Shown here in pieces: positions 1 to 50,102 of a DNA stretch of 50,102 bases. Both the position numbers and the translations under genes were made by a program. The notes beneath the pieces were generated by a model, which made no database searches, had not been told where the DNA came from, and worked only from the letters and a program-made list of their open reading frames with translations. Location: the NCBI GenBank assembly GCA_003155915.1, contig PMFA01000016.1, positions 108,833 to 158,934 of the forward strand, read 5' to 3'. Position 1 is the first letter of the stretch; each line of letters opens with the position of its first letter. Origin of the DNA: Acidimicrobiaceae bacterium (lineage in GTDB: Bacteria; Actinomycetota; Acidimicrobiia; Acidimicrobiales; RAAP-2).

Positions 1-160
1 CCGCCGCAGCGCGGGTTGCCACGGTAGATCAGGAACGCCACGCGGTACTTGCCCGGTTCGGGCGCCCGGGCCGGCACGTGGGCCGGCGTGACGATGCCCT
101 TGGAGCGGGCCCAGGACGCCTTGGTCTCGTCGATGGTCTGGCGCAGGGTACGGGACAAGG
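1..160 (-). other. Unrecognised coding-like fragment of foreign composition, cut by the window edge
   Basis: Read on the minus strand, this stretch stays open and gives a plausible protein segment containing QTIDETKASWARSKG and, nearer the edge, YRVAFLIYRGNPRC. It runs off the window at position 1. I do not recognise the family. The bases are clearly richer in G+C than the next 100 bases, and the open frame continues past about position 165 only as low-complexity-looking residues, so the similarity to a real gene seems to stop there. It could be the end of a horizontally acquired gene, or a chimeric contig end joined to the acyl-CoA dehydrogenase upstream region. No start codon can be assigned. 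Confidence 0.3.
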
Positions 161-260
161 GGCAACTTTCGGTTTCCGGAGTCCTCCATTCTCGCCGAAT
201 TCGCCAAAGCCACACAAATGTCCATTAACCATTGGGTTTCATCGTGACTACATTGTTCGA

Positions 261-1493
261 ATGGACCTTAACTACCCCGCTGAAACTGAGCCGTTCCGCA
301 AAGAAGTGCGCGCGTGGCTCGAAGAGAATCTGCCCGAGGGCTGGTTCGATCCCGACTTTTCGATGAACCCCGAGGAGCGCCGCGCCTTCAACGAGGGCTG
401 GAACGAGAAGCTCTTCGCCGGCGGCTGGATCTGCGCCGGATGGCCCGTCGAATACGGCGGCAAAGGACTGACGCTGCTCCAACAAGTCGTGTTGAACGAG
501 GAGTTCGCCAAGGCCGCTGCACCGATGCGCGCTGACTTCTTCGGCGACACGTTGGTCGGTCCGACGATCCTGCAGTGGGGCACCGATGAGCAGAAGCGCG
601 AGTTCATTCCCGGCATCCTCCAAGGAAAGATCGCCTGGTGCCAGGGTTTCTCCGAACCCGACGCCGGCTCGGACTTAGCGAGTCTTAAAACCACCGCGGT
701 GCTCGACGGTGACGAATGGCTCATCAACGGTCAGAAGGTCTGGACGTCCCAGGCCCAGCACGCCGACTACGTCTTCTTGATGGTGCGCACCGACCCCGAC
801 GCGCCCCAGCACGCCGGCATCAGCTACCTGCTCGTGCCGATGCACCAAGAGGGCGTCGAAGTTCGTCCAATCATCCAAGTCGACGGCTCGGGCGACTTCA
901 ATGAGGTCTTCTTCACCAACGCGCGTTGTTCGAAGAACAACGCCGTCGGCGGCGTCAACAACGGCTGGAAGGTCGCGATGACGACGCTCGGCTTCGAGCG
1001 CGGTTCGAACTCCACGACCGGCTACCGACGATTCTTGAAGGAGTGGGAGGAGATCGTCAAGGAGGCCAAGCGCCTGGACAAGAACGACGACCGACTCGTG
1101 CGCGACGGTCTCGTGAGAGCCTGGGAGAAGGTGAAGATCATGGAGATCAACGGCTACCGCTCCCTCACCGACTCACTGAACGGCACGCATAACACGGCGC
1201 TGCTCGGGGCCTGCAACAAGATGTTCTGGTCCGAGACCCATCGCGCGACGATGGAGTTGGCGTTGGACGTGCTCGGCATGGAGGCGCAGATCCTCACCGG
1301 CTCGGGGGCGAACGACGGATCGATTACGCGAGTTCACCGCGGCCGGGCCGACTACCCGGTCTCGGATTTGCAAGGGTCGTTCTTCTTCTCGCGCTCCGAG
1401 ACCATTTGGGGCGGCACCGCGGAGATTCAGCGCAACATCATCGGTGAGCGTGCGCTCGGATTGCCGAAGGAACCCAAGCCGCAAAAGGTGTGA
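261..1493 (+). CDS. Acyl-CoA dehydrogenase (FadE family)
   Basis: A 410-residue FAD-dependent acyl-CoA dehydrogenase, expected to introduce the alpha,beta double bond into an acyl-CoA thioester in the cytoplasm and pass electrons to ETF. Domain order is the usual N-terminal helical, central beta-barrel and C-terminal helical. The central flavin/substrate signature reads GFSEPDAGSDLASLK and is followed by GQKVWTSQAQHADY. The C-terminus has the typical ETIWGGTAEIQRNIIGERAL. The frame is open further upstream, but ATG at 261 begins the family-typical MDLNYPAETEPFRKEVRAWL, and TACATT at 249-254 lies 6 nt before it, which fits a leaderless start. The length is normal. The acyl substrate cannot be read from the sequence; long-chain or steroid side-chain CoA esters are both possible. 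Confidence 0.93.
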   Translation: MDLNYPAETEPFRKEVRAWLEENLPEGWFDPDFSMNPEERRAFNEGWNEKLFAGGWICAGWPVEYGGKGLTLLQQVVLNEEFAKAAAPMRADFFGDTLVGPTILQWGTDEQKREFIPGILQGKIAWCQGFSEPDAGSDLASLKTTAVLDGDEWLINGQKVWTSQAQHADYVFLMVRTDPDAPQHAGISYLLVPMHQEGVEVRPIIQVDGSGDFNEVFFTNARCSKNNAVGGVNNGWKVAMTTLGFERGSNSTTGYRRFLKEWEEIVKEAKRLDKNDDRLVRDGLVRAWEKVKIMEINGYRSLTDSLNGTHNTALLGACNKMFWSETHRATMELALDVLGMEAQILTGSGANDGSITRVHRGRADYPVSDLQGSFFFSRSETIWGGTAEIQRNIIGERALGLPKEPKPQKV

Positions 1494-1515
1494 GCCAATC
1501 GATGCCTCGAGGTAG

Positions 1516-2172
1516 TCACTCGACCGGTGTGGCGACGCCCAGTGAGCTCACGAGTGCTTCGACGCGGGTGCGAATTTCGTCACGGATGGCTCGAACGGTG
1601 CTGAGGTCTTGGCCCGCCGGATCAGCGAGGTCCCAGTCGACGTAACGCTTCCCCGGGTAGATGGGGCAGACGTCGCCGCAACCCATAGCGATCACGATAT
1701 CCACGGCCCGAACGATCTCGTCGGTCCAGGGCTTCGGAAATTCCTCGTGGATATCGATGCCACTTTCTGCCATGACCTCAACCACCTCCGGATTCAGTTC
1801 GGCGCCCGGCTCTGAGCCTCCGGTGTACACGTTCACTTGATCGCCCGCCAGGGCACGGAGCCATCCAGCGGCCATCTGACTTCGCCCCGCATTGTGGACG
1901 CAGAGGAACAACACACTCGGCGTTCCCGGCTCGGAGCTCTCGATCTTGGCCATGGCCTGCAGACGCTGTCGAGCGAAGCGTTCGGACAACACTCCTATGA
2001 AGGTCGTCACTTTGGCCTTGGCCGCGAGCCTCTCGTAGGAGTCGACGACGAAGTGTTCGATGGTCTCGTCATCGAAGGTTCCCTGGAATTCACGTTGGAG
2101 TTCTTCGACGGATCTCTGGATGAGCCGCTGTTCAGCCGGTGGCAAGTCGTGCAGCGTTCGTGTGTCAGTCAT
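1516..2172 (-). CDS. arsC: Arsenate reductase with N-terminal three-helix domain
   Basis: A 218-residue low-molecular-weight-phosphatase-type arsenate reductase. Residues 1-80 form a helical extension typical of the actinobacterial three-helix-bundle dimerisation domain. Residues 87-215 are the catalytic domain, with the P-loop CVHNAGRS (Cys91), the later pair GCGDVC (Cys165, Cys169) and the acid loop WDLADPAG (Asp184). Arsenate would be reduced to arsenite for export by the adjacent ACR3. ATG at 2172 is chosen because AGAGGAAGG lies just upstream and it overlaps the previous gene's stop by 8 nt (ATGACTGA), so the two are translationally coupled. A longer frame to 2247 is less likely. It is the last gene of the ars operon. 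Confidence 0.9.
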   Translation of the reverse strand: MTDTRTLHDLPPAEQRLIQRSVEELQREFQGTFDDETIEHFVVDSYERLAAKAKVTTFIGVLSERFARQRLQAMAKIESSEPGTPSVLFLCVHNAGRSQMAAGWLRALAGDQVNVYTGGSEPGAELNPEVVEVMAESGIDIHEEFPKPWTDEIVRAVDIVIAMGCGDVCPIYPGKRYVDWDLADPAGQDLSTVRAIRDEIRTRVEALVSSLGVATPVE

Positions 2173-2596
2173 GGCTTCCTTCCTCTTGGGAAGAGGGCTT
2201 GAGAAGATCATCGAAGAGACCTCGAACCCGCCGTTCGATGTCGTCACGGATCTGGCGAACCACTTCGACGTCCTTACCGGCCGGATCCGTCAGGTCCCAG
2301 TCCAGATACCGCTTGCCCGGGTACACGGGACACGCGTCCCCACAACCCATCGTGACAATGACGTCGGCGTGGAGTCCCATCTGGTCGGTCAGCTTTCGTG
2401 GCGCTTCATTGGAGATGTCGATGCCCTTTTCTTTCATCACTTGAACGACCGCAGGATTCAGCGATTCGCCCGGTGCCGAGCCGGCGGAGTGGACGACGAC
2501 GCGATCGCCTCCAAATTCACGGGCGAAGGCCGCCGCCATCTGGGATCTACCGGCGTTGTGCACGCACAGGAAAAGGACTTCTGGACGGTCGGTCAT
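2165..2596 (-). CDS. arsC: Arsenate reductase, single-domain (LMW-PTP fold)
   Basis: A 143-residue arsenate reductase with only the catalytic domain. The P-loop LCVHNAGRS carries Cys11, and GCGDACP carries Cys85 and Cys89, the arrangement used for disulfide relay in the thioredoxin or mycothiol coupled families. Asp104 lies in WDLTDPAG. It is clearly paralogous to the longer ArsC immediately downstream, sharing the same P-loop and the PGKRY-DWDL segment. It overlaps acr3 by 4 nt (ATGA) and the downstream arsC by 8 nt, so the three genes are co-translated. The thiol partner (thioredoxin, mycoredoxin or other) is not decidable here. Confidence 0.92.
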   Translation of the reverse strand: MTDRPEVLFLCVHNAGRSQMAAAFAREFGGDRVVVHSAGSAPGESLNPAVVQVMKEKGIDISNEAPRKLTDQMGLHADVIVTMGCGDACPVYPGKRYLDWDLTDPAGKDVEVVRQIRDDIERRVRGLFDDLLKPSSQEEGSHD

Positions 2597-3699
2597 GGGG
2601 CTCCTTCAACGGCGGCGAGTGGGTAGAAACGACGTTTCGCCCACAACGACACGTAGACCAGGGCAACGAGTACCGGTACCTCGATGAGGGGGCCGACGAC
2701 GCCGGCCAGTGCCTCGCCACTCGTCACGCCAAAGACGCCGATGCACACGGCGATCGCCAGTTCGAAGTTGTTGCCAGCGGCGGTGAAGGCGAGGGTGGCG
2801 GTTCGATCGTAGGGAAGCCCGAGCGAACGACCGAGCGCGAACGACCCAAACCACATGATGGCGAAGTAACAAAGCAGTGGCAGGGCTATGCGAGCGACGT
2901 CGCTCGGCCGAGAGGTGATCGTGTGCCCCTGCAGAGCGAAGAGGATAACGATGGTATAGAGAAGTCCGTAGAGAGCGAAGGGGCCGAGCCGGGGCAACAA
3001 TCTGGTCTCGTACCACTCTCGACTACGCAGGCGTTCGCCAATCGTTCGCGTGAGGTAGCCGGCGAGGAGCGGTATCCCGAGAAATATGGCGACGGTCTCG
3101 GCGATCTTCCATACCGACAGATGAAGACCCTGCGTGCTCAGTCCGAGCCATTGGGGAAGAAGTTCCAGATAGAAATATCCGAGCAACGCAAACGCCACGA
3201 TCTGGAAGAGGGAGTTGAGCGCGACGAGCACCGCCGCCGCTTCGCGATGGCCACCGGAAAGATCGTTCCAGATCAGCACCATCGCGATGCAGCGCGCCAG
3301 GCCCACGATGATGAGCCCAGTCCGGTAGGTGGGCAGATCGGGCAGTAAGAGCCAGGCGAGCGCGAACATGACCGCCGGTCCAATGAGCCAATTGAGGACG
3401 AGCGACGCCACCAACAGCTTGCGGTCGCGCGTCACGGTGCCGAGTCGGTCGTAGCGCACCTTTGCCAACACGGGATACATCATGACGAGGAGTCCAATGA
3501 AGATGGGCAACGACGTTCCCGACGTGACCTGCACCGCGTTGAGGTGCGTATTGAGACTGGGTATGGCTCGGCCCAGGCCGATGCCAATGGCCATCGCCAT
3601 GACGATCCACACCGGCAGGAACCGGTCGAGGAGTGAAAGTCGCTTGATGACGGGGACCGAAAGGTCGCCCTCTGACAACTCGGAGACGACGTCGCTCAC
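2593..3699 (-). CDS. acr3: Arsenite efflux transporter, ACR3 family
   Basis: A 368-residue, roughly ten-helix inner-membrane carrier of the ACR3 (BART superfamily) type, which extrudes arsenite using the proton gradient. The core motif LARCIAMVLIWNDLSGG contains the Cys conserved in ACR3 proteins, and FTAAGNNFELAIAV is the second family signature. The frame is open to 3798, but that start would overlap the upstream cadI gene. GTG at 3699 (VSDVVSELSEG) leaves 31 nt between the genes and about 28 residues before the usual SLLDRFLPVWI start of the family. The start is therefore moderately sure and the function very sure. It is followed with ATGA overlap by arsC. Confidence 0.93.
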   Translation of the reverse strand: MSDVVSELSEGDLSVPVIKRLSLLDRFLPVWIVMAMAIGIGLGRAIPSLNTHLNAVQVTSGTSLPIFIGLLVMMYPVLAKVRYDRLGTVTRDRKLLVASLVLNWLIGPAVMFALAWLLLPDLPTYRTGLIIVGLARCIAMVLIWNDLSGGHREAAAVLVALNSLFQIVAFALLGYFYLELLPQWLGLSTQGLHLSVWKIAETVAIFLGIPLLAGYLTRTIGERLRSREWYETRLLPRLGPFALYGLLYTIVILFALQGHTITSRPSDVARIALPLLCYFAIMWFGSFALGRSLGLPYDRTATLAFTAAGNNFELAIAVCIGVFGVTSGEALAGVVGPLIEVPVLVALVYVSLWAKRRFYPLAAVEGAP

Positions 3700-3730
3700 G
3701 AGTGTCCCGTGACTACGGCTCGCCGCAGTC

Positions 3731-4177
3731 TCAACAGCACGGGGCGGCGTCGGACGTCGCTCGTGACTCGCTCGCGCAGCACGTCTCGTCGGTGGCACAC
3801 AATAAAGAGTCGTTCGCGTCGGCGAGCACGGTGTAGACCTCCCACCGAGAAGAATCAGGTCCGTCGACCCACACCTTGTCTTGCACCGCGAAGCAACACG
3901 TCGTCTTTTCCTCGATGTCGGTCACGAAGCCCTGTTCCGAGAGGTACTGCGTGGCGTCTTGCACTTCTTCCGTCGAAAAGACTTCAACCCCGAGGTGGTT
4001 TATCGAGCCCGGCACACCGGAGTTCTCGAAGAGCACCAACTTGAGCGGTGGTTCAGCGATGGCAAAGTTGGCATAACCGGGACGTATTTTCGTCGGCTCG
4101 GTCTTGAAGAACTTGGAGTAGAAACCCACCGCCTCCTCGAGATTCGACACATTAAGAGCGAGTTGCAGTCGCGACAC
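3731..4177 (-). CDS. cadI: ArsI/CadI-family metalloenzyme (vicinal oxygen chelate fold)
   Basis: A 148-residue VOC-fold protein like mycobacterial CadI and related to ArsI C-As lyases, which cleave methyl-arsenicals. The family segment RPGYANFAIAEPPLKLVL is present. Candidate metal and arsenic ligands are His61, Glu113 and the vicinal pair Cys94-Cys95 (KTTCCFAVQDKVWV). The first metal ligand of characterised ArsI, His5, is Gln here, as in CadI, so lyase activity is uncertain. The C-terminus adds more cysteines (ETCCASES, final CC). GTG at 4177 is preferred over the upstream start at 4204 because a near-perfect ribosome binding site, AAAGGAGGT, lies at 4182-4190. It is the first gene of the ars operon. 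Confidence 0.88.
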   Translation of the reverse strand: MSRLQLALNVSNLEEAVGFYSKFFKTEPTKIRPGYANFAIAEPPLKLVLFENSGVPGSINHLGVEVFSTEEVQDATQYLSEQGFVTDIEEKTTCCFAVQDKVWVDGPDSSRWEVYTVLADANDSLLCATDETCCASESRATSDAAPCC

Positions 4178-4211
4178 TTTGACCTCCTTTAGATTGACAT
4201 CCATCGATTAG

Positions 4212-4240
4212 AGAGTAGTTGTCACATTGATGTTTGTCAA
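4212..4240 (-). promoter_or_regulatory. Promoter of the ars operon
   Basis: On the minus strand, TTGACA (4240-4235) is followed after exactly 17 nt by TACTCT (4217-4212), a near-consensus sigma70-type promoter placed 35 nt upstream of the cadI start codon. The -35 box is embedded in the palindrome at 4226-4241, so a bound ArsR would block it. Confidence 0.7.
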
Positions 4241-4241
4241 T
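4226..4241. promoter_or_regulatory. Putative ArsR operator
   Basis: Perfect 5-bp inverted repeat ATTGA-TGTTTG-TCAAT between the divergent arsR and ars operon. ArsR/SmtB repressors bind AT-rich imperfect palindromes of this kind. It overlaps the -35 box of the ars operon and lies just upstream of the TATGAT box of arsR (4244-4249), so one site could control both directions. Confidence 0.6.
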
Positions 4242-4256
4242 AGTATGATCGAGGGA

Positions 4257-4601
4257 ATGGCACATCCGAAGACCATCACCATCGACGAGAGCGTCGTGAG
4301 TTGTTGCAGCCCGTTGACGGCCATTGCGTTGTCCGAGGTCGAGGCCATCGACATTGCTCAGATCTTTGGCGCCCTCAGCGATCCAGTGCGTCTACGAATG
4401 TTGTCACTGGTCGCGGCCGAAGTCGAGGTGTGCAGCTGCGCCCTTGAGGGTCCGCTGGGCAAGAGCCAACCCACCATCTCGCACCACACCAGGATCCTCG
4501 CCGAAGCGGGCCTGATCGTCGGCGAAAAGCGTGGTCGATGGATGTGGTGGCGAATTGTTCCCGAGCGCCTCGGAGAAGTCTCGAGGATCCTGTCGTCGTA
4601 A
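4257..4601 (+). CDS. arsR: Arsenic-responsive transcriptional repressor, ArsR/SmtB family
   Basis: A 114-residue winged-helix repressor predicted to release the ars promoter on binding As(III). The wHTH core runs from about residue 33 to 108, with the recognition helix KSQPTISHHTRILAEAGL. Cysteines are at 16-17 near the N-terminus and at 59 and 61 (VCSC). This resembles the Corynebacterium ArsR type, where an N-terminal Cys pair plus one Cys in the helix form the As(III) site, rather than the E. coli type. Two upstream in-frame ATGs exist (4227, 4245). I chose 4257 because TATGAT at 4244-4249 lies 7 nt before it, making a leaderless transcript likely. It is divergent from the operon it should control. 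Confidence 0.93.
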   Translation: MAHPKTITIDESVVSCCSPLTAIALSEVEAIDIAQIFGALSDPVRLRMLSLVAAEVEVCSCALEGPLGKSQPTISHHTRILAEAGLIVGEKRGRWMWWRIVPERLGEVSRILSS

Positions 4602-4672
4602 ACCGAAGCGTCGATCGAGCACACCAGTCGTAGCTCAATACCGAGGCGCGAACAAGCAAAGTAGCAATGGCG

Positions 4673-4897
4673 CTACTGACCGCGAAGCGCTTTCTTGATC
4701 TTGGTCATCAGGCTCGGCTTCATGTAGTACTTCTCGCGCTCATCTTCACTCATCGCGTCGTAGCGCGAGTCTTGTTTTGAGACGATCTCGTCCACCTTTT
4801 CTTGTTGCAGGGCCGAGTTATTCATCTGCTGTTCGGGGTTGAGCGTTTTCGGACCGCGCCGTCCCGGTCCATTACCGAAGAAGCCAAATACCCTCAC
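4673..4897 (-). CDS. Small charged protein of unknown function
   Basis: A 74-residue open frame that I do not recognise. It begins VRVFGFFGNGPGRRGPK, continues with an acidic and glutamine-rich helical middle, and ends in a basic tail (KPSLMTKIKKALRGQ). GTG at 4897 is proposed because GGGAG stands about 7 nt upstream; the frame itself extends to 4957. The strong alternation of charged residues and the plausible ribosome binding site argue for a real gene, and it fills an otherwise empty gap between arsR and the NifU-like gene. No transmembrane segment or signal peptide is seen. It converges with arsR, and a short inverted repeat (AGTAGC/GCTACT) at 4660-4677 overlaps its stop. Confidence 0.5.
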   Translation of the reverse strand: MRVFGFFGNGPGRRGPKTLNPEQQMNNSALQQEKVDEIVSKQDSRYDAMSEDEREKYYMKPSLMTKIKKALRGQ

Positions 4898-4984
4898 CGT
4901 GCTCCCACCTACCCATTCATCGTCGCACTTCGACCGTTGGCCCGAATCTACATCCAAAAGAACCGCTGTGCGGACTGGACGTCG

Positions 4985-5317
4985 CTATAGCTGCCGGTAT
5001 CGGGGCACGTAGCCGCCGACACCCAGGGACATCGAGTCCTCGGGGTCGATCGAGTCATCGACGCCACCAACGACGTCGGTAACCCACGCCAAACGGTCCT
5101 TCAGAATCCTCGTGACGCCGCCTTGCAGGGTGTCTGACGAAATCGCACAACTGGAACAGGCGCCCTGAAGTTGCACTTCCACGACGCCGGTCTCGACGTC
5201 GGCACGGATCAATACCAGGTCGCCGCCGTCGGCTTGCACGGACGGGCGCATCAGGTCGAGCAGCGCATTGAGCGCCTTCAGTCGCGTCGCACGCTCCTGG
5301 TCGGTCAGTTCATCCAT
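4985..5317 (-). CDS. NifU-like iron-sulfur scaffold domain protein
   Basis: A 110-residue protein with a C-terminal-type NifU domain, used for assembling or transferring Fe-S clusters in the cytoplasm. The signature GACSSCAISSDTLQGGV contains the CxxC pair that ligates the transient cluster, preceded by the usual MRPSVQADGGDLVLI strand-helix. The last 30 residues (acidic, ending GGYVPRYRQL) are outside the domain. ATG at 5317 gives the normal domain start; the open frame runs further to 5503 into the P450 promoter region, which is unlikely. It is divergent from the P450 gene, a haem enzyme that would need ferredoxin, but no ferredoxin gene is nearby. Confidence 0.85.
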   Translation of the reverse strand: MDELTDQERATRLKALNALLDLMRPSVQADGGDLVLIRADVETGVVEVQLQGACSSCAISSDTLQGGVTRILKDRLAWVTDVVGGVDDSIDPEDSMSLGVGGYVPRYRQL

Positions 5318-5381
5318 GAGACCAGTCTGCCGTGAAAGCGACGGCGCGTGACGTCGGACTCGATTGGATACGATTTTCCTC

Positions 5382-6647
5382 ATGGAGCCAAACGTGACCT
5401 GGACCGTCGATTCAATCAACCTCTCGGACTTGGAGTTCTGGCGTCGGCCGTGGGCCGAACGTGAGGCCGCATTCAAGACGTTGCGACGAGAGAGCCCCAT
5501 CACCCACTACGACCAACCGTTGATCGAGGGCACCGCGATTGAGTTCCCCGAGGGCAACGGTTTCTACGCGGTCACGAAGTATCGCGACGTGCAGACTGCG
5601 TCACGCCACCCAGAGACCTTCCTCTCGGGACCCGGTGCGGTGTCAGAGATGGACCTTCCGAGCGAGATGGTGGAGTACTTCTCGGGCATGATCTCGACCG
5701 ACGATCCCAAGCACGCTCGACTACGCCGAATCGTGTCGAATGCGTTCAATCCTCGCAACATCCGCGCGGTAGAGGATTCAATTGAACGAAAGGCCGATGA
5801 GATCATCGAACGGGCGCGATTGAGTGGCACGGGCGACTTCATCACCGACATCGCAGCGCCGTTTCCTCTCGAGATCATTTGCGACATGATGGGCGTACCT
5901 TCGAGTGAGTACGCGACGGTCTTGCATCACTCGAACATCATCCTCTCCAACGGTGACCCCGACTTCATTCCCGAAGGCCAGGATCCCGTATTGGCAATAC
6001 TCGAATCAGGCGCCGCGCTCACTTCGATCATGGAAGAATTGGGGAAGTACCGAATCGACAATCCCATCGATGACATTACGAGCGCACTCGTGAACGCTGA
6101 GATCGAAACTGAGAAGCTCACGCAACAGGAGTTGGCGTCGTTTTTCGTGCTGCTCGTGACGGCCGGCAACGAGACGACGCGCACGGCGATCGCCCACGGA
6201 CTTCACGCGCTCACCGAACACCCCGATCAAAGGGCCCGACTGCTCACGGACTACGAGGGCCTCGCCAAGACCGCCACCGATGAAATCGTTCGTTGGGCGT
6301 CGCCCGTTATTTGGATGCGCCGCACGCTGGCTGAGCACTACACCCTTTCGAACTTCGAACTTGCCAAGGGCGACAAGGTCCTCTTGTTCTACAGTTCGGC
6401 CAATCGCGACGAAGACATCTTTGATAACCCCGATGTCTTCGACGTCGGACGCACGCCCAATGACCACTACGGCTTCGGCGCGCCGGGCCCGCACTTTTGT
6501 CTCGGCGCTCACCTGGCGCGACGCGAAATCACGGTGATGTTCCGGAAGTTGCTGAGTCAACATCCTGATATCCACTCCTCTGGGACGCCGTCGCAGTTGG
6601 CGTCGCGCTTCATCAACGGCATCAAGCACCTGGAATACAGCCTCTAG
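5382..6647 (+). CDS. Cytochrome P450, CYP125-like
   Basis: A 421-residue soluble bacterial class I P450 monooxygenase. The haem-binding loop FGAPGPHFCLGAHLARRE places the axial ligand at Cys373. The oxygen-activation helix has VTAGNETTR at about residues 257-265, and the K-helix ExxR is Glu301-Arg304. The N-terminal part, with WAEREAAFKTLRRESPITHY and the FYAVTKYRDV segment, is like CYP125/CYP142/CYP124 enzymes that hydroxylate steroid side chains or branched lipids, so a sterol or terpenoid substrate is an inference. ATG at 5382 follows TACGAT (5369-5374) by 7 nt, consistent with a leaderless start; an in-frame start at 5364 is upstream of that box. No redox partner is encoded beside it. Confidence 0.93.
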   Translation: MEPNVTWTVDSINLSDLEFWRRPWAEREAAFKTLRRESPITHYDQPLIEGTAIEFPEGNGFYAVTKYRDVQTASRHPETFLSGPGAVSEMDLPSEMVEYFSGMISTDDPKHARLRRIVSNAFNPRNIRAVEDSIERKADEIIERARLSGTGDFITDIAAPFPLEIICDMMGVPSSEYATVLHHSNIILSNGDPDFIPEGQDPVLAILESGAALTSIMEELGKYRIDNPIDDITSALVNAEIETEKLTQQELASFFVLLVTAGNETTRTAIAHGLHALTEHPDQRARLLTDYEGLAKTATDEIVRWASPVIWMRRTLAEHYTLSNFELAKGDKVLLFYSSANRDEDIFDNPDVFDVGRTPNDHYGFGAPGPHFCLGAHLARREITVMFRKLLSQHPDIHSSGTPSQLASRFINGIKHLEYSL

Positions 6648-6656
6648 GATTACTGA

Positions 6657-6803
6657 CGTCGACCGTGGGCTGAGCGCGAGCGCTTTGACCGCATTGCGAC
6701 GCGGACAACCAAACTCGCGTTAGAGGAGCCGGTCATCGAGGGCATTTCAATCGAGTTCCCGGAGGGTAACGGTTTCCATCTGAGCGACGCGTACGGTCAA
6801 TGG
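6657..6803 (+). pseudogene. Remnant of a second cytochrome P450 N-terminal region
   Basis: Translating from 6657 gives RRPWAERERFDRIATRT, then PVIEGISIEFPEGNGF. This aligns with residues 21-61 of the intact P450 just upstream (RRPWAEREAAFKTLRRES, then PLIEGTAIEFPEGNGF) with one codon missing and a little over half the residues identical. Nothing P450-like precedes or follows: no start codon in the right place, no I-helix and no haem loop. It is best explained as the leftover of a tandem P450 duplication, most of which has been deleted. It fills nearly all of the gap before the cis-prenyltransferase gene. Confidence 0.75.
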
Positions 6804-6858
6804 TCATCGTGGCGCAGCGACCCTTCAGCATCGTTCGTGATCGCTGAGAGCGTCCGCA

Positions 6859-7518
6859 ATGGCCAACGCTAAGCGACTCCCTGAACACGTGGGCATAATT
6901 CCCGATGGCAATCGGCGTTGGGCTCAAGACCAAGGCTTCGAAAAACAGGACGGCTATCACTTCGGACTACAGCCGGGTCTGGAGTTGTACAGCGAGTGCC
7001 TGGCGTTGGGTATCCCTGAGATCACCTTCTACGGCTTCACCGTCGACAATACGAAACGTCCGGGAACTCAGATTGAAGCGTTTCGCAATGCGTGCGTGGA
7101 AGCCGTGGCCGAGTTGGAGAAAAGGGACGCGGATCTGCTGGTGGTGGGCAACACCCAGTCGGTGTTCTTTCCCAAGGAACTCATGCGCTACACGCAACGG
7201 ACCCGAATCGGCGAGGGCCGCATCAAAGTTAACTTCCTCGTGAACTACGGCTGGAATTGGGACCTTAACCACTCGCTCGAAAACGGTGACGCGAGTACGC
7301 GTCACAACGTCGCCGACGGCATCGCGTCCGCCGATATTTCAAGGATCGATCTCATCGTGCGTTGGGGCGGCGGTCGGCGACTCAGTGGTTTCTTGCCTAT
7401 CCAGTCGGTCTACGCCGACTTTTACGTCGTCGATGAACTGTGGCCGAATTTTTCACTTGACCAGTTTCACGAAGCACTGGCGTGGTACCAAGATCAAGAC
7501 GTCACGCTTGGTGGTTAG
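6859..7518 (+). CDS. cis-Prenyltransferase (undecaprenyl diphosphate synthase family), divergent
   Basis: A 219-residue member of the UppS fold, which condenses isopentenyl diphosphate onto an allylic diphosphate to build cis-polyprenyl chains. The first motif GIIPDGNRRWA keeps the catalytic Asp16. The C-terminal motif reads DLIVRWGGGRRLSGFLPIQS with YADFYVVDELWPNF, where typical UppS have RTSGEQRISNFLLWQ. The usual RxxGHxxG stretch after motif I is replaced by GYHFGLQPGL. It is also some 30 residues shorter than normal UppS, so it may make a shorter product or use another acceptor. ATG at 6859 starts the conserved region. No clear operon partner is seen; the P450 remnant precedes it. Confidence 0.82.
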   Translation: MANAKRLPEHVGIIPDGNRRWAQDQGFEKQDGYHFGLQPGLELYSECLALGIPEITFYGFTVDNTKRPGTQIEAFRNACVEAVAELEKRDADLLVVGNTQSVFFPKELMRYTQRTRIGEGRIKVNFLVNYGWNWDLNHSLENGDASTRHNVADGIASADISRIDLIVRWGGGRRLSGFLPIQSVYADFYVVDELWPNFSLDQFHEALAWYQDQDVTLGG

Positions 7519-7611
7519 GGAATGGAATACGCACTGCTCATTTCTCCCTGAGCCGGACTGGTCAATGCAATCGAGCTTCAATAGCGGCATCAAAGACTGG
7601 CACTACCACCA

Positions 7612-7962
7612 TTACGCCTTCCCCGCGGCCACCGCTTCGTCGTAGGCGTGAAGGGCCCTCGGACCCCAGACCGTGCCCGGTCCGCCGTTCATGGCAATCG
7701 CGACGCCGATGGCTTCGGCGACCTGTTGGCGTGAGGCACCCTCGCGCAGCGCACCGCGAGTGTGGGCCACGATGCAGCCGTCGCACTCGCGAGTGATCGA
7801 GATCACCATGGCGAGGAGTTCCTTGGTCACGCGTGGGAGTTCTCCCTCGGTCATCGCCGCCTGCGACAACGCCCCGAAGTTTTTCCAGACGTCGGGAATC
7901 AACGCTCGCAGATCGAGCGCCGGCTGACGAAGTTCCTCACGAATCTCATCCATGCTGTTCAT
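7612..7962 (-). CDS. AhpD-like / carboxymuconolactone decarboxylase family protein
   Basis: A 116-residue all-helical protein of the CMD/AhpD superfamily. The signature ITRECDGCIVAHTRGALREG carries Glu59, Cys60, Cys63 and His67, the redox-active and proton-relay residues of AhpD-type alkylhydroperoxidases, so a thiol peroxidase role is more likely than decarboxylation. The upstream sequence GGAGGTGGTTATG supports ATG at 7962; GTG at 7968 is an alternative two codons earlier. The helical repeat GASRQQVAEAIGVAIAMNGG is typical of the family. It sits alone, convergent with the prenyltransferase gene, 60 nt downstream of the transporter on the same strand. The physiological partner is unknown. 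Confidence 0.85.
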   Translation of the reverse strand: MNSMDEIREELRQPALDLRALIPDVWKNFGALSQAAMTEGELPRVTKELLAMVISITRECDGCIVAHTRGALREGASRQQVAEAIGVAIAMNGGPGTVWGPRALHAYDEAVAAGKA

Positions 7963-8028
7963 AACCACCTCCGACGACGAGCGTAGTGACTGTCGAATTC
8001 ACATCTCCGGCACCGATGCTTCGGACGT

Positions 8029-8625
8029 TCACTCCTTGAGTGACCCGCGGGCCTCGCGAATGGCGTAATAGAGGATTACGTAGCCCGTGACGGGATCGGC
8101 CCACCACCAACCGACGAAGGCGTTCACAATGAGACCGGCTAAAACTGCGCTCGCGAGGATCCCATCAATAAGTGTGACTCGGCCTTCCGCTTTCAGCACC
8201 GGGTTGTCGAGGGCCGAACCGACTCTCTTCTTCCCCTCAGCGAGGGCGAACATGGCGACGGCGGTCATCGCGGTCCACACGATGCCGATCGGGCTGTGGT
8301 GGGGACGAAAACCGACAACGAGCACGATCGTGCTCTGCACCGCGAGATAGAACGCCAAAGTGACAAAGGACCACCCGACCAGGCGCATCGCCTTTCGCTG
8401 TCGAGTCTGCGCGACCTCGGCGAGTTCCCAGAGAACGACCGTGGACGCGCCGATCTCGATCACGCTGTCCAAGCCAAAGCCCGCCAGGGCAACCGATCTC
8501 GCCACGATCGCGGCGTAGCCGAGGATCACGACGCCCACCACATTCCAGCCGAGCGTCATCACTTCCAACTGACGCCCACGCCTCAGCGCGGACACCCAAG
8601 CGGACTCTTCAGAATGACTGGGCAC
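8029..8625 (-). CDS. Cation diffusion facilitator-like membrane protein
   Basis: A 198-residue integral membrane protein with five to six predicted transmembrane helices, matching the membrane domain of cation efflux (CDF) proteins. The first conserved stretch is LAGFGLDSVIEIGAS and the second KAEGRVTLIDGILASAVLAGL, which carry the acidic residues expected for divalent metal binding. It lacks the cytoplasmic C-terminal domain of full CDFs, as do several actinobacterial relatives. Zn, Co or similar divalent cations are plausible, but not shown. GTG at 8625 is used; TACGTT lies 7 nt upstream on the same strand, again the leaderless arrangement. Location between AhpD-like and carbonic anhydrase genes gives no further clue. 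Confidence 0.8.
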   Translation of the reverse strand: MPSHSEESAWVSALRRGRQLEVMTLGWNVVGVVILGYAAIVARSVALAGFGLDSVIEIGASTVVLWELAEVAQTRQRKAMRLVGWSFVTLAFYLAVQSTIVLVVGFRPHHSPIGIVWTAMTAVAMFALAEGKKRVGSALDNPVLKAEGRVTLIDGILASAVLAGLIVNAFVGWWWADPVTGYVILYYAIREARGSLKE

Positions 8626-8805
8626 CCACTACAACGTAGGACGCTCGACTTCGAATTCAACCCACACCATTGGCAGGAGAGCCCACTTTGGCAACGTGCC
8701 GACTCGCTTCAGACCCCACTGAGCGCGTAACGCATCCACGACGAACGCGCTCGGGCACAGTTAATTGTCGACATCCGCCTTTACCGCGTCACCTAAAATG
8801 AACCG

Positions 8806-9306
8806 ATGAGCGTAATCGACGAACTCATCGCCCACAATCGCGCCTACGTCGATCGACACGGCCATCGCGAGATGCCGACGATGCCACAACTCCACTTGGC
8901 CGTTTTGACGTGCATGGACTCCAGACTCGACCTCTTCGGCGCCCTCGGGCTCAATCTCGGTGAGGCGCACCTGATTCGAAACGCCGGCGGGCTCGCCAGC
9001 GACGACGCAGTTCGCTCGCTGCTCCTCAGCCAATGGTTGCTGGGAACTCGAGTCGTGATGGTTATCCACCACACCCGCTGCGGTCTCGAAACGTTCGAGG
9101 AAGCGACCCTCGCCGACGGGGTCGCGGACCACTTCGGGGTGCGACCGCCGTTTCGATTGGGCGCCTATCGTGACGTGGAAGAGGACGTGCGTTCGACGCT
9201 CGAGACCCTGCACGCCAGCCCCTTCGTCAACGCAACCGAGATCCGGGGCTTCGTATTCGACGTCGACGACGGCGACCTGCGAGAGGTCAGTCAAAGAACT
9301 TCTTGA
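8806..9306 (+). CDS. Beta-class carbonic anhydrase
   Basis: A 166-residue beta-carbonic anhydrase interconverting CO2 and bicarbonate in the cytoplasm. The zinc ligands are Cys36 (in LTCMDSRLD, with the Asp38-Arg40 dyad), His89 and Cys92 (IHHTRCG). This is the short mycobacterial Rv1284-like form. ATG at 8806 is preceded by TAAAAT at 8794-8799, six nt away, one of the clearest leaderless starts in the window. The last 20 nt overlap tail-to-tail with the GNAT gene on the other strand. Active-site residues are complete, so it is expected to be functional. Confidence 0.94.
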   Translation: MSVIDELIAHNRAYVDRHGHREMPTMPQLHLAVLTCMDSRLDLFGALGLNLGEAHLIRNAGGLASDDAVRSLLLSQWLLGTRVVMVIHHTRCGLETFEEATLADGVADHFGVRPPFRLGAYRDVEEDVRSTLETLHASPFVNATEIRGFVFDVDDGDLREVSQRTS

Positions 9307-9733
9307 AGCCCTGACTGGTCTGGACGTAGCCGTTGGCCAGGTAGAACCGGTGAGCGCCCTCACGGACGTTTCGACTCGTGAGTTGGATCCGATAGCAGCC
9401 GCGTTCTCGCGCGAGCTCCTCGGCCGCGAGGAGCATCTGGGCTCCGATGCCGCGACTGCGGCTATCGCTTCGCACGTGCACGCTTTCGATCTCGCAGCAC
9501 CAGCCCCCGGCGTGCTGGAAGTGCTGGAAGATGATGACTTGACAGACACCGACGACTTCGCCGTTGACCTCGGCGACAACAACATCGCCGCGTTGGCGAC
9601 GCATCTCTTCGACCGCCGACCAGTAGTGGTCAACCTTCGTAACGTCTTCGAACTCCGGCATCAATGAGCCATCCATCAACAGTTCGATCGCCGCGGTAAC
9701 GTCGTCGTATTCGATCGGGCGAACGAGCACCAT
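9287..9733 (-). CDS. GNAT-family N-acetyltransferase
   Basis: A 148-residue acetyl-CoA-dependent acetyltransferase with the whole GNAT fold. The acetyl-CoA pyrophosphate loop is VRSDSRSRGIGAQML at about residues 87-101, and the C-terminal QLTSRNVREGAHRFYLANGY matches the GNAT motif B. The acceptor (amino acid, polyamine, antibiotic or protein) cannot be deduced. ATG at 9733 starts 6 nt after the amidase stop codon on the same strand, with GGGAG upstream, so it is probably co-transcribed with the amidase. Its 3' end overlaps the carbonic anhydrase gene. Confidence 0.88.
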   Translation of the reverse strand: MVLVRPIEYDDVTAAIELLMDGSLMPEFEDVTKVDHYWSAVEEMRRQRGDVVVAEVNGEVVGVCQVIIFQHFQHAGGWCCEIESVHVRSDSRSRGIGAQMLLAAEELARERGCYRIQLTSRNVREGAHRFYLANGYVQTSQGFKKFFD

Positions 9734-9739
9734 CGCCGA

Positions 9740-11140
9740 CTACTCCCGGGGGTCAATCGGGGTCAGCACTCCGACTACGTCTTCAATCGCTTCGGCCGCG
9801 TCGAGGCAGAGGTCGTCGCGCATCAACGTCCCCATGACCTGGACGCCGGTCGGTAGGTCGTTGGCGACACTGGTCGCGACGCAGGCCGCCGGCAGTCCCA
9901 TCAGGTTGGCCGGCATGACGAAACGAAAGAGCTCCACGACCTTCATCGCGGTCTCGGCGCTGACGATGTCGTAGCCGTGCTCGAAGGGCGGCTGCGTCCA
10001 GACCGGTCCCACGACCAGCGGGTAGGTGGTCATGAACTCGCGCCACGCCTTCTCGACCCGGTAACGGCTCTCGTGCATCAGCGCCATCGACTCAGGCGTG
10101 GCGGGCGGAAATTCGATCGTCGTGAGTTCCAAGAAACGTTGAGCGTCCGCTCCGAGTATCGCCTCGAGCAACGGTCGGGCCACGGCGAGGCTCGTCATCA
10201 TCAGTTCGGTCCAAGCGAGGTAACTCTCGAAGACCATGGGCGGTTCGATCTCTTCGACCTCGTAACCGGCCGCTTCGAGTGCGCGCCCGGCGATGCGCAC
10301 GCCTTCGGCGATGGCGGCGTCGGTCTCGCCGCCGAAGGGCTCGGGCACCAGCGCCACGCGCTTGGGTACTGCCGGGCCGGCAAGCGGAACGTCGATGGAC
10401 TGCGGATCACGGTGATGCGCCCCCATGACTACTCCTAGTCCGAGGCGGACATCGCTCACGGTTCGAGCGAGGACCCCGTTCACCAACATGATCTGCGAAT
10501 TGATGGGCATGTCCAGTATCGACGAGGGGTTGCCCTGAGCGACGCGACCGCGTGACGGCTTGATCGACGCGATCCCACAGGCGTAGGCCGGGTTGCGAAG
10601 CGATCCCCCGATGTCGTTGCCGAGTCCGATGGGACTCATGCCCGAGGCAATGGCCGCCGCTTCCCCGCCGGAGGAGCCACCGGCCGTGCGGCCTCGTTTC
10701 CAGGGATTGTGCGTCACGCCGTAGAGCGAGGATTCCGTATTGATGCGCAGCCCGAGGTCGGGCATGTTGGTGCGCGCCAGCGCGACGGCCCCGGCGCGGC
10801 GCATGAGCTCGACCGGTGGCGCGTCGTCATTGGCCATGAAGTCCTTGAGCGTCACGCACCCTTCATTGGAGGTGTAGCCCTTCACGTCGAGGTTGATTTT
10901 GATGGTGAAGGGCACCCCGTGCAGCGCGCCGAGCGCCTCGCCGGCCTTCTGCTTCGCGTCGGCGGCGTCGGCTTCAGCTCGGACTTCGTCGGGTCGTACT
11001 TCGACCACCGCGTTCACGGCGCCGTTCACCTCGTCGATTCGTCCCAGGTGGGCCTCGATGACCTCGCGCGACGACGTGGCGCCGCTTCGAATCATGTTCG
11101 CCAACGATGACGCCGACTCCTGCCACAGTTCTTTTGCCAC
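9740..11140 (-). CDS. Amidase (amidase signature family)
   Basis: A 466-residue hydrolase of the amidase-signature family. The catalytic triad is visible: Lys81 (FTIKINLDVKG), the cis-Ser of GGSSGGEAAAIASG at 156/157, and the nucleophile Ser180 (GNDIGGSLRNPAY). Substrates in this family range from simple aliphatic or aryl amides to peptide amides; nothing here decides between them. It is not GatA, since no gatB/gatC neighbours exist and the family N-terminus differs. GTG at 11140 is preferred to the upstream frame (11185) because of a strong GGGGGG ribosome binding site 5 nt before it. A GNAT acetyltransferase follows 6 nt downstream. Confidence 0.9.
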   Translation of the reverse strand: MAKELWQESASSLANMIRSGATSSREVIEAHLGRIDEVNGAVNAVVEVRPDEVRAEADAADAKQKAGEALGALHGVPFTIKINLDVKGYTSNEGCVTLKDFMANDDAPPVELMRRAGAVALARTNMPDLGLRINTESSLYGVTHNPWKRGRTAGGSSGGEAAAIASGMSPIGLGNDIGGSLRNPAYACGIASIKPSRGRVAQGNPSSILDMPINSQIMLVNGVLARTVSDVRLGLGVVMGAHHRDPQSIDVPLAGPAVPKRVALVPEPFGGETDAAIAEGVRIAGRALEAAGYEVEEIEPPMVFESYLAWTELMMTSLAVARPLLEAILGADAQRFLELTTIEFPPATPESMALMHESRYRVEKAWREFMTTYPLVVGPVWTQPPFEHGYDIVSAETAMKVVELFRFVMPANLMGLPAACVATSVANDLPTGVQVMGTLMRDDLCLDAAEAIEDVVGVLTPIDPRE

Positions 11141-11176
11141 GAGACCCCCCGTCGAAAACCCTCTGGGTAGTCTGGC

Positions 11177-11192
11177 ACGCGCCACGGCGCGT
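11177..11192. terminator. Short GC hairpin after pstB, possible terminator
   Basis: ACGCGC-CACG-GCGCGT forms a perfect 6-bp GC stem with a four-base loop directly after the pstB stop codon and before the amidase start. No T-tract follows on the minus strand, so termination here is only suggested by position and stem strength. Confidence 0.4.
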
Positions 11193-11197
11193 TCGAA

Positions 11198-12037
11198 TCA
11201 GCCGAAGCGGCCGAGGGTGTAGTCGAGCGTGCGCGGGTCGATGGGATTGTTGAAGATCTTCTCGGTGGTGTCGAACTCGATCAGCTCGCCGGCGCGGTCC
11301 TCGCCCATGAGCAGGAACGCGCAGTCGTCCGAGATGCGCGCGGCCTGTTGCATGTTGTGCGTGACGATGACGACCGTGACGCGCTTCTTCAGCTCGGTCA
11401 TCAGGTCCTCGATCTTCAACGTCGCGATGGGGTCCAGGGCCGACGTGGGCTCGTCCATCAAGAGCACCTCGGGGTCCATGGCGAGGGCGCGAGCGATGCA
11501 CAGGCGCTGCTGCTCGCCACCGGAGAGGTTGGACGCCGCGACTTTCAGTCGGCCCTGCACGCTGTCCCAGAGAGCCGCGGACTTGAGTGACGTCTCGGCC
11601 GCTTCGTCGAGGATCGACTTCTTCTTCACGCCGTTGAAGCGCAGTCCGGAGACCGCGTTCTCGTAGATCGACATGGTGGGAAAGGGATTGGGGCGCTGGA
11701 AGACCATGCCTACGCGCGTGCGAAGTTCGGTCACCGTGATGTCGCCGCGGTAGATGTCCGTACCCTCGAGGAGGATCTGGCCGGAGACCTTCGCGCCGGG
11801 CGTGAGGTCGTGCAGCCGATTGAGTGCGCGCAACAACGTCGTCTTGCCCGAACCTGACGGTCCGATCAGACTGGTGACGCGATTTTTCGTGACGTCGAAG
11901 GTGCAATCACGAACTGCCGTTCGCCCGTGAAACGACACGGCGACGTTCTTCAACTGCATCGCGGCCGCCCCGCGTTCAAGTGTCTCGGAGGGTGTCGCGA
12001 CCTTCGTCTCGACTTGTGCCATAAATTCCTGGTCCAT
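11198..12037 (-). CDS. pstB: Phosphate ABC transporter ATP-binding protein PstB
   Basis: A 279-residue cytoplasmic ATPase that powers phosphate import through PstCA. Walker A is GPSGSGKTT, the ABC signature [19 protein letters not shown], and Walker [13 protein letters not shown]. PstB-specific segments [17 protein letters not shown] and [16 protein letters not shown] are present. ATG at 12037 begins 3 nt after the pstA stop; an internal ATG at 12022 (MAQVETK) with AGGA upstream is an alternative that would remove five residues. The N-terminal 25 residues before MQLKNV are an extra extension. It closes the pstSCAB operon; no phoU follows within the window. Confidence 0.96.
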
Positions 12038-12040
12038 TGG

Positions 12041-12973
12041 TTACCTTGCCTGTTGCTTTCTCGATGCCCAAATTCGGGCGCTTAAACTCAAAACAAAAAC
12101 AAACACCACGAGCACCAGCGCAATACCCCACACTTCGGTACGCAGACTGGGCCATTCCGACTTGGCGTTCTCGTAGATCGAGAGCGGCAATGCAGAAACA
12201 GGGTCCAACGGCTTCCACGAGTTAATGTAGCCGCCGCCGATGACCAAGAGCACTGGCGCCGTCTCGCCGATGGCTCGCGAGATCGCCAAGATGATGCCGG
12301 TCACGATGCCAGTCAACGCCGCCGGGAGGACGATCTTCATGGACACCTTGTGGGGCTTGGCCCCGAGCGCCAGGCCGGCCTCACGAAGCGTGTGCGGCAC
12401 GCCTCGCACGGCGATCTCGGTCGAGATCACGATGACCGGGAGCATCAGCACGGCCAACGCAAAGGACCCCGCCAACGCTGAGAAGCCAATGTTCAAGTCG
12501 CGTACGACGAAGGAAAAGGCGAACAGACCCATCAGGATTGACGGCGCCCCGGCCATCGTCTGGGAGATCACGCGCAGCGACGCCGCCAACTTCGAGACGG
12601 ATTCAGCGAGGTAGACCCCTACGAGGACCCCGATGGGGATCGCCATGATCGACGCGTAGAGCGACAGCACGAGAGTACCGATGATGGCATTCGAGACCCC
12701 ACCAGTGGCATTCGGGGTGATCAGATTGGGCGTCTGAGGTAACTGCGTAAAGAAACCGGTATGCAAGATGACGGGTAGGCCCCGGTCGAACAATTGATAC
12801 AAGAGCAAGAACAGCGGAACTGCGGTGACGGAGAGCGCGAGGGCGCACAGCGTGATCATAAACTTCGAGCGCAACTGACGCCGCCGGCGAACCCTGTCCG
12901 AGATTTGACGAATCTCGTCGCGCAGGTTCGTATCGGGCTCCGGGGACTCAACGAGATCGATCATGTCGCTCAT
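12041..12973 (-). CDS. pstA: Phosphate ABC transporter permease PstA
   Basis: A 310-residue inner-membrane permease with six predicted helices and a cytoplasmic N-terminal region. The coupling loop for PstB is EAGLALGAKPHKVSMKIVLP, followed by GIILAISRAIGETAPVLLV, both standard PstA motifs. ATG at 12973 overlaps the pstC stop by 4 nt (ATGA), which settles the start against longer readings up to 13120. Together with PstC it forms the phosphate translocation pore. The 40 residues before the first helix are acidic and then arginine-rich (RVRRRRQLRSK), the basic cluster marking the cytoplasmic side. Confidence 0.96.
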   Translation of the reverse strand: MSDMIDLVESPEPDTNLRDEIRQISDRVRRRRQLRSKFMITLCALALSVTAVPLFLLLYQLFDRGLPVILHTGFFTQLPQTPNLITPNATGGVSNAIIGTLVLSLYASIMAIPIGVLVGVYLAESVSKLAASLRVISQTMAGAPSILMGLFAFSFVVRDLNIGFSALAGSFALAVLMLPVIVISTEIAVRGVPHTLREAGLALGAKPHKVSMKIVLPAALTGIVTGIILAISRAIGETAPVLLVIGGGYINSWKPLDPVSALPLSIYENAKSEWPSLRTEVWGIALVLVVFVFVLSLSARIWASRKQQAR

Positions 12974-13953
12974 ACGACCGCCAGGACCTTTCGTTGGCGC
13001 GATACCAGCCATCGGCTGATCAACGAAAGTCCGAAGTTCACCAGCATCAACAAAACTCCAAGCGCCATCAGGGCGGCAACTTCGTTGCCCTGGGCCTCGC
13101 CAAACTCGGTCGCGATCCACGCCGCGATTGACGTTCCGGGATAGAGCAAGTGAAACTGCACGTTGGCCACGCCACCCGCGATCAATGCCACCGCGACCGT
13201 CTCTCCAGTCGCTCGTGCCAGCGCCAGGAACGTGGCGCCAAACAGTCCAATCTTGGCTGTGGGCAGCACAACTTCACGAATCACCTGCCATCGCGTTGCG
13301 CCAAGAGACAGGCTGGCTTCAATCAAATCGTTCGGGACGACGGCGATGACCTCTCGACTGATTGCGACGAATGTAGGCAGGATCATCACCCCAAGCACGA
13401 CCGACGCTAACAGGAGCGATTGGCCATCTTGCTGGCCGACGCTCCCGAACAGTTCCTTCGCGAAGGGCCAACTGTCGAGCCACGGGATGACCGTCTTCAA
13501 CATCCACGGCGCGAGAACGAGGAATCCCCACAGTCCATAGACCACACTCGGGACCGCGGCGAGCAGTTCCACGAACGTCGCCACGATATTGCGGAATCGA
13601 CGCGGAATGAGAAACACGATTGAAATTGACGCGCCCAGACCGATTACGACGGCGATCACCAACGCGATCACCGACGTCTCGAGAGTGCCGACGATCATCG
13701 CCAGGCCGCCGAATGGTCCCGCGGGTGACTGCCAGCCATTACCACCGAGGAGGGTGCCAGTGTGATGTGCCCATTCCGGGGCCGAGTTCCAGATGATTGT
13801 TCCAACGAAGCCGACGCTCACGGCTGCGAACACGAGGGCCGCCAAAATCAAAAGGTATTGGTACCACGTGCGCGAGGAGGCGCCGGGGTTGAACTCCGGC
13901 ACCTCCTCTTCATGCGAACTGAAATCGGGAGGCGGGGGTATGACGATTGACAC
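12970..13953 (-). CDS. pstC: Phosphate ABC transporter permease PstC
   Basis: A 327-residue inner-membrane permease, partner of PstA. Six helices are predicted. The diagnostic regions are LLAAVPSVVYGLWGFLVLAP, the coupling loop EASLSLGATRWQVIREVVLP and LALARATGETVAVALIAGG. GTG at 13953 is the only reasonable start; AAGGAGAGG stands upstream at a rather long spacing of about 12 nt, hinting at modest translation. The proline-rich N-terminus (IPPPPDFSSHEEEVPEF) is cytoplasmic. It follows pstS after 55 nt and overlaps pstA by 4 nt. Confidence 0.96.
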   Translation of the reverse strand: MSIVIPPPPDFSSHEEEVPEFNPGASSRTWYQYLLILAALVFAAVSVGFVGTIIWNSAPEWAHHTGTLLGGNGWQSPAGPFGGLAMIVGTLETSVIALVIAVVIGLGASISIVFLIPRRFRNIVATFVELLAAVPSVVYGLWGFLVLAPWMLKTVIPWLDSWPFAKELFGSVGQQDGQSLLLASVVLGVMILPTFVAISREVIAVVPNDLIEASLSLGATRWQVIREVVLPTAKIGLFGATFLALARATGETVAVALIAGGVANVQFHLLYPGTSIAAWIATEFGEAQGNEVAALMALGVLLMLVNFGLSLISRWLVSRQRKVLAVV

Positions 13954-14008
13954 CGCTGCGCCCTACCTCTCCTTGTCAGTAATTCGCTTTATCAGTAACT
14001 CGTTGTAT

Positions 14009-15364
14009 TTACGTCGTCTTGGTGAGCAGGACCGCCCCACCCGATGTCACGTTCATCAATTGCTGACGTGAGTACGCCGCGACCGCTGCGGGCAATGGCA
14101 CGTAACCCTCGGCCTTGGCCAAGGCGCTCTGGGCGTAGTGTGTCTCCCAGTCGAGGTACTTGACGATGGCCTCACCGGTCGCCTCGTCGGTTTGATTCTT
14201 GAGGACGATCGCCCAGCTGTAGGTCGCGAGCGGCCAGACATTGTTGCCGGCCTGGTTGACGATCGAGAAGCTGTCGGGTGTAATGTTCGTCCCGGCCGCT
14301 GCGGCGGCTGCGGCGATGTTCGTCAACGTTGGTTGGAGCCACTGACCTTCACGGTCCTGTAATGACGCCGACTGAATGGCAGCGTTGCCGGGAATCAGAA
14401 GGTAGCTGTACTCGATGTAGCCAATCGATCCGGGATTCGCGTTGATATCGGTCGCCAGGGCCGCGTTGTTCGCCGCTCCCAGGATGTTCGTGGCGTGCCA
14501 GGCGTTACCACTGCCTTCCATCGGATTGCCGCTCGGGGTGTGCGTCGAGCCGCCCGAAGCGTGCAACCAGTCGGTGAAGGCGTAGGTCGTTCCGGAACTC
14601 GCGGATCGATAGATCACCTTGATCGTGTCGGTTGGCGAGTTACTCGTGTAGAGCGCCTGGAGTGCCTTACCGGTCGTCGAGGAGAGTCCGCCGTTGGTGT
14701 TGATGATTGCGAGGTTCGACCACTGCGTGATCTGGCCGTCGAATATCTTCGCCACCTCATTGGTCGTCAACTTGATGTCGTTGAGACTCGAGCCGAGGTT
14801 GTAGCCAACCACGGCTCCACCGAGGATGTAGGGGACCTGGACGTAGTTCGCCTCCACCGCGCCCGAAGGCAACGTGCCGGCCGAGGGCGTCATGGGCTGG
14901 TCAGAGAATCCGATGCTGACACTTCCGTTGGTGATCGACGTACGACCTGCGCCAGATCCAGCGGCTGGATATGAGCTGAAGCTCACCTTGCCACCAGCGG
15001 TGTACCCGGTCGAGCCACTCGTCGTCGCTCCTACCATTGGCGCGTCGAAAGACGAGCCGTTGATTTCGAGTGAGACCGAACTCGGGACGACGAGGTCGAT
15101 GTCACCGGACTTGTTGGATCCCTGAAGGCCGCCAGCGATCGTCGTGGACGTCGTCTTGGGCTTGGGCTTGTGCTTCGACCAGCCCTTGGGACAGACACCA
15201 CCCTTGGTCTCATAGCGCTTGGACTGGACCTTGTTGGACTGAAGGCGGTAACAAACGACCGACTTATTTTTGGTGGTACCGGCACTTGCGGGTGCTGACA
15301 CGACGGCGAGCAGACCAGCAACGGCCAGCGCAACTGCCGCGAGCGACCTGAATAGATTCTTCAT
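14009..15364 (-). CDS. pstS: Phosphate-binding protein PstS with extra N-terminal Cys-pair segment
   Basis: A 451-residue extracellular phosphate receptor. Residues 1-28 are a signal peptide ending APASA. There is no lipobox Cys at the cleavage site, unusual for a Gram-positive PstS, which is normally a lipoprotein. Residues 35-65 form a small basic segment with Cys38 and Cys58 (VVCYRLQSNK, then GGVCPKGWSKHK), followed by a Lys/Pro/Thr linker. The PstS domain begins near 100, with INGSSFDAPMV and the phosphate-binding region YPAAGSGAGRTSI, and later IYRSASSGTTYAFTDWL. ATG at 15364 has AGGAGG nine nt upstream. It is the first and longest pst gene, behind a Pho-box-like repeat. Confidence 0.94.
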   Translation of the reverse strand: MKNLFRSLAAVALAVAGLLAVVSAPASAGTTKNKSVVCYRLQSNKVQSKRYETKGGVCPKGWSKHKPKPKTTSTTIAGGLQGSNKSGDIDLVVPSSVSLEINGSSFDAPMVGATTSGSTGYTAGGKVSFSSYPAAGSGAGRTSITNGSVSIGFSDQPMTPSAGTLPSGAVEANYVQVPYILGGAVVGYNLGSSLNDIKLTTNEVAKIFDGQITQWSNLAIINTNGGLSSTTGKALQALYTSNSPTDTIKVIYRSASSGTTYAFTDWLHASGGSTHTPSGNPMEGSGNAWHATNILGAANNAALATDINANPGSIGYIEYSYLLIPGNAAIQSASLQDREGQWLQPTLTNIAAAAAAAGTNITPDSFSIVNQAGNNVWPLATYSWAIVLKNQTDEATGEAIVKYLDWETHYAQSALAKAEGYVPLPAAVAAYSRQQLMNVTSGGAVLLTKTT

Positions 15365-15450
15365 TCTGAACTTTCCTCCTAAAGAAAGTGATTCATTTGC
15401 GACGCGACGATTCGACATTCGAACGTTTTGCCACTAGGAAACCTAGGAAT

Positions 15451-15472
15451 CGAAGGTAAACAGAATGTGAGC
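15451..15472 (-). promoter_or_regulatory. Putative Pho box upstream of pstS
   Basis: On the minus strand two adjacent 11-nt units, GCTCACATTCT and GTTTACCTTCG, form a direct repeat close to the actinobacterial PhoP-box unit (GTTCACC followed by four variable bases). It lies 87 nt upstream of the pstS start and just before a possible -10 box, TAGGTT (15445-15440). Phosphate-starvation induction by a PhoP-type regulator is the natural inference. Confidence 0.55.
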
Positions 15473-15530
15473 GAATGGGTCGTTCAGAGTGAAAAATTAA
15501 GGATTTCTGGAAACATTCATCGCGCCGTCA

Positions 15531-15695
15531 TCAATCGCAACAGCTGTCGCGCCACCCGCAAGACGTGCACTTGAAATGTGCGTGCTCGGGGCTGAGCGAT
15601 CCACCGCAGTGGGGACATTCGGAAAAGATGGCGAAGCGGTTGGCGCACTCGAACTCTGGTGGAGACTGTTCGGCATGACTGCGTGTCTCGGGCAT
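15531..15695 (-). CDS. Small zinc-ribbon protein
   Basis: A 54-residue protein, almost entirely a zinc ribbon. The first knuckle is CPHCGG and the second CTSCGW, followed by DSCCD at the C-terminus. Between them lies SLSPEHAHFK, so His residues are also present. Function is unknown; such proteins may bind nucleic acid or act as metal buffers. ATG at 15695 is proposed, although no good ribosome binding site is seen. A TTG at 15740, six nt after the grpB-like stop codon, would add 15 residues and make it translationally coupled to that gene. The conserved cysteine spacing makes a real gene likely. Confidence 0.6.
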   Translation of the reverse strand: MPETRSHAEQSPPEFECANRFAIFSECPHCGGSLSPEHAHFKCTSCGWRDSCCD

Positions 15696-15745
15696 TCCAC
15701 CATTGTGGTTTCTCGCACCCGGTGGCGCGGTGATGGCCAAAGATC

Positions 15746-16297
15746 TCAGTCGAGTTCGGGTTTCCAGTAAGTAACGGGCTCCATAGTGCGGGCGCGACGT
15801 GCCTCGGTCAGGACTTCCGCGACGAAGGCCGCTTTCAGGGCGACGTAGCGATCGATGTCACCATCGGAGAGCACGACATTCTCACGCTTGATTGCGGCGT
15901 AGCGCTCGATCAATGCCGGATCGTCGATCAACGAGTCGCGAAAGAGCCAGTGGTCTGCGTGGGCGCGATTGTTCTCCACCACGAGGTCCATGTGATGGTC
16001 CGGCAAACGCGGCGTCACGGGCGCCTCAAATGCCTCGCGGCCCTCGACGTCCAAGTCACCCACCCACCGGTAGTGAGCCGACTCGATCAGGCGTAGAACC
16101 ACCGGCACCTGGGCTTCGTCGGCCACCACGACGTCGATGTCGATGATCGGTTTGGCCGCGAGGCCCGGTACCGGGGTCGATCCCACGTGCTCGATCCGTA
16201 CGACCGCCGACGCGATAAACGCCGCGAAGTACGAGGTGATCTCTCGGAACTGCTGGGGCCACCGCGGATCAGCGTCCACAACGACGACGCGGTCCAT
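15746..16297 (-). CDS. GrpB-family protein (nucleotidyltransferase-like fold)
   Basis: A 183-residue GrpB/UPF0157 protein with the signature RIEHVGSTPVPGLAAKPIID at about residues 34-53, which contains the GS-x9-D-x-D core of the nucleotidyltransferase fold. The middle HLVVENNRAHADHWLFRD-like region (DLVVENNRAHADHWLFRDSL) is also family-typical. Biochemical roles in this family are poorly defined; some members are linked to CoA-ligase or dephospho-CoA kinase fusions. The start ATG is directly adjacent to the thymidine kinase stop (TAAATG), so the two genes are co-translated. The zinc-ribbon gene follows 50 nt later. Confidence 0.85.
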   Translation of the reverse strand: MDRVVVVDADPRWPQQFREITSYFAAFIASAVVRIEHVGSTPVPGLAAKPIIDIDVVVADEAQVPVVLRLIESAHYRWVGDLDVEGREAFEAPVTPRLPDHHMDLVVENNRAHADHWLFRDSLIDDPALIERYAAIKRENVVLSDGDIDRYVALKAAFVAEVLTEARRARTMEPVTYWKPELD

Positions 16298-16891
16298 TTA
16301 GGCTTCGGCGCGAAGCTGGCCCGAACGGTAGTGCGTGCGACAGAGCACCTGGTAGTGCACGACGCCTTCGTTGACGTCCCCGGTGACGAATTGATTGCCC
16401 TCGCGCGCAACGACGCCGTCCACCACGCGCGCGTTGCAACGTCCCTTTTGTCCGCACCAGCACGTCGAGGTCAGCGGTAGTTCATGCGCCCAGTCCGAGA
16501 TCGCGAACAGGCGCGCCGAACCGGGAAAGAGATTCAGTAAGAAATCGGCCGAGAGGCCGAAGGCGTGCACGTCGATGCCGAGATCGTCCACCACTTGGGC
16601 GAGGGCGTCGACCTGTTCGACACTCGCAAACTGGGCTTCGTCGATCACGAGGATATTGATGCCGTCGCGACGGAGCCGCTCGATATGTGGCGAGAGGTCT
16701 GCGCCGGGCGCGACCGCCTCGGCGCTGGCCTCGATGCCGATACGACTCGTTACCATTCCATCGTCGCTTCGGTCGCCGAACGTCCACAGAGCGACGTCGC
16801 TTCGACCCTGGCGCAGTTGCCAACACAGTTGCAACGCCAGCGTCGACTTACCCGCCGCCATGGTCCCGTAGGTAAAGGTGAGTTCTGGCAT
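16298..16891 (-). CDS. tdk: Thymidine kinase (TK1-like, type II)
   Basis: A 197-residue cytoplasmic thymidine kinase for pyrimidine salvage (thymidine + ATP to dTMP). The P-loop is GTMAAGKST at residues 9-17, and the Walker B/catalytic region is DEAQF at 84-88. The structural zinc site is formed by Cys144, Cys146, Cys152 and Cys184 (TCWCGQKGRC, then LCRTHY), a small variation on the usual CxxC...CxxC/H spacing. ATG at 16891 follows GAGAGG by three nt of spacing. It leads a minus-strand unit with grpB and possibly the zinc-ribbon gene, and is divergent from trmO. Confidence 0.94.
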   Translation of the reverse strand: MPELTFTYGTMAAGKSTLALQLCWQLRQGRSDVALWTFGDRSDDGMVTSRIGIEASAEAVAPGADLSPHIERLRRDGINILVIDEAQFASVEQVDALAQVVDDLGIDVHAFGLSADFLLNLFPGSARLFAISDWAHELPLTSTCWCGQKGRCNARVVDGVVAREGNQFVTGDVNEGVVHYQVLCRTHYRSGQLRAEA

Positions 16892-17001
16892 GGGCCTCTC
16901 GTCGTTGACTCGAAGGACCTACGTTACTGCCCTCGTTGTTGCCTTTTGGGGCTACGACGTCGGAGGATCGCGACAAATTCGCCGCTCAGTAGATTGGTGA
17001 C

Positions 17002-17460
17002 GTGGACTACACCGTTCGACCTATCGCCTACATCCGCAACGAGCGCAGTGAGGCCCTCGACGATAACTGGGATGAGATCGTCAGCACGGTCGAGCTCGCC
17101 CAGGACGTGCCCGAAGAGGCCCTTCGGGGACTGGAGGAGTTCTCGCACGTGGAGATCGTCTTCTTCGCCGACTGGGCCGAGGACGTGCCGCCGGGACCGT
17201 GGCATCGACACCCGCGCGGCAACGCACAGTGGCCGGACATCGGTGTCTTTGCCCAACGCAACAAGGACCGTCCGAATCGCCTGTTGCTCTCGACCGTCGA
17301 GATCGATGAACTCTCGGAGCGCTCGTTCACCGTGCGCGGGCTTGACGGCATCGACGGGACGCCGGTACTGGACATCAAGCCCGTTTTTCGCTGGAGCGTG
17401 CCGAAGGGTGAACTGCGCGTGGCACCGTGGAGCGAAGAGCTCGGCGAGAACTACTTCTAG
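17002..17460 (+). CDS. trmO: tRNA (adenine-N6)-methyltransferase TrmO family
   Basis: A 152-residue member of the TrmO/YaeB/VirR family, which uses S-adenosylmethionine to methylate t6A37 in threonine tRNAs. The hallmark GVFAQRNKDRPNRLLLSTVE (about residues 81-100) forms the beta-barrel SAM site, and GTPVLDIKPVF follows. It lacks the C-terminal extension of E. coli TrmO, as many short bacterial and archaeal homologues do, so its activity could differ. GTG at 17002 is preceded by TAGATT at 16990-16995 with six nt between, the leaderless pattern. It overlaps the haloalkane dehalogenase gene tail-to-tail by 4 nt. Confidence 0.88.
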   Translation: MDYTVRPIAYIRNERSEALDDNWDEIVSTVELAQDVPEEALRGLEEFSHVEIVFFADWAEDVPPGPWHRHPRGNAQWPDIGVFAQRNKDRPNRLLLSTVEIDELSERSFTVRGLDGIDGTPVLDIKPVFRWSVPKGELRVAPWSEELGENYF

Positions 17461-18365
17461 TTCGCCGCAATAAATCCGTTCAGTACTCGAGCCAACTCCG
17501 GGCCGTTCTCTTCTTGCAAGAAATGGGCGCTGCCCGCAATGGTCGTGTGCGCCTGACCTCGCGATCCGGGAACCTCGCGGAGGAACTTCGCGTCAGCTCC
17601 TCGGGTGATCGCGTCGCCACTGAAGCAACAGAGAAACGGCTTCGTGAAGTTTGCCAGTACGGCCCACGCGGCGACGTTGGCGTCGTGGGCGGGGTCCTCG
17701 GGTGACGTGGGCACCAGCGTCGGGAACTGTCGGGCGCCCTCTTTGTAGGACTCGTCGGGGAACGGCGCGTCGTAGGCCGCGATCACCTCGGCGCTGAGAC
17801 GCTCGCCACAGCCTCCCGAGACGATGTTGCCGATGTGCAGTTCGGGCGTCGTCTGACTGAAGTCCTGCCAGGCCTTGAAGGCCTCGCTCATCCGCTCCTC
17901 GCCCGTCGGCAGTCCCCCGTTGCCGATCGCCACCCGCGCGAATCGCTCCGGATGCTCCCCCACCAGGCGCAGCCCGATCAGGCTGCCCCAGTCCTGGGCG
18001 AAGAGCGTGACGTCGTGCAGTTCCAACTGGTCGAAGAGCAGTTCGCGGACCCACCCGACGTGTCGCGCGTAGGTGTACTCCTTACGCTCACTCGGCTTGT
18101 CGGACCGACCGAAACCGATGAGGTCGGGAGCCACGACGCGATGTCCGGCCTCGACGAGACCGCGAATCATGAAGCGGTACAGGTACGACCACGAAGGTTC
18201 ACCGTGCAACAGCACCACGGTTTGGCCATCGCGCGGTCCCTCGTCCAGATAGGCCATTCGAAGCGCTTCGCCACCACTCGGATCGGCGACGTCCGCGTAG
18301 TGCGGGGCGAAATCGAAACTGCTGAGTCCCTCGAAGTTCTCGTCGGGTGTGCGTAGTCGTTCCAT
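17457..18365 (-). CDS. Haloalkane dehalogenase (alpha/beta hydrolase)
   Basis: A 302-residue alpha/beta hydrolase close to subfamily I haloalkane dehalogenases (DhlA/DhmA type). The nucleophile is Asp125 in LFAQDWGSLIG, with the first halide-binding Trp126 adjacent; Trp166 in the cap is the likely second halide ligand. The oxyanion region is HGEPSWSYLYRF. The acid is Asp251 (FSGDAITRG) after strand 7 and the base His281 (GSAHFLQEE). All catalytic elements are present, so carbon-halogen hydrolysis is likely, although an epoxide or ester hydrolase role cannot be ruled out. It begins 4 nt after the arylsulfatase stop and should be co-transcribed with it. Confidence 0.88.
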   Translation of the reverse strand: MERLRTPDENFEGLSSFDFAPHYADVADPSGGEALRMAYLDEGPRDGQTVVLLHGEPSWSYLYRFMIRGLVEAGHRVVAPDLIGFGRSDKPSERKEYTYARHVGWVRELLFDQLELHDVTLFAQDWGSLIGLRLVGEHPERFARVAIGNGGLPTGEERMSEAFKAWQDFSQTTPELHIGNIVSGGCGERLSAEVIAAYDAPFPDESYKEGARQFPTLVPTSPEDPAHDANVAAWAVLANFTKPFLCCFSGDAITRGADAKFLREVPGSRGQAHTTIAGSAHFLQEENGPELARVLNGFIAAN

Positions 18366-18369
18366 GGTT

Positions 18370-20625
18370 CTATTGCCGGGCCATTCCCTCGCGGGCCGCC
18401 GCCGCCTTCTCGTCGTGGCTGTCCGGAGAGATCAGTTGGATGTCCACCCGCTCGATCCGCCCCTCGAAAGCGAAGTCGTCGACGTAGCGCTTGGAGACGG
18501 GCGAGCCGTGATCGCGACCGATGCCCATGGCGATCGTGGAGAAGATCCTCATCACGAACGGGAGATGGAGCGAACCGGCGTCCCGACCGTCGATCGTCAA
18601 AGTGACATCGGCGTCGCGGCGAGCTCGGCGAAAACGCACGCCGAGCACCGAAGGTCCGTCGGGAATCTCCTGCGTGGATTCCAACACGTGGTGTTCCATG
18701 AAGACGTTGTAGTCGAAGACCAACCGGTTGTCCTGCACGAACAGAGCGACGCCGGCGTTCTCGGTGCCCATGGCGAGAATGACGCCGCCGCGATCGCGTG
18801 CACGATCGACGCGCGCCTCCAAATCCCAGCTCCGTCCCCCGATCCCGGCGGCGGCCGACGGCGGGATCGGATTGAGCGGCGGTAAATAGGTGTAGTGACG
18901 AGACGTCGGATGCGGCGAGTAGTCATGCGACCTTGATGCGAAGAGCACCAGACCGCGATCGTCCAAGGGCAGCACGCCGTACTCCTCAGCTTCGCGCCAC
19001 CAGAGATCGATCAACTCTTTGAGTTTCTCCGGGTTGGTCGCGGCCAGGTCTCGGCACTCCGAGGGATCCTCGGCGACGTGATAGAGCTCCCAGCGATCGT
19101 CGTCGAAGGACACGCCGAAGACGTGTCGCGTGACGGCTTTCCAGCCTTCGTGGTACATCGCGCGGTGCCCACCCATCTCGAAGTACTGCGTCGTCTTTCG
19201 ACTCGGTTCATCGGGCCGGTCAAAGGCGTAGGCCAGGGACACGCCGGCCATCGGCATCTGTTCGAGGCCGCGGTGGGACTCCGGCATCGTGACGCCCGCC
19301 GCCTCGAAGACGGTCGGTGCGATGTCGGTCACGTAGTGGAACTGGTCTCTCACTTCGCCGCGCGCGGCGATGCCCTTCGGCCAGTGGACGACGAGCGGTA
19401 CGTGCACGCCGCCTTCGTGCGTGTTCTGCTTGTACCACTTGAAGGGCGTGTTCCCCGCTTGGGCCCAACCCCAGGGATAGTTCGAGTGACTGCTCGGTCC
19501 CCCGATGTCGTCGAGGTGCTGCACGGCCTCCTCGGGACTTTCCATGACCATGTTGAAGTACTTCATCTCGTGCAACACGCCGAAGGGACCGCCCTCTTGG
19601 CTCGCGCCGTTGTCGCTCATCAAGAGGATCAAGGTGTTGTCGAGTTCGCCAATGGTCTTCAGATCCGCGACGAGCCGACCGATCTGGGCGTCGGTGTGCT
19701 CGAGGAACGCGGCGTAGGCCTCTTGCAGTCGGGCGGCGAGCTTCTTCTGGACCTCGGGCAGTTCGTCCCACGGCTCGACGCCGTCGTTACGCGGAGCGAG
19801 CTCGGTGAACTCCGGGACGATACCCAACTCCTTTTGTCGCGCGAACCATTTGGTCCGAGCAACGTCCCAGCCCTCGTCATAGCGGCCGCGGTGACGCTCG
19901 AGGTACTCACCGGGCGCCTGGTGGGGCGCGTGCGTCGCGCCGAAGGCGAGGTAGGTGAAGAAGGGACGGTCGGGTCGAACTGATTTCGCGTCGTGGATGA
20001 AGCCGATCGCGTGGTCGACGAGGTCCTCGCTGAGGTGGTAACCGTCGGCCACGCTCTTTGGTCGCTCGACGCGGTGATTGTCGTACGTGAGGTCCGGTGC
20101 GAACTGATCGGTCTCGCCGTCGAGGAATCCGTAGTAGCGATCGAACCCCCGCTGCAGCGGCCACTGGTCGAACGGACCGGCCGAGGACGAGTTCTCCATC
20201 GACACGAGATGCCACTTGCCCACCGCGAACGTGGTGTACCCGTACTCGCGCAAGACTTCGGCCATTGTCGCCGCGTGGTTCGAGATCTGTCCACGCATGC
20301 TGGGAAAGCCGGTGCTCCAGTTCGACAGCCCCCGCATACCGACGCTGTGATGATTCCTTCCGGTCAGCAGTGCCGCCCGCGTCGGCGAGCACAGCGGCGT
20401 GACGTGGAAGTTCGAGAACCGAAGCCCGTTCGCGGCCAGTTCGTCGATGTTGGGCGTGACCAGGTCCGAGCCGAAACAGTTGAAGTGAGAGAACCCGAGG
20501 TCGTCAATGAGAATCACCAAAATGTTGGGGGCGTCGTCGTGGGGATGGCTCGGCGTCGGCCACCATGGCGCCGACTCCGCGACCGTGTCACCGATCGTTC
20601 CCTCAAAGTGTTCGTACTGCTTCAC
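18370..20625 (-). CDS. Arylsulfatase (formylglycine-dependent)
   Basis: A 751-residue type I sulfatase that hydrolyses sulfate esters. The formylglycine motif CSPTRAALLTGR places the modified residue at Cys79, the metal-binding pair is Asp41-Asp42 (LIDDLGFSHFNCFG), and later active-site elements are VGKWHL, FGATHAPHQAP and LMSDNGAS. The last ~180 residues, after the sulfatase core, form an extra beta-rich domain. No signal peptide is seen, so it is probably cytoplasmic and needs a formylglycine-generating enzyme or anaerobic maturase encoded elsewhere. GTG at 20625 has AAAGGGGGG six to seven nt upstream. It is the first gene of a two-gene unit with the dehalogenase. Confidence 0.93.
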   Translation of the reverse strand: MKQYEHFEGTIGDTVAESAPWWPTPSHPHDDAPNILVILIDDLGFSHFNCFGSDLVTPNIDELAANGLRFSNFHVTPLCSPTRAALLTGRNHHSVGMRGLSNWSTGFPSMRGQISNHAATMAEVLREYGYTTFAVGKWHLVSMENSSSAGPFDQWPLQRGFDRYYGFLDGETDQFAPDLTYDNHRVERPKSVADGYHLSEDLVDHAIGFIHDAKSVRPDRPFFTYLAFGATHAPHQAPGEYLERHRGRYDEGWDVARTKWFARQKELGIVPEFTELAPRNDGVEPWDELPEVQKKLAARLQEAYAAFLEHTDAQIGRLVADLKTIGELDNTLILLMSDNGASQEGGPFGVLHEMKYFNMVMESPEEAVQHLDDIGGPSSHSNYPWGWAQAGNTPFKWYKQNTHEGGVHVPLVVHWPKGIAARGEVRDQFHYVTDIAPTVFEAAGVTMPESHRGLEQMPMAGVSLAYAFDRPDEPSRKTTQYFEMGGHRAMYHEGWKAVTRHVFGVSFDDDRWELYHVAEDPSECRDLAATNPEKLKELIDLWWREAEEYGVLPLDDRGLVLFASRSHDYSPHPTSRHYTYLPPLNPIPPSAAAGIGGRSWDLEARVDRARDRGGVILAMGTENAGVALFVQDNRLVFDYNVFMEHHVLESTQEIPDGPSVLGVRFRRARRDADVTLTIDGRDAGSLHLPFVMRIFSTIAMGIGRDHGSPVSKRYVDDFAFEGRIERVDIQLISPDSHDEKAAAAREGMARQ

Positions 20626-20673
20626 CGCACCCCCCTTTGACCACCGTTCACGCTACGCCACCTACGAGAGCGA

Positions 20674-21606
20674 TTACGGCGAGTGCTGGATCATGCTCGA
20701 GATAACGTCGCGCTCGGGACACGACGCTGGCCCGAGGACTGAGATCGCCATCGCCGCCGCCGCGTTCCCTCGTCGGGCCGATTCGATGACGGCCGTGCCG
20801 AGGGCCAACTCGGCGAGAAAGACACCGGAGTGCGTGTCGCCCGCGCCGTTGGTATCGACGACGGTGACCTCGAAGCTGTACACGGGTACGGGTTCTTCGC
20901 CCTTCATCAGCACCGTGCAACCGCTCGCGCCGTGACGCACGACGACTCCGGTTCGACCGGTCCGTTGCGCGAGTGTCGCCACAGAATCATCCAACGATTC
21001 CTCACCCGTCAGTAGAGAAGCCTCGGACTCGTTGCAGAGGGTCCAATCGGCGCGCTCAAGAACGCGCACCAGGTTCTCTTGGGGAATATCCATCACTCGA
21101 TTGCTGGGATCGAAGGCGACCACGACGTCCTCGCTCAGCGTCGCCAACCACTCGAGAGCGACTTCCGCGGAACCGGGATACATCACGTTGTAACCGGACA
21201 GCAACACGTAGTCACCACTCCGTACATCGAGCGACAACAGGTCTGAGTATCGAAGTGATCCTTCGGCGCCCGGAGACGTGATGAACGTCCGCTCCCCCTC
21301 GTCATCGATCATCGCCACGCAGAATCCGGCGTCGCGAGTCTCGTCAGCGTCAACGGGCTCGCCCACGTTGTCCTGCTCCAGGGACGACCTCGCGATCGAA
21401 GAAAAGGGACCGCGACCGAGGCGTCCCGCGTAGATAGCCGAGACGCCCTGTCGGGCGGCAGCGCTCATGGCGTTGTAGCCTCCGCCAGTCGTAATCAGAT
21501 GCTCCGTCGCGAGGACGTCGGCGCCGCTTTTCGGGAGTTCTGCGATGCGCAGCACGATATCGATCATGACCGAGTCGAGACAGAAGAGACGCGCCGATGC
21601 ACTCAC
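20674..21606 (-). CDS. PfkB-family carbohydrate/nucleoside kinase
   Basis: A 310-residue ribokinase-fold kinase. The N-terminal substrate segment has TTGGGYNAMSAAARQG, and the C-terminal PfkB signature VVDTNGAGDTHSGVFLAELA carries the catalytic Asp (second D of GAGD). A central lid strand precedes GRLGRGPFSSIAR. The substrate may be a sugar, sugar phosphate or nucleoside; sequence alone does not tell. GTG at 21606 is supported by TAGGGT six nt upstream (leaderless) or by AGGGTGA read as a ribosome binding site. It is divergent from the NCS1 permease across about 120 nt and resembles the second PfkB at 24382, suggesting a shared substrate class. Confidence 0.88.
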   Translation of the reverse strand: MSASARLFCLDSVMIDIVLRIAELPKSGADVLATEHLITTGGGYNAMSAAARQGVSAIYAGRLGRGPFSSIARSSLEQDNVGEPVDADETRDAGFCVAMIDDEGERTFITSPGAEGSLRYSDLLSLDVRSGDYVLLSGYNVMYPGSAEVALEWLATLSEDVVVAFDPSNRVMDIPQENLVRVLERADWTLCNESEASLLTGEESLDDSVATLAQRTGRTGVVVRHGASGCTVLMKGEEPVPVYSFEVTVVDTNGAGDTHSGVFLAELALGTAVIESARRGNAAAAMAISVLGPASCPERDVISSMIQHSP

Positions 21607-21725
21607 GCGTTCACCCTAATGAGTGTCGTGGTCGCCATCGAAGGTATGTGAATCATTTGCTTACTTCGACACGCGCGGCCCGCCTACAATCGACGAAAGC
21701 CACGCGACGTCGAGAAAGAGGTGCG

Positions 21726-23213
21726 GTGAGCGAAATCTCCGAAGTACTCGGTACCGGTAGCGCCGGTGCGTTACGAATTGAAGAGAACGGCATCAATGTC
21801 ATCTCCGAAGCCGAACGTAAGGGCCAGCCCCGGGAGCTCTTCTGGCCCTGGTTCGGGGCCAACGTGTCAGTCCTCGGACTCAGTTACGGCGCGTACATCT
21901 TGGGTTTTGGCATCTCGTTCTGGCAGGGGCTGATCGTCGGACTCATCGGCATCATCATCAGTTTCGTACTGTGTGGCATCATCGCAACCGCTGGGAAGCG
22001 GGGCTCGGCTCCGACGATGGTGCTCAGTCGCGCCGCCTACGGTGTGCGGGGAAATCGTCTTCCGTCGTTCATCTCCTGGCTGCTCTGCGTTGGGTGGGAG
22101 ACCGTGCTCACCGTCATCGCCGTGCTCGCGACCTCGACGGTCTTCACGAGGCTTGGTTGGGGCGGCGGCAACGGAGTCAAGGCCGTGGCCATGGTCGTCA
22201 TCGCGGCGTTGATCATCGTCGGCGGCGTCATGGGTTTCGATCTGATCATGCGGATGCAGGCGGTCATCACCGTGATCACCGGAGTCCTCACGGTCATGTT
22301 CATCATCCTCACGTTCAAGCACGTGCACTGGCACGTCGTGTCGCAACTGCACAGCGGGACCACACAAAGCCTCATCGGCGCACTGGTCTTCGTGATGACG
22401 GGTTTCGGCCTTGGATGGGTCAACGCGGCGGCCGACTATTCGCGTTACCTGCCACGCAAGGCGTCGACGAGCGGCGTTGTCTGGTGGACGACCTTCGGAT
22501 CTTCGATCGCGCCCGTCATCCTCGTGTTCTTCGGTCTCCTTTTGGCCGGTTCGTCGTCGCAACTCAGTTCGGCAATTGGCAACGACCCCGTCGGGGCGTT
22601 AGCCAGGTTGCTGCCGACCTGGTTCCTCGTGCCCTTCGTCATCGTGGCCGTCCTCGGACTCGTCGGTGGTGCGGTGCTCGACATCTACTCCTCGGGCCTC
22701 TCGCTGCTTTCGGCGGGCCTCAAGATTCCGCGCTACGCCGCGGCCGGTGTCGACGGCGTGGTGATGGTCATCGGGACCATTTACATCGTGTTCTTCGCGC
22801 ACAATTTTCTCCCCCAGTTCGAAGGGTTCCTAATCACGGTCGGGGTACTGATCGCCGCGTGGTGTGGCGTGTTCCTCGGTGACATGGCGCTACGCAAGAA
22901 GGACTATTCCGACGCCGACCTCTTTCGCAACTCTGGGCGCTACGGCGACGTGCGACTCATCCCGGTGCTCACCACGATCGTCACGAGCGTGATCGGTTGG
23001 GGCCTCGTGACGAACACCGGCGCGTCGTGGCTGACGTGGCAGGGCTACTTGCTCGGACCAATCCACCTCGGCGGGAAAACCGGGAACTGGGCCTACGCGA
23101 ACCTCGGCGTGTTCGCCGCGCTGGTGCTGAGTTTCCTCGTCACCGTTGCCTTCACGAGCGATTCGGTTCGCCGACAAGAAGAGGCCGCTCCGGCGCCGTT
23201 ACCCGTCTCGTAA
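21726..23213 (+). CDS. NCS1-family nucleobase/purine-cytosine permease
   Basis: A 495-residue membrane transporter with twelve predicted helices, of the nucleobase:cation symporter-1 family (purine/cytosine permease branch). Typical segments are VLSRAAYGVRGNRLPSFISW after helix 2 and the loop GWVNAAADYSRYLPRKAST, a hallmark of this branch. Known substrates in the family include cytosine, purines, allantoin, hydantoins, thiamine and some nucleosides. GTG at 21726 follows AAGAGGTG, a good ribosome binding site; the open frame upstream to 21597 reads through a low-quality region. The neighbours, two PfkB kinases and an ADP-ribosylglycohydrolase, suggest that a nucleoside or ribosylated compound could be the substrate. 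Confidence 0.9.
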   Translation: MSEISEVLGTGSAGALRIEENGINVISEAERKGQPRELFWPWFGANVSVLGLSYGAYILGFGISFWQGLIVGLIGIIISFVLCGIIATAGKRGSAPTMVLSRAAYGVRGNRLPSFISWLLCVGWETVLTVIAVLATSTVFTRLGWGGGNGVKAVAMVVIAALIIVGGVMGFDLIMRMQAVITVITGVLTVMFIILTFKHVHWHVVSQLHSGTTQSLIGALVFVMTGFGLGWVNAAADYSRYLPRKASTSGVVWWTTFGSSIAPVILVFFGLLLAGSSSQLSSAIGNDPVGALARLLPTWFLVPFVIVAVLGLVGGAVLDIYSSGLSLLSAGLKIPRYAAAGVDGVVMVIGTIYIVFFAHNFLPQFEGFLITVGVLIAAWCGVFLGDMALRKKDYSDADLFRNSGRYGDVRLIPVLTTIVTSVIGWGLVTNTGASWLTWQGYLLGPIHLGGKTGNWAYANLGVFAALVLSFLVTVAFTSDSVRRQEEAAPAPLPVS

Positions 23214-23377
23214 GGCACTCGCTGCTCCAGGTCGGAAGACGGCGAAATCAATCGTGACGAGGACGATCCGGCCGGCGGCGACGGACTTGGGTCCGATGAG
23301 AATCCAATCTGTCAATGCGACCCAGGTCCCCAAAATCACTGCGTAGACTTGAGGCGGTTGGGTTCAGAGGAGTTGCA

Positions 23378-24409
23378 TTGCGCATCGGTGTTCTTACGGC
23401 GGGTGGCGACGCGCCCGGCCTCAACGCGGCCATCCGGGCCATCGGCCAAATGGCCCTGCGCGACGGACACGAAGTCATCGGCATCGCCAACGGCTGGGCC
23501 GGACTGGCCAGCGAATACGCCGGTCGTCCCCTCCTCGCGAGCGACCTCCAGGGCGTCATCGCCCAGGGCGGAACGCTGCTCGGCACCGCGCGCTACAACC
23601 TCGACAGCCCGACGGGCGGTCGCGAACGGGTGCTGGCCGCCATCGATGAGCATCTCGATGCGTTGATCTCCATTGGCGGCGACGGTACGCACCGAATTTC
23701 GACGTGGCTGGCCGATCACGGGGCGCCCATCGTCGGCGTGCCCAAGACCCTCGACAACGACCTGCTCGGCACCGACTACTGCATCGGCTTTGACACCGCG
23801 ATCAGCATCGTGTGTGAATCGATCGACCGGCTCTACACGACGGCGGCGTCGCATCACCGCGTCATGGTCGTCGAGACGATGGGACGCCTGACCGGCTGGG
23901 TCGCCGCGATGGGCGGACTCGCCGGCGGTGCGGACATGATCGTGATTCCCGAATTCCCGGTAACGATGGACGACATCATGCGCCACCTCGGACGCCGGGT
24001 GGACGCCGGTTTGGCGTTCTCGATCGTCGTCGTCGCCGAAGGCGTGAACCTCTCGACGCTCGGTGGTACCGAGAAGGGTGAACTCTCGACCGAAGGTGTC
24101 GGAGGCGTGCGCCTGGCGACGCGGGGCGTCGGACAGTTCGTCGCGTCCAAGATTGAAGAGCTCACGGATATTGAAGTGCGCACCACGGTCCTCGGTCACT
24201 TGCAGCGCGGCGGCAGCCCGACCGCGCACGACCGTATCTGGGCGACGCGCGTCGGGGCCGGCGCCTACGACGCGGTCACCGCGGGCAAGTTCGGGACAAT
24301 CCCGGTCGTGCGCGACAACACCGTGGTGCTCAGTCCCCTCTCATCGGTGATCGGCGGCCAGCGCCAGGTGCCGCGCGAGATCTACGAGCTCTGCTCGGTC
24401 TTCTTCTGA
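23378..24409 (+). CDS. pfkA: 6-Phosphofructokinase, group III (ATP-type residues)
   Basis: A 343-residue phosphofructokinase converting fructose 6-phosphate to fructose 1,6-bisphosphate, the committed glycolytic step. Motifs are LTAGGDAPGLNAAIRA, GGDGTHRIS and PKTLDNDLLGTDYCIGFDTA. The Gly after the GGD Asp together with Lys in PKTLDND is the combination of ATP-dependent group III enzymes such as those of Streptomyces; pyrophosphate-dependent ones have Asp in place of that Gly. TTG at 23378 is chosen because AGGAG lies 6-7 nt upstream and it starts the conserved LRIGVLTAGG. It is downstream of the permease, and overlaps the second PfkB gene tail-to-tail by 28 nt. Confidence 0.93.
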   Translation: MRIGVLTAGGDAPGLNAAIRAIGQMALRDGHEVIGIANGWAGLASEYAGRPLLASDLQGVIAQGGTLLGTARYNLDSPTGGRERVLAAIDEHLDALISIGGDGTHRISTWLADHGAPIVGVPKTLDNDLLGTDYCIGFDTAISIVCESIDRLYTTAASHHRVMVVETMGRLTGWVAAMGGLAGGADMIVIPEFPVTMDDIMRHLGRRVDAGLAFSIVVVAEGVNLSTLGGTEKGELSTEGVGGVRLATRGVGQFVASKIEELTDIEVRTTVLGHLQRGGSPTAHDRIWATRVGAGAYDAVTAGKFGTIPVVRDNTVVLSPLSSVIGGQRQVPREIYELCSVFF

Positions 24410-25326
24410 TCCAAGAACTCTTCGAGTTCTTGCCTCGTCGGACCGGTGGCCGGACCGCGTTTCGTAACTGACATCGCCGCGGCCGCGTTGGCCCAGCGAG
24501 CCGCACCCAAAGACGAGCGACCCTCGGCCAACGCGGCCGCGAACGCTCCCAGATGACAGTCCCCCGCGCCATTCGTGTCGACACTCTCGACGGCGAATCC
24601 CGCCACCGCAATGCTGTGACGTTCCGATTGTGCGACAACGCAGCCCTCAGCACCCACGCGAACGATGGCACCGCCGCGATTCATCCGAGCGCGAAGGAGA
24701 CGTGCGGATTCCGAGGAGTTGGAAGCGTCCGTGAGCAAGAACGCCTCGCGCTGGTTACACGAGAACCAGTCGACGCGTTCGAAGACCGCGTCCAACATGG
24801 ATTCGGAAATCTCGTTCACGATCGGGCCGGGGTCGAAGAGAAAGTTCGTCGCGCCGGGGATCTGTGTGAGGAACTTGAGCAGCGCGCGGGCGTTGCTCTC
24901 GTGCAAGAGCGCGTAGCCGGAGAAGTAGACGAGATCGCTCTCGCTCACGTCGAGTTCGTCGAGTTGGCCCGTCGAGAGCGTCGCTTCGGCGCCGACACTC
25001 GTGAGGAACGTCCGCTCGCCGCCGTCTTCGACGATGGCCACGACGAACCCGGTGTCGACGTCGTCAATCGGTGGCGTCGCGACGACGATGTCTTCGAGAC
25101 GCATCGCCTCCTGGGCGATTGTCGCGAACGGTCCGAGTCCGACGACCCCGCCGTACACCGAGGCCAGTCCGAGTCGAGAGGCGGCGGCCATGACGTTGAA
25201 ACCTCCCCCGGCGAAGGAGTCACTGCGCTCAACCAACGTGTCCGAACCACGTTCGGGGAGCAGTTCGACGTTCAAGACGACGTCGACGACGACACTATCG
25301 ACGAGGATCAGGCGTGGCGCGCTCAC
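24382..25326 (-). CDS. PfkB-family kinase, second copy
   Basis: A 314-residue ribokinase-fold kinase paralogous to that at 20674. The substrate region is SFAGGGFNVMAAASRLGLAS and the signature is SVDTNGAGDCHLGAFAAAL with the catalytic Asp in GAGD. The same N-terminal LVDSVVVDVVLNV pattern (LDSVMIDIVLRI in the other copy) points to a common ancestor and probably similar but not identical substrates. GTG at 25326 overlaps the preceding ADP-ribosylglycohydrolase stop by 4 nt (GTGA), so the two are translationally coupled; the longer frame to 25449 is rejected. The hydrolase-then-kinase order fits release and phosphorylation of a ribosyl moiety, as an inference. Confidence 0.88.
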   Translation of the reverse strand: MSAPRLILVDSVVVDVVLNVELLPERGSDTLVERSDSFAGGGFNVMAAASRLGLASVYGGVVGLGPFATIAQEAMRLEDIVVATPPIDDVDTGFVVAIVEDGGERTFLTSVGAEATLSTGQLDELDVSESDLVYFSGYALLHESNARALLKFLTQIPGATNFLFDPGPIVNEISESMLDAVFERVDWFSCNQREAFLLTDASNSSESARLLRARMNRGGAIVRVGAEGCVVAQSERHSIAVAGFAVESVDTNGAGDCHLGAFAAALAEGRSSLGAARWANAAAAMSVTKRGPATGPTRQELEEFLDQKKTEQSS

Positions 25327-26339
25327 GCCGCGCTTTGCTCGGGACCGTTTCGCAGTTGCAACAGGCGTCGCGCCATGTCGTCGAGTTCGAGTTCGTTCAC
25401 TCGCGCTACCGTCTCTCGCGCGGCGAGCGGAAAGACGTTCAGTCCGCACCGCGATCCCACGATCGCTCCCGTCATCGCCGCGATCGTGTCGCTGTCACCG
25501 CCGAGTGACGCCGCCACTCGACACGCCAACCACGGCTCGTCGCTGAAGGCGCTCGCCACGGCGAAGGCCGCCGGCACCGACTCCCACGTCGCCAGGCTGG
25601 TGCCGACCAGAATCGGCAACAGGTCCACGACACCCTCGGCGTCGAGTCCGCGGACGAGATCGATCGCCCACCGGATTCGCACCGCGACGTCCGCACCGGC
25701 GATCCAGTGACCGCGTCGTGACCCCCGAACCGCCGCGTCGCAGGCGGTGTCGATCATCACCTCGAAGGTGAGACCCTCGACGCCGGCACTCACGGCCCCG
25801 GCGACCGCCGCGGCACCGGCGAGCGCCACGCTCGTGTTGTGCGTCAATCGACTCGCCAGGGCCACGCGCGTGACGAGCTCGTCGAGGTCCAGGGACCGAA
25901 CCGCGATCGCGACCGGTGTGATGCGCATCGCCGCACCGTTGGTGTCGCCCCGACGACCAACCTCTTCGGGATCGCCCCCCGCCAGGAGGGCGTTGATGGC
26001 GCGCTTGGTCGACGGTCCGAGAAGGTCGAGCGACCCCTTGGCCTTCATCGACTCTTCCCACGCGATGAGCGCGTCGGCCCAACTTTGAATGTCGACTTCG
26101 CCGTGTCCGTCGATTAGTTCGCTGGCTAACAACACGGCCTGCTCAGTGTCGTCGGTGATTCGTCCGGCGGTCATGCCCTCGGCGATCGGATGATCGGTCG
26201 GCGCCGGCTCGAAGTCGACCAGGACCTTCCCGAAGACGCTCACGACCTCTTCGCGCGACATCATCTGCGTCGGCATTCCGAGCGCGTCTCCGATGGCGAG
26301 GCCGTAGAGGGCGCCCGCGGCCCGGTCGAACTGCGTCAC
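25323..26339 (-). CDS. ADP-ribosylglycohydrolase family protein
   Basis: A 338-residue all-helical protein of the ADP-ribosylglycohydrolase (ARH/DraG) family, which hydrolyses N- or O-linked ribosyl bonds using two Mg ions. The first metal motif is GRITDDTEQAVLLAS, the middle contains RGDTNGAAMRITP, and the C-terminal motif is LGGDSDTIAAMTGAIVGS; all metal-binding acidic residues are in place. Substrates in the wider family include ADP-ribosyl-proteins, ADP-ribose derivatives and, in some gene-cluster contexts, nucleosides. GTG at 26339 is preferred, with GAGGGGG eight nt upstream; GTG at 26348 is the alternative. It forms a two-gene unit with the downstream PfkB kinase. Confidence 0.9.
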   Translation of the reverse strand: MTQFDRAAGALYGLAIGDALGMPTQMMSREEVVSVFGKVLVDFEPAPTDHPIAEGMTAGRITDDTEQAVLLASELIDGHGEVDIQSWADALIAWEESMKAKGSLDLLGPSTKRAINALLAGGDPEEVGRRGDTNGAAMRITPVAIAVRSLDLDELVTRVALASRLTHNTSVALAGAAAVAGAVSAGVEGLTFEVMIDTACDAAVRGSRRGHWIAGADVAVRIRWAIDLVRGLDAEGVVDLLPILVGTSLATWESVPAAFAVASAFSDEPWLACRVAASLGGDSDTIAAMTGAIVGSRCGLNVFPLAARETVARVNELELDDMARRLLQLRNGPEQSAA

Positions 26340-26480
26340 TGGCTCCACCCCCTCAGCCTACGAAAGCGCGCCCGTGATTACTTACCATTGCCGGGCGCGG
26401 CGTCGAGCAAATCGTCTGCCGTAAGGTGGGCTTCGCATGGAAACGCCGCCGCCCAGTCGCGTCTCGATCGAGACCTACTC

Positions 26481-27791
26481 GTGATCCCGATACTTTCCGC
26501 GACCCAGATGCGCGGGGCCGACGCGCTCGCCGTGCGGGCCCACGGGAGCGACGCCCTGGTCGCCGCGGCCGGGACCGCCGTCGGTCTCGAAGCCCAGTCG
26601 ATCCTCGGCTCGTGCTACGGATCGCGCGTGGCGGTGCTCGTCGGACCGGGCCTCAACGGGGCCGACGGACGCGTCGCGGCCGCGTGGTTGCGTTCTCGCG
26701 GCGCCAAGGTCGACGTCATCGAAACCACGAGCCAACCAAAGGACTTACGGGGTTTCGCGCTCGTGATCGACGCGGCCTTCGGGCTCGGTTGCTCGCGTCC
26801 CTACCAAGCGCCGCGCGTACTAGGCGACGCGGTAGTCCTCGCGGTCGATCTGCCATCGGGCGTCGACGCCGATTCCGGTGCGGTACTCGGTTCTCCGATG
26901 CCGGCTGACGTGACGATGGCCCTCGGCGCGTTGAAGCGAGCTCACGTCACCGGTGTGGCGGCCGCTTTCTGCGGTCAGTTGCGCTTCGCCGGCATGGGTA
27001 TCGTCCAGCACTTCGATGACGGCCTCGTGGAAGACCGCGACCTCGGCACTCTGATCCAACGCGAGCCGGGCGACCACAAATGGACCCACGCGATTCAGGT
27101 GTTCGCCGGATCGACTTTGATGCCCGGCGCGGCCGACCTCGTCGTGCGCGGCGCGTTGGCGGCCGGCGCGTCGATGATCCGGCTCTCGAGTCGGGGCGAC
27201 GTCGCGGAGTTGGTCGACCTCCCGGCCGAAGTCGTGCGCAGCGAGGACTCGAAATTCGAGAAGCGCAGTCGCTGCGTCGTGGCGGGCCCGGGCGTCGGCA
27301 CCGACGGCGTTGACTGGTTGGGCGAGCGGTTGATCGACGTGTCGGTACCAGTCGTGCTCGACGCCGACGGACTGAATCGATCCCTGATTCGCTCGGAGAC
27401 CCCGGACGAACAACGATGGTTGCTCACGCCCCACGAGGGTGAGTTCGCGCGACTGACCGGGGAACCACTTCCGGCCGATCGCCTGGAGGCGGTGCGCTCA
27501 TTCGCGCGCGCCACCAACTGCGTCGTACTGCTGAAGGGTCCGACGACGATAATTGCCGACCGCGACGGTCGAGTGCGCGTCGTGCGATCGGGCACGCCCA
27601 CGCTCGCCACGGCCGGCAGCGGTGACGTTCTTTCCGGGGTGATCGGTGCCACGATCGCCCGGGGCCACGATCCGTTCGAGGCCGCCGCGCTCGGTGCCCA
27701 CCTGCACGGACGCGCCGGCGCGGCGCTGCCGGTCTACGCCAGTGCCTCGGATATTCCGACGGCCGTCAGCGACGTCATCGCCGCGCTCTGA
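26481..27791 (+). CDS. nnr: Bifunctional NAD(P)H-hydrate epimerase / ADP-dependent dehydratase
   Basis: A 436-residue metabolite-repair enzyme. The N-terminal ~190 residues are the YjeF epimerase domain (VGPGLNGADGRVAAAWLRSRG, then VDLPSGVDADSG); the C-terminal part is the ribokinase-like dehydratase (LTPHEGEFARLTG, GSGDVLSGVIGATIARGHDP). It restores hydrated NADH/NADPH to the normal cofactor. It is shorter than E. coli YjeF (515 residues), mainly in the first domain, where the usual NNGGDG reads LNGADG. GTG at 26481 begins VIPILSATQM, the usual family start; no strong ribosome binding site is visible. The upstream open frame to 26190 is antisense to the ADP-ribosylglycohydrolase and is not used. 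Confidence 0.9.
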   Translation: MIPILSATQMRGADALAVRAHGSDALVAAAGTAVGLEAQSILGSCYGSRVAVLVGPGLNGADGRVAAAWLRSRGAKVDVIETTSQPKDLRGFALVIDAAFGLGCSRPYQAPRVLGDAVVLAVDLPSGVDADSGAVLGSPMPADVTMALGALKRAHVTGVAAAFCGQLRFAGMGIVQHFDDGLVEDRDLGTLIQREPGDHKWTHAIQVFAGSTLMPGAADLVVRGALAAGASMIRLSSRGDVAELVDLPAEVVRSEDSKFEKRSRCVVAGPGVGTDGVDWLGERLIDVSVPVVLDADGLNRSLIRSETPDEQRWLLTPHEGEFARLTGEPLPADRLEAVRSFARATNCVVLLKGPTTIIADRDGRVRVVRSGTPTLATAGSGDVLSGVIGATIARGHDPFEAAALGAHLHGRAGAALPVYASASDIPTAVSDVIAAL

Positions 27792-27888
27792 GCGGCGCGG
27801 TCTTTCCCCCAACACGCTGCCTCTCGGGCCGTTCATCGCGACGGCCGGCGACGGAGAGCTCGAGTGTACGGTGAGTAAGGAGGTAGTC

Positions 27889-29094
27889 ATGGAGAAGTCG
27901 CCGGAGACGGTGCTCGAGCACGAAGAAGAGGGCCGGGGCCTTCTCGCTCCGATGACCGTGTCGATCGATGACGACGGACTCGACGAGAACGATCCGCGTC
28001 GCGTCGAAGTCCGCCAGTGGCTGTCCTCGAACCCCAACCCGACGCCCGTGCAACTCGCCCAGGCCGGCCTCGTCGCGCCCCACCTCCCTAAACCCTGGGG
28101 TCTCGGCGCCGACGCCAACCACCAACTCCTCATCGACGACGAACTCAAACGTGCCGACGTGCGACTGCCCATCAACCCCATCGGCATCGGGTGGGCCGGA
28201 CCGACGATCCTCTACGCCGGCACCGAGGAGCAGCAGCAGCGCTGGCTACCCAAGTTGTTGAGCGGTGAAGAGTTCTGGTGCCAGCTCTTCAGCGAACCCA
28301 ACGCCGGGAGCGATCTGGCCTCGCTCAGCACTCGCGCCGAACGCGACGGTGACGAATGGATCGTCACCGGGCAAAAGGTGTGGACCAGTTACGCCCACCT
28401 CGCGACGTGGGGTATCTTGCTCGCGCGAACGTCCAACGAGGGCGCGCCGCAAAAGGGAATCAGCTACTTCATCTGTCCGATGAACGCGCCGGGCGTCACG
28501 ATTCGACCGATCATCGACATCACCGGCGATCACGCCTTCAACGAGGTCTTCCTCGACGAGGTCCGACTGCCGGCGGACTACCTCATTGGCAACGTGAACG
28601 ACGGGTGGCGTCTCGCAAAAGTCACCCTCGGCAACGAACGAGTCTCGCTCTCCGGAGAAGGCGTGCTCTGGGGCCGCGGTCCCACGGCCGCGGACTTGGT
28701 CGAGCTCGTGCGAACGTCTCGCATTGCGCACGACGCGCTCGAACGAGACGAACTCGTGAGGTGTTGGTCGCACGGGGAGATCCTTCGGCTGCTGCGACTT
28801 CGACTCGTCGCCGCCGCCCAGGCCGGACGAGAGCCCGGGGCCGAGGCCAGCGTGCGAAAGGCGCTCGCCGACGACCACGGCCAAGAGGTCATGAACCTCG
28901 CCAATCGCCTCGCCGGTTCGGCGGGGATGCTCGAGGGCCGCGGTCCGGGCGGATCCGACGGCGCCGACGGCAAGGCGTGGGCTTTCGGTTTCCTCTACTC
29001 CCAGGCGTTGACGATCGGCGGCGGTACCTCGGCCGTCCAGCGCAACATCATCGGCGAGCGAGTGCTCGGCCTGCCCAAAGAGCCAGCGCTCTAG
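27889..29094 (+). CDS. Acyl-CoA dehydrogenase, second
   Basis: A 401-residue FAD-dependent acyl-CoA dehydrogenase. The central motif FSEPNAGSDLASLSTRA is followed by GQKVWTSYAHLATW, and the C-terminus has GGGTSAVQRNIIGERVLGLP. It resembles the enzyme at 261 and belongs to the same mycobacterial-type FadE branch, often acting as heteromeric pairs in sterol or branched-acid breakdown. The first 30 residues are acidic and not part of the fold. ATG at 27889 has an excellent AAGGAGG six nt upstream; the frame is open farther into the nnr gene but is not used there. It starts about 100 nt after nnr on the same strand and converges with the ABC-2 genes. Confidence 0.92.
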   Translation: MEKSPETVLEHEEEGRGLLAPMTVSIDDDGLDENDPRRVEVRQWLSSNPNPTPVQLAQAGLVAPHLPKPWGLGADANHQLLIDDELKRADVRLPINPIGIGWAGPTILYAGTEEQQQRWLPKLLSGEEFWCQLFSEPNAGSDLASLSTRAERDGDEWIVTGQKVWTSYAHLATWGILLARTSNEGAPQKGISYFICPMNAPGVTIRPIIDITGDHAFNEVFLDEVRLPADYLIGNVNDGWRLAKVTLGNERVSLSGEGVLWGRGPTAADLVELVRTSRIAHDALERDELVRCWSHGEILRLLRLRLVAAAQAGREPGAEASVRKALADDHGQEVMNLANRLAGSAGMLEGRGPGGSDGADGKAWAFGFLYSQALTIGGGTSAVQRNIIGERVLGLPKEPAL

Positions 29095-29100
29095 TCGCCA

Positions 29101-29880
29101 CTAACGACGCTGCGGTTCCCACGTGAAGTTCATCTGGGCGATCACGAAACTGACCACGCCCCAGATGCCCAGCACGATAAACGGTCGCAGCTCGAGTCCC
29201 GAGCCACCTGGTAGGGCAATGGCGTGTTGCATCCCACTCACGATCGGCTCGAGCGGCAGGTACGTCGAGAAGTTCAAGAGCCACTGCGGGAGCAGGTTGG
29301 GCGCCAAGAAGACGCCGCTGACGAAGCTCAAGATGACGACCGTGAACGGTCCGACCGAGCCGGCCATCTCCGAGGTGGTGATCACCCTCGTGAGCGCGAG
29401 GCCCATGGCAGAGAAGCTGAACACCCCGAGCACCGTGTAGCAGAAGATGGCCACGTACGCGTGCGCGGGCAGTGACAGGTGGTAGCCGAAGATCGAGACT
29501 GCGATCATCACGATATTGAGGGCGAGTGAGGTCACGAACAGATACAGGATCTCACCGGCGAGAAAGACGCCCGCCGGCATCGGTGTACCGCGAAAGCGTT
29601 TCAGCCAACCGGCCTCGCGAGCGCCGACGATTGCCACGAGGATCCCGGTGAAGGTGCCGAGCATCACCCCGTAGGTGGTGAGTCCCCCGGTGTAGAAGGC
29701 GATCGTCGAGATGTTGTGTCCGTCGACCGGAATCGTCTTGAATTTTCCACCGAACACCGAGTTGAAGAGCGCGAGGAAACCGACCGGCATCAAGACGCCG
29801 AAGATGACCGTTCGCGCACTACGCATATAGGCAACCAGGTCGTACTCGGCCTGGCGCAGGGTCAGTCGGATGAATCTCAC
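29101..29880 (-). CDS. ABC-2 type transporter permease
   Basis: A 259-residue membrane protein with six predicted helices, of the ABC-2 exporter permease type used in drug, lipid or polysaccharide export. Typical features are the first helix after a short cytoplasmic N-terminus (RSARTVIFGVLMPVGFLALF), REAGWLKRFRGTPMP as the coupling region, and FVSGVFLAPNLLPQWLLNFS before the last helix. GTG at 29880 overlaps the ATPase stop by 4 nt (GTGA), so both are made from one transcript. Substrate is unknown; daunorubicin-type antibiotic export is a common annotation for such pairs, but not specific. Confidence 0.9.
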   Translation of the reverse strand: MRFIRLTLRQAEYDLVAYMRSARTVIFGVLMPVGFLALFNSVFGGKFKTIPVDGHNISTIAFYTGGLTTYGVMLGTFTGILVAIVGAREAGWLKRFRGTPMPAGVFLAGEILYLFVTSLALNIVMIAVSIFGYHLSLPAHAYVAIFCYTVLGVFSFSAMGLALTRVITTSEMAGSVGPFTVVILSFVSGVFLAPNLLPQWLLNFSTYLPLEPIVSGMQHAIALPGGSGLELRPFIVLGIWGVVSFVIAQMNFTWEPQRR

Positions 29881-30782
29881 TCCGGGTCCCCCGTGACGTC
29901 GAGAAAGACGTCGTCGAGCGTCGGTCGAACGACCTCGAAATCGACCAGCTCGATGCCCGCGCGCTCGACGTACTGCAGCAGTCGAAGCAACTCGGCTTGC
30001 GCGTTGGCCAACGTCGCCGAGGCGACTTCCCCTTGCACGTTGAACTCAATGCCGGCCTCTCGCGACAAGGTCCCGACGTCGAGTCCGTCGACGACGCTGA
30101 ATCGCAGCGTCGTCGCACCGGCCAGCGCGATGAGTGACGTCGACGTGCCCTCGGCGACGATGCGACCGGCCGCCAGGATCGCGATCCGATCGCAGAGGTG
30201 CTGGGCTTCTTCCATGTAGTGCGTCGTCAACAGAATCGAGGTCCCCGCCGAACGCAGTCCCTCGAGCATCGTCCAGAACTCTCGGCGAGCCGACGGGTCG
30301 AAGCCGGTCGTCGGTTCATCGAGGAAGAGCAGTTCCGGCGAGCCGATGATGCCGAGGGCCACGTCGACCCGACGGCGCTGTCCGCCGGAGAGTCGTCCGA
30401 TACGCGTGGACGCTTTGTCGCTGAGCCCGACGAGTTCGAGCGTCTCAGCGACGCTCCTGGGATGTGAGAAGAAGCCGGCGAATAGTTTGACGGTCTCGGT
30501 GACCGTGTGGAGGGGGTCGAAATCCGAGTCTTGCAAGACGAGTCCGATCCGGTCCTTCCAAGCGCCGCCCCCTTTCTTGGGGTCGACACCGAGCACCTGG
30601 ACCCGACCCTGGTCGGGAGACTGATAGCCCTCGAGGATCTCAACCGTCGTCGTCTTGCCCGCGCCGTTCTTGCCCAGGAGGCCGAAGATCGCACCGCGTT
30701 CGACGCTGAAGGACACGTCGTCCACGGCGGTGAGCGAACCGAATCGCTTGGTGAGTCCCGCAACCTCTATGACGTTGGCCAT
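29877..30782 (-). CDS. ABC transporter ATP-binding protein (DrrA/CcmA type)
   Basis: A 301-residue ATPase partner of the ABC-2 permease. Walker A is LGKNGAGKTTTVE, the signature LSGGQRRRVDVALGI, and Walker B LLFLDEPTTGFDPSARREFW. The ~80 residues after the ATPase core form the extra C-terminal domain (ATTLRFSVVDGLDVG onward) seen in multidrug exporters of this type. ATG at 30782 follows CGGAGG by five nt and replaces a longer frame up to 30938. A TATACA box about 30 nt upstream could be the -10 element. It is the first gene of the two-gene operon and diverges from mscL. Confidence 0.92.
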   Translation of the reverse strand: MANVIEVAGLTKRFGSLTAVDDVSFSVERGAIFGLLGKNGAGKTTTVEILEGYQSPDQGRVQVLGVDPKKGGGAWKDRIGLVLQDSDFDPLHTVTETVKLFAGFFSHPRSVAETLELVGLSDKASTRIGRLSGGQRRRVDVALGIIGSPELLFLDEPTTGFDPSARREFWTMLEGLRSAGTSILLTTHYMEEAQHLCDRIAILAAGRIVAEGTSTSLIALAGATTLRFSVVDGLDVGTLSREAGIEFNVQGEVASATLANAQAELLRLLQYVERAGIELVDFEVVRPTLDDVFLDVTGDPE

Positions 30783-30953
30783 CGAATCCTCCGCGACGTG
30801 CAGCATGTATAGCATCGGCGTTTGAACGATACGTGATGACTTTGACGATTTGCACGCGATGGTCCGCCATCCGGGTCGTGGCGTCGACGCATTTGATAAG
30901 AATCGTGGTTGGAAACGGAGCCGGGTTCGCTCGGACACGACGAAGGAGACACC

Positions 30954-31367
30954 ATGAAGGGGTTCAAGAGTTTCTTGATGCAGGGCGAGTTGGTGGTGAT
31001 CGCCGTGGGCCTCGTGGTCGCGCTGGCCTTCAGTACGCTCATCAAGGCGTTTTCTGACAACATCATCACGCCCGTGATCAACTCCTTCGCGGGCGGCGGC
31101 TCGTCGGGCAAGGGACTCGGTTGGACGCTGAACGGCCAGCGCATCGACATGGGCGCCTTCATCTCAGCGATCGTCTACTTCGTGGTCTTCATGGCCGTGG
31201 TCTACTTCGTCATCGTCGTGCCCTATCGCCGTTACATGCAGCGGCGCGGGACGACGGTCTTCGGTGCACCGGCGCCGTCCAAGACCTGTCCGAGTTGCTT
31301 GTCGGCTGGCCTGCCGATCGCCGCCACGAAGTGCAAGTTCTGCTCGAGCGACGTTCCCGTCGAATAG
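30954..31367 (+). CDS. mscL: Large-conductance mechanosensitive channel MscL with C-terminal zinc ribbon
   Basis: A 137-residue protein. Residues 1-100 are a MscL channel subunit: the amphipathic N-terminus MKGFKSFLMQGELVVIAVGL, the pore helix with ALAFSTLIKAFSDNIITP, a short periplasmic loop (GGGSSGKGLGWTLNGQR) and the second helix. It opens under membrane tension to release solutes in osmotic downshock. Residues 110-131 form a zinc ribbon (CPSC at 112-115, CKFC at 127-130) in place of the usual charged C-terminal helix bundle. ATG at 30954 has AAGGAG seven nt upstream. It converges with marR, 22 nt apart. Confidence 0.92.
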   Translation: MKGFKSFLMQGELVVIAVGLVVALAFSTLIKAFSDNIITPVINSFAGGGSSGKGLGWTLNGQRIDMGAFISAIVYFVVFMAVVYFVIVVPYRRYMQRRGTTVFGAPAPSKTCPSCLSAGLPIAATKCKFCSSDVPVE

Positions 31368-31389
31368 CCGTCGCGCCCGCGAGGCAGGT

Positions 31390-31833
31390 TCAACCCTCTC
31401 GGGACAACTTCTCCAACGCCGGCAACGCCATCTCCAAACGGTTCCGCTCGGCGGGGCTGAGCCGTTCGAGTCGAGAGCTCAGTCCGATGGTGCGTTCACT
31501 CCAAAGCGCGGTGAGCACGACTCGGCCGTGATCTGAGAGTTCGACGAGCGACGCGCGCTTGTCTTCGGGGTCGTCGGTCCGCTTCAACAGATCGAGCTCC
31601 TCGAGGCTCGCGACGACCCTCGTGGCCACCGGCGCGCCGACCGACTCGAACGCCGCGAGGGCGCTGATGCGAAGCGGGCCGAACTCATCGATGCTCGCCA
31701 GCGCCGAGACCTGCGACGGCGACAACGCGGTGCTGCCCTGGTGGCGAAGGGCTCGGGCCAAGCGCACCATGACGAGTCGCAGGCGCGCGGCCGTTTCGAC
31801 CGATCGTTCGGATTCAACTACAACGGACTTCAT
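31390..31833 (-). CDS. MarR-family transcriptional regulator
   Basis: A 147-residue winged-helix regulator. The core has [21 protein letters not shown], the recognition helix [21 protein letters not shown] and the wing [18 protein letters not shown], which includes the conserved DxR wing motif. It likely represses the transporter operon in which it lies: its ATG overlaps the DHA2 stop codon by 4 nt (ATGA), and a perfect palindrome sits in front of that operon. MarR proteins are released by small phenolic or drug ligands. No Cys-based sensing is apparent. Confidence 0.92.
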
Positions 31834-33599
31834 TGCACCACTTCGCTTTCCAGGGCAATCTCTCCCGGTATGGCGCTCGACGTCGCGGCCGCGTCACCGA
31901 GATGCTCGCGCATCGACTGGTCCTCGTGAACGTAACGCTTGCCACGAAGGGCCGAGGCCAGCGCGCCGATGATCGACATCACGACCGCCGCGCCGAACAC
32001 GATCTCTAGACCGTGGTGGAACGAACTCTCGATGAGGTCAGGGAAGAAATGCTTGCCCGTGAGGATCAACCACTGTGCGTGATTGACGTGCGTCGACGCT
32101 TGTGAGCCGAGCAGGTTCTTCAGAGGGTTCTTCCCGAGGAACGCGGAGAACAGACTGCCCACCGGCGGCAGGTTCGCGATGGCGTGGGCCTGGGTCGCGC
32201 CGACACCGTGGGCGCTGAGCCCCTTGAACATGGCCTTAGGGAGCGTGTTCGTGAGACCCACGATCATCAACGAGAAGAAAACGCCGATGGAAAGGACGAA
32301 GCCGGTATTCATGAACGCCGCCTGAATCCCGGCCGCTCCGCCTCGCTCTTCGGCGGGCACGCTGTTCATGATCGCCGCCTGGTTCGGCGCGGAGAACATC
32401 CCACCGCCGACGCCGTTGAAGAACACCATGATGGCGAAGACCCAGTAACTGAAGTTGGTGGGTACGAGCAGCAACCCGACGAAGCTCGCACCGAAGACCA
32501 ACATGCCCCCCGTCGAGAGGATTCGAGCACCGTGGCGGTCCGACAGGTAACCCGAGATAGGTCCGGCGAACAGGAATCCACACGTCAACGGCAAGAGGTA
32601 GATGCCGGCCCACAGCGGCGTCGCGGAGTACGCGTAGCCGTGCAAGGGCAACCAAATGCCCTGGAGCCAGATGATGAGCATGAACTGCAGGCCGCCGCGC
32701 GAGATCGCCGCCAGGAATCCGGCCGTGCTGCCCGTGGAGAAGGCCCGCATCTTGAAGAGTCGCAGGTTGAACATCGGTGACTCCACGCGGTTCTCGATGA
32801 TGAAGAACGCGACGAGGAACACCACCCCGATGAGAAAGGCGCTGAGTACACGCGGCGACGTCCACCCCATGGAGTGCTGCAGGTAGGGCTGGATGCCGTA
32901 GACGATGCCGACGAGAATCGACGTGAGTCCGACCGCGAAGGTGAGGTTGCCCCACCAGTCGATCTTGGCGGCCGCGCGCTTCCCGTTATCGCGAAGGCTG
33001 TGGTAGCCCCAGATCGTGCCCAAGACGCCGAAGGGAACCGAGACCCAGAACACGAGACGCCAGTCGACGACCGAGAGCAGTCCGCCCGCGATCAGTCCGA
33101 TGAAGGATCCACCGATCGCCGCGACCTGATTGATGCCCATCGCCATTCCTCGCTGGTCCGACGGGAACGCGTCGACGAGAATCGCGCTCGAGTTCGCGAA
33201 GAGCATCGCGCCACCGACTCCCTGGACCAGGCGCCAGAGCACGAGCCAGAGCGCGCCGCTGCCGCCGTGATAGGGATCCAGCGCGAGCAACACCGAGGCG
33301 AAGGAGAACACGGCGAAGCCGAGGTTGTAAATGCGAACGCGACCCATGATGTCGCCGAGACGGCCGAGGCTGATCACGAGCACCGCGGTCACGAGGAGGT
33401 AGCCCTGCAAGAGCCACAACAGATAGCCCACATTGCCCGCCGACAATGGATTGATGCCGATGCCGCGAAAGATCGCCGGCAGCGAGATCAGAATGATCGA
33501 CGAGTTGATGGTCGCCATGAAGACGCCGAGGGTCGTATTGGTGAGAGCGATCCACTTGTAACGGTCGCCGTGCGTGGGGTCCAGGATTTTGGGTGCCAT
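31830..33599 (-). CDS. DHA2-family multidrug efflux transporter (MFS)
   Basis: A 589-residue major facilitator with about fourteen transmembrane helices (DHA2, drug:H+ antiporter-2). N-terminal helix 1 region reads [19 protein letters not shown], helix 2-3 loop [19 protein letters not shown], and motif C-like [21 protein letters not shown] follows. The C-terminal end is a cytoplasmic tail rich in charged residues. ATG at 33599 is preferred to the frame opening at 33707. It is first in the operon with marR, and the palindrome at 33623-33640 lies 24 nt upstream, so drug-inducible control is likely. The drugs exported are unknown. Confidence 0.92.
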
Positions 33600-33622
33600 G
33601 AGTCCAATTTTGTGAGATCTAG

Positions 33623-33640
33623 TTGCTTGACTGCAAGCAA
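33623..33640. promoter_or_regulatory. Putative MarR operator of the efflux operon
   Basis: Perfect 7-bp inverted repeat TTGCTTG-ACTG-CAAGCAA. On the minus strand TATACT (33646-33641), a good -10 box, directly abuts it, so the palindrome covers the expected transcription start of the DHA2-marR operon. Position and symmetry fit repression by the MarR encoded in that operon. Confidence 0.6.
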
Positions 33641-33763
33641 GTATAACCAGGCACTCCCCTGACGACGACGCCAGATAACCAATGTCAATGTTCCCCTGAC
33701 ATGGCACGTCACGACGCCGAACGCCGTAAGTTGGCTACAGAACCTGAACGAGAAGGGAATCGA

Positions 33764-34042
33764 GTGGCACACGCCAAACTCACCGGACATCATCTGGTTA
33801 CCGCAGAGAAGATCCTCAGTCACCCCGCGAGTCACAACGTCGAGTGGCACGACGCAGCCGCACTCTTAGCGGAGATTGGCTCGATCACCGAAGGAAGCAA
33901 CGGCCGCTTCACCGTAACGCTCGGCGACGAGACGCAAGTCTTCGATCGGCCCCGCGGCAAGGACCTCGATACTCAACAGATCGTGGATCTTCGAAAGATG
34001 CTCAAGACAGCCGGCTTCTCGCTCGAGAACATTCACGAGTAA
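33764..34042 (+). CDS. Small conserved-looking protein of unknown function
   Basis: A 92-residue soluble protein. The order HHLVTAEKILSHP, VEWHDAAALLAEIGSITEG, RFTVTLGDETQVFDRPRGK and VDLRKMLKTAGF suggests an alpha-beta-beta-beta-alpha arrangement that resembles HicA-like or dsRNA-binding-like small domains, but I do not claim a toxin: no HicB-like partner is adjacent. GTG at 33764 with AAGGGA upstream is chosen; the open frame begins at 33701. Similar short proteins occur widely in actinobacteria to my knowledge, without known function. It is divergent from the efflux operon and converges with the ACP-acyltransferase gene. Confidence 0.75.
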   Translation: MAHAKLTGHHLVTAEKILSHPASHNVEWHDAAALLAEIGSITEGSNGRFTVTLGDETQVFDRPRGKDLDTQQIVDLRKMLKTAGFSLENIHE

Positions 34043-34069
34043 GCGGCGACTCGGCGGACCCGTCGCGTT

Positions 34070-35197
34070 TCACGATTCGATTTCTTCGCACAGTCGTGCG
34101 ATCGCGTCACGAACCGCATCGCGCATCGCTACGCGGTCACTGAATTCACTGCCCGCGGACATCACGGGATCACCGATGCCGATCCGAACTGCACCGGGGT
34201 GAGGTCGAAAGCTTCCGGGGCGTAACACCTCTCGCGATCCGCGAATACCTATCGGGACGACGGGGCAGTTCGACGACGCGGCCGTTTCAAATGCCCCGAG
34301 ACGAAAGACGCGCAGTCCCGGGCGAGCGCTTATCGAACCTTCGGGGAAGATGAGGACGTGGTGCCCACTTTGAATCACGCTCTTCAATATCTCCACCGAG
34401 TCGGCGCTTCGTTCGGCGCGCCCGCGATCCACAAACACACATCCGAAACCGCGCATGACGCGACCCAAGAGAAATTGGTGCTCCATGTCGGTGCTCGAGA
34501 CGAAGGTCAAAGGTTGATCTATGAAGACATACAGCAACAGGCCGTCGACGAAGCTCGAATGGTTCGCCGCAATCACCGACGGGTGGACGGCGTCCGGTAG
34601 TTCGCCTTCGACCTGGACCGAAAGTCTCAAGGCGCGACAGGTGATTCGCGCAATTTCACGCCCGAGGTGTCTGCGCATCGCCAACGTCATCGGGAGCACC
34701 GAGAGCGACCAGATCGCGATGGCGAACGGGACGAGCAAGGACCACGCGTAGAGGGCATAGAACATCGAGTCGGTCGACGCGGCGTGGCTCGACCTGGGCG
34801 CGCGGCTCTCTCTCGCGGAGCGCAGGCCGGCCACAATGCGTCTTGAGAGAGTCACGGCACGCACGCTCAACGATTGTGGCGGCGTGGGTGCTCCATCACC
34901 CGGACGGACGTCATCATGCCGCAGCGATTCTTCGCCGCGAGCCCTGTCGATCGCCTCTAACCACTGACGCGGAGTCGCGGCGGTGAGAAAGACTTCGTCG
35001 GGCAGTGACACGTCGAAGCTTCGCTCCAACTGATCACATAACTCAACCAAGGCGAGACTGTCGAGGCCGAGTTCATCAGTGAGCCTGCTGTCCATTGAGA
35101 GCGCGTGGTCGCGGTCCAACTGAAGCTGATCCAGCAAAGTTCGGATATCTCGAAGGACGAGTTGAGCGTCGCCGGAGGTCCTCGTCTCTTCGGTCAT
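34070..35197 (-). CDS. Acyl carrier protein domain fused to a PlsC-type acyltransferase
   Basis: A 375-residue two-domain protein. Residues 10-85 are an acyl carrier protein with the phosphopantetheine site DELGLDSLALVEL (Ser47). A proline-rich linker (91-115) leads to membrane-associated segments near 145-172, then a lysophospholipid acyltransferase domain with the catalytic NHSSFVD (His213, Asp218) and the substrate motif FPEGSIS (284-290). The fused ACP could deliver the acyl chain directly to the transferase. The lipid acceptor is unknown. Start ATG at 35197 is well supported by the ACP fold. No fatty-acid synthesis genes are adjacent. Confidence 0.88.
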   Translation of the reverse strand: MTEETRTSGDAQLVLRDIRTLLDQLQLDRDHALSMDSRLTDELGLDSLALVELCDQLERSFDVSLPDEVFLTAATPRQWLEAIDRARGEESLRHDDVRPGDGAPTPPQSLSVRAVTLSRRIVAGLRSARESRAPRSSHAASTDSMFYALYAWSLLVPFAIAIWSLSVLPMTLAMRRHLGREIARITCRALRLSVQVEGELPDAVHPSVIAANHSSFVDGLLLYVFIDQPLTFVSSTDMEHQFLLGRVMRGFGCVFVDRGRAERSADSVEILKSVIQSGHHVLIFPEGSISARPGLRVFRLGAFETAASSNCPVVPIGIRGSREVLRPGSFRPHPGAVRIGIGDPVMSAGSEFSDRVAMRDAVRDAIARLCEEIES

Positions 35198-35415
35198 AGT
35201 GAACGCATTCTCGAGCCCGCTGGTCGTCGGGGCATTCTGGGTGAGTCGACGTCAGCCCTCAGTCGTCGTGGAGCCGTCGTGATCATCTCTGACAACCTCT
35301 CTTCTTCAATAATGCTGCGTGATTCCCAAAAATGTCGAGCGGCGCGTCGAATTGTCGAAGTCAGTAGCAAACTACCGCTCGAAGGACGGCTCTTGATTCG
35401 CCAACCCTGCTAGAC

Positions 35416-36156
35416 GTGTGGGGAATGGGAGCGTTCACCGCCGCGATCTCCGCCGGGCCGTATTGGTTCGGCGTCGCCGTGTTGAGCGTCGGCTGCCTGA
35501 TCCTGTGCACGTGGGCCCGCCTTCGTCCGGGTCGTTGGAGCCCCCGCGCCGCCAAGGCAATCGCAGTGGTATTGCTCTCGGACTGCGTCGTCGACACCGT
35601 TCGCCAACTCGTGGATGGCACGTGGACGCTCCGATCGTCCTTGCCCCTCGCGCTGTGCAACTTCGCCCTCCTTGTGGCCGCGGTGGCGTGTTGGTGGCGA
35701 GCGCGGCAGTTGGTCGAACTGACCTACTTCTGGGCCCTGGCCGGAACGCTACAGGGGCTGGTCACGCCTGACCTCAACGTGCCCTTTCCCCAAGTCGAGT
35801 TCTTCGAGTACGTGATCGGTCACACGCTCATCATCGTGGCGGCCCTCTTCCTCGTCGTCGGACTGCGACTCCAACCGCGAAGGGGCTCAGTCCTGCGCGT
35901 GACGATCATCACGTATATGTACGTCGCCCTGGTCGGTCTGATCGACGCCATGATCAACGCCAACTACATGTTCCTTCGCCGCGCTCCTCATCAGTGGACG
36001 CTCCTGCGACTCATGGGCCCCTACCCGTGGTACCTCGTAACTGGCGTCATCATCGTTCCCCTGTTCTTCTCGCTCCTCTACAGCCCGTTCTGGCTGGCCC
36101 GTCGTCGAAACGACTCCGGCGTCCGCCCAATCAGCGCGTCACTTCGCAGTCGATGA
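35416..36156 (+). CDS. YwaF-like (TIGR02206-type) integral membrane protein
   Basis: A membrane protein of about 245 residues with seven predicted transmembrane helices. The middle PLALCNFALLVAAVACWWRA, the segment WALAGTLQGLVTPDLNVPFP and the later YMYVALVGLIDAMINANYMF are like the YwaF/TIGR02206 family of unknown function, in which the LPLxLC and ALxGxLQALLTPDL pattern is conserved. The start is uncertain: GTG at 35416 and ATG at 35425 are both possible, and neither has a spaced ribosome binding site. Its stop codon overlaps the start of the MFS gene by 4 nt, so the two probably act together. No function can be assigned. Confidence 0.8.
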   Translation: MWGMGAFTAAISAGPYWFGVAVLSVGCLILCTWARLRPGRWSPRAAKAIAVVLLSDCVVDTVRQLVDGTWTLRSSLPLALCNFALLVAAVACWWRARQLVELTYFWALAGTLQGLVTPDLNVPFPQVEFFEYVIGHTLIIVAALFLVVGLRLQPRRGSVLRVTIITYMYVALVGLIDAMINANYMFLRRAPHQWTLLRLMGPYPWYLVTGVIIVPLFFSLLYSPFWLARRRNDSGVRPISASLRSR

Positions 36157-37433
36157 TGACGCAGTCTCCGGAACCCTCCTCGGTGCGCTCGCCGCGCCTA
36201 CACAAATGGAACGACCGCGTCGTGCTCGGCGCGGTCATCGCCTCTTTCGCCTCGGGCTTCGGCCAGTTCGGCGTCGTGACGGCGTTGGGCAGCGTGGCGC
36301 GAACGTTCGGCCACCTCGTGCACGGCGCGACGATCGCCGACCAGGCCGGGCTCTCCGGTACGAAACTCGGCGTCGGACTCGCGATTATCCGACTGGCCTC
36401 GCTCGGCGGGCTTCCACTGACGGCGATGGCCGATCGATTCGGCCGACATCGCATGCTGATCACGACCGTCGGACTCGGACTCGCGGCCACGGTGCTCGCG
36501 GCCGCGAGTCCCGGATACTGGTGGTTTGTCGTGATCTTCGCCTGCGGTCGACCGCTGCTCAGCGCCACCAACGCGCTCTCCGAAGTCATCGCCGCGGAAC
36601 AGACCGATACGAAGAGCCGCGCCAAAGCCCTCGCTCTCGTGGCCGCGGGCTACGGGATCGGAGCGGGTCTCACCGCCATCATCCACAGCCTGGCCTCGAA
36701 GACGTTGGGATTTCGCGGACTGTTCCTGCTCGCGATCGTTCCCCTCGCGCTCTTGCCACTCATCAGCCGGTGGGCGACCGAACCGGACCGCTTCGAAATC
36801 GCCGAGGTCGCGTCCGACCACGTCGTGCCCGCCCTCGGTGCCGTGGGTCGGGCGTTTCGAAAGCGCTTGATCCTGCTCTCGATACTGGCCTTCGCCCTCT
36901 CGTTCATCACCGGCCCGGCGAACAGTTTCATTTTCCTCTTCGCCCAGAACATCGATCACCTCTCGGGTGTGACGACCGCGGTCATGGTCGTGGGCGCCGG
37001 GGCGACCGGTCTCGCGGGGCTCTTGATCGGGCGTTGGATGGCCGACCGCTTCGGGCGTCGGATCACCGGCGCCCTCGGTATGGTCGGCCTCGCGCTCTTC
37101 GGCGTCCTCTCCTACGCCGGCCCTCGCTACGACTTGATCGTCGGCTACGTGCTCGGCGTCATGTTCGGTTCGATCTTCGCCCCCGCGGTCGGCGCGCTCG
37201 TCAACGAACTCTTCCCGACCTCGGTTCGCGCGTCGGCGTCGGGCTGGTTCCTCGCCGCTGGCGTCCTCGGCGCAGTCGCGGGACTCGTCGTCTTCGGCGC
37301 CATCGCCGACATCGGCAACCATTTCGCCTTGGCCGCGGACCTGACGTTTCTGCCCGCGATGCTGATCACCGCGCTGTTCTGGACGCTGCCCGAAACGAAG
37401 GGCCGCGAACTCGAGGACCTCTGGACCGACTGA
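36153..37433 (+). CDS. Major facilitator superfamily transporter
   Basis: A 426-residue MFS carrier with twelve predicted helices. The cytoplasmic loop between helices 2 and 3 carries LTAMADRFGRHRMLITTVG, the classical MFS A motif; the second-half equivalent is GRWMADRFGRRITGALGMVG, and PTSVRASASGWFLAAGVLGA is close to helix 10-11 of sugar/metabolite porters. Substrate is unknown; the end TLPETKGRELEDL is the typical PETKG motif of sugar-porter-like MFS. ATG at 36153 overlaps the upstream stop (ATGA), making translational coupling likely. It ends 11 nt before the convergent peptidase gene. Confidence 0.9.
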   Translation: MMTQSPEPSSVRSPRLHKWNDRVVLGAVIASFASGFGQFGVVTALGSVARTFGHLVHGATIADQAGLSGTKLGVGLAIIRLASLGGLPLTAMADRFGRHRMLITTVGLGLAATVLAAASPGYWWFVVIFACGRPLLSATNALSEVIAAEQTDTKSRAKALALVAAGYGIGAGLTAIIHSLASKTLGFRGLFLLAIVPLALLPLISRWATEPDRFEIAEVASDHVVPALGAVGRAFRKRLILLSILAFALSFITGPANSFIFLFAQNIDHLSGVTTAVMVVGAGATGLAGLLIGRWMADRFGRRITGALGMVGLALFGVLSYAGPRYDLIVGYVLGVMFGSIFAPAVGALVNELFPTSVRASASGWFLAAGVLGAVAGLVVFGAIADIGNHFALAADLTFLPAMLITALFWTLPETKGRELEDLWTD

Positions 37434-37444
37434 CGTTCGACCGG

Positions 37445-38164
37445 TCAGTTGAGCGGCGTGGTGACGCTCGTCCCGTGGACGAGTTGTTCGCGTTCACCGT
37501 CACTGAGCCGCCAGGCCGACGAGCGACCCTTCACCGTCCAATAGCTCGGTCCGCCGACGATGGCGGTCTCCTCGTCAATGCCCAACACCGTGACGGAAGG
37601 ATCGTGGGGCAACAAGAACCGCGTGACCATGTCCGGGATGCGAGCGGCGAACGCGTCGAAGTGAGGAATGACGCGTAGGTGGGGCAACAGCCCGAGTCCT
37701 TCGGTGCCGCCCTCGCGCGGGTGGCGAAGTGACGGCACCCACGACGAGAACGCCATCGCCCCGGCGCTGCATCCGGCCAACGCCGCGCCAGCGCGCCAGG
37801 CGGAAACGATCGCCTCCCACACCAACGTGCCCCGAAGGGTCTCGGCCAAAAACGCGGGATGACCACCCGAGAGATACACCAGTCCCGCGCCATCAACCTG
37901 CGCCGCGATTACTGGGTCATCGGCGTCCTGGCGTTCATTGACTTCGAGGATCACGGCTTCCACGCCGAGTCGATCGGCTTGGGCCCGGCCCAAGTTGTGC
38001 CACCGTTCAACGACGGGTGGGCCGTCGGGTACCGCCGCGGTCGCCAGTTGGACGTAGCGCGGCGGGCGACCGGCGATGAGCCCGCCTTCGATCTCGGCCA
38101 TCTGGGGAAGGTACTCACCCGATCCGACCAGGGCCAACGGGCCCGGGCCCTGATTATCGCTCAT
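37445..38164 (-). CDS. Peptidase S51 / type 1 glutamine amidotransferase-like protein
   Basis: A 239-residue protein with the class I glutamine amidotransferase-like fold of family S51 (dipeptidase E / cyanophycinase type). The nucleophile elbow ALAGCSAGAMAFSS holds the catalytic Ser after the Cys, GLVYLSGGHPAFLAETL precedes it, RVIPHFDAF supplies the likely His and GIDEETAIV the acid. It may release N-terminal Asp dipeptides or act as an intracellular hydrolase; cyanophycin is less likely because the protein is short. ATG at 38164 is the family-typical start. No signal peptide. Confidence 0.85.
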   Translation of the reverse strand: MSDNQGPGPLALVGSGEYLPQMAEIEGGLIAGRPPRYVQLATAAVPDGPPVVERWHNLGRAQADRLGVEAVILEVNERQDADDPVIAAQVDGAGLVYLSGGHPAFLAETLRGTLVWEAIVSAWRAGAALAGCSAGAMAFSSWVPSLRHPREGGTEGLGLLPHLRVIPHFDAFAARIPDMVTRFLLPHDPSVTVLGIDEETAIVGGPSYWTVKGRSSAWRLSDGEREQLVHGTSVTTPLN

Positions 38165-38344
38165 TGGATCCCCACTGATTCACGAATCGCGGACTTCGCA
38201 GCGTCGAATCGACTCAACGTCCATCCACTGCTTGATTCGTTTCACAATAATGGCGGGCACTACGAGTTCAGCGCATACGCGTCTCGACGAGCGATGTCGC
38301 AGGCGCGCGTCGACCGAACACCGTCCTCTTTCAGAGCCGGCCGA

Positions 38345-38887
38345 TCACGAACCAAAGATCGGCACTATCTGAGCGCGGGCGATCGCGTGGAAGCGAAGGT
38401 TGAAGCCGACGATCGCCGCCGAGGAGTTCGCCTCGACGTCGAGGCGCTCGACGTCGAGGGCGTGAACGGTATGCACGTAACGATGCGCGGGGTCACCGGC
38501 CGGTGGCGCGGCACCGACGTAGCCCCACGTCCCGGCGTCGTTGCGTAGCTGCAAGACACCGTTGGGCAGATCGTCGGATCCCTCGGAACCGGCGCCGGTC
38601 GCGAGCTCGTTGACGTCGGCCGGAATGTTCACCGCGAGCCAGTGCCAGAAACCACTGCCCGTGGGCGCGTCGGGATCGTGGACGGTAACCGCGAAGCCCT
38701 TCGTCGCCGGGGGAAAGCCGCTCCACGAGAGCTGCGGCGAAAGGTTCTCGCCGCTGTAACCCATGAAGTTCGCTACTTGTGCGTTGGTCAACGTCGCACC
38801 ATCGCCAATGTCGTCAGACGTCACTTCGAAGCTGGCGACCTCCGGGAAGAACGCGAAGGTGAGCGGCGGTCGATTGGATTCGGTCAT
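38345..38887 (-). CDS. YbhB/YbcL-family phosphatidylethanolamine-binding protein (PEBP)
   Basis: A 180-residue cytoplasmic PEBP-fold protein. The characteristic sequences are GENLSPQLSWSGFPPATKGF, VHDPDAPTGSGFWHWLAVNIP (the DPDAP and HWxxxNIP ligand-binding motifs) and GDPAHRYVHTVHALDVERL. Bacterial members are of uncertain role; kinase or protease modulation has been proposed for homologues. ATG at 38887 follows AAAGGGGACACC with a good ribosome binding site; the frame opens at 38914. It is transcribed away from the large non-coding stretch at 38888-39468. Confidence 0.92.
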   Translation of the reverse strand: MTESNRPPLTFAFFPEVASFEVTSDDIGDGATLTNAQVANFMGYSGENLSPQLSWSGFPPATKGFAVTVHDPDAPTGSGFWHWLAVNIPADVNELATGAGSEGSDDLPNGVLQLRNDAGTWGYVGAAPPAGDPAHRYVHTVHALDVERLDVEANSSAAIVGFNLRFHAIARAQIVPIFGS

Positions 38888-39468
38888 GGTGTCCCCTTTT
38901 GTCGAATGGATCAATGTTCCTTGACTGTAGTCATGTTGGATCAGCCGTTCACCAGAAGCTCAGCGTCCAAGAAGGCAACGGTGTCATTGCCAATGTGGTG
39001 TCGTCATCGCGCAGCGGCGCCTCAGAAACAATCGAGTCCTCATGGAGTACCGGCTCCATGAGGACGGTTCGCTCGCCACATGCGCAACGATTCGAAGACG
39101 ATTTGTCGCCCATTTCGTTGCTTTCTCGATTTCGCAACAAAAACGTCATATGTTTACCTTTTCTTGAACATCGTTTCTCGATCGTTCAAATTCGAGTTGC
39201 TTGTGAAACCGATGTGCACACTTTCGCGGGCGCGACATGATCGACTTTCCCGTCGAATCAAAGGCGATGACAAAAGGAGATCTTCCGCGAACGACATATT
39301 GTCAACATCGCGAGATGAGAATCTCACCTCGCGCTCCAGATAATGGCAACGAAGAACAACGCACAATCTTGTGACGACTGAGCCGACTTTGCTCTTTCAT
39401 ATGACGAAGCACGTGTTTCGCGCGTTACCGTTGTTATAGGTAGCAACAAGTACAAAACGGAGTTGGTC
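38888..39468. other. Non-coding stretch with a hairpin and the promoter region of the large secreted protein
   Basis: About 580 bases without a convincing gene. Only a 66-residue open frame on the minus strand (38949-39149) spans part of it, and its residue pattern is not protein-like. The stretch is visibly richer in A+T than its flanks. It contains a perfect 11-bp hairpin (39037-39064), and near its right end TATAGG (39435-39440), a possible -10 box, with CGGAG as ribosome binding site before ATG at 39469. It must hold the promoter of the PEBP gene on the left as well. An unannotated regulatory RNA is possible but not shown. Confidence 0.5.
39037..39064. repeat. Perfect 11-bp inverted repeat (hairpin) in the non-coding stretch
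   Basis: TCCTCATGGAG, a six-base loop TACCGG, then CTCCATGAGGA: all 11 pairs match. No T-run follows on either strand, so it is not a standard Rho-independent terminator. It could be an RNA structure, a protein-binding palindrome or a terminator of a short transcript. Confidence 0.6.
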
Positions 39469-42300
39469 ATGCACACAAAGAAAATATTCGGTTCACGACG
39501 TCACGTCCTGACTCGGGCCCTCGTCGCCACTGCCCTGTTGGGATCGACCTTCCTCGTTGGTCTCGCGACCACCGCATCAGCCGCACCGCCGTATCACCTG
39601 GTCATCGCCACGCCACTACCGTCGACGACAGACGCCAGTGGCGTGGCGCTGGCCGTTCAGCCCGTCATCGATATTGACAACTCATCCGACACGCCCCAAA
39701 CCGGTCTCACTGGCCCCGTCACCGTATCGATCACGACCGGTGGCGTATCGGTCACGCAGACTTCGGTCGCCGCCGTTAACGGCGTCGCCACCTTCACGAC
39801 ACTTGGCCTCAACGCACTGGTGGGTAGTTACACGTTGACGTTCACTGACACCGCCGACGCCGCAGGGTCCGTAACCTCCGCTCCAATCTCCGTCACCGTA
39901 GGCGCCGCGAAGGCACTCGCCTTCGGCACAGCACCCGCAGCTGGTGCCGTCAGCGGAGCTGCCCTCACTCCACAACCTGTTGTTGACGTTGTCGACTCTG
40001 GTGGCAACACGGTGACGACAGACACCTCGACGGTGACTGCCGCCTTTACGGGTGCCGGTAGTTCGTTGGTCAACAACACCAAGGCTGCCGTGGCGGGCGT
40101 CGCGACCTTCAGTGGGCTCGCGATTACTGCACCCATCGATACGACTTCTGGGGTACTGAACTTCACTGATGCTTCCCTAACTTCGGTCGCGTCGGTAACG
40201 ATGTCAATCACTGGTCCCGCGACCAAATTGGTGATTACGACGGCTCCTTCGGCTACTGCCGTTACCGGCGTCGCACTGGTGCCTCAGCCAGTCGTGAGCG
40301 TTGAAGACGCGAACGGAGATGTGGTAAAGGGCGACACTTCGACGGTCACAGCGGCCCTCGTCGCTGGCAGCGTCGGTTCGACGATCTCCAATAACTCCAA
40401 AGCTGCGGTAAACGGCGTCGCCACGTTTAGTGGGCTCGCCATTAACGCCGCACCGGGAAACTACAACATCACCTTCTCCGATAACCTACTGACCTCAGCT
40501 ACGACGACGTTGCCGATCGCCGTCGCCGCGAAACTGGTCATTGTCACCCAGCCGTCGGCCACCACCGCGGCCGGTGCGCCCTTGGTAATCCAGCCAGTGG
40601 TCGACGTCGATGACTCGGGTACCAACCTGGTCACGTCGAACACCACAACGGTCACGGCCACGTTGACCTCGGGTAGTGGCACCGTCAACCACGCAACCGC
40701 CGCGGCAGTCGCCGGCGTCGCCACGTTCGTTGGCCTCACGCTCAACACGCCCGCCGCAAATTACACTTTGACGTTCACCGACGGCGCGTACACGGATGCC
40801 GTCTCGACCACCATCACGGTCGGCGTTGGCGCCGCGGCTCAACTCGGTCTCACGGTTGAGCCCTCCGCGACCGTCGCCAGCGGCACCGCGCTTGCGATTC
40901 AACCAGTCGTCAAAATTGAAGACGCCGGTGGCAACGTCATCATCGGCAACAGCTCGACGGTCACGGCCACGGTCACTTCGGCCGTCGGAACGATCACGAA
41001 CAACACCGCGACACTCTCCGCGACCACGGGTCTTGCCACTTTCACGGGACTCACGATCAACGAGCTCGTCGGCGCGTACACGCTGACCTTCAGCGACGGG
41101 ACCTTGACGACAGCGATCTCTACCACGATCACGGTGAGTGCCGGTGTCGCGACACAGTTAGTGATCACGACCCAACCTTCCGCGACGGTCGCGAGCGGTG
41201 CAGCACTCGCCCAGCAACCTGTCGTGAAGGTCGAAGACGCGGCCGGCAACACTGTCACCACTGACGCTTCCACCGTGGCCGTCAAGATCACCGCCGGCGG
41301 CGTCTCGGTCACTCCGTCGACGAAAGTCGTTACGGCGGGCGTTGCGGCCTTCAGTGGGCTGGCGATCAATGCCCTCGTCGGTCCGTACACGCTGACGTTC
41401 AGCGACGGCTCGCTGGCCGCGGCCACGTCGACGAGCGTCGCCGTGACGTTAGGCGGGCCTTCGCAGTTGGTCATCGCCACCGAGCCGAGCACGTCAACTG
41501 CTTCGGGCGTCGTTTTGCGTCAACAGCCGGTCATCAAGGTTGAGGACACCGGTGGCAACATCGTCACCACCGTCGCAACCGGTGCCGTGACGGCATCGAT
41601 CTCGACTGGCGCCGGCGGCACACTGAGTGCCGGATCGAGTGCCAACTTCGTTGCCGGCACCGCCACCTTCAGTGGCCTCACCCTGACCGGAGTTCCGGGC
41701 ACGTTGTACACGCTGACTTACTCGGGTGACGCCTTGAACGTCGTCGACACGGCCAAGATCGACGTTGGCCAGGCGCAGAGTGCACTGGTCATCTCAAGCG
41801 TCCACGCCACCTACGGTCGCTCGTTCACGTTGCACACCACCGGCGGTTCCGGAACCGGCGGCCTCAGCTTCACGGTCGCCAACGGTTCCGCGACGGGTTG
41901 CACGCTCAACGGAGCGACGCTGAAATCCGCGACGCCGGGTACGTGCATCGTCACCGCCACCAAGGCCAACGACTCGACCTACGCGAGCATCTTCTCGTCG
42001 GCCACGACGGTGACCTTCGCCAAGCTCGCGGTCCCGCGCGCCGTTCGAGTGACGTTCGCGAACAACAGTGCTGGACTCACGGGCGCGGCCCGCAACGCGA
42101 TTGTCGTGTTGGTGCGGAAGTTGACCGTCCACTCCGTGGTTTCGATCACGGGCTACGCGAAGGGCAACGCCGTACTCGCCCGCCGTCGTGCGTCGGTCGC
42201 TGAGACCTACCTTATCCAGCGCCTCCACCTGCGTGTCCAGTTGCACTGGAGTACCGCGTCGTCGACACCGAGCGTTCTCTTCACGACCAAGAGTCAATAG
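39469..42300 (+). CDS. Large secreted protein of Ig-like repeats with OmpA-like C-terminus
   Basis: A 943-residue exported protein. Residues 1-39 are a signal peptide (ALVATALLGSTFLVGLATTA, cleaved near ATTASA-APP). Seven repeats of about 95-105 residues follow, each opening with a KLVITTxPSAT-like strand, then GxALxxQPVVxVEDxxGN, GVATFSGLxIN and YTLTFSDG, in the style of bacterial Ig-like folds. An eighth beta-rich segment (ALVISSVHATYG onward) differs. The last ~80 residues look like an OmpA-type domain: VRVTFANNSAGLTGAARNAI, then SITGYAKGNAVLARRRASV. A surface adhesin or cell-wall-tethered stalk is the best guess. TTG at 39463 is also in frame, but ATG at 39469 has CGGAG at the right spacing. 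Confidence 0.85.
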   Translation: MHTKKIFGSRRHVLTRALVATALLGSTFLVGLATTASAAPPYHLVIATPLPSTTDASGVALAVQPVIDIDNSSDTPQTGLTGPVTVSITTGGVSVTQTSVAAVNGVATFTTLGLNALVGSYTLTFTDTADAAGSVTSAPISVTVGAAKALAFGTAPAAGAVSGAALTPQPVVDVVDSGGNTVTTDTSTVTAAFTGAGSSLVNNTKAAVAGVATFSGLAITAPIDTTSGVLNFTDASLTSVASVTMSITGPATKLVITTAPSATAVTGVALVPQPVVSVEDANGDVVKGDTSTVTAALVAGSVGSTISNNSKAAVNGVATFSGLAINAAPGNYNITFSDNLLTSATTTLPIAVAAKLVIVTQPSATTAAGAPLVIQPVVDVDDSGTNLVTSNTTTVTATLTSGSGTVNHATAAAVAGVATFVGLTLNTPAANYTLTFTDGAYTDAVSTTITVGVGAAAQLGLTVEPSATVASGTALAIQPVVKIEDAGGNVIIGNSSTVTATVTSAVGTITNNTATLSATTGLATFTGLTINELVGAYTLTFSDGTLTTAISTTITVSAGVATQLVITTQPSATVASGAALAQQPVVKVEDAAGNTVTTDASTVAVKITAGGVSVTPSTKVVTAGVAAFSGLAINALVGPYTLTFSDGSLAAATSTSVAVTLGGPSQLVIATEPSTSTASGVVLRQQPVIKVEDTGGNIVTTVATGAVTASISTGAGGTLSAGSSANFVAGTATFSGLTLTGVPGTLYTLTYSGDALNVVDTAKIDVGQAQSALVISSVHATYGRSFTLHTTGGSGTGGLSFTVANGSATGCTLNGATLKSATPGTCIVTATKANDSTYASIFSSATTVTFAKLAVPRAVRVTFANNSAGLTGAARNAIVVLVRKLTVHSVVSITGYAKGNAVLARRRASVAETYLIQRLHLRVQLHWSTASSTPSVLFTTKSQ

Positions 42301-42320
42301 AGAGCCGCTCGAACCCGCTT

Positions 42321-42367
42321 CAAGTGAGAGACCGCTCCACCATTTCGGTGGAGCGGTCTCTCACTTG
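42321..42367. terminator. Perfect 21-bp hairpin after the secreted repeat protein, likely terminator or processing site
   Basis: CAAGTGAGAGACCGCTCCAC plus C, loop ATTTC, and the exact complement GGTGGAGCGGTCTCTCACTT plus G: 21 matching pairs beginning 21 nt after the stop codon. No uridine tract follows on either strand, so it may stop RNA polymerase by structure alone or protect the 3' end of the transcript. Perfect symmetry over 21 bp is unusual for a normal terminator. Confidence 0.6.
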
Positions 42368-42596
42368 CGGGGCACTGCACCTCTGGGTCAACGACGCCCA
42401 CCACCGCTTCGAACGCCGCATTGTCTATACCTGACACGAATCGCTCACGGCTTCGGTGCCGAGACATCAAGCACCAAAGCGCGAGCCGATAGGTTGTGGC
42501 GTGTGGCCAAAATGACTGGATACTGGACAGTTCAGTTCGCGCACGCGTTGCGCGCCACCGATCATTTGGAGAGCTGGTTGCGACTGGTTGCGACGA

Positions 42597-44849
42597 ATGC
42601 CGGTTGAACCGCTGCCCAATCCTGACCTGAGCGAATACTTTAGGAACTCCGTCGACCTCCTTTCGGTCTACGAAGTTGGTGGGAAAGTCGGGCTCACGAA
42701 TCCTTCGTGGCAGCGAGTGCTCGGTTGGAGTCCCGAGGACCTCGAGGGAAAGGACTTCATCGATTTCGTTCACCCCGACGACGTCGAACGCACCATCGCC
42801 GCGAACGTCGCGGAGTGGGACGAATCATCGTCAACGCGCGCGGGATTCGAGAGCCGACTCCGTTGTCGTGACGGAACGTACCGTTGGATTGAATGGACGT
42901 CGCAGCGACGCGGTGACCTGATTTACGGAACTGGTCGAGACGTGAGCGTCCGAAACGCGAACACGGCCGCATTGGCCGCGAACGTCGAAATGACCAAGGC
43001 CATTTTCGCCACGGCCGCCGACCTCATCGTCATCGTCGATCGCGATCTGGCGGTCGCTCAGAACAGTCCCCGGGGACAGAGTTTCTTTGGCTACGACGAC
43101 GACGTCGCCATGGGGGCCAGCGTGTTCGCACTGATGCATCCCGACGATCGAGCGGTTGTGGAACTGGCCCTCCAGCGGATGTTTGAGGAGAGCTCGGATG
43201 AGATCGTGAAGCTCCGCTTCCGTGCGCAGCACGCGGACGGTCATTGGATGGTGGTCGAAGCCCGAGGGAACGCGTTACGCGTCGACGGTAGCCCGGCGAC
43301 CCAGGCCGTGTTCGTCGCCCGTGACCTCACCGAGAGCATCGCGGCCGAAGTTCAATTGGCCGAGAGTCGTGAAACCACACGGGCCATTCTCGACGCCGCC
43401 ATCGACTCGATCATTGTTATTGACCGAGAACTCACGATCCTCGAAGCGAGTCCCGGGACCCGGAGCCTCCATGGCGTCACGGCCGATGAACGCGTCGGGC
43501 GAAAAGTGGACGAACTAGTGTACGCCGAGGATCGCCAGATGGTCCACGACGCGTTTCTCGCGGCGTTCGCGAACGATCGCGCGGTCAGCTTTCGTGCCCG
43601 AATGAATCACGTCGACGGCCGTCTCGTCACCATCGAGGTCCGGGGACGAACCTTGCGCGACGCCGAGGGACCTGCGGCGAGGTTGGTCCTCATCGCGCGC
43701 GATATTTCCGACGCCGTGGCGTGGGAAGCGACCCTCGCCAGTAGCTTCGCGAAGACCCGAGCGATCCTTGACGCGGTGCCCGACTCGATCATCGTCATCG
43801 ATCGAGATCTCCTGGTAATGGAGGCGAGTCCCGGCACGGAGCGAACCTACGGTTTCCCCAAATCGGAACGGATGGGCCACAGCGCGCTGGCGATCGCGCA
43901 TCCCGACGACGTGCCATTCGTCACCGCACATTTGGACCGGCTGTTCGCTGAAGAGAGCGACAGATTACTGAGTTACCGATTCCGGGCCCGGCACGCTGAC
44001 GGCCACTGGATGATCATCGAAACGCGTGGCCGATTGTTGGACGACGAAGACGGACAACCCGCCCGCGCGGTTCTGGTGTCACGAGACGTGACCGAGGCGG
44101 TCGCCTTCGAAGAGGACCTGGCCGCCGCCAAGGATGAGGCCGAGCGCGCGAACGCCGCCAAGAGCGAGTTCATGTCGCGCATGAGCCACGAACTGCGCAC
44201 GCCACTCAACTCCGTGCTCGGCTTCACGCAAATACTCCAGATGGAACTCGAGTCCGAAGAAGACCTCGAGCTCGTCGATCACGTGTACAAGTCGGGACAG
44301 CATCTCTTGACGTTGATCAACGAAGTCCTCGACATCTCGCGCGTCGAATCCGGCATCATCGGTCTCACGTCTGAGCCGCTGCTTCTCCAGGAGCTCGTGT
44401 TCGAGTGCCTCGACATCATCGGCCCTCAGGCCAGTGAGCGAGACGTCGGTATCGGCTACAGCGATTCCTTCGACTACGCCGTGCTGGCCGACCACCTTCG
44501 ACTGAAGCAGGTGATCTTGAATCTGTTGTCCAACGCGATCAAGTACAACCGGAGCCACGGCAGCGTGACGCTGAATTGCCAGGTGAGCAAGGACGTCGTT
44601 CGATTCTCGGTCTCGGACACCGGTCTCGGGATCGCTCCGGAGTTACGAGAACGGCTCTTCACCGCCTTCGATCGACTCGACGCCGAAGCGCGCGGGATTG
44701 AGGGAACGGGCCTCGGTCTGACATTGTCCAAGACGCTTATCGAGGCCATGGGCGGCACGCTCGGATTCGAGACCGTGGTCGACCAAGGTACGACATTTTG
44801 GTTCGAGTTGCCGCTTTCTGGCGATTCACCAGGGGCGTCACTAGAATAA
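42597..44849 (+). CDS. Multi-PAS sensor histidine kinase (no transmembrane region)
   Basis: A 750-residue soluble sensor kinase. Four PAS domains lie at about residues 10-120, 125-245, 255-375 and 380-505; the last three share wording such as SIIVIDRELTILEASPGT and SIIVIDRDLLVMEASPGT, so they arose by internal duplication. HisKA holds the phosphoacceptor His531 in MSRMSHELRTPLNSVLGFTQ. The ATPase has the N box (LKQVILNLLSNAIKYN), G1 (SDTGLGIAPEL) and G2 (GIEGTGLGLTLSKTL). No membrane helix or signal peptide is seen. The response regulator follows after 35 nt on the same strand. ATG at 42597 lacks a clear ribosome binding site; TTG at 42588 is the alternative. Confidence 0.93.
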   Translation: MPVEPLPNPDLSEYFRNSVDLLSVYEVGGKVGLTNPSWQRVLGWSPEDLEGKDFIDFVHPDDVERTIAANVAEWDESSSTRAGFESRLRCRDGTYRWIEWTSQRRGDLIYGTGRDVSVRNANTAALAANVEMTKAIFATAADLIVIVDRDLAVAQNSPRGQSFFGYDDDVAMGASVFALMHPDDRAVVELALQRMFEESSDEIVKLRFRAQHADGHWMVVEARGNALRVDGSPATQAVFVARDLTESIAAEVQLAESRETTRAILDAAIDSIIVIDRELTILEASPGTRSLHGVTADERVGRKVDELVYAEDRQMVHDAFLAAFANDRAVSFRARMNHVDGRLVTIEVRGRTLRDAEGPAARLVLIARDISDAVAWEATLASSFAKTRAILDAVPDSIIVIDRDLLVMEASPGTERTYGFPKSERMGHSALAIAHPDDVPFVTAHLDRLFAEESDRLLSYRFRARHADGHWMIIETRGRLLDDEDGQPARAVLVSRDVTEAVAFEEDLAAAKDEAERANAAKSEFMSRMSHELRTPLNSVLGFTQILQMELESEEDLELVDHVYKSGQHLLTLINEVLDISRVESGIIGLTSEPLLLQELVFECLDIIGPQASERDVGIGYSDSFDYAVLADHLRLKQVILNLLSNAIKYNRSHGSVTLNCQVSKDVVRFSVSDTGLGIAPELRERLFTAFDRLDAEARGIEGTGLGLTLSKTLIEAMGGTLGFETVVDQGTTFWFELPLSGDSPGASLE

Positions 44850-44884
44850 CGCCAGGGGCATGGGAAGAGGGCGAACGACTCAGC

Positions 44885-45286
44885 ATGGCAACGATCCTTT
44901 ACATCGAAGACAATCTTTACAACGTGCAACTGGTCGAACGACTCTTGCTTCAACGGCCCGATATTCAACTTCTCACGTCCGTCCAGGGAAATCCAGGCAT
45001 TGGCATCGCCCAGGTCCGTCACCCGGAACTCATACTCCTCGACGTGCACCTGCCCGACATCAATGGTTTTGAAGTCCTGGAACGGCTCCGCTTTGATCCG
45101 GCGACCGCCAACATTCCGATCGTCGTGCTCTCGGCCGACGCGACGCCGGGCCAGGTTCGGCGATTTCGAGACGCCGGCGCCAACGAATACCTCACCAAGC
45201 CACTGGACCTGAAACTCCTCCTCGCCCTCATCGACATCTATCTGGGCGACGGTAACGCACCCGAAGAACCCGCGGTCGACTCCTAG
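44885..45286 (+). CDS. Single-domain response regulator (CheY-like receiver)
   Basis: A 133-residue lone receiver domain. The acidic pocket is Glu8-Asp9 (LYIEDNLYNVQLVERLL), the phosphoacceptor Asp53 (LILLDVHLPDINGFEVL), and Lys105 (EYLTKPLDLK) is the conserved lysine. No DNA-binding or other output domain is attached, so it relays phosphate to a later partner or acts by protein-protein contact. It lies 35 nt downstream of the PAS histidine kinase and is most likely its target. ATG at 44885 starts the receiver; the frame is open farther upstream, but that part overlaps the kinase gene. Confidence 0.93.
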   Translation: MATILYIEDNLYNVQLVERLLLQRPDIQLLTSVQGNPGIGIAQVRHPELILLDVHLPDINGFEVLERLRFDPATANIPIVVLSADATPGQVRRFRDAGANEYLTKPLDLKLLLALIDIYLGDGNAPEEPAVDS

Positions 45287-45415
45287 AACTGCGCTGTCGA
45301 CCAACGCACGTCGAGCGGGTTGGACGCGTCGCCGTGAGCGACGGTGACGTCCGACTTGATCCAGTGTTGAAGGGTCCGAATTAGGCTCAGGCTCGATGGC
45401 GTGAAGGGATACACC

Positions 45416-46204
45416 GTGCCAGAGTCATTCCAATACATCCTCAGTGAACGTGAGCGCGACACCGTCACGATTTGGCTGAATCATCCTGAACGCCTCAACG
45501 TCCTCTCGCTCGCGCTGATGCAAGAACTGACGCAGGCGTTCCTCGACGCCGGAGAGAGTGACGCCACGGGGGTGATCCTCGCGGCCAAAGGACGGCTCTT
45601 CAGCGCGGGACACGACTTCGCGGAGATGGCCAATCAAGACCTTGAGTCCGTGCGTCACCTCTTCGGAGTGTGCACCACGATGATGCAGACGATCCAATCG
45701 ATTCCCCAACCCGTCGTGGCCCGGGTTCACGCCTTGGCCACGGGCGGCGGTTGCCAGTTGGTTGCCACCGCCGATCTCGCGGTCGCCGCCGAAGAGGCGA
45801 CGTTTTGCACGCCCGGTGGAAAGGGCGGTCTCTTCTGCACGACACCCATGGTCGCGGTCGGCCGATCGATCGGACGAAAACGAGCGCTCGAGATGGCGAT
45901 GACGGGTGACGCGATTGACGCTCGCACGGCCGAAAACTGGGGACTGATCAACCTCGTCGTGCCGATGAATGAGCTCGATGTCGCGAGCACTCGACTGCTT
46001 CACCGTGCCACGCGCGGAAGCGCGATCTCGAAGGGGATCGGCAAACGAGCTTTCTACGAACAGATCATGATGGACCAGTCCGACGCCTACGCCTACGCCA
46101 CCGACGTGATGGCCGCGGCGAGCCTTCTCCCTGACGCCCAGGAATCAATTGCCGCCTTCATCGAGAAGCGCCAACCGAACTTCGGTTCCACGCCGTCGAC
46201 GTAG
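45416..46204 (+). CDS. Enoyl-CoA hydratase/isomerase family protein
   Basis: A 262-residue crotonase-fold protein. The oxyanion-hole segments are AAKGRLFSAGHDFAEM and HALATGGGCQLVATADLAVA; the latter has Gly-Gly-Gly-Cys-Gln-Leu, where classical hydratases have a first Glu, so hydration of enoyl-CoA is not certain. The pattern is close to ECHDC3-type proteins. The second catalytic position lies in FCTPGGKGGLFCTTP, where Glu is likewise absent, so it could serve as an isomerase or have an unknown CoA-ester substrate. GTG at 45416 is used, with AAGGGA upstream. It stands alone between the two-component genes and a membrane protein. Confidence 0.88.
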   Translation: MPESFQYILSERERDTVTIWLNHPERLNVLSLALMQELTQAFLDAGESDATGVILAAKGRLFSAGHDFAEMANQDLESVRHLFGVCTTMMQTIQSIPQPVVARVHALATGGGCQLVATADLAVAAEEATFCTPGGKGGLFCTTPMVAVGRSIGRKRALEMAMTGDAIDARTAENWGLINLVVPMNELDVASTRLLHRATRGSAISKGIGKRAFYEQIMMDQSDAYAYATDVMAAASLLPDAQESIAAFIEKRQPNFGSTPST

Positions 46205-46319
46205 GAGTCATCGACCTCGACGACGTCAACCGGTTGTCGCACGAGGAATCGGCCGACGTGGAGCGAGTCGAGCGTCCGCGTCACGGCTCTCCCCCAGCCC
46301 AGAGTCCAAGGCGTCATGG

Positions 46320-46871
46320 CTACCGCGAACTCTCCGCGAGCGGCGCCGGTGGCGCACTCACGGTGTCCAAGTACTTGGCAACAATGAACACCGTGCGCCC
46401 AATCGGTTCAAAGACGGCGAGGGAAATAAGTGCCGTAAGAACGAGCGATTCAACTCCGACGCGGTTGTGCCTGACGGAACCCTCGACGAGGCGAAGCACG
46501 ATGAGGAGTCCTAGTAGCGCGTACTCGGCGCCACTTCGACGGAGTATCACGCTCTTGGAAGCGCGCACGGCGCGCACGAACATTACTTGCGCCCGCGCCC
46601 AGGCGATTCCTACGCCGATGACGCCCCCGACCAAAGCGAACACCAGGTGCTCGACATTGGTGGACGTCAGATGCCAGAAGATCGGTCCAATGATGAACAA
46701 ACTCACCACAGGATCCAGCAACGTGATCGCGAGAGGTCGAATGCGCTCCCCCTTCGCCAAGGGAACGTGGGCAGTGTTCATTCGACCACGGCGAACGAGT
46801 ACCGCGATGACGATCAGGACGACGAGTACGAGAAGTGAACCTGCTCCGGAGCCATTGGATGTCGCAATCAT
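46320..46871 (-). CDS. Multi-spanning membrane protein of unknown function
   Basis: A 183-residue protein with four to five predicted helices: LLVLVVLIVIAVLVRRGR, LLDPVVSLFIIGPIFWHL, LVFALVGGVIGVGIAWARAQ, YALLGLLIVLRLV and LVLTALISLAVFEPIG. The helix-3 run GVGIAWARAQVMFVRAV followed by a basic stretch resembles the CcdC/DUF1453 group of small membrane proteins, but the match is loose and I do not assign it. ATG at 46871 is preceded by TAGGGT with six nt between, the leaderless layout. It converges with the enoyl-CoA hydratase gene. Confidence 0.78.
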   Translation of the reverse strand: MIATSNGSGAGSLLVLVVLIVIAVLVRRGRMNTAHVPLAKGERIRPLAITLLDPVVSLFIIGPIFWHLTSTNVEHLVFALVGGVIGVGIAWARAQVMFVRAVRASKSVILRRSGAEYALLGLLIVLRLVEGSVRHNRVGVESLVLTALISLAVFEPIGRTVFIVAKYLDTVSAPPAPLAESSR

Positions 46872-47014
46872 TGAACGACCCTAACCTTCCGGCACAACTC
46901 CATCCGACGACCGTCGCCTGGTGGCCCCATGAACATTGTGATATTGAAGGGTCGACACGTTACAGGACCATACCGCTCGGAAGTTGTTCTCGACCGGACT
47001 AGAAATGAAGAACG

Positions 47015-47575
47015 ATGACTGCCTCGTCACAACCCCAAGAGATGACCTCTTTGCGCGGCGCTGAAGCACAACGCATCGGAAGGCGATTTTGGTACGTCAC
47101 CGGCACTCTCCTACTCTGCGCTTTCGCCGTGCTCATTATTGTTAGTTTCGTCTCCGCGTTCAATGACAATGCGCGCATCGACCGATTGAAGAGCCACGGT
47201 GTCTCGGTCGTGGTGACGGTGACCAATTGCGTGGGCAACATTGGCGGCAGCGGCAGTAACGGCGCGGGCTATACCTGCCACGGCTCGTATCGCGTCCACG
47301 GCATCCGATATCAAGAGATCATTGGTTCGAAAACGACATTGTCAACCGAGGGAACCAAAGTGCGCGGTGTTGCAGATCCGAATCACCCGAGCACGATTGA
47401 ATTAGCGTCCGCAGTCGCGAAGTCCTCTTCATCGGCTTCGGTCTACGTCGTCCCGAGCGTGCTGGTACTGGCCCTCGTCATCATTGCAATCGTTATCCTT
47501 CGACGCCGGCGCACGTCTCGAGTGCGAAAGGTGATGACACAATCAGCGTCGAAGCCTCTCGCGGCGCAGAACTGA
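47015..47575 (+). CDS. Two-helix membrane protein with extracytoplasmic domain, DUF3592-like
   Basis: A 186-residue protein with a transmembrane helix at about 27-47 (VTGTLLLCAFAVLIIVSFVS) and a second at about 145-163 (VYVVPSVLVLALVIIAIVIL), separated by an outer loop of about 90 residues. The loop has two cysteines (Cys72, Cys87) that could form a disulfide, and a strand pattern SVVVTVTNCVG, GYTCHGSYRVHGIRYQE, GTKVRGVADPNHPSTIEL like DUF3592 domains. The C-terminus is strongly basic (RRRRTSRVRK). No function is known. ATG at 47015 is the best start, though the ribosome binding site is poor. Confidence 0.75.
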   Translation: MTASSQPQEMTSLRGAEAQRIGRRFWYVTGTLLLCAFAVLIIVSFVSAFNDNARIDRLKSHGVSVVVTVTNCVGNIGGSGSNGAGYTCHGSYRVHGIRYQEIIGSKTTLSTEGTKVRGVADPNHPSTIELASAVAKSSSSASVYVVPSVLVLALVIIAIVILRRRRTSRVRKVMTQSASKPLAAQN

Positions 47576-47869
47576 TTGCGGTGCTGACGCTTCTCCATCT
47601 CCCAACACGGGTCGAACCCCTCGTATGAACGGATTCCAGTCCCCTGGTCGGCGAAAAGCTCACGTACCGTCAGGCACCTGGGCGTCGCCGAGGCGACAAC
47701 GAAGGAAGTGATCCAACCTCGCCAATGGAAAGTCCAGACCTTCACGACGTTCAGGCCCGCTCCCAGGACGGAGTTGCTCGGTGCTCTATCTACTATGCAA
47801 GTGGTTGCGTCATGCAGTTCCCACTTCGCTAGAGAGAGTCACGTGTCCGGTCATTAGCCTTGGTAGTCC

Positions 47870-49570
47870 GTGACTATTCTCGTCGACCTCCAAGAGGTAA
47901 CCCTCGAAGGCTCTGACCGCACACTGCTGGAGAGTCTTTCCTTGACCATCTCCTCGGGAGATCGAATCGGTGTGGTCGGCATCAACGGTGTCGGAAAGAC
48001 GACACTGCTCAGAATCATCGCCGGATCGCTGATCCCGGACTCCGGCACGATTCGCCGTGGTCGCGACGTTCGCGTCGGTCTCTTGGAACAGATCCCCCGG
48101 CTACCCAGTGGCACCGTTCGTGAAACACTTGGCGTTGGCTGGGAAATCGACGCCGCACTCGACCGGCTCGGAATGCTTGGGGAAGTCGACGTAGAAACCC
48201 GCAGTCTCTCCGGCGGCCAACTCAAGCGCGTCGCGCTCGCCCAAGTCTTCGGCGAAGAACTCGACGTACTCATTCTCGACGAGCCCACGAACCACCTGGA
48301 CCTCAACGCCATCCAGTGGCTCGAGAATGAGATTACGAGCTTCAGGGGCGCCGTCGTCCTAGTGAGTCACGATCGGTTCCTCCTCGATCAAGTCACGACT
48401 CGCATGGTTGAGATCGACCGAGGCAAGACGTTCATTCACGCCGGTGGCTACTCGCGACTGCTCGAGGTCCAAGCTGAACGTGAGGAGAAGGCGGCCTCGG
48501 CCGAACAGGTGCGTCGTAACCTCGCCAGAACTGAATTGGCGTGGCTCCGTCGAGGTGTCAAAGCTCGCGCGACCAAGCCCCAAGCTCGACTCGACGCCGC
48601 GAAGCGGCTCTTGGTGAGTCGACCCCAGGGCGCCGCGCGCGTCGGCACGCTCGACCTCGCGACCGAAGTCCCGCGCCTCGGCACCACGGTGATCAAGGCA
48701 CATCAGATCTCGTTTTCCTACGAAGAGGACGATCCGATCCTTCACGACGTCACTCTCGATCTCGGACCAGGAGAGCGCGTGGGCATCGTTGGTCCGAATG
48801 GGGCTGGTAAGTCGACGTTGATCGACCTGCTCGCCCATCGCCTCACGCCCGCAAAGGGAACCGTGAAACGCGGTCCCACGGTCGTCGCTTCCTACCTCGA
48901 ACAGAGCGGTGGCGGCTTCGATCTAGAAGCAACGGTGCAAGAACTCGTCGCGGGCCCGCGCGGAGTACCCGGCTCACCCGCAGACGTCGCGCTCATGAAG
49001 CGATTCTGGTTCACCGGGGCCTTACCGATGACGAAAGCGAAGGAACTTTCCGGCGGCGAGCGGCGGCGGCTGCAGTTGCTTCTGGTTCTCTCGTTACGAC
49101 CAAACGTTCTCTTCCTTGACGAACCCACCAACGATCTCGATCTTGAAACCATTCGCCTGGTCGAGGAGTTCTTGAGTCAGTGGTCAGGAACACTCGTCGT
49201 CGTCTCGCACGATCGCACCTTCCTCAGTCGTACGACCGACCGCCTCATCGAAGTGCGAAGTGACGGAACGATCGTTGAAGTTCCTGGCGGAATCGACGCC
49301 TGGATCGAGCGAACGACCAATGGCCTCACCAGTGCGTCATCGCTCACGGGAATGAAATCGTCCGCCACGACGTCAAATGCTCCGAACGGGCGTCAGATTC
49401 GTGACGCCGAAAAAGTGATGACTCGACTCGAGCGACAACGCTCGGTGATCACCCAGAAGATCCTGACTTCGACCGATCACGCCGAACAAGTGAGACTCGG
49501 TTCAGAGTTGGCCCAACTCTTAACCGAATTGAACGCTGCCGAAGAGCGCTGGCTGGCCCTGGTCGAATGA
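47870..49570 (+). CDS. ABC-F family ATP-binding protein (Uup/EttA-like)
   Basis: A 566-residue soluble protein with two ABC domains and no membrane part. Domain 1 has GINGVGKTTLLRI, LSGGQLKRVALAQVFG and ILDEPTNHLDL; domain 2 has GPNGAGKSTLIDLL, LSGGERRRLQLLL and LFLDEPTNDLDL. The linker between them (roughly 205-255) is arginine- and alanine-rich, and the C-terminus ends in a coiled-coil (RLERQRSVITQKI onward), which recalls Uup. ABC-F proteins act on the ribosome in translation control or antibiotic protection. GTG at 47870 has no clear ribosome binding site. A hairpin follows the stop codon. Confidence 0.92.
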   Translation: MTILVDLQEVTLEGSDRTLLESLSLTISSGDRIGVVGINGVGKTTLLRIIAGSLIPDSGTIRRGRDVRVGLLEQIPRLPSGTVRETLGVGWEIDAALDRLGMLGEVDVETRSLSGGQLKRVALAQVFGEELDVLILDEPTNHLDLNAIQWLENEITSFRGAVVLVSHDRFLLDQVTTRMVEIDRGKTFIHAGGYSRLLEVQAEREEKAASAEQVRRNLARTELAWLRRGVKARATKPQARLDAAKRLLVSRPQGAARVGTLDLATEVPRLGTTVIKAHQISFSYEEDDPILHDVTLDLGPGERVGIVGPNGAGKSTLIDLLAHRLTPAKGTVKRGPTVVASYLEQSGGGFDLEATVQELVAGPRGVPGSPADVALMKRFWFTGALPMTKAKELSGGERRRLQLLLVLSLRPNVLFLDEPTNDLDLETIRLVEEFLSQWSGTLVVVSHDRTFLSRTTDRLIEVRSDGTIVEVPGGIDAWIERTTNGLTSASSLTGMKSSATTSNAPNGRQIRDAEKVMTRLERQRSVITQKILTSTDHAEQVRLGSELAQLLTELNAAEERWLALVE

Positions 49571-49573
49571 CCG

Positions 49574-49597
49574 AGACCTCGATTTTGCACGAGGTCT
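49574..49597 (+). terminator. Hairpin after the ABC-F gene
   Basis: AGACCTCG-ATTTTGCA-CGAGGTCT, an 8-bp perfect stem with an eight-base loop, starting four nt after the ABC-F stop codon and placed between convergent genes. No strong T-run follows, so it is a likely but not certain terminator. Confidence 0.5.
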
Positions 49598-49603
49598 GAA
49601 TCA

Positions 49604-49666
49604 GTGAATTCCCCCGGCAAAATTCGAACCTACGCTCACGGTTTAAGAAGCCGACGGTCAATTCAC
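49604..49666 (-). pseudogene. tRNA 3'-half remnant (decayed copy of the tRNA at the right edge)
   Basis: On the minus strand the segment ends GTAGGTTCGAATTTTGCCGG plus GGG, a T-arm and acceptor 3' strand matching the edge tRNA (GTTCGAATCCTGCCGGGGGC) at about 18 of 21 positions. Upstream, TTCTTAA reads like a Lys-type (CTT) anticodon loop, but its stem pairs at only three of five positions, the invariant C61 is T, and no matching 5' acceptor strand exists. A 7-bp inverted repeat, GTGAATT/AATTCAC, closes the segment. It overlaps the 3' end of the PPOX gene. Confidence 0.5.
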
Positions 49667-50050
49667 GAGAACGAAGTAGACCGCACAATCAACAACCTTG
49701 GGCTTTCGCAAAATCTTCCTTGCGAGTCGACGAGATGCAATCAGCACTATCCACGTCAGTCGATACTTACGGCGCACCGCGAGCTCAACTTCCAGAGCTG
49801 ACGGTCCCTCGAGTAATTCACCTTGACCTTGATAGGTGGCGGCTCCAACCAGTGCGCGACCACGAAAGTCACTGGGCGTAACAGCGACTCGGTGGTTGCG
49901 AGCCAGTCTCTTGGTCTTCCAAGAGCCAAGTTCAGTTGTGAATGCGTAACCCTCTCGAAAAGGGACGACCCACGTGGGGGTTGACACAATGGAACCATCT
50001 TGCCGATACGTTCCAAATGCAATGTACTTGGCCCGTGTAACTTCATCCAT
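49658..50050 (-). CDS. PPOX-class F420-dependent oxidoreductase (Rv2061-like)
   Basis: A 130-residue split-beta-barrel flavin/F420-binding protein. The core KYIAFGTYRQDGSIVSTPTW, then GYAFTTELGSWKTKRLARNH and VAVTPSDFRGRAL, matches the short actinobacterial PPOX proteins that bind coenzyme F420 and reduce small oxidised substrates. The catalytic specificity is unknown. ATG at 50050 has GAGG in front; the open frame reaches 50077. It is flanked by a truncated tRNA and a degenerate tRNA copy, and its last codons run into the latter. Its basic C-terminal end (SRRLARKILRKPK) may be altered by that. Confidence 0.85.
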   Translation of the reverse strand: MDEVTRAKYIAFGTYRQDGSIVSTPTWVVPFREGYAFTTELGSWKTKRLARNHRVAVTPSDFRGRALVGAATYQGQGELLEGPSALEVELAVRRKYRLTWIVLIASRRLARKILRKPKVVDCAVYFVLVN

Positions 50051-50081
50051 GCGCGCCCTCACTGACTCTGCATACAAACGG

Positions 50082-50102
50082 TGCCCCCGGCAGGATTCGA
50101 AC
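50082..50102 (-). tRNA. tRNA, 3' end only (truncated by the window edge)
   Basis: On the minus strand the last 21 bases read GTTCGAATCCTGCCGGGGGC plus A: T-loop TTCGAAT, the 3' half of the T-stem, an acceptor strand CGGGGGC and discriminator A. The following bases are CCG, so a full CCA is not encoded. The anticodon lies outside the window, so the isotype is unknown; the remnant at 49604 hints at Lys. Confidence 0.85.

Follow-up and report, generated by a model that had tools for sequence, protein, structure and literature searches.

What might a bacterium do with an importer, an ADP-ribosylglycohydrolase-fold hydrolase, two PfkB-family kinases and a 6-phosphofructokinase encoded side by side, as they are in the 50,102-nucleotide stretch of Acidimicrobiaceae DNA analyzed here (the window), and which of the five genes belong together? 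All five open reading frames lie where the preliminary description had placed them, and each scores above its Pfam gathering cut-off. The ribokinase-superfamily kinase PfkB1 (20674 to 21606, minus strand; PF00294, 155.6 bits) is divergent from an NCS1-family importer (21726 to 23213, plus strand; PF02133, 127.6 bits against a gathering score of 23.5), and the spacing of about 120 nt noted earlier for this pair is 119 nt (21607 to 21725) between the PfkB1 start codon at 21606 and the likely GTG start of NCS1 at 21726; the longest NCS1 reading frame begins with an ATG at 21597 and would overlap PfkB1. An ATP-type 6-phosphofructokinase, PFK, follows (23315 to 24409, plus strand; 316.3 bits with the PFK Pfam model), and its end overlaps by 28 nt, tail-to-tail as had been described, the end at 24382 of a second-lineage kinase, PfkB2 (24382 to 25326, minus strand; PF00294, 139.9 bits). 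PfkB2 is in turn coupled to a YegU-type ADP-ribosylglycohydrolase-fold hydrolase, ARH (25323 to 26348, minus strand; PF03747, 190.2 bits against 26.2), the two genes overlapping by 4 nt (25323 to 25326) between the stop codon of ARH and the GTG with which PfkB2 starts, again as reported; ARH starts at 26348 or at an in-frame GTG at 26339, the latter implied by the end given before. The five genes are real and under purifying selection, with dN/dS of 0.05 to 0.23 for all five against four related loci (L034, L035, L038, and L039) and of 0.16 to 0.23 for PfkB1 against the same four. No sigma-70-like promoter was found between 20500 and 26500, the PfkB1/NCS1 spacer included, and nothing in the window matches Rfam at gathering score; 11 cassette loci yielded just two Rfam matches, an sRNA and a TPP riboswitch, and these lie beyond yegTUV in the E. 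coli region. In a comparison of two divergent spacers for a shared operator, no word of at least 9 bases turned up in both.

With its two kinases, the locus is an unusual form of a bacterial importer/ARH/kinase cassette that is widespread and of which E. coli yegTUV is an example. The yegTUVW genes likewise encode an importer, an ARH and a PfkB kinase, likewise with a 4-nt ARH/PfkB overlap, and the window has the same adjacent, same-strand arrangement of ARH and a YegV-type PfkB; E. coli YegV and YegU are 30% and 33% identical to PfkB2 and ARH, respectively. The E. coli system differs in having an NHS importer, one kinase and a GntR regulator, where the window has NCS1 in place of a YegT-type (NHS) importer and two kinases, and the E. 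coli-type and window-type sequences of both kinase and ARH are separated by branches with full support. Another comparable system, known from annotation, is the GntR-ARH-NCS1-PfkB operon found in Pseudomonas and in Burkholderiales, whose genes in Paraburkholderia carry the annotations GntR, ARH, cytosine permease and kinase. It combines the window's three functions, NCS1 included, but with an NCS1 of another group, one kinase, a GntR gene and no PFK nearby. The rus ribose locus of Bacteroides thetaiotaomicron, reportedly the subject of Glowacki et al. 2020, is described as encoding a transporter, two paralogous ribokinases, a nucleoside hydrolase and a member of the ARH family, along with outer-membrane uptake proteins; we liken it to the window by description, and none of the latter proteins was seen in the window locus. 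In agreement with the earlier remark that no described pathway is known with exactly this set of genes, no paper assigning a function to the importer/ARH/PfkB combination was found among the matches listed; the portion of PMC2217521 seen names both kinds of gene, only apart, and the excerpts of PMC11633122, on P. aeruginosa NCS1 substrates, mention neither ADP-ribosyl nor PfkB. An idea involving queuosine was set aside, with neither term mentioned in the excerpts of PMC11130926.

The linkage of the three cassette genes recurs far from the window. ARH (E ≤ 1e-50) occurs in 26 of 398 Pseudomonadota genomes, and all 25 loci fetched for these 26 matches have nearby a YegV-type PfkB and a GntR gene, together with an importer that is NCS1 in 6, YegT in 10 and ABC in 9; the use of NCS1 is thus shared by some Pseudomonadota cassettes. 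A scan centered on PfkB2, covering the best 80 of 284 relatives, found ARH in 69 of 74 other loci, 66 of them also with NCS1 and mostly from Pseudomonas. Two draft genomes carry in-frame fusions, of ARH with PfkB in L041 and of NCS1 with PfkB in L029. Among window-type Acidimicrobiaceae loci the order NNR-ARH-PfkB2-PFK is kept in 6/6, and no GntR gene lies within 5 kb of ARH in any of these six, the window itself standing outside that search. The co-localization that the first reading of the locus had offered as its own test is thus borne out for importer, ARH and PfkB, and these three form a functional unit. As searched, the ARH family extends beyond the cassette, because a YegV-type kinase lies within 5 kb in only 6/46 ARH loci of Bacillota (any PfkB match, 28/46) and 1/9 of Actinomycetota (any PfkB match, also 1/9); scoring in each phylum survey was limited to five candidates per genome, and the loci fetched represent 50 places in Bacillota and 17 matches in Actinomycetota. 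The importer appears to be the exchangeable part: a quick tree (32 rows from 99 hits) has NCS1 recruited from at least three separate groups across cassettes, and the window's NCS1 scores 86.1 with TIGR00800, below its cut-off of 353.1, and gave 0 hits at 0.001 in a PDB sequence search. Ten proteins from the Pseudomonadota neighborhoods offered no pathway hint.

The predicted structure of the hydrolase (pLDDT 93.8) has 1T5J, ARH3 and DraG as its nearest folds. Residues T65, D66 and D67 together with D285, D287 and T288 are invariant in alignments of 17 and 21 sequences, and these T/D/D and D.DT residues we take to be the two-metal site, which by this alignment is intact in the window enzyme. 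In trees, one of them built from 35 of 107 ARH rows, the window ARH is placed apart from the ARH of L042 and L026, but a single clade joining them is not rejected (AU p 0.353), and we therefore claim neither a separate, foreign origin of ARH nor a transfer of ARH with PfkB2.

The two kinases are related and non-identical, as first described, at 40% identity, and they represent old separate lineages: a single clade, as a recent duplication would give, is rejected (AU p 0.00029, lnL difference 74.1). The kinase tree used 53 of 85 rows, and the first kinase and ARH trees were built without most Pseudomonas loci and without rows below score and length limits. PfkB1 groups with kinases of L042, L026, L046, L066, L068, and L062, a lineage common among related Acidimicrobiaceae, and PfkB1-type kinases occur without ARH in the locus in L046, L062, L066, L068, and L028. 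The PfkB2 model (pLDDT 94.3) has the ribokinase fold and superimposes on 1rk2 with Z 37.1 and an rmsd of 2.1 over 296 aligned residues, and the GAGD catalytic motif (G253 to D256) is invariant in 15 kinase sequences. Ribokinases are the top folds by Z, but fructokinase, adenosine kinase and aminoimidazole riboside kinase follow within about 2 Z, so that the substrate cannot be read from the fold. When both window kinases and three other YegV-type kinases were aligned to E. coli RbsK, D16, G42, N46 and the catalytic D255 were kept in both window kinases, while N14, K43 and E143, which we take to be the ribose contacts of RbsK, were absent from both, the E143 column being less surely aligned.

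The position of PFK as an exit to glycolysis, proposed in the preliminary description, is not upheld. PFK is a synteny neighbor, probably a housekeeping gene outside the functional unit, because it is the PFK ordinarily found in the genus and, in G040 (locus L028), a genome with no ARH match, it likewise adjoins a PfkB1-type kinase. It scores 351.5 bits with NF002872 (cut-off 253), is 60 to 99% identical to 14 of 15 PFKs from genus members and related loci, and is 47% identical to the second PFK of its own genome. Of 12 further genomes of the genus that were searched, 10 have a PFK; in Pseudomonadota a PFK is near ARH in 0/25 loci.

We infer a catabolic role for the remaining genes, and lean, by a modest measure, toward a YegUV-type cassette for an unusual ribosyl or ribosyl-like compound that would be taken up, phosphorylated and cleaved at its glycosidic bond. 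An exchangeable importer, here NCS1, would bring the compound into the cell, a PfkB kinase would phosphorylate its sugar part, and the ARH-fold enzyme, presumably using Mg, would then cut the glycosidic bond to release the aglycone together with a pentose phosphate able to enter central metabolism. This order, kinase before hydrolase, is favored because ARH enzymes naturally bind ribose with a 5' phosphate and because the kinases are without the residues that RbsK uses for free ribose. It is also the order of the pseudouridine pathway PsuT-PsuK-PsuG, in which an importer and a PfkB-family nucleoside kinase are followed by a glycosidase acting on the 5'-phosphate. The logic of that pathway is as proposed for the window cassette, although PsuG is unrelated to ARH and the kinase for pseudouridine is related to PfkB2 only distantly (7vva; Z 33.3, 12% identity).

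The reverse order was the core of the preliminary description, in which an ordinary nucleoside is imported and hydrolyzed by ARH, the ribose is phosphorylated by ribokinase-like PfkB proteins, and PFK leads on to glycolysis. Ribokinase TIGR02152 is indeed the top-scoring model for the two kinases as well as the best fold, and the importer of some cassettes is of the nucleoside-symporter type (in E. coli, YegT with 612.8 bits for PF03825), YegT being named among three E. coli nucleoside transporters in the part of PMC9239236 seen; yet we consider this scheme unlikely, as the scores of 107.5 and 119.2 bits fall well short of the 299.65 that the ribokinase model requires, the ribose contacts are missing and PFK looks like a bystander. 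In the available portion of PMC11241209, moreover, transport of gemcitabine, uridine, cytidine and xanthosine by YegT was not detected, which speaks against the obvious pyrimidine nucleosides, and the excerpt of PMC11979927 reports that the uridine-binding residues of NupG are not conserved in YegT; to the extent that E. coli YegT is informative here, a common pyrimidine nucleoside would be an unlikely substrate. About equally improbable, if anything slightly more so, is a pyridine riboside, either that of nicotinamide or that of nicotinate, or the corresponding phosphate, with the niacin base freed for NAD salvage or degradation. An L. plantarum plasmid carries an NrtR-like gene (NrtR_WHD 41.7 bits; NrtR equivalog 49 bits, below the cut-off of 400), PncB (683.5 bits) and a PncA-like gene (51.3 bits, below the cut-off of 174) adjoining ARH-NCS1-PfkB; two Pantoea plasmids have the cassette beside genes annotated like, and presumably representing, a nicotinate-degradation (nic) cluster; and an NAD(P)HX repair gene adjoins ARH in 6/6 window-type loci. 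The L. plantarum arrangement, however, looks like plasmid shuffling, because the junction contains a 106-bp piece that matches plasmid DUF87 genes at 98% identity, and no operator common to the two sides was detected. Across the E. coli/plasmid loci PncB lies near ARH in 1/15 and NicC in 2/15 (both Pantoea). The ARH loci of the five remaining survey groups have neither gene nearby, and such neighbors are also absent from seven additional stretches akin to the L. plantarum cassette, two of which enlarge loci already counted. The NAD(P)HX repair gene also occurs near the PfkB1-type kinase of ARH-less L028, and the window's genome (completeness 95.65%) has no match to PF04095, the nicotinate/nicotinamide phosphoribosyltransferase family. 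Thus weakened by the plasmid scar, L028, the lack of PF04095 and the other survey groups, NAD or nicotinate salvage was rejected as the main reading. In L042 the neighbor of NCS1 that belongs to the isochorismatase family reaches 28.2 bits with the nicotinamidase model (cut-off 174).

Two further readings appear still less probable. A regulatory protein de-ADP-ribosylase of the DraG/ARH type with incidental neighbors would suit the fold and metal-site residues, which the window ARH has in common with DraG, ARH1 and ARH3, but we think it a poor prospect given the scores of 76.9 bits with the DraG equivalog model TIGR02662 (cut-off 337.05) and 65.2 bits with the Tri1 model (cut-off 490), and given the steady partnership with importer and kinase, fusion to the kinase included. 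A role in ADP-glucose and glycogen metabolism, as proposed for E. coli yegTUV and GgaR, seems if anything a shade more remote. In the part of PMC10819704 seen, GgaR (YegW) is the repressor of yegTUV, ADP-glucose reduces its complex with the yegT promoter region in gel shifts, loss of yegW gives more glycogen, and an earlier screen cited there found less glycogen upon loss of yegV; the same text states that no clear function is known for any yegTUV gene. The importer near ARH in most cassettes counted is, in addition, ill-suited to an internal sugar nucleotide, and the absence of GntR genes from the six window-type loci also argues against it.

ARH-fold enzymes are known for reversing ADP-ribosylation. 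More tentatively than for the catabolic cassette itself, and as a possibility on which we would not yet rely, the cassettes may represent a widespread, undescribed route in which an ARH-fold glycohydrolase acts on small-molecule ribosides (as 5'-phosphates) once a nucleoside kinase of the PfkB family has acted, while lineages freely exchange the importer. If so, one branch of the ADP-ribosylglycohydrolase superfamily would be metabolic, not regulatory, and yegTUV of E. coli K-12 would gain an assignable role. The same proposal has Acidimicrobiaceae adding a second, independent kinase, which may point to two substrates or two steps; among the ARH loci surveyed, only those of the window type have two YegV-type kinases nearby.

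The locus holds five genes between 20674 and 26348, in the order PfkB1, a ribokinase-superfamily kinase (20674-21606, minus strand), the NCS1 permease (21726-23213 from its likely start, plus), a phosphofructokinase (PFK; 23315-24409, plus), the second kinase PfkB2 (24382-25326, minus), and ARH, an ADP-ribosylglycohydrolase-fold hydrolase (25323-26348, minus), and the gene spacing and overlaps claimed in the preliminary description are borne out on the sequence. All five are conserved genes, since dN/dS against four related loci lies between 0.05 and 0.23, lowest for ARH and PFK and highest for the kinases. The window's genome comprises 2.52 Mb in 29 contigs. After PfkB1, also on the minus strand, lie a sulfatase (18370-20625) and a haloalkane-dehalogenase-like hydrolase (17457-18365; NF002043, 446.8 bits), with a TrmO-like ORF, named by eye, beyond them (17002-17460). 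A sulfatase cluster also directly follows the PfkB1-type kinases of loci L026, L034, L038, L042, and L068; three of these five also have a TrmO-cluster gene further on. Divergent from ARH is a YjeF-type bifunctional NAD(P)HX epimerase/dehydratase gene (about 26450-27791), an arrangement found as well in all six window-type loci; a relative of this repair gene also lies near the kinase of L028, a locus without ARH.

The importer, ARH, and PfkB kinase form a unit, or cassette, that extends beyond the window's locus. A PfkB2-centred scan of named genomes, in which the top matches were Acidimicrobiaceae MAGs, supplied the best 80 of 284 relatives as loci, mostly from Pseudomonas. Six of the 80 are window-type, each ordered NAD(P)HX repair gene, ARH, PfkB2, PFK, with NCS1 reached in five and PfkB1 too in four; among the other 74, ARH lies in the same locus in 69 and NCS1 as well in 66. 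Against the bias of a kinase-centred scan, whole genomes were searched with an ARH alignment (E<=1e-50), which matched 40 of 398 genomes in Bacillota, 26/398 in Pseudomonadota, and 17/396 in Actinomycetota. All 25 Pseudomonadota ARH loci fetched combine the kinase and a GntR gene with an importer, which is NCS1 in six, a YegT-type nucleoside symporter in 10, and an ABC system in nine, for which an SBP_bac_8-type protein was the sole binding protein scanned. The ARH family at large occurs in other settings, because a YegV-type kinase is present in just 6/46 Bacillota and 1/9 Actinomycetota ARH loci fetched; one such setting is an ECF-transporter operon with PfkB, aldolase, dehydrogenase, and FGGY kinase genes.

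The best-known cassette member is E. coli yegTUV, which encodes a putative transporter, an ARH, and a kinase. The available portion of one paper (PMC10819704) reports repression by the GntR-type regulator GgaR, states that none of the three genes has a clear function, and proposes a link to glycogen, with no enzyme assay in that portion. The locus is thus of a kind already met in the annotations of many genomes and known, though uncharacterized, from yegTUV, but it differs in having NCS1, two kinases, and, in the window-type loci, no GntR gene detected in the vicinity of ARH. Among the open-access papers listed by our searches, we found none assigning a function to the importer, ARH, and PfkB set.

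Judged by these loci, the cassette importer is exchangeable. A quick NCS1 tree without bootstrap separated window-type, Pseudomonas/Saccharopolyspora, and Lactobacillus-plasmid/Plesiomonas proteins, with two further proteins from the window's family set apart, and long branches lie between most of the groups. ARH and PfkB together therefore seem to make up the core, and the importer seems to have been recruited to it. In-frame fusions are a further sign of apparent functional linkage: ARH-PfkB forms one stop-to-stop ORF of 836 aa in a Pseudonocardiales MAG (L041:758-3265, single contig), and NCS1-PfkB one of 878 aa in a draft genome from the same family as the window (L029:1-2634), on a single contig that ends within the kinase.

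The two kinases fall in separate lineages. PfkB1 groups with kinases of L042, L026, L068, L066, L046, and L062 (bootstrap/SH-aLRT 99/97), and PfkB2 is placed, less firmly (84/64), near those of L040, L041, and L133. A single clade of PfkB1 and PfkB2 was rejected (AU p = 0.00029); monophyly of ARH was not (p = 0.353). Because in L042 and L026 a PfkB1-type kinase adjoins ARH, with NCS1 divergent, and is followed by sulfatase, alpha/beta hydrolase, and TrmO-family genes, the same families as downstream of the window's PfkB1, gene order suggests that NCS1|ARH-PfkB1 came first and that ARH in the window lineage is now paired with a different kinase.

PFK had been proposed as the exit to glycolysis, a role that found no support: the enzyme is typical of the genus and, in genome G040, which has no ARH match, is seen beside a PfkB1-type kinase (L028). 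Among 15 PFKs taken from members of the genus and from related loci, 14 are 60-99% identical to that of the window; the fifteenth (L226), a second copy in its genome, is 47% identical, as is the window genome's own second PFK. PFK is present in 10 of 12 other genus genomes searched, and in a separate set, ARH at the cut-off used was absent from G009, G028, G040, and G056. In L046, L066, L062, and L028, where no ARH was found, a PfkB1-type kinase lies near PFK with a thymidine-kinase-cluster gene in between (L066's copy was scanned), and a TrmO-cluster gene is present in three of the four. Between PFK and NCS1, L038 and L039 carry a gene for a phosphate transporter. On gene neighborhood, PFK is best described as a neighbor of the cassette.

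The predicted ARH model (pLDDT 93.8) best matches archaeal 1T5J (TM 0.80/0.90), followed by ARH3 and DraG; its metal-site residues are invariant in the alignment, and it scores far under the cut-offs of both the DraG and the Tri1 equivalog. The PfkB2 model (pLDDT 94.3) has a ribokinase fold, which does not name the substrate because the Z scores for ribokinase 1rk2 (37.1), fructokinase (36.4), adenosine kinase (35.5), and aminoimidazole riboside kinase (35.0) lie close together. YegV-type kinases keep D16, G42, N46, and D255 of E. coli RbsK, the last presumably catalytic, but not N14, K43, and E143 (the E143 column is less sure), which we take to be ribose contacts, and we read this pattern as room or preference for a sugar bearing an aglycone. 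One study detected no uptake of gemcitabine, uridine, cytidine, or xanthosine by E. coli YegT (PMC11241209), and NupG residues linked to uridine binding are not conserved in YegT (PMC11979927); contrary to this, PMC9239236 calls YegT a nucleoside transporter in passing. Given the uptake and residue results, the natural compound is probably not a common pyrimidine nucleoside, provided the cassettes have one substrate in common. The NCS1 importer leaves the compound class unfixed, since a metformin carrier of this family indicates that charged, non-nucleobase compounds can be taken up (PMC13390362). What the genomes establish is that importer, ARH-fold enzyme, and kinase genes are linked; the importer would take up the compound, the kinase would phosphorylate its ribosyl part, and ARH would cleave the glycosidic bond to release a pentose phosphate, the favored order being kinase before ARH.

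A role in niacin or pyridine riboside metabolism seems improbable. NrtR-like, PncB, and PncA-like genes precede ARH-NCS1-PfkB on a Lactobacillus plantarum plasmid (L125:3881-10250), and on two Pantoea plasmids (L124, L130) the cassette follows genes whose annotations resemble those of a nicotinate-degradation (nic) cluster; however, the L. plantarum junction gap holds a 106-bp remnant with 98% identity to plasmid DUF87 genes, and a search for a shared operator found none. PncB and NicC seeds were near no ARH in the other five locus groups, PF04095 had no match in the window's genome, and the NAD(P)HX repair gene accompanies the L028 kinase even where ARH is missing.

Other ARH neighborhoods were also seen. 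L152, L155, L157, L158, and related Bacillota loci conserve the order sugar-binding (DeoR/LsrR-like) regulator, ECF transporter, PfkB, ARH, DeoC/LacD-family aldolase, zinc dehydrogenase, FGGY kinase, MFS, which may be a pathway of its own for a sugar or riboside, as yet undescribed. In Enterococcus raffinosus (L129:5069-7978) an ARH-family gene lies immediately behind a beta-glucoside PTS gene and no PfkB turned up close by; in Actinomycetota loci L202-L206 ARH genes with no YegV-type kinase nearby have several neighbor clusters in common.
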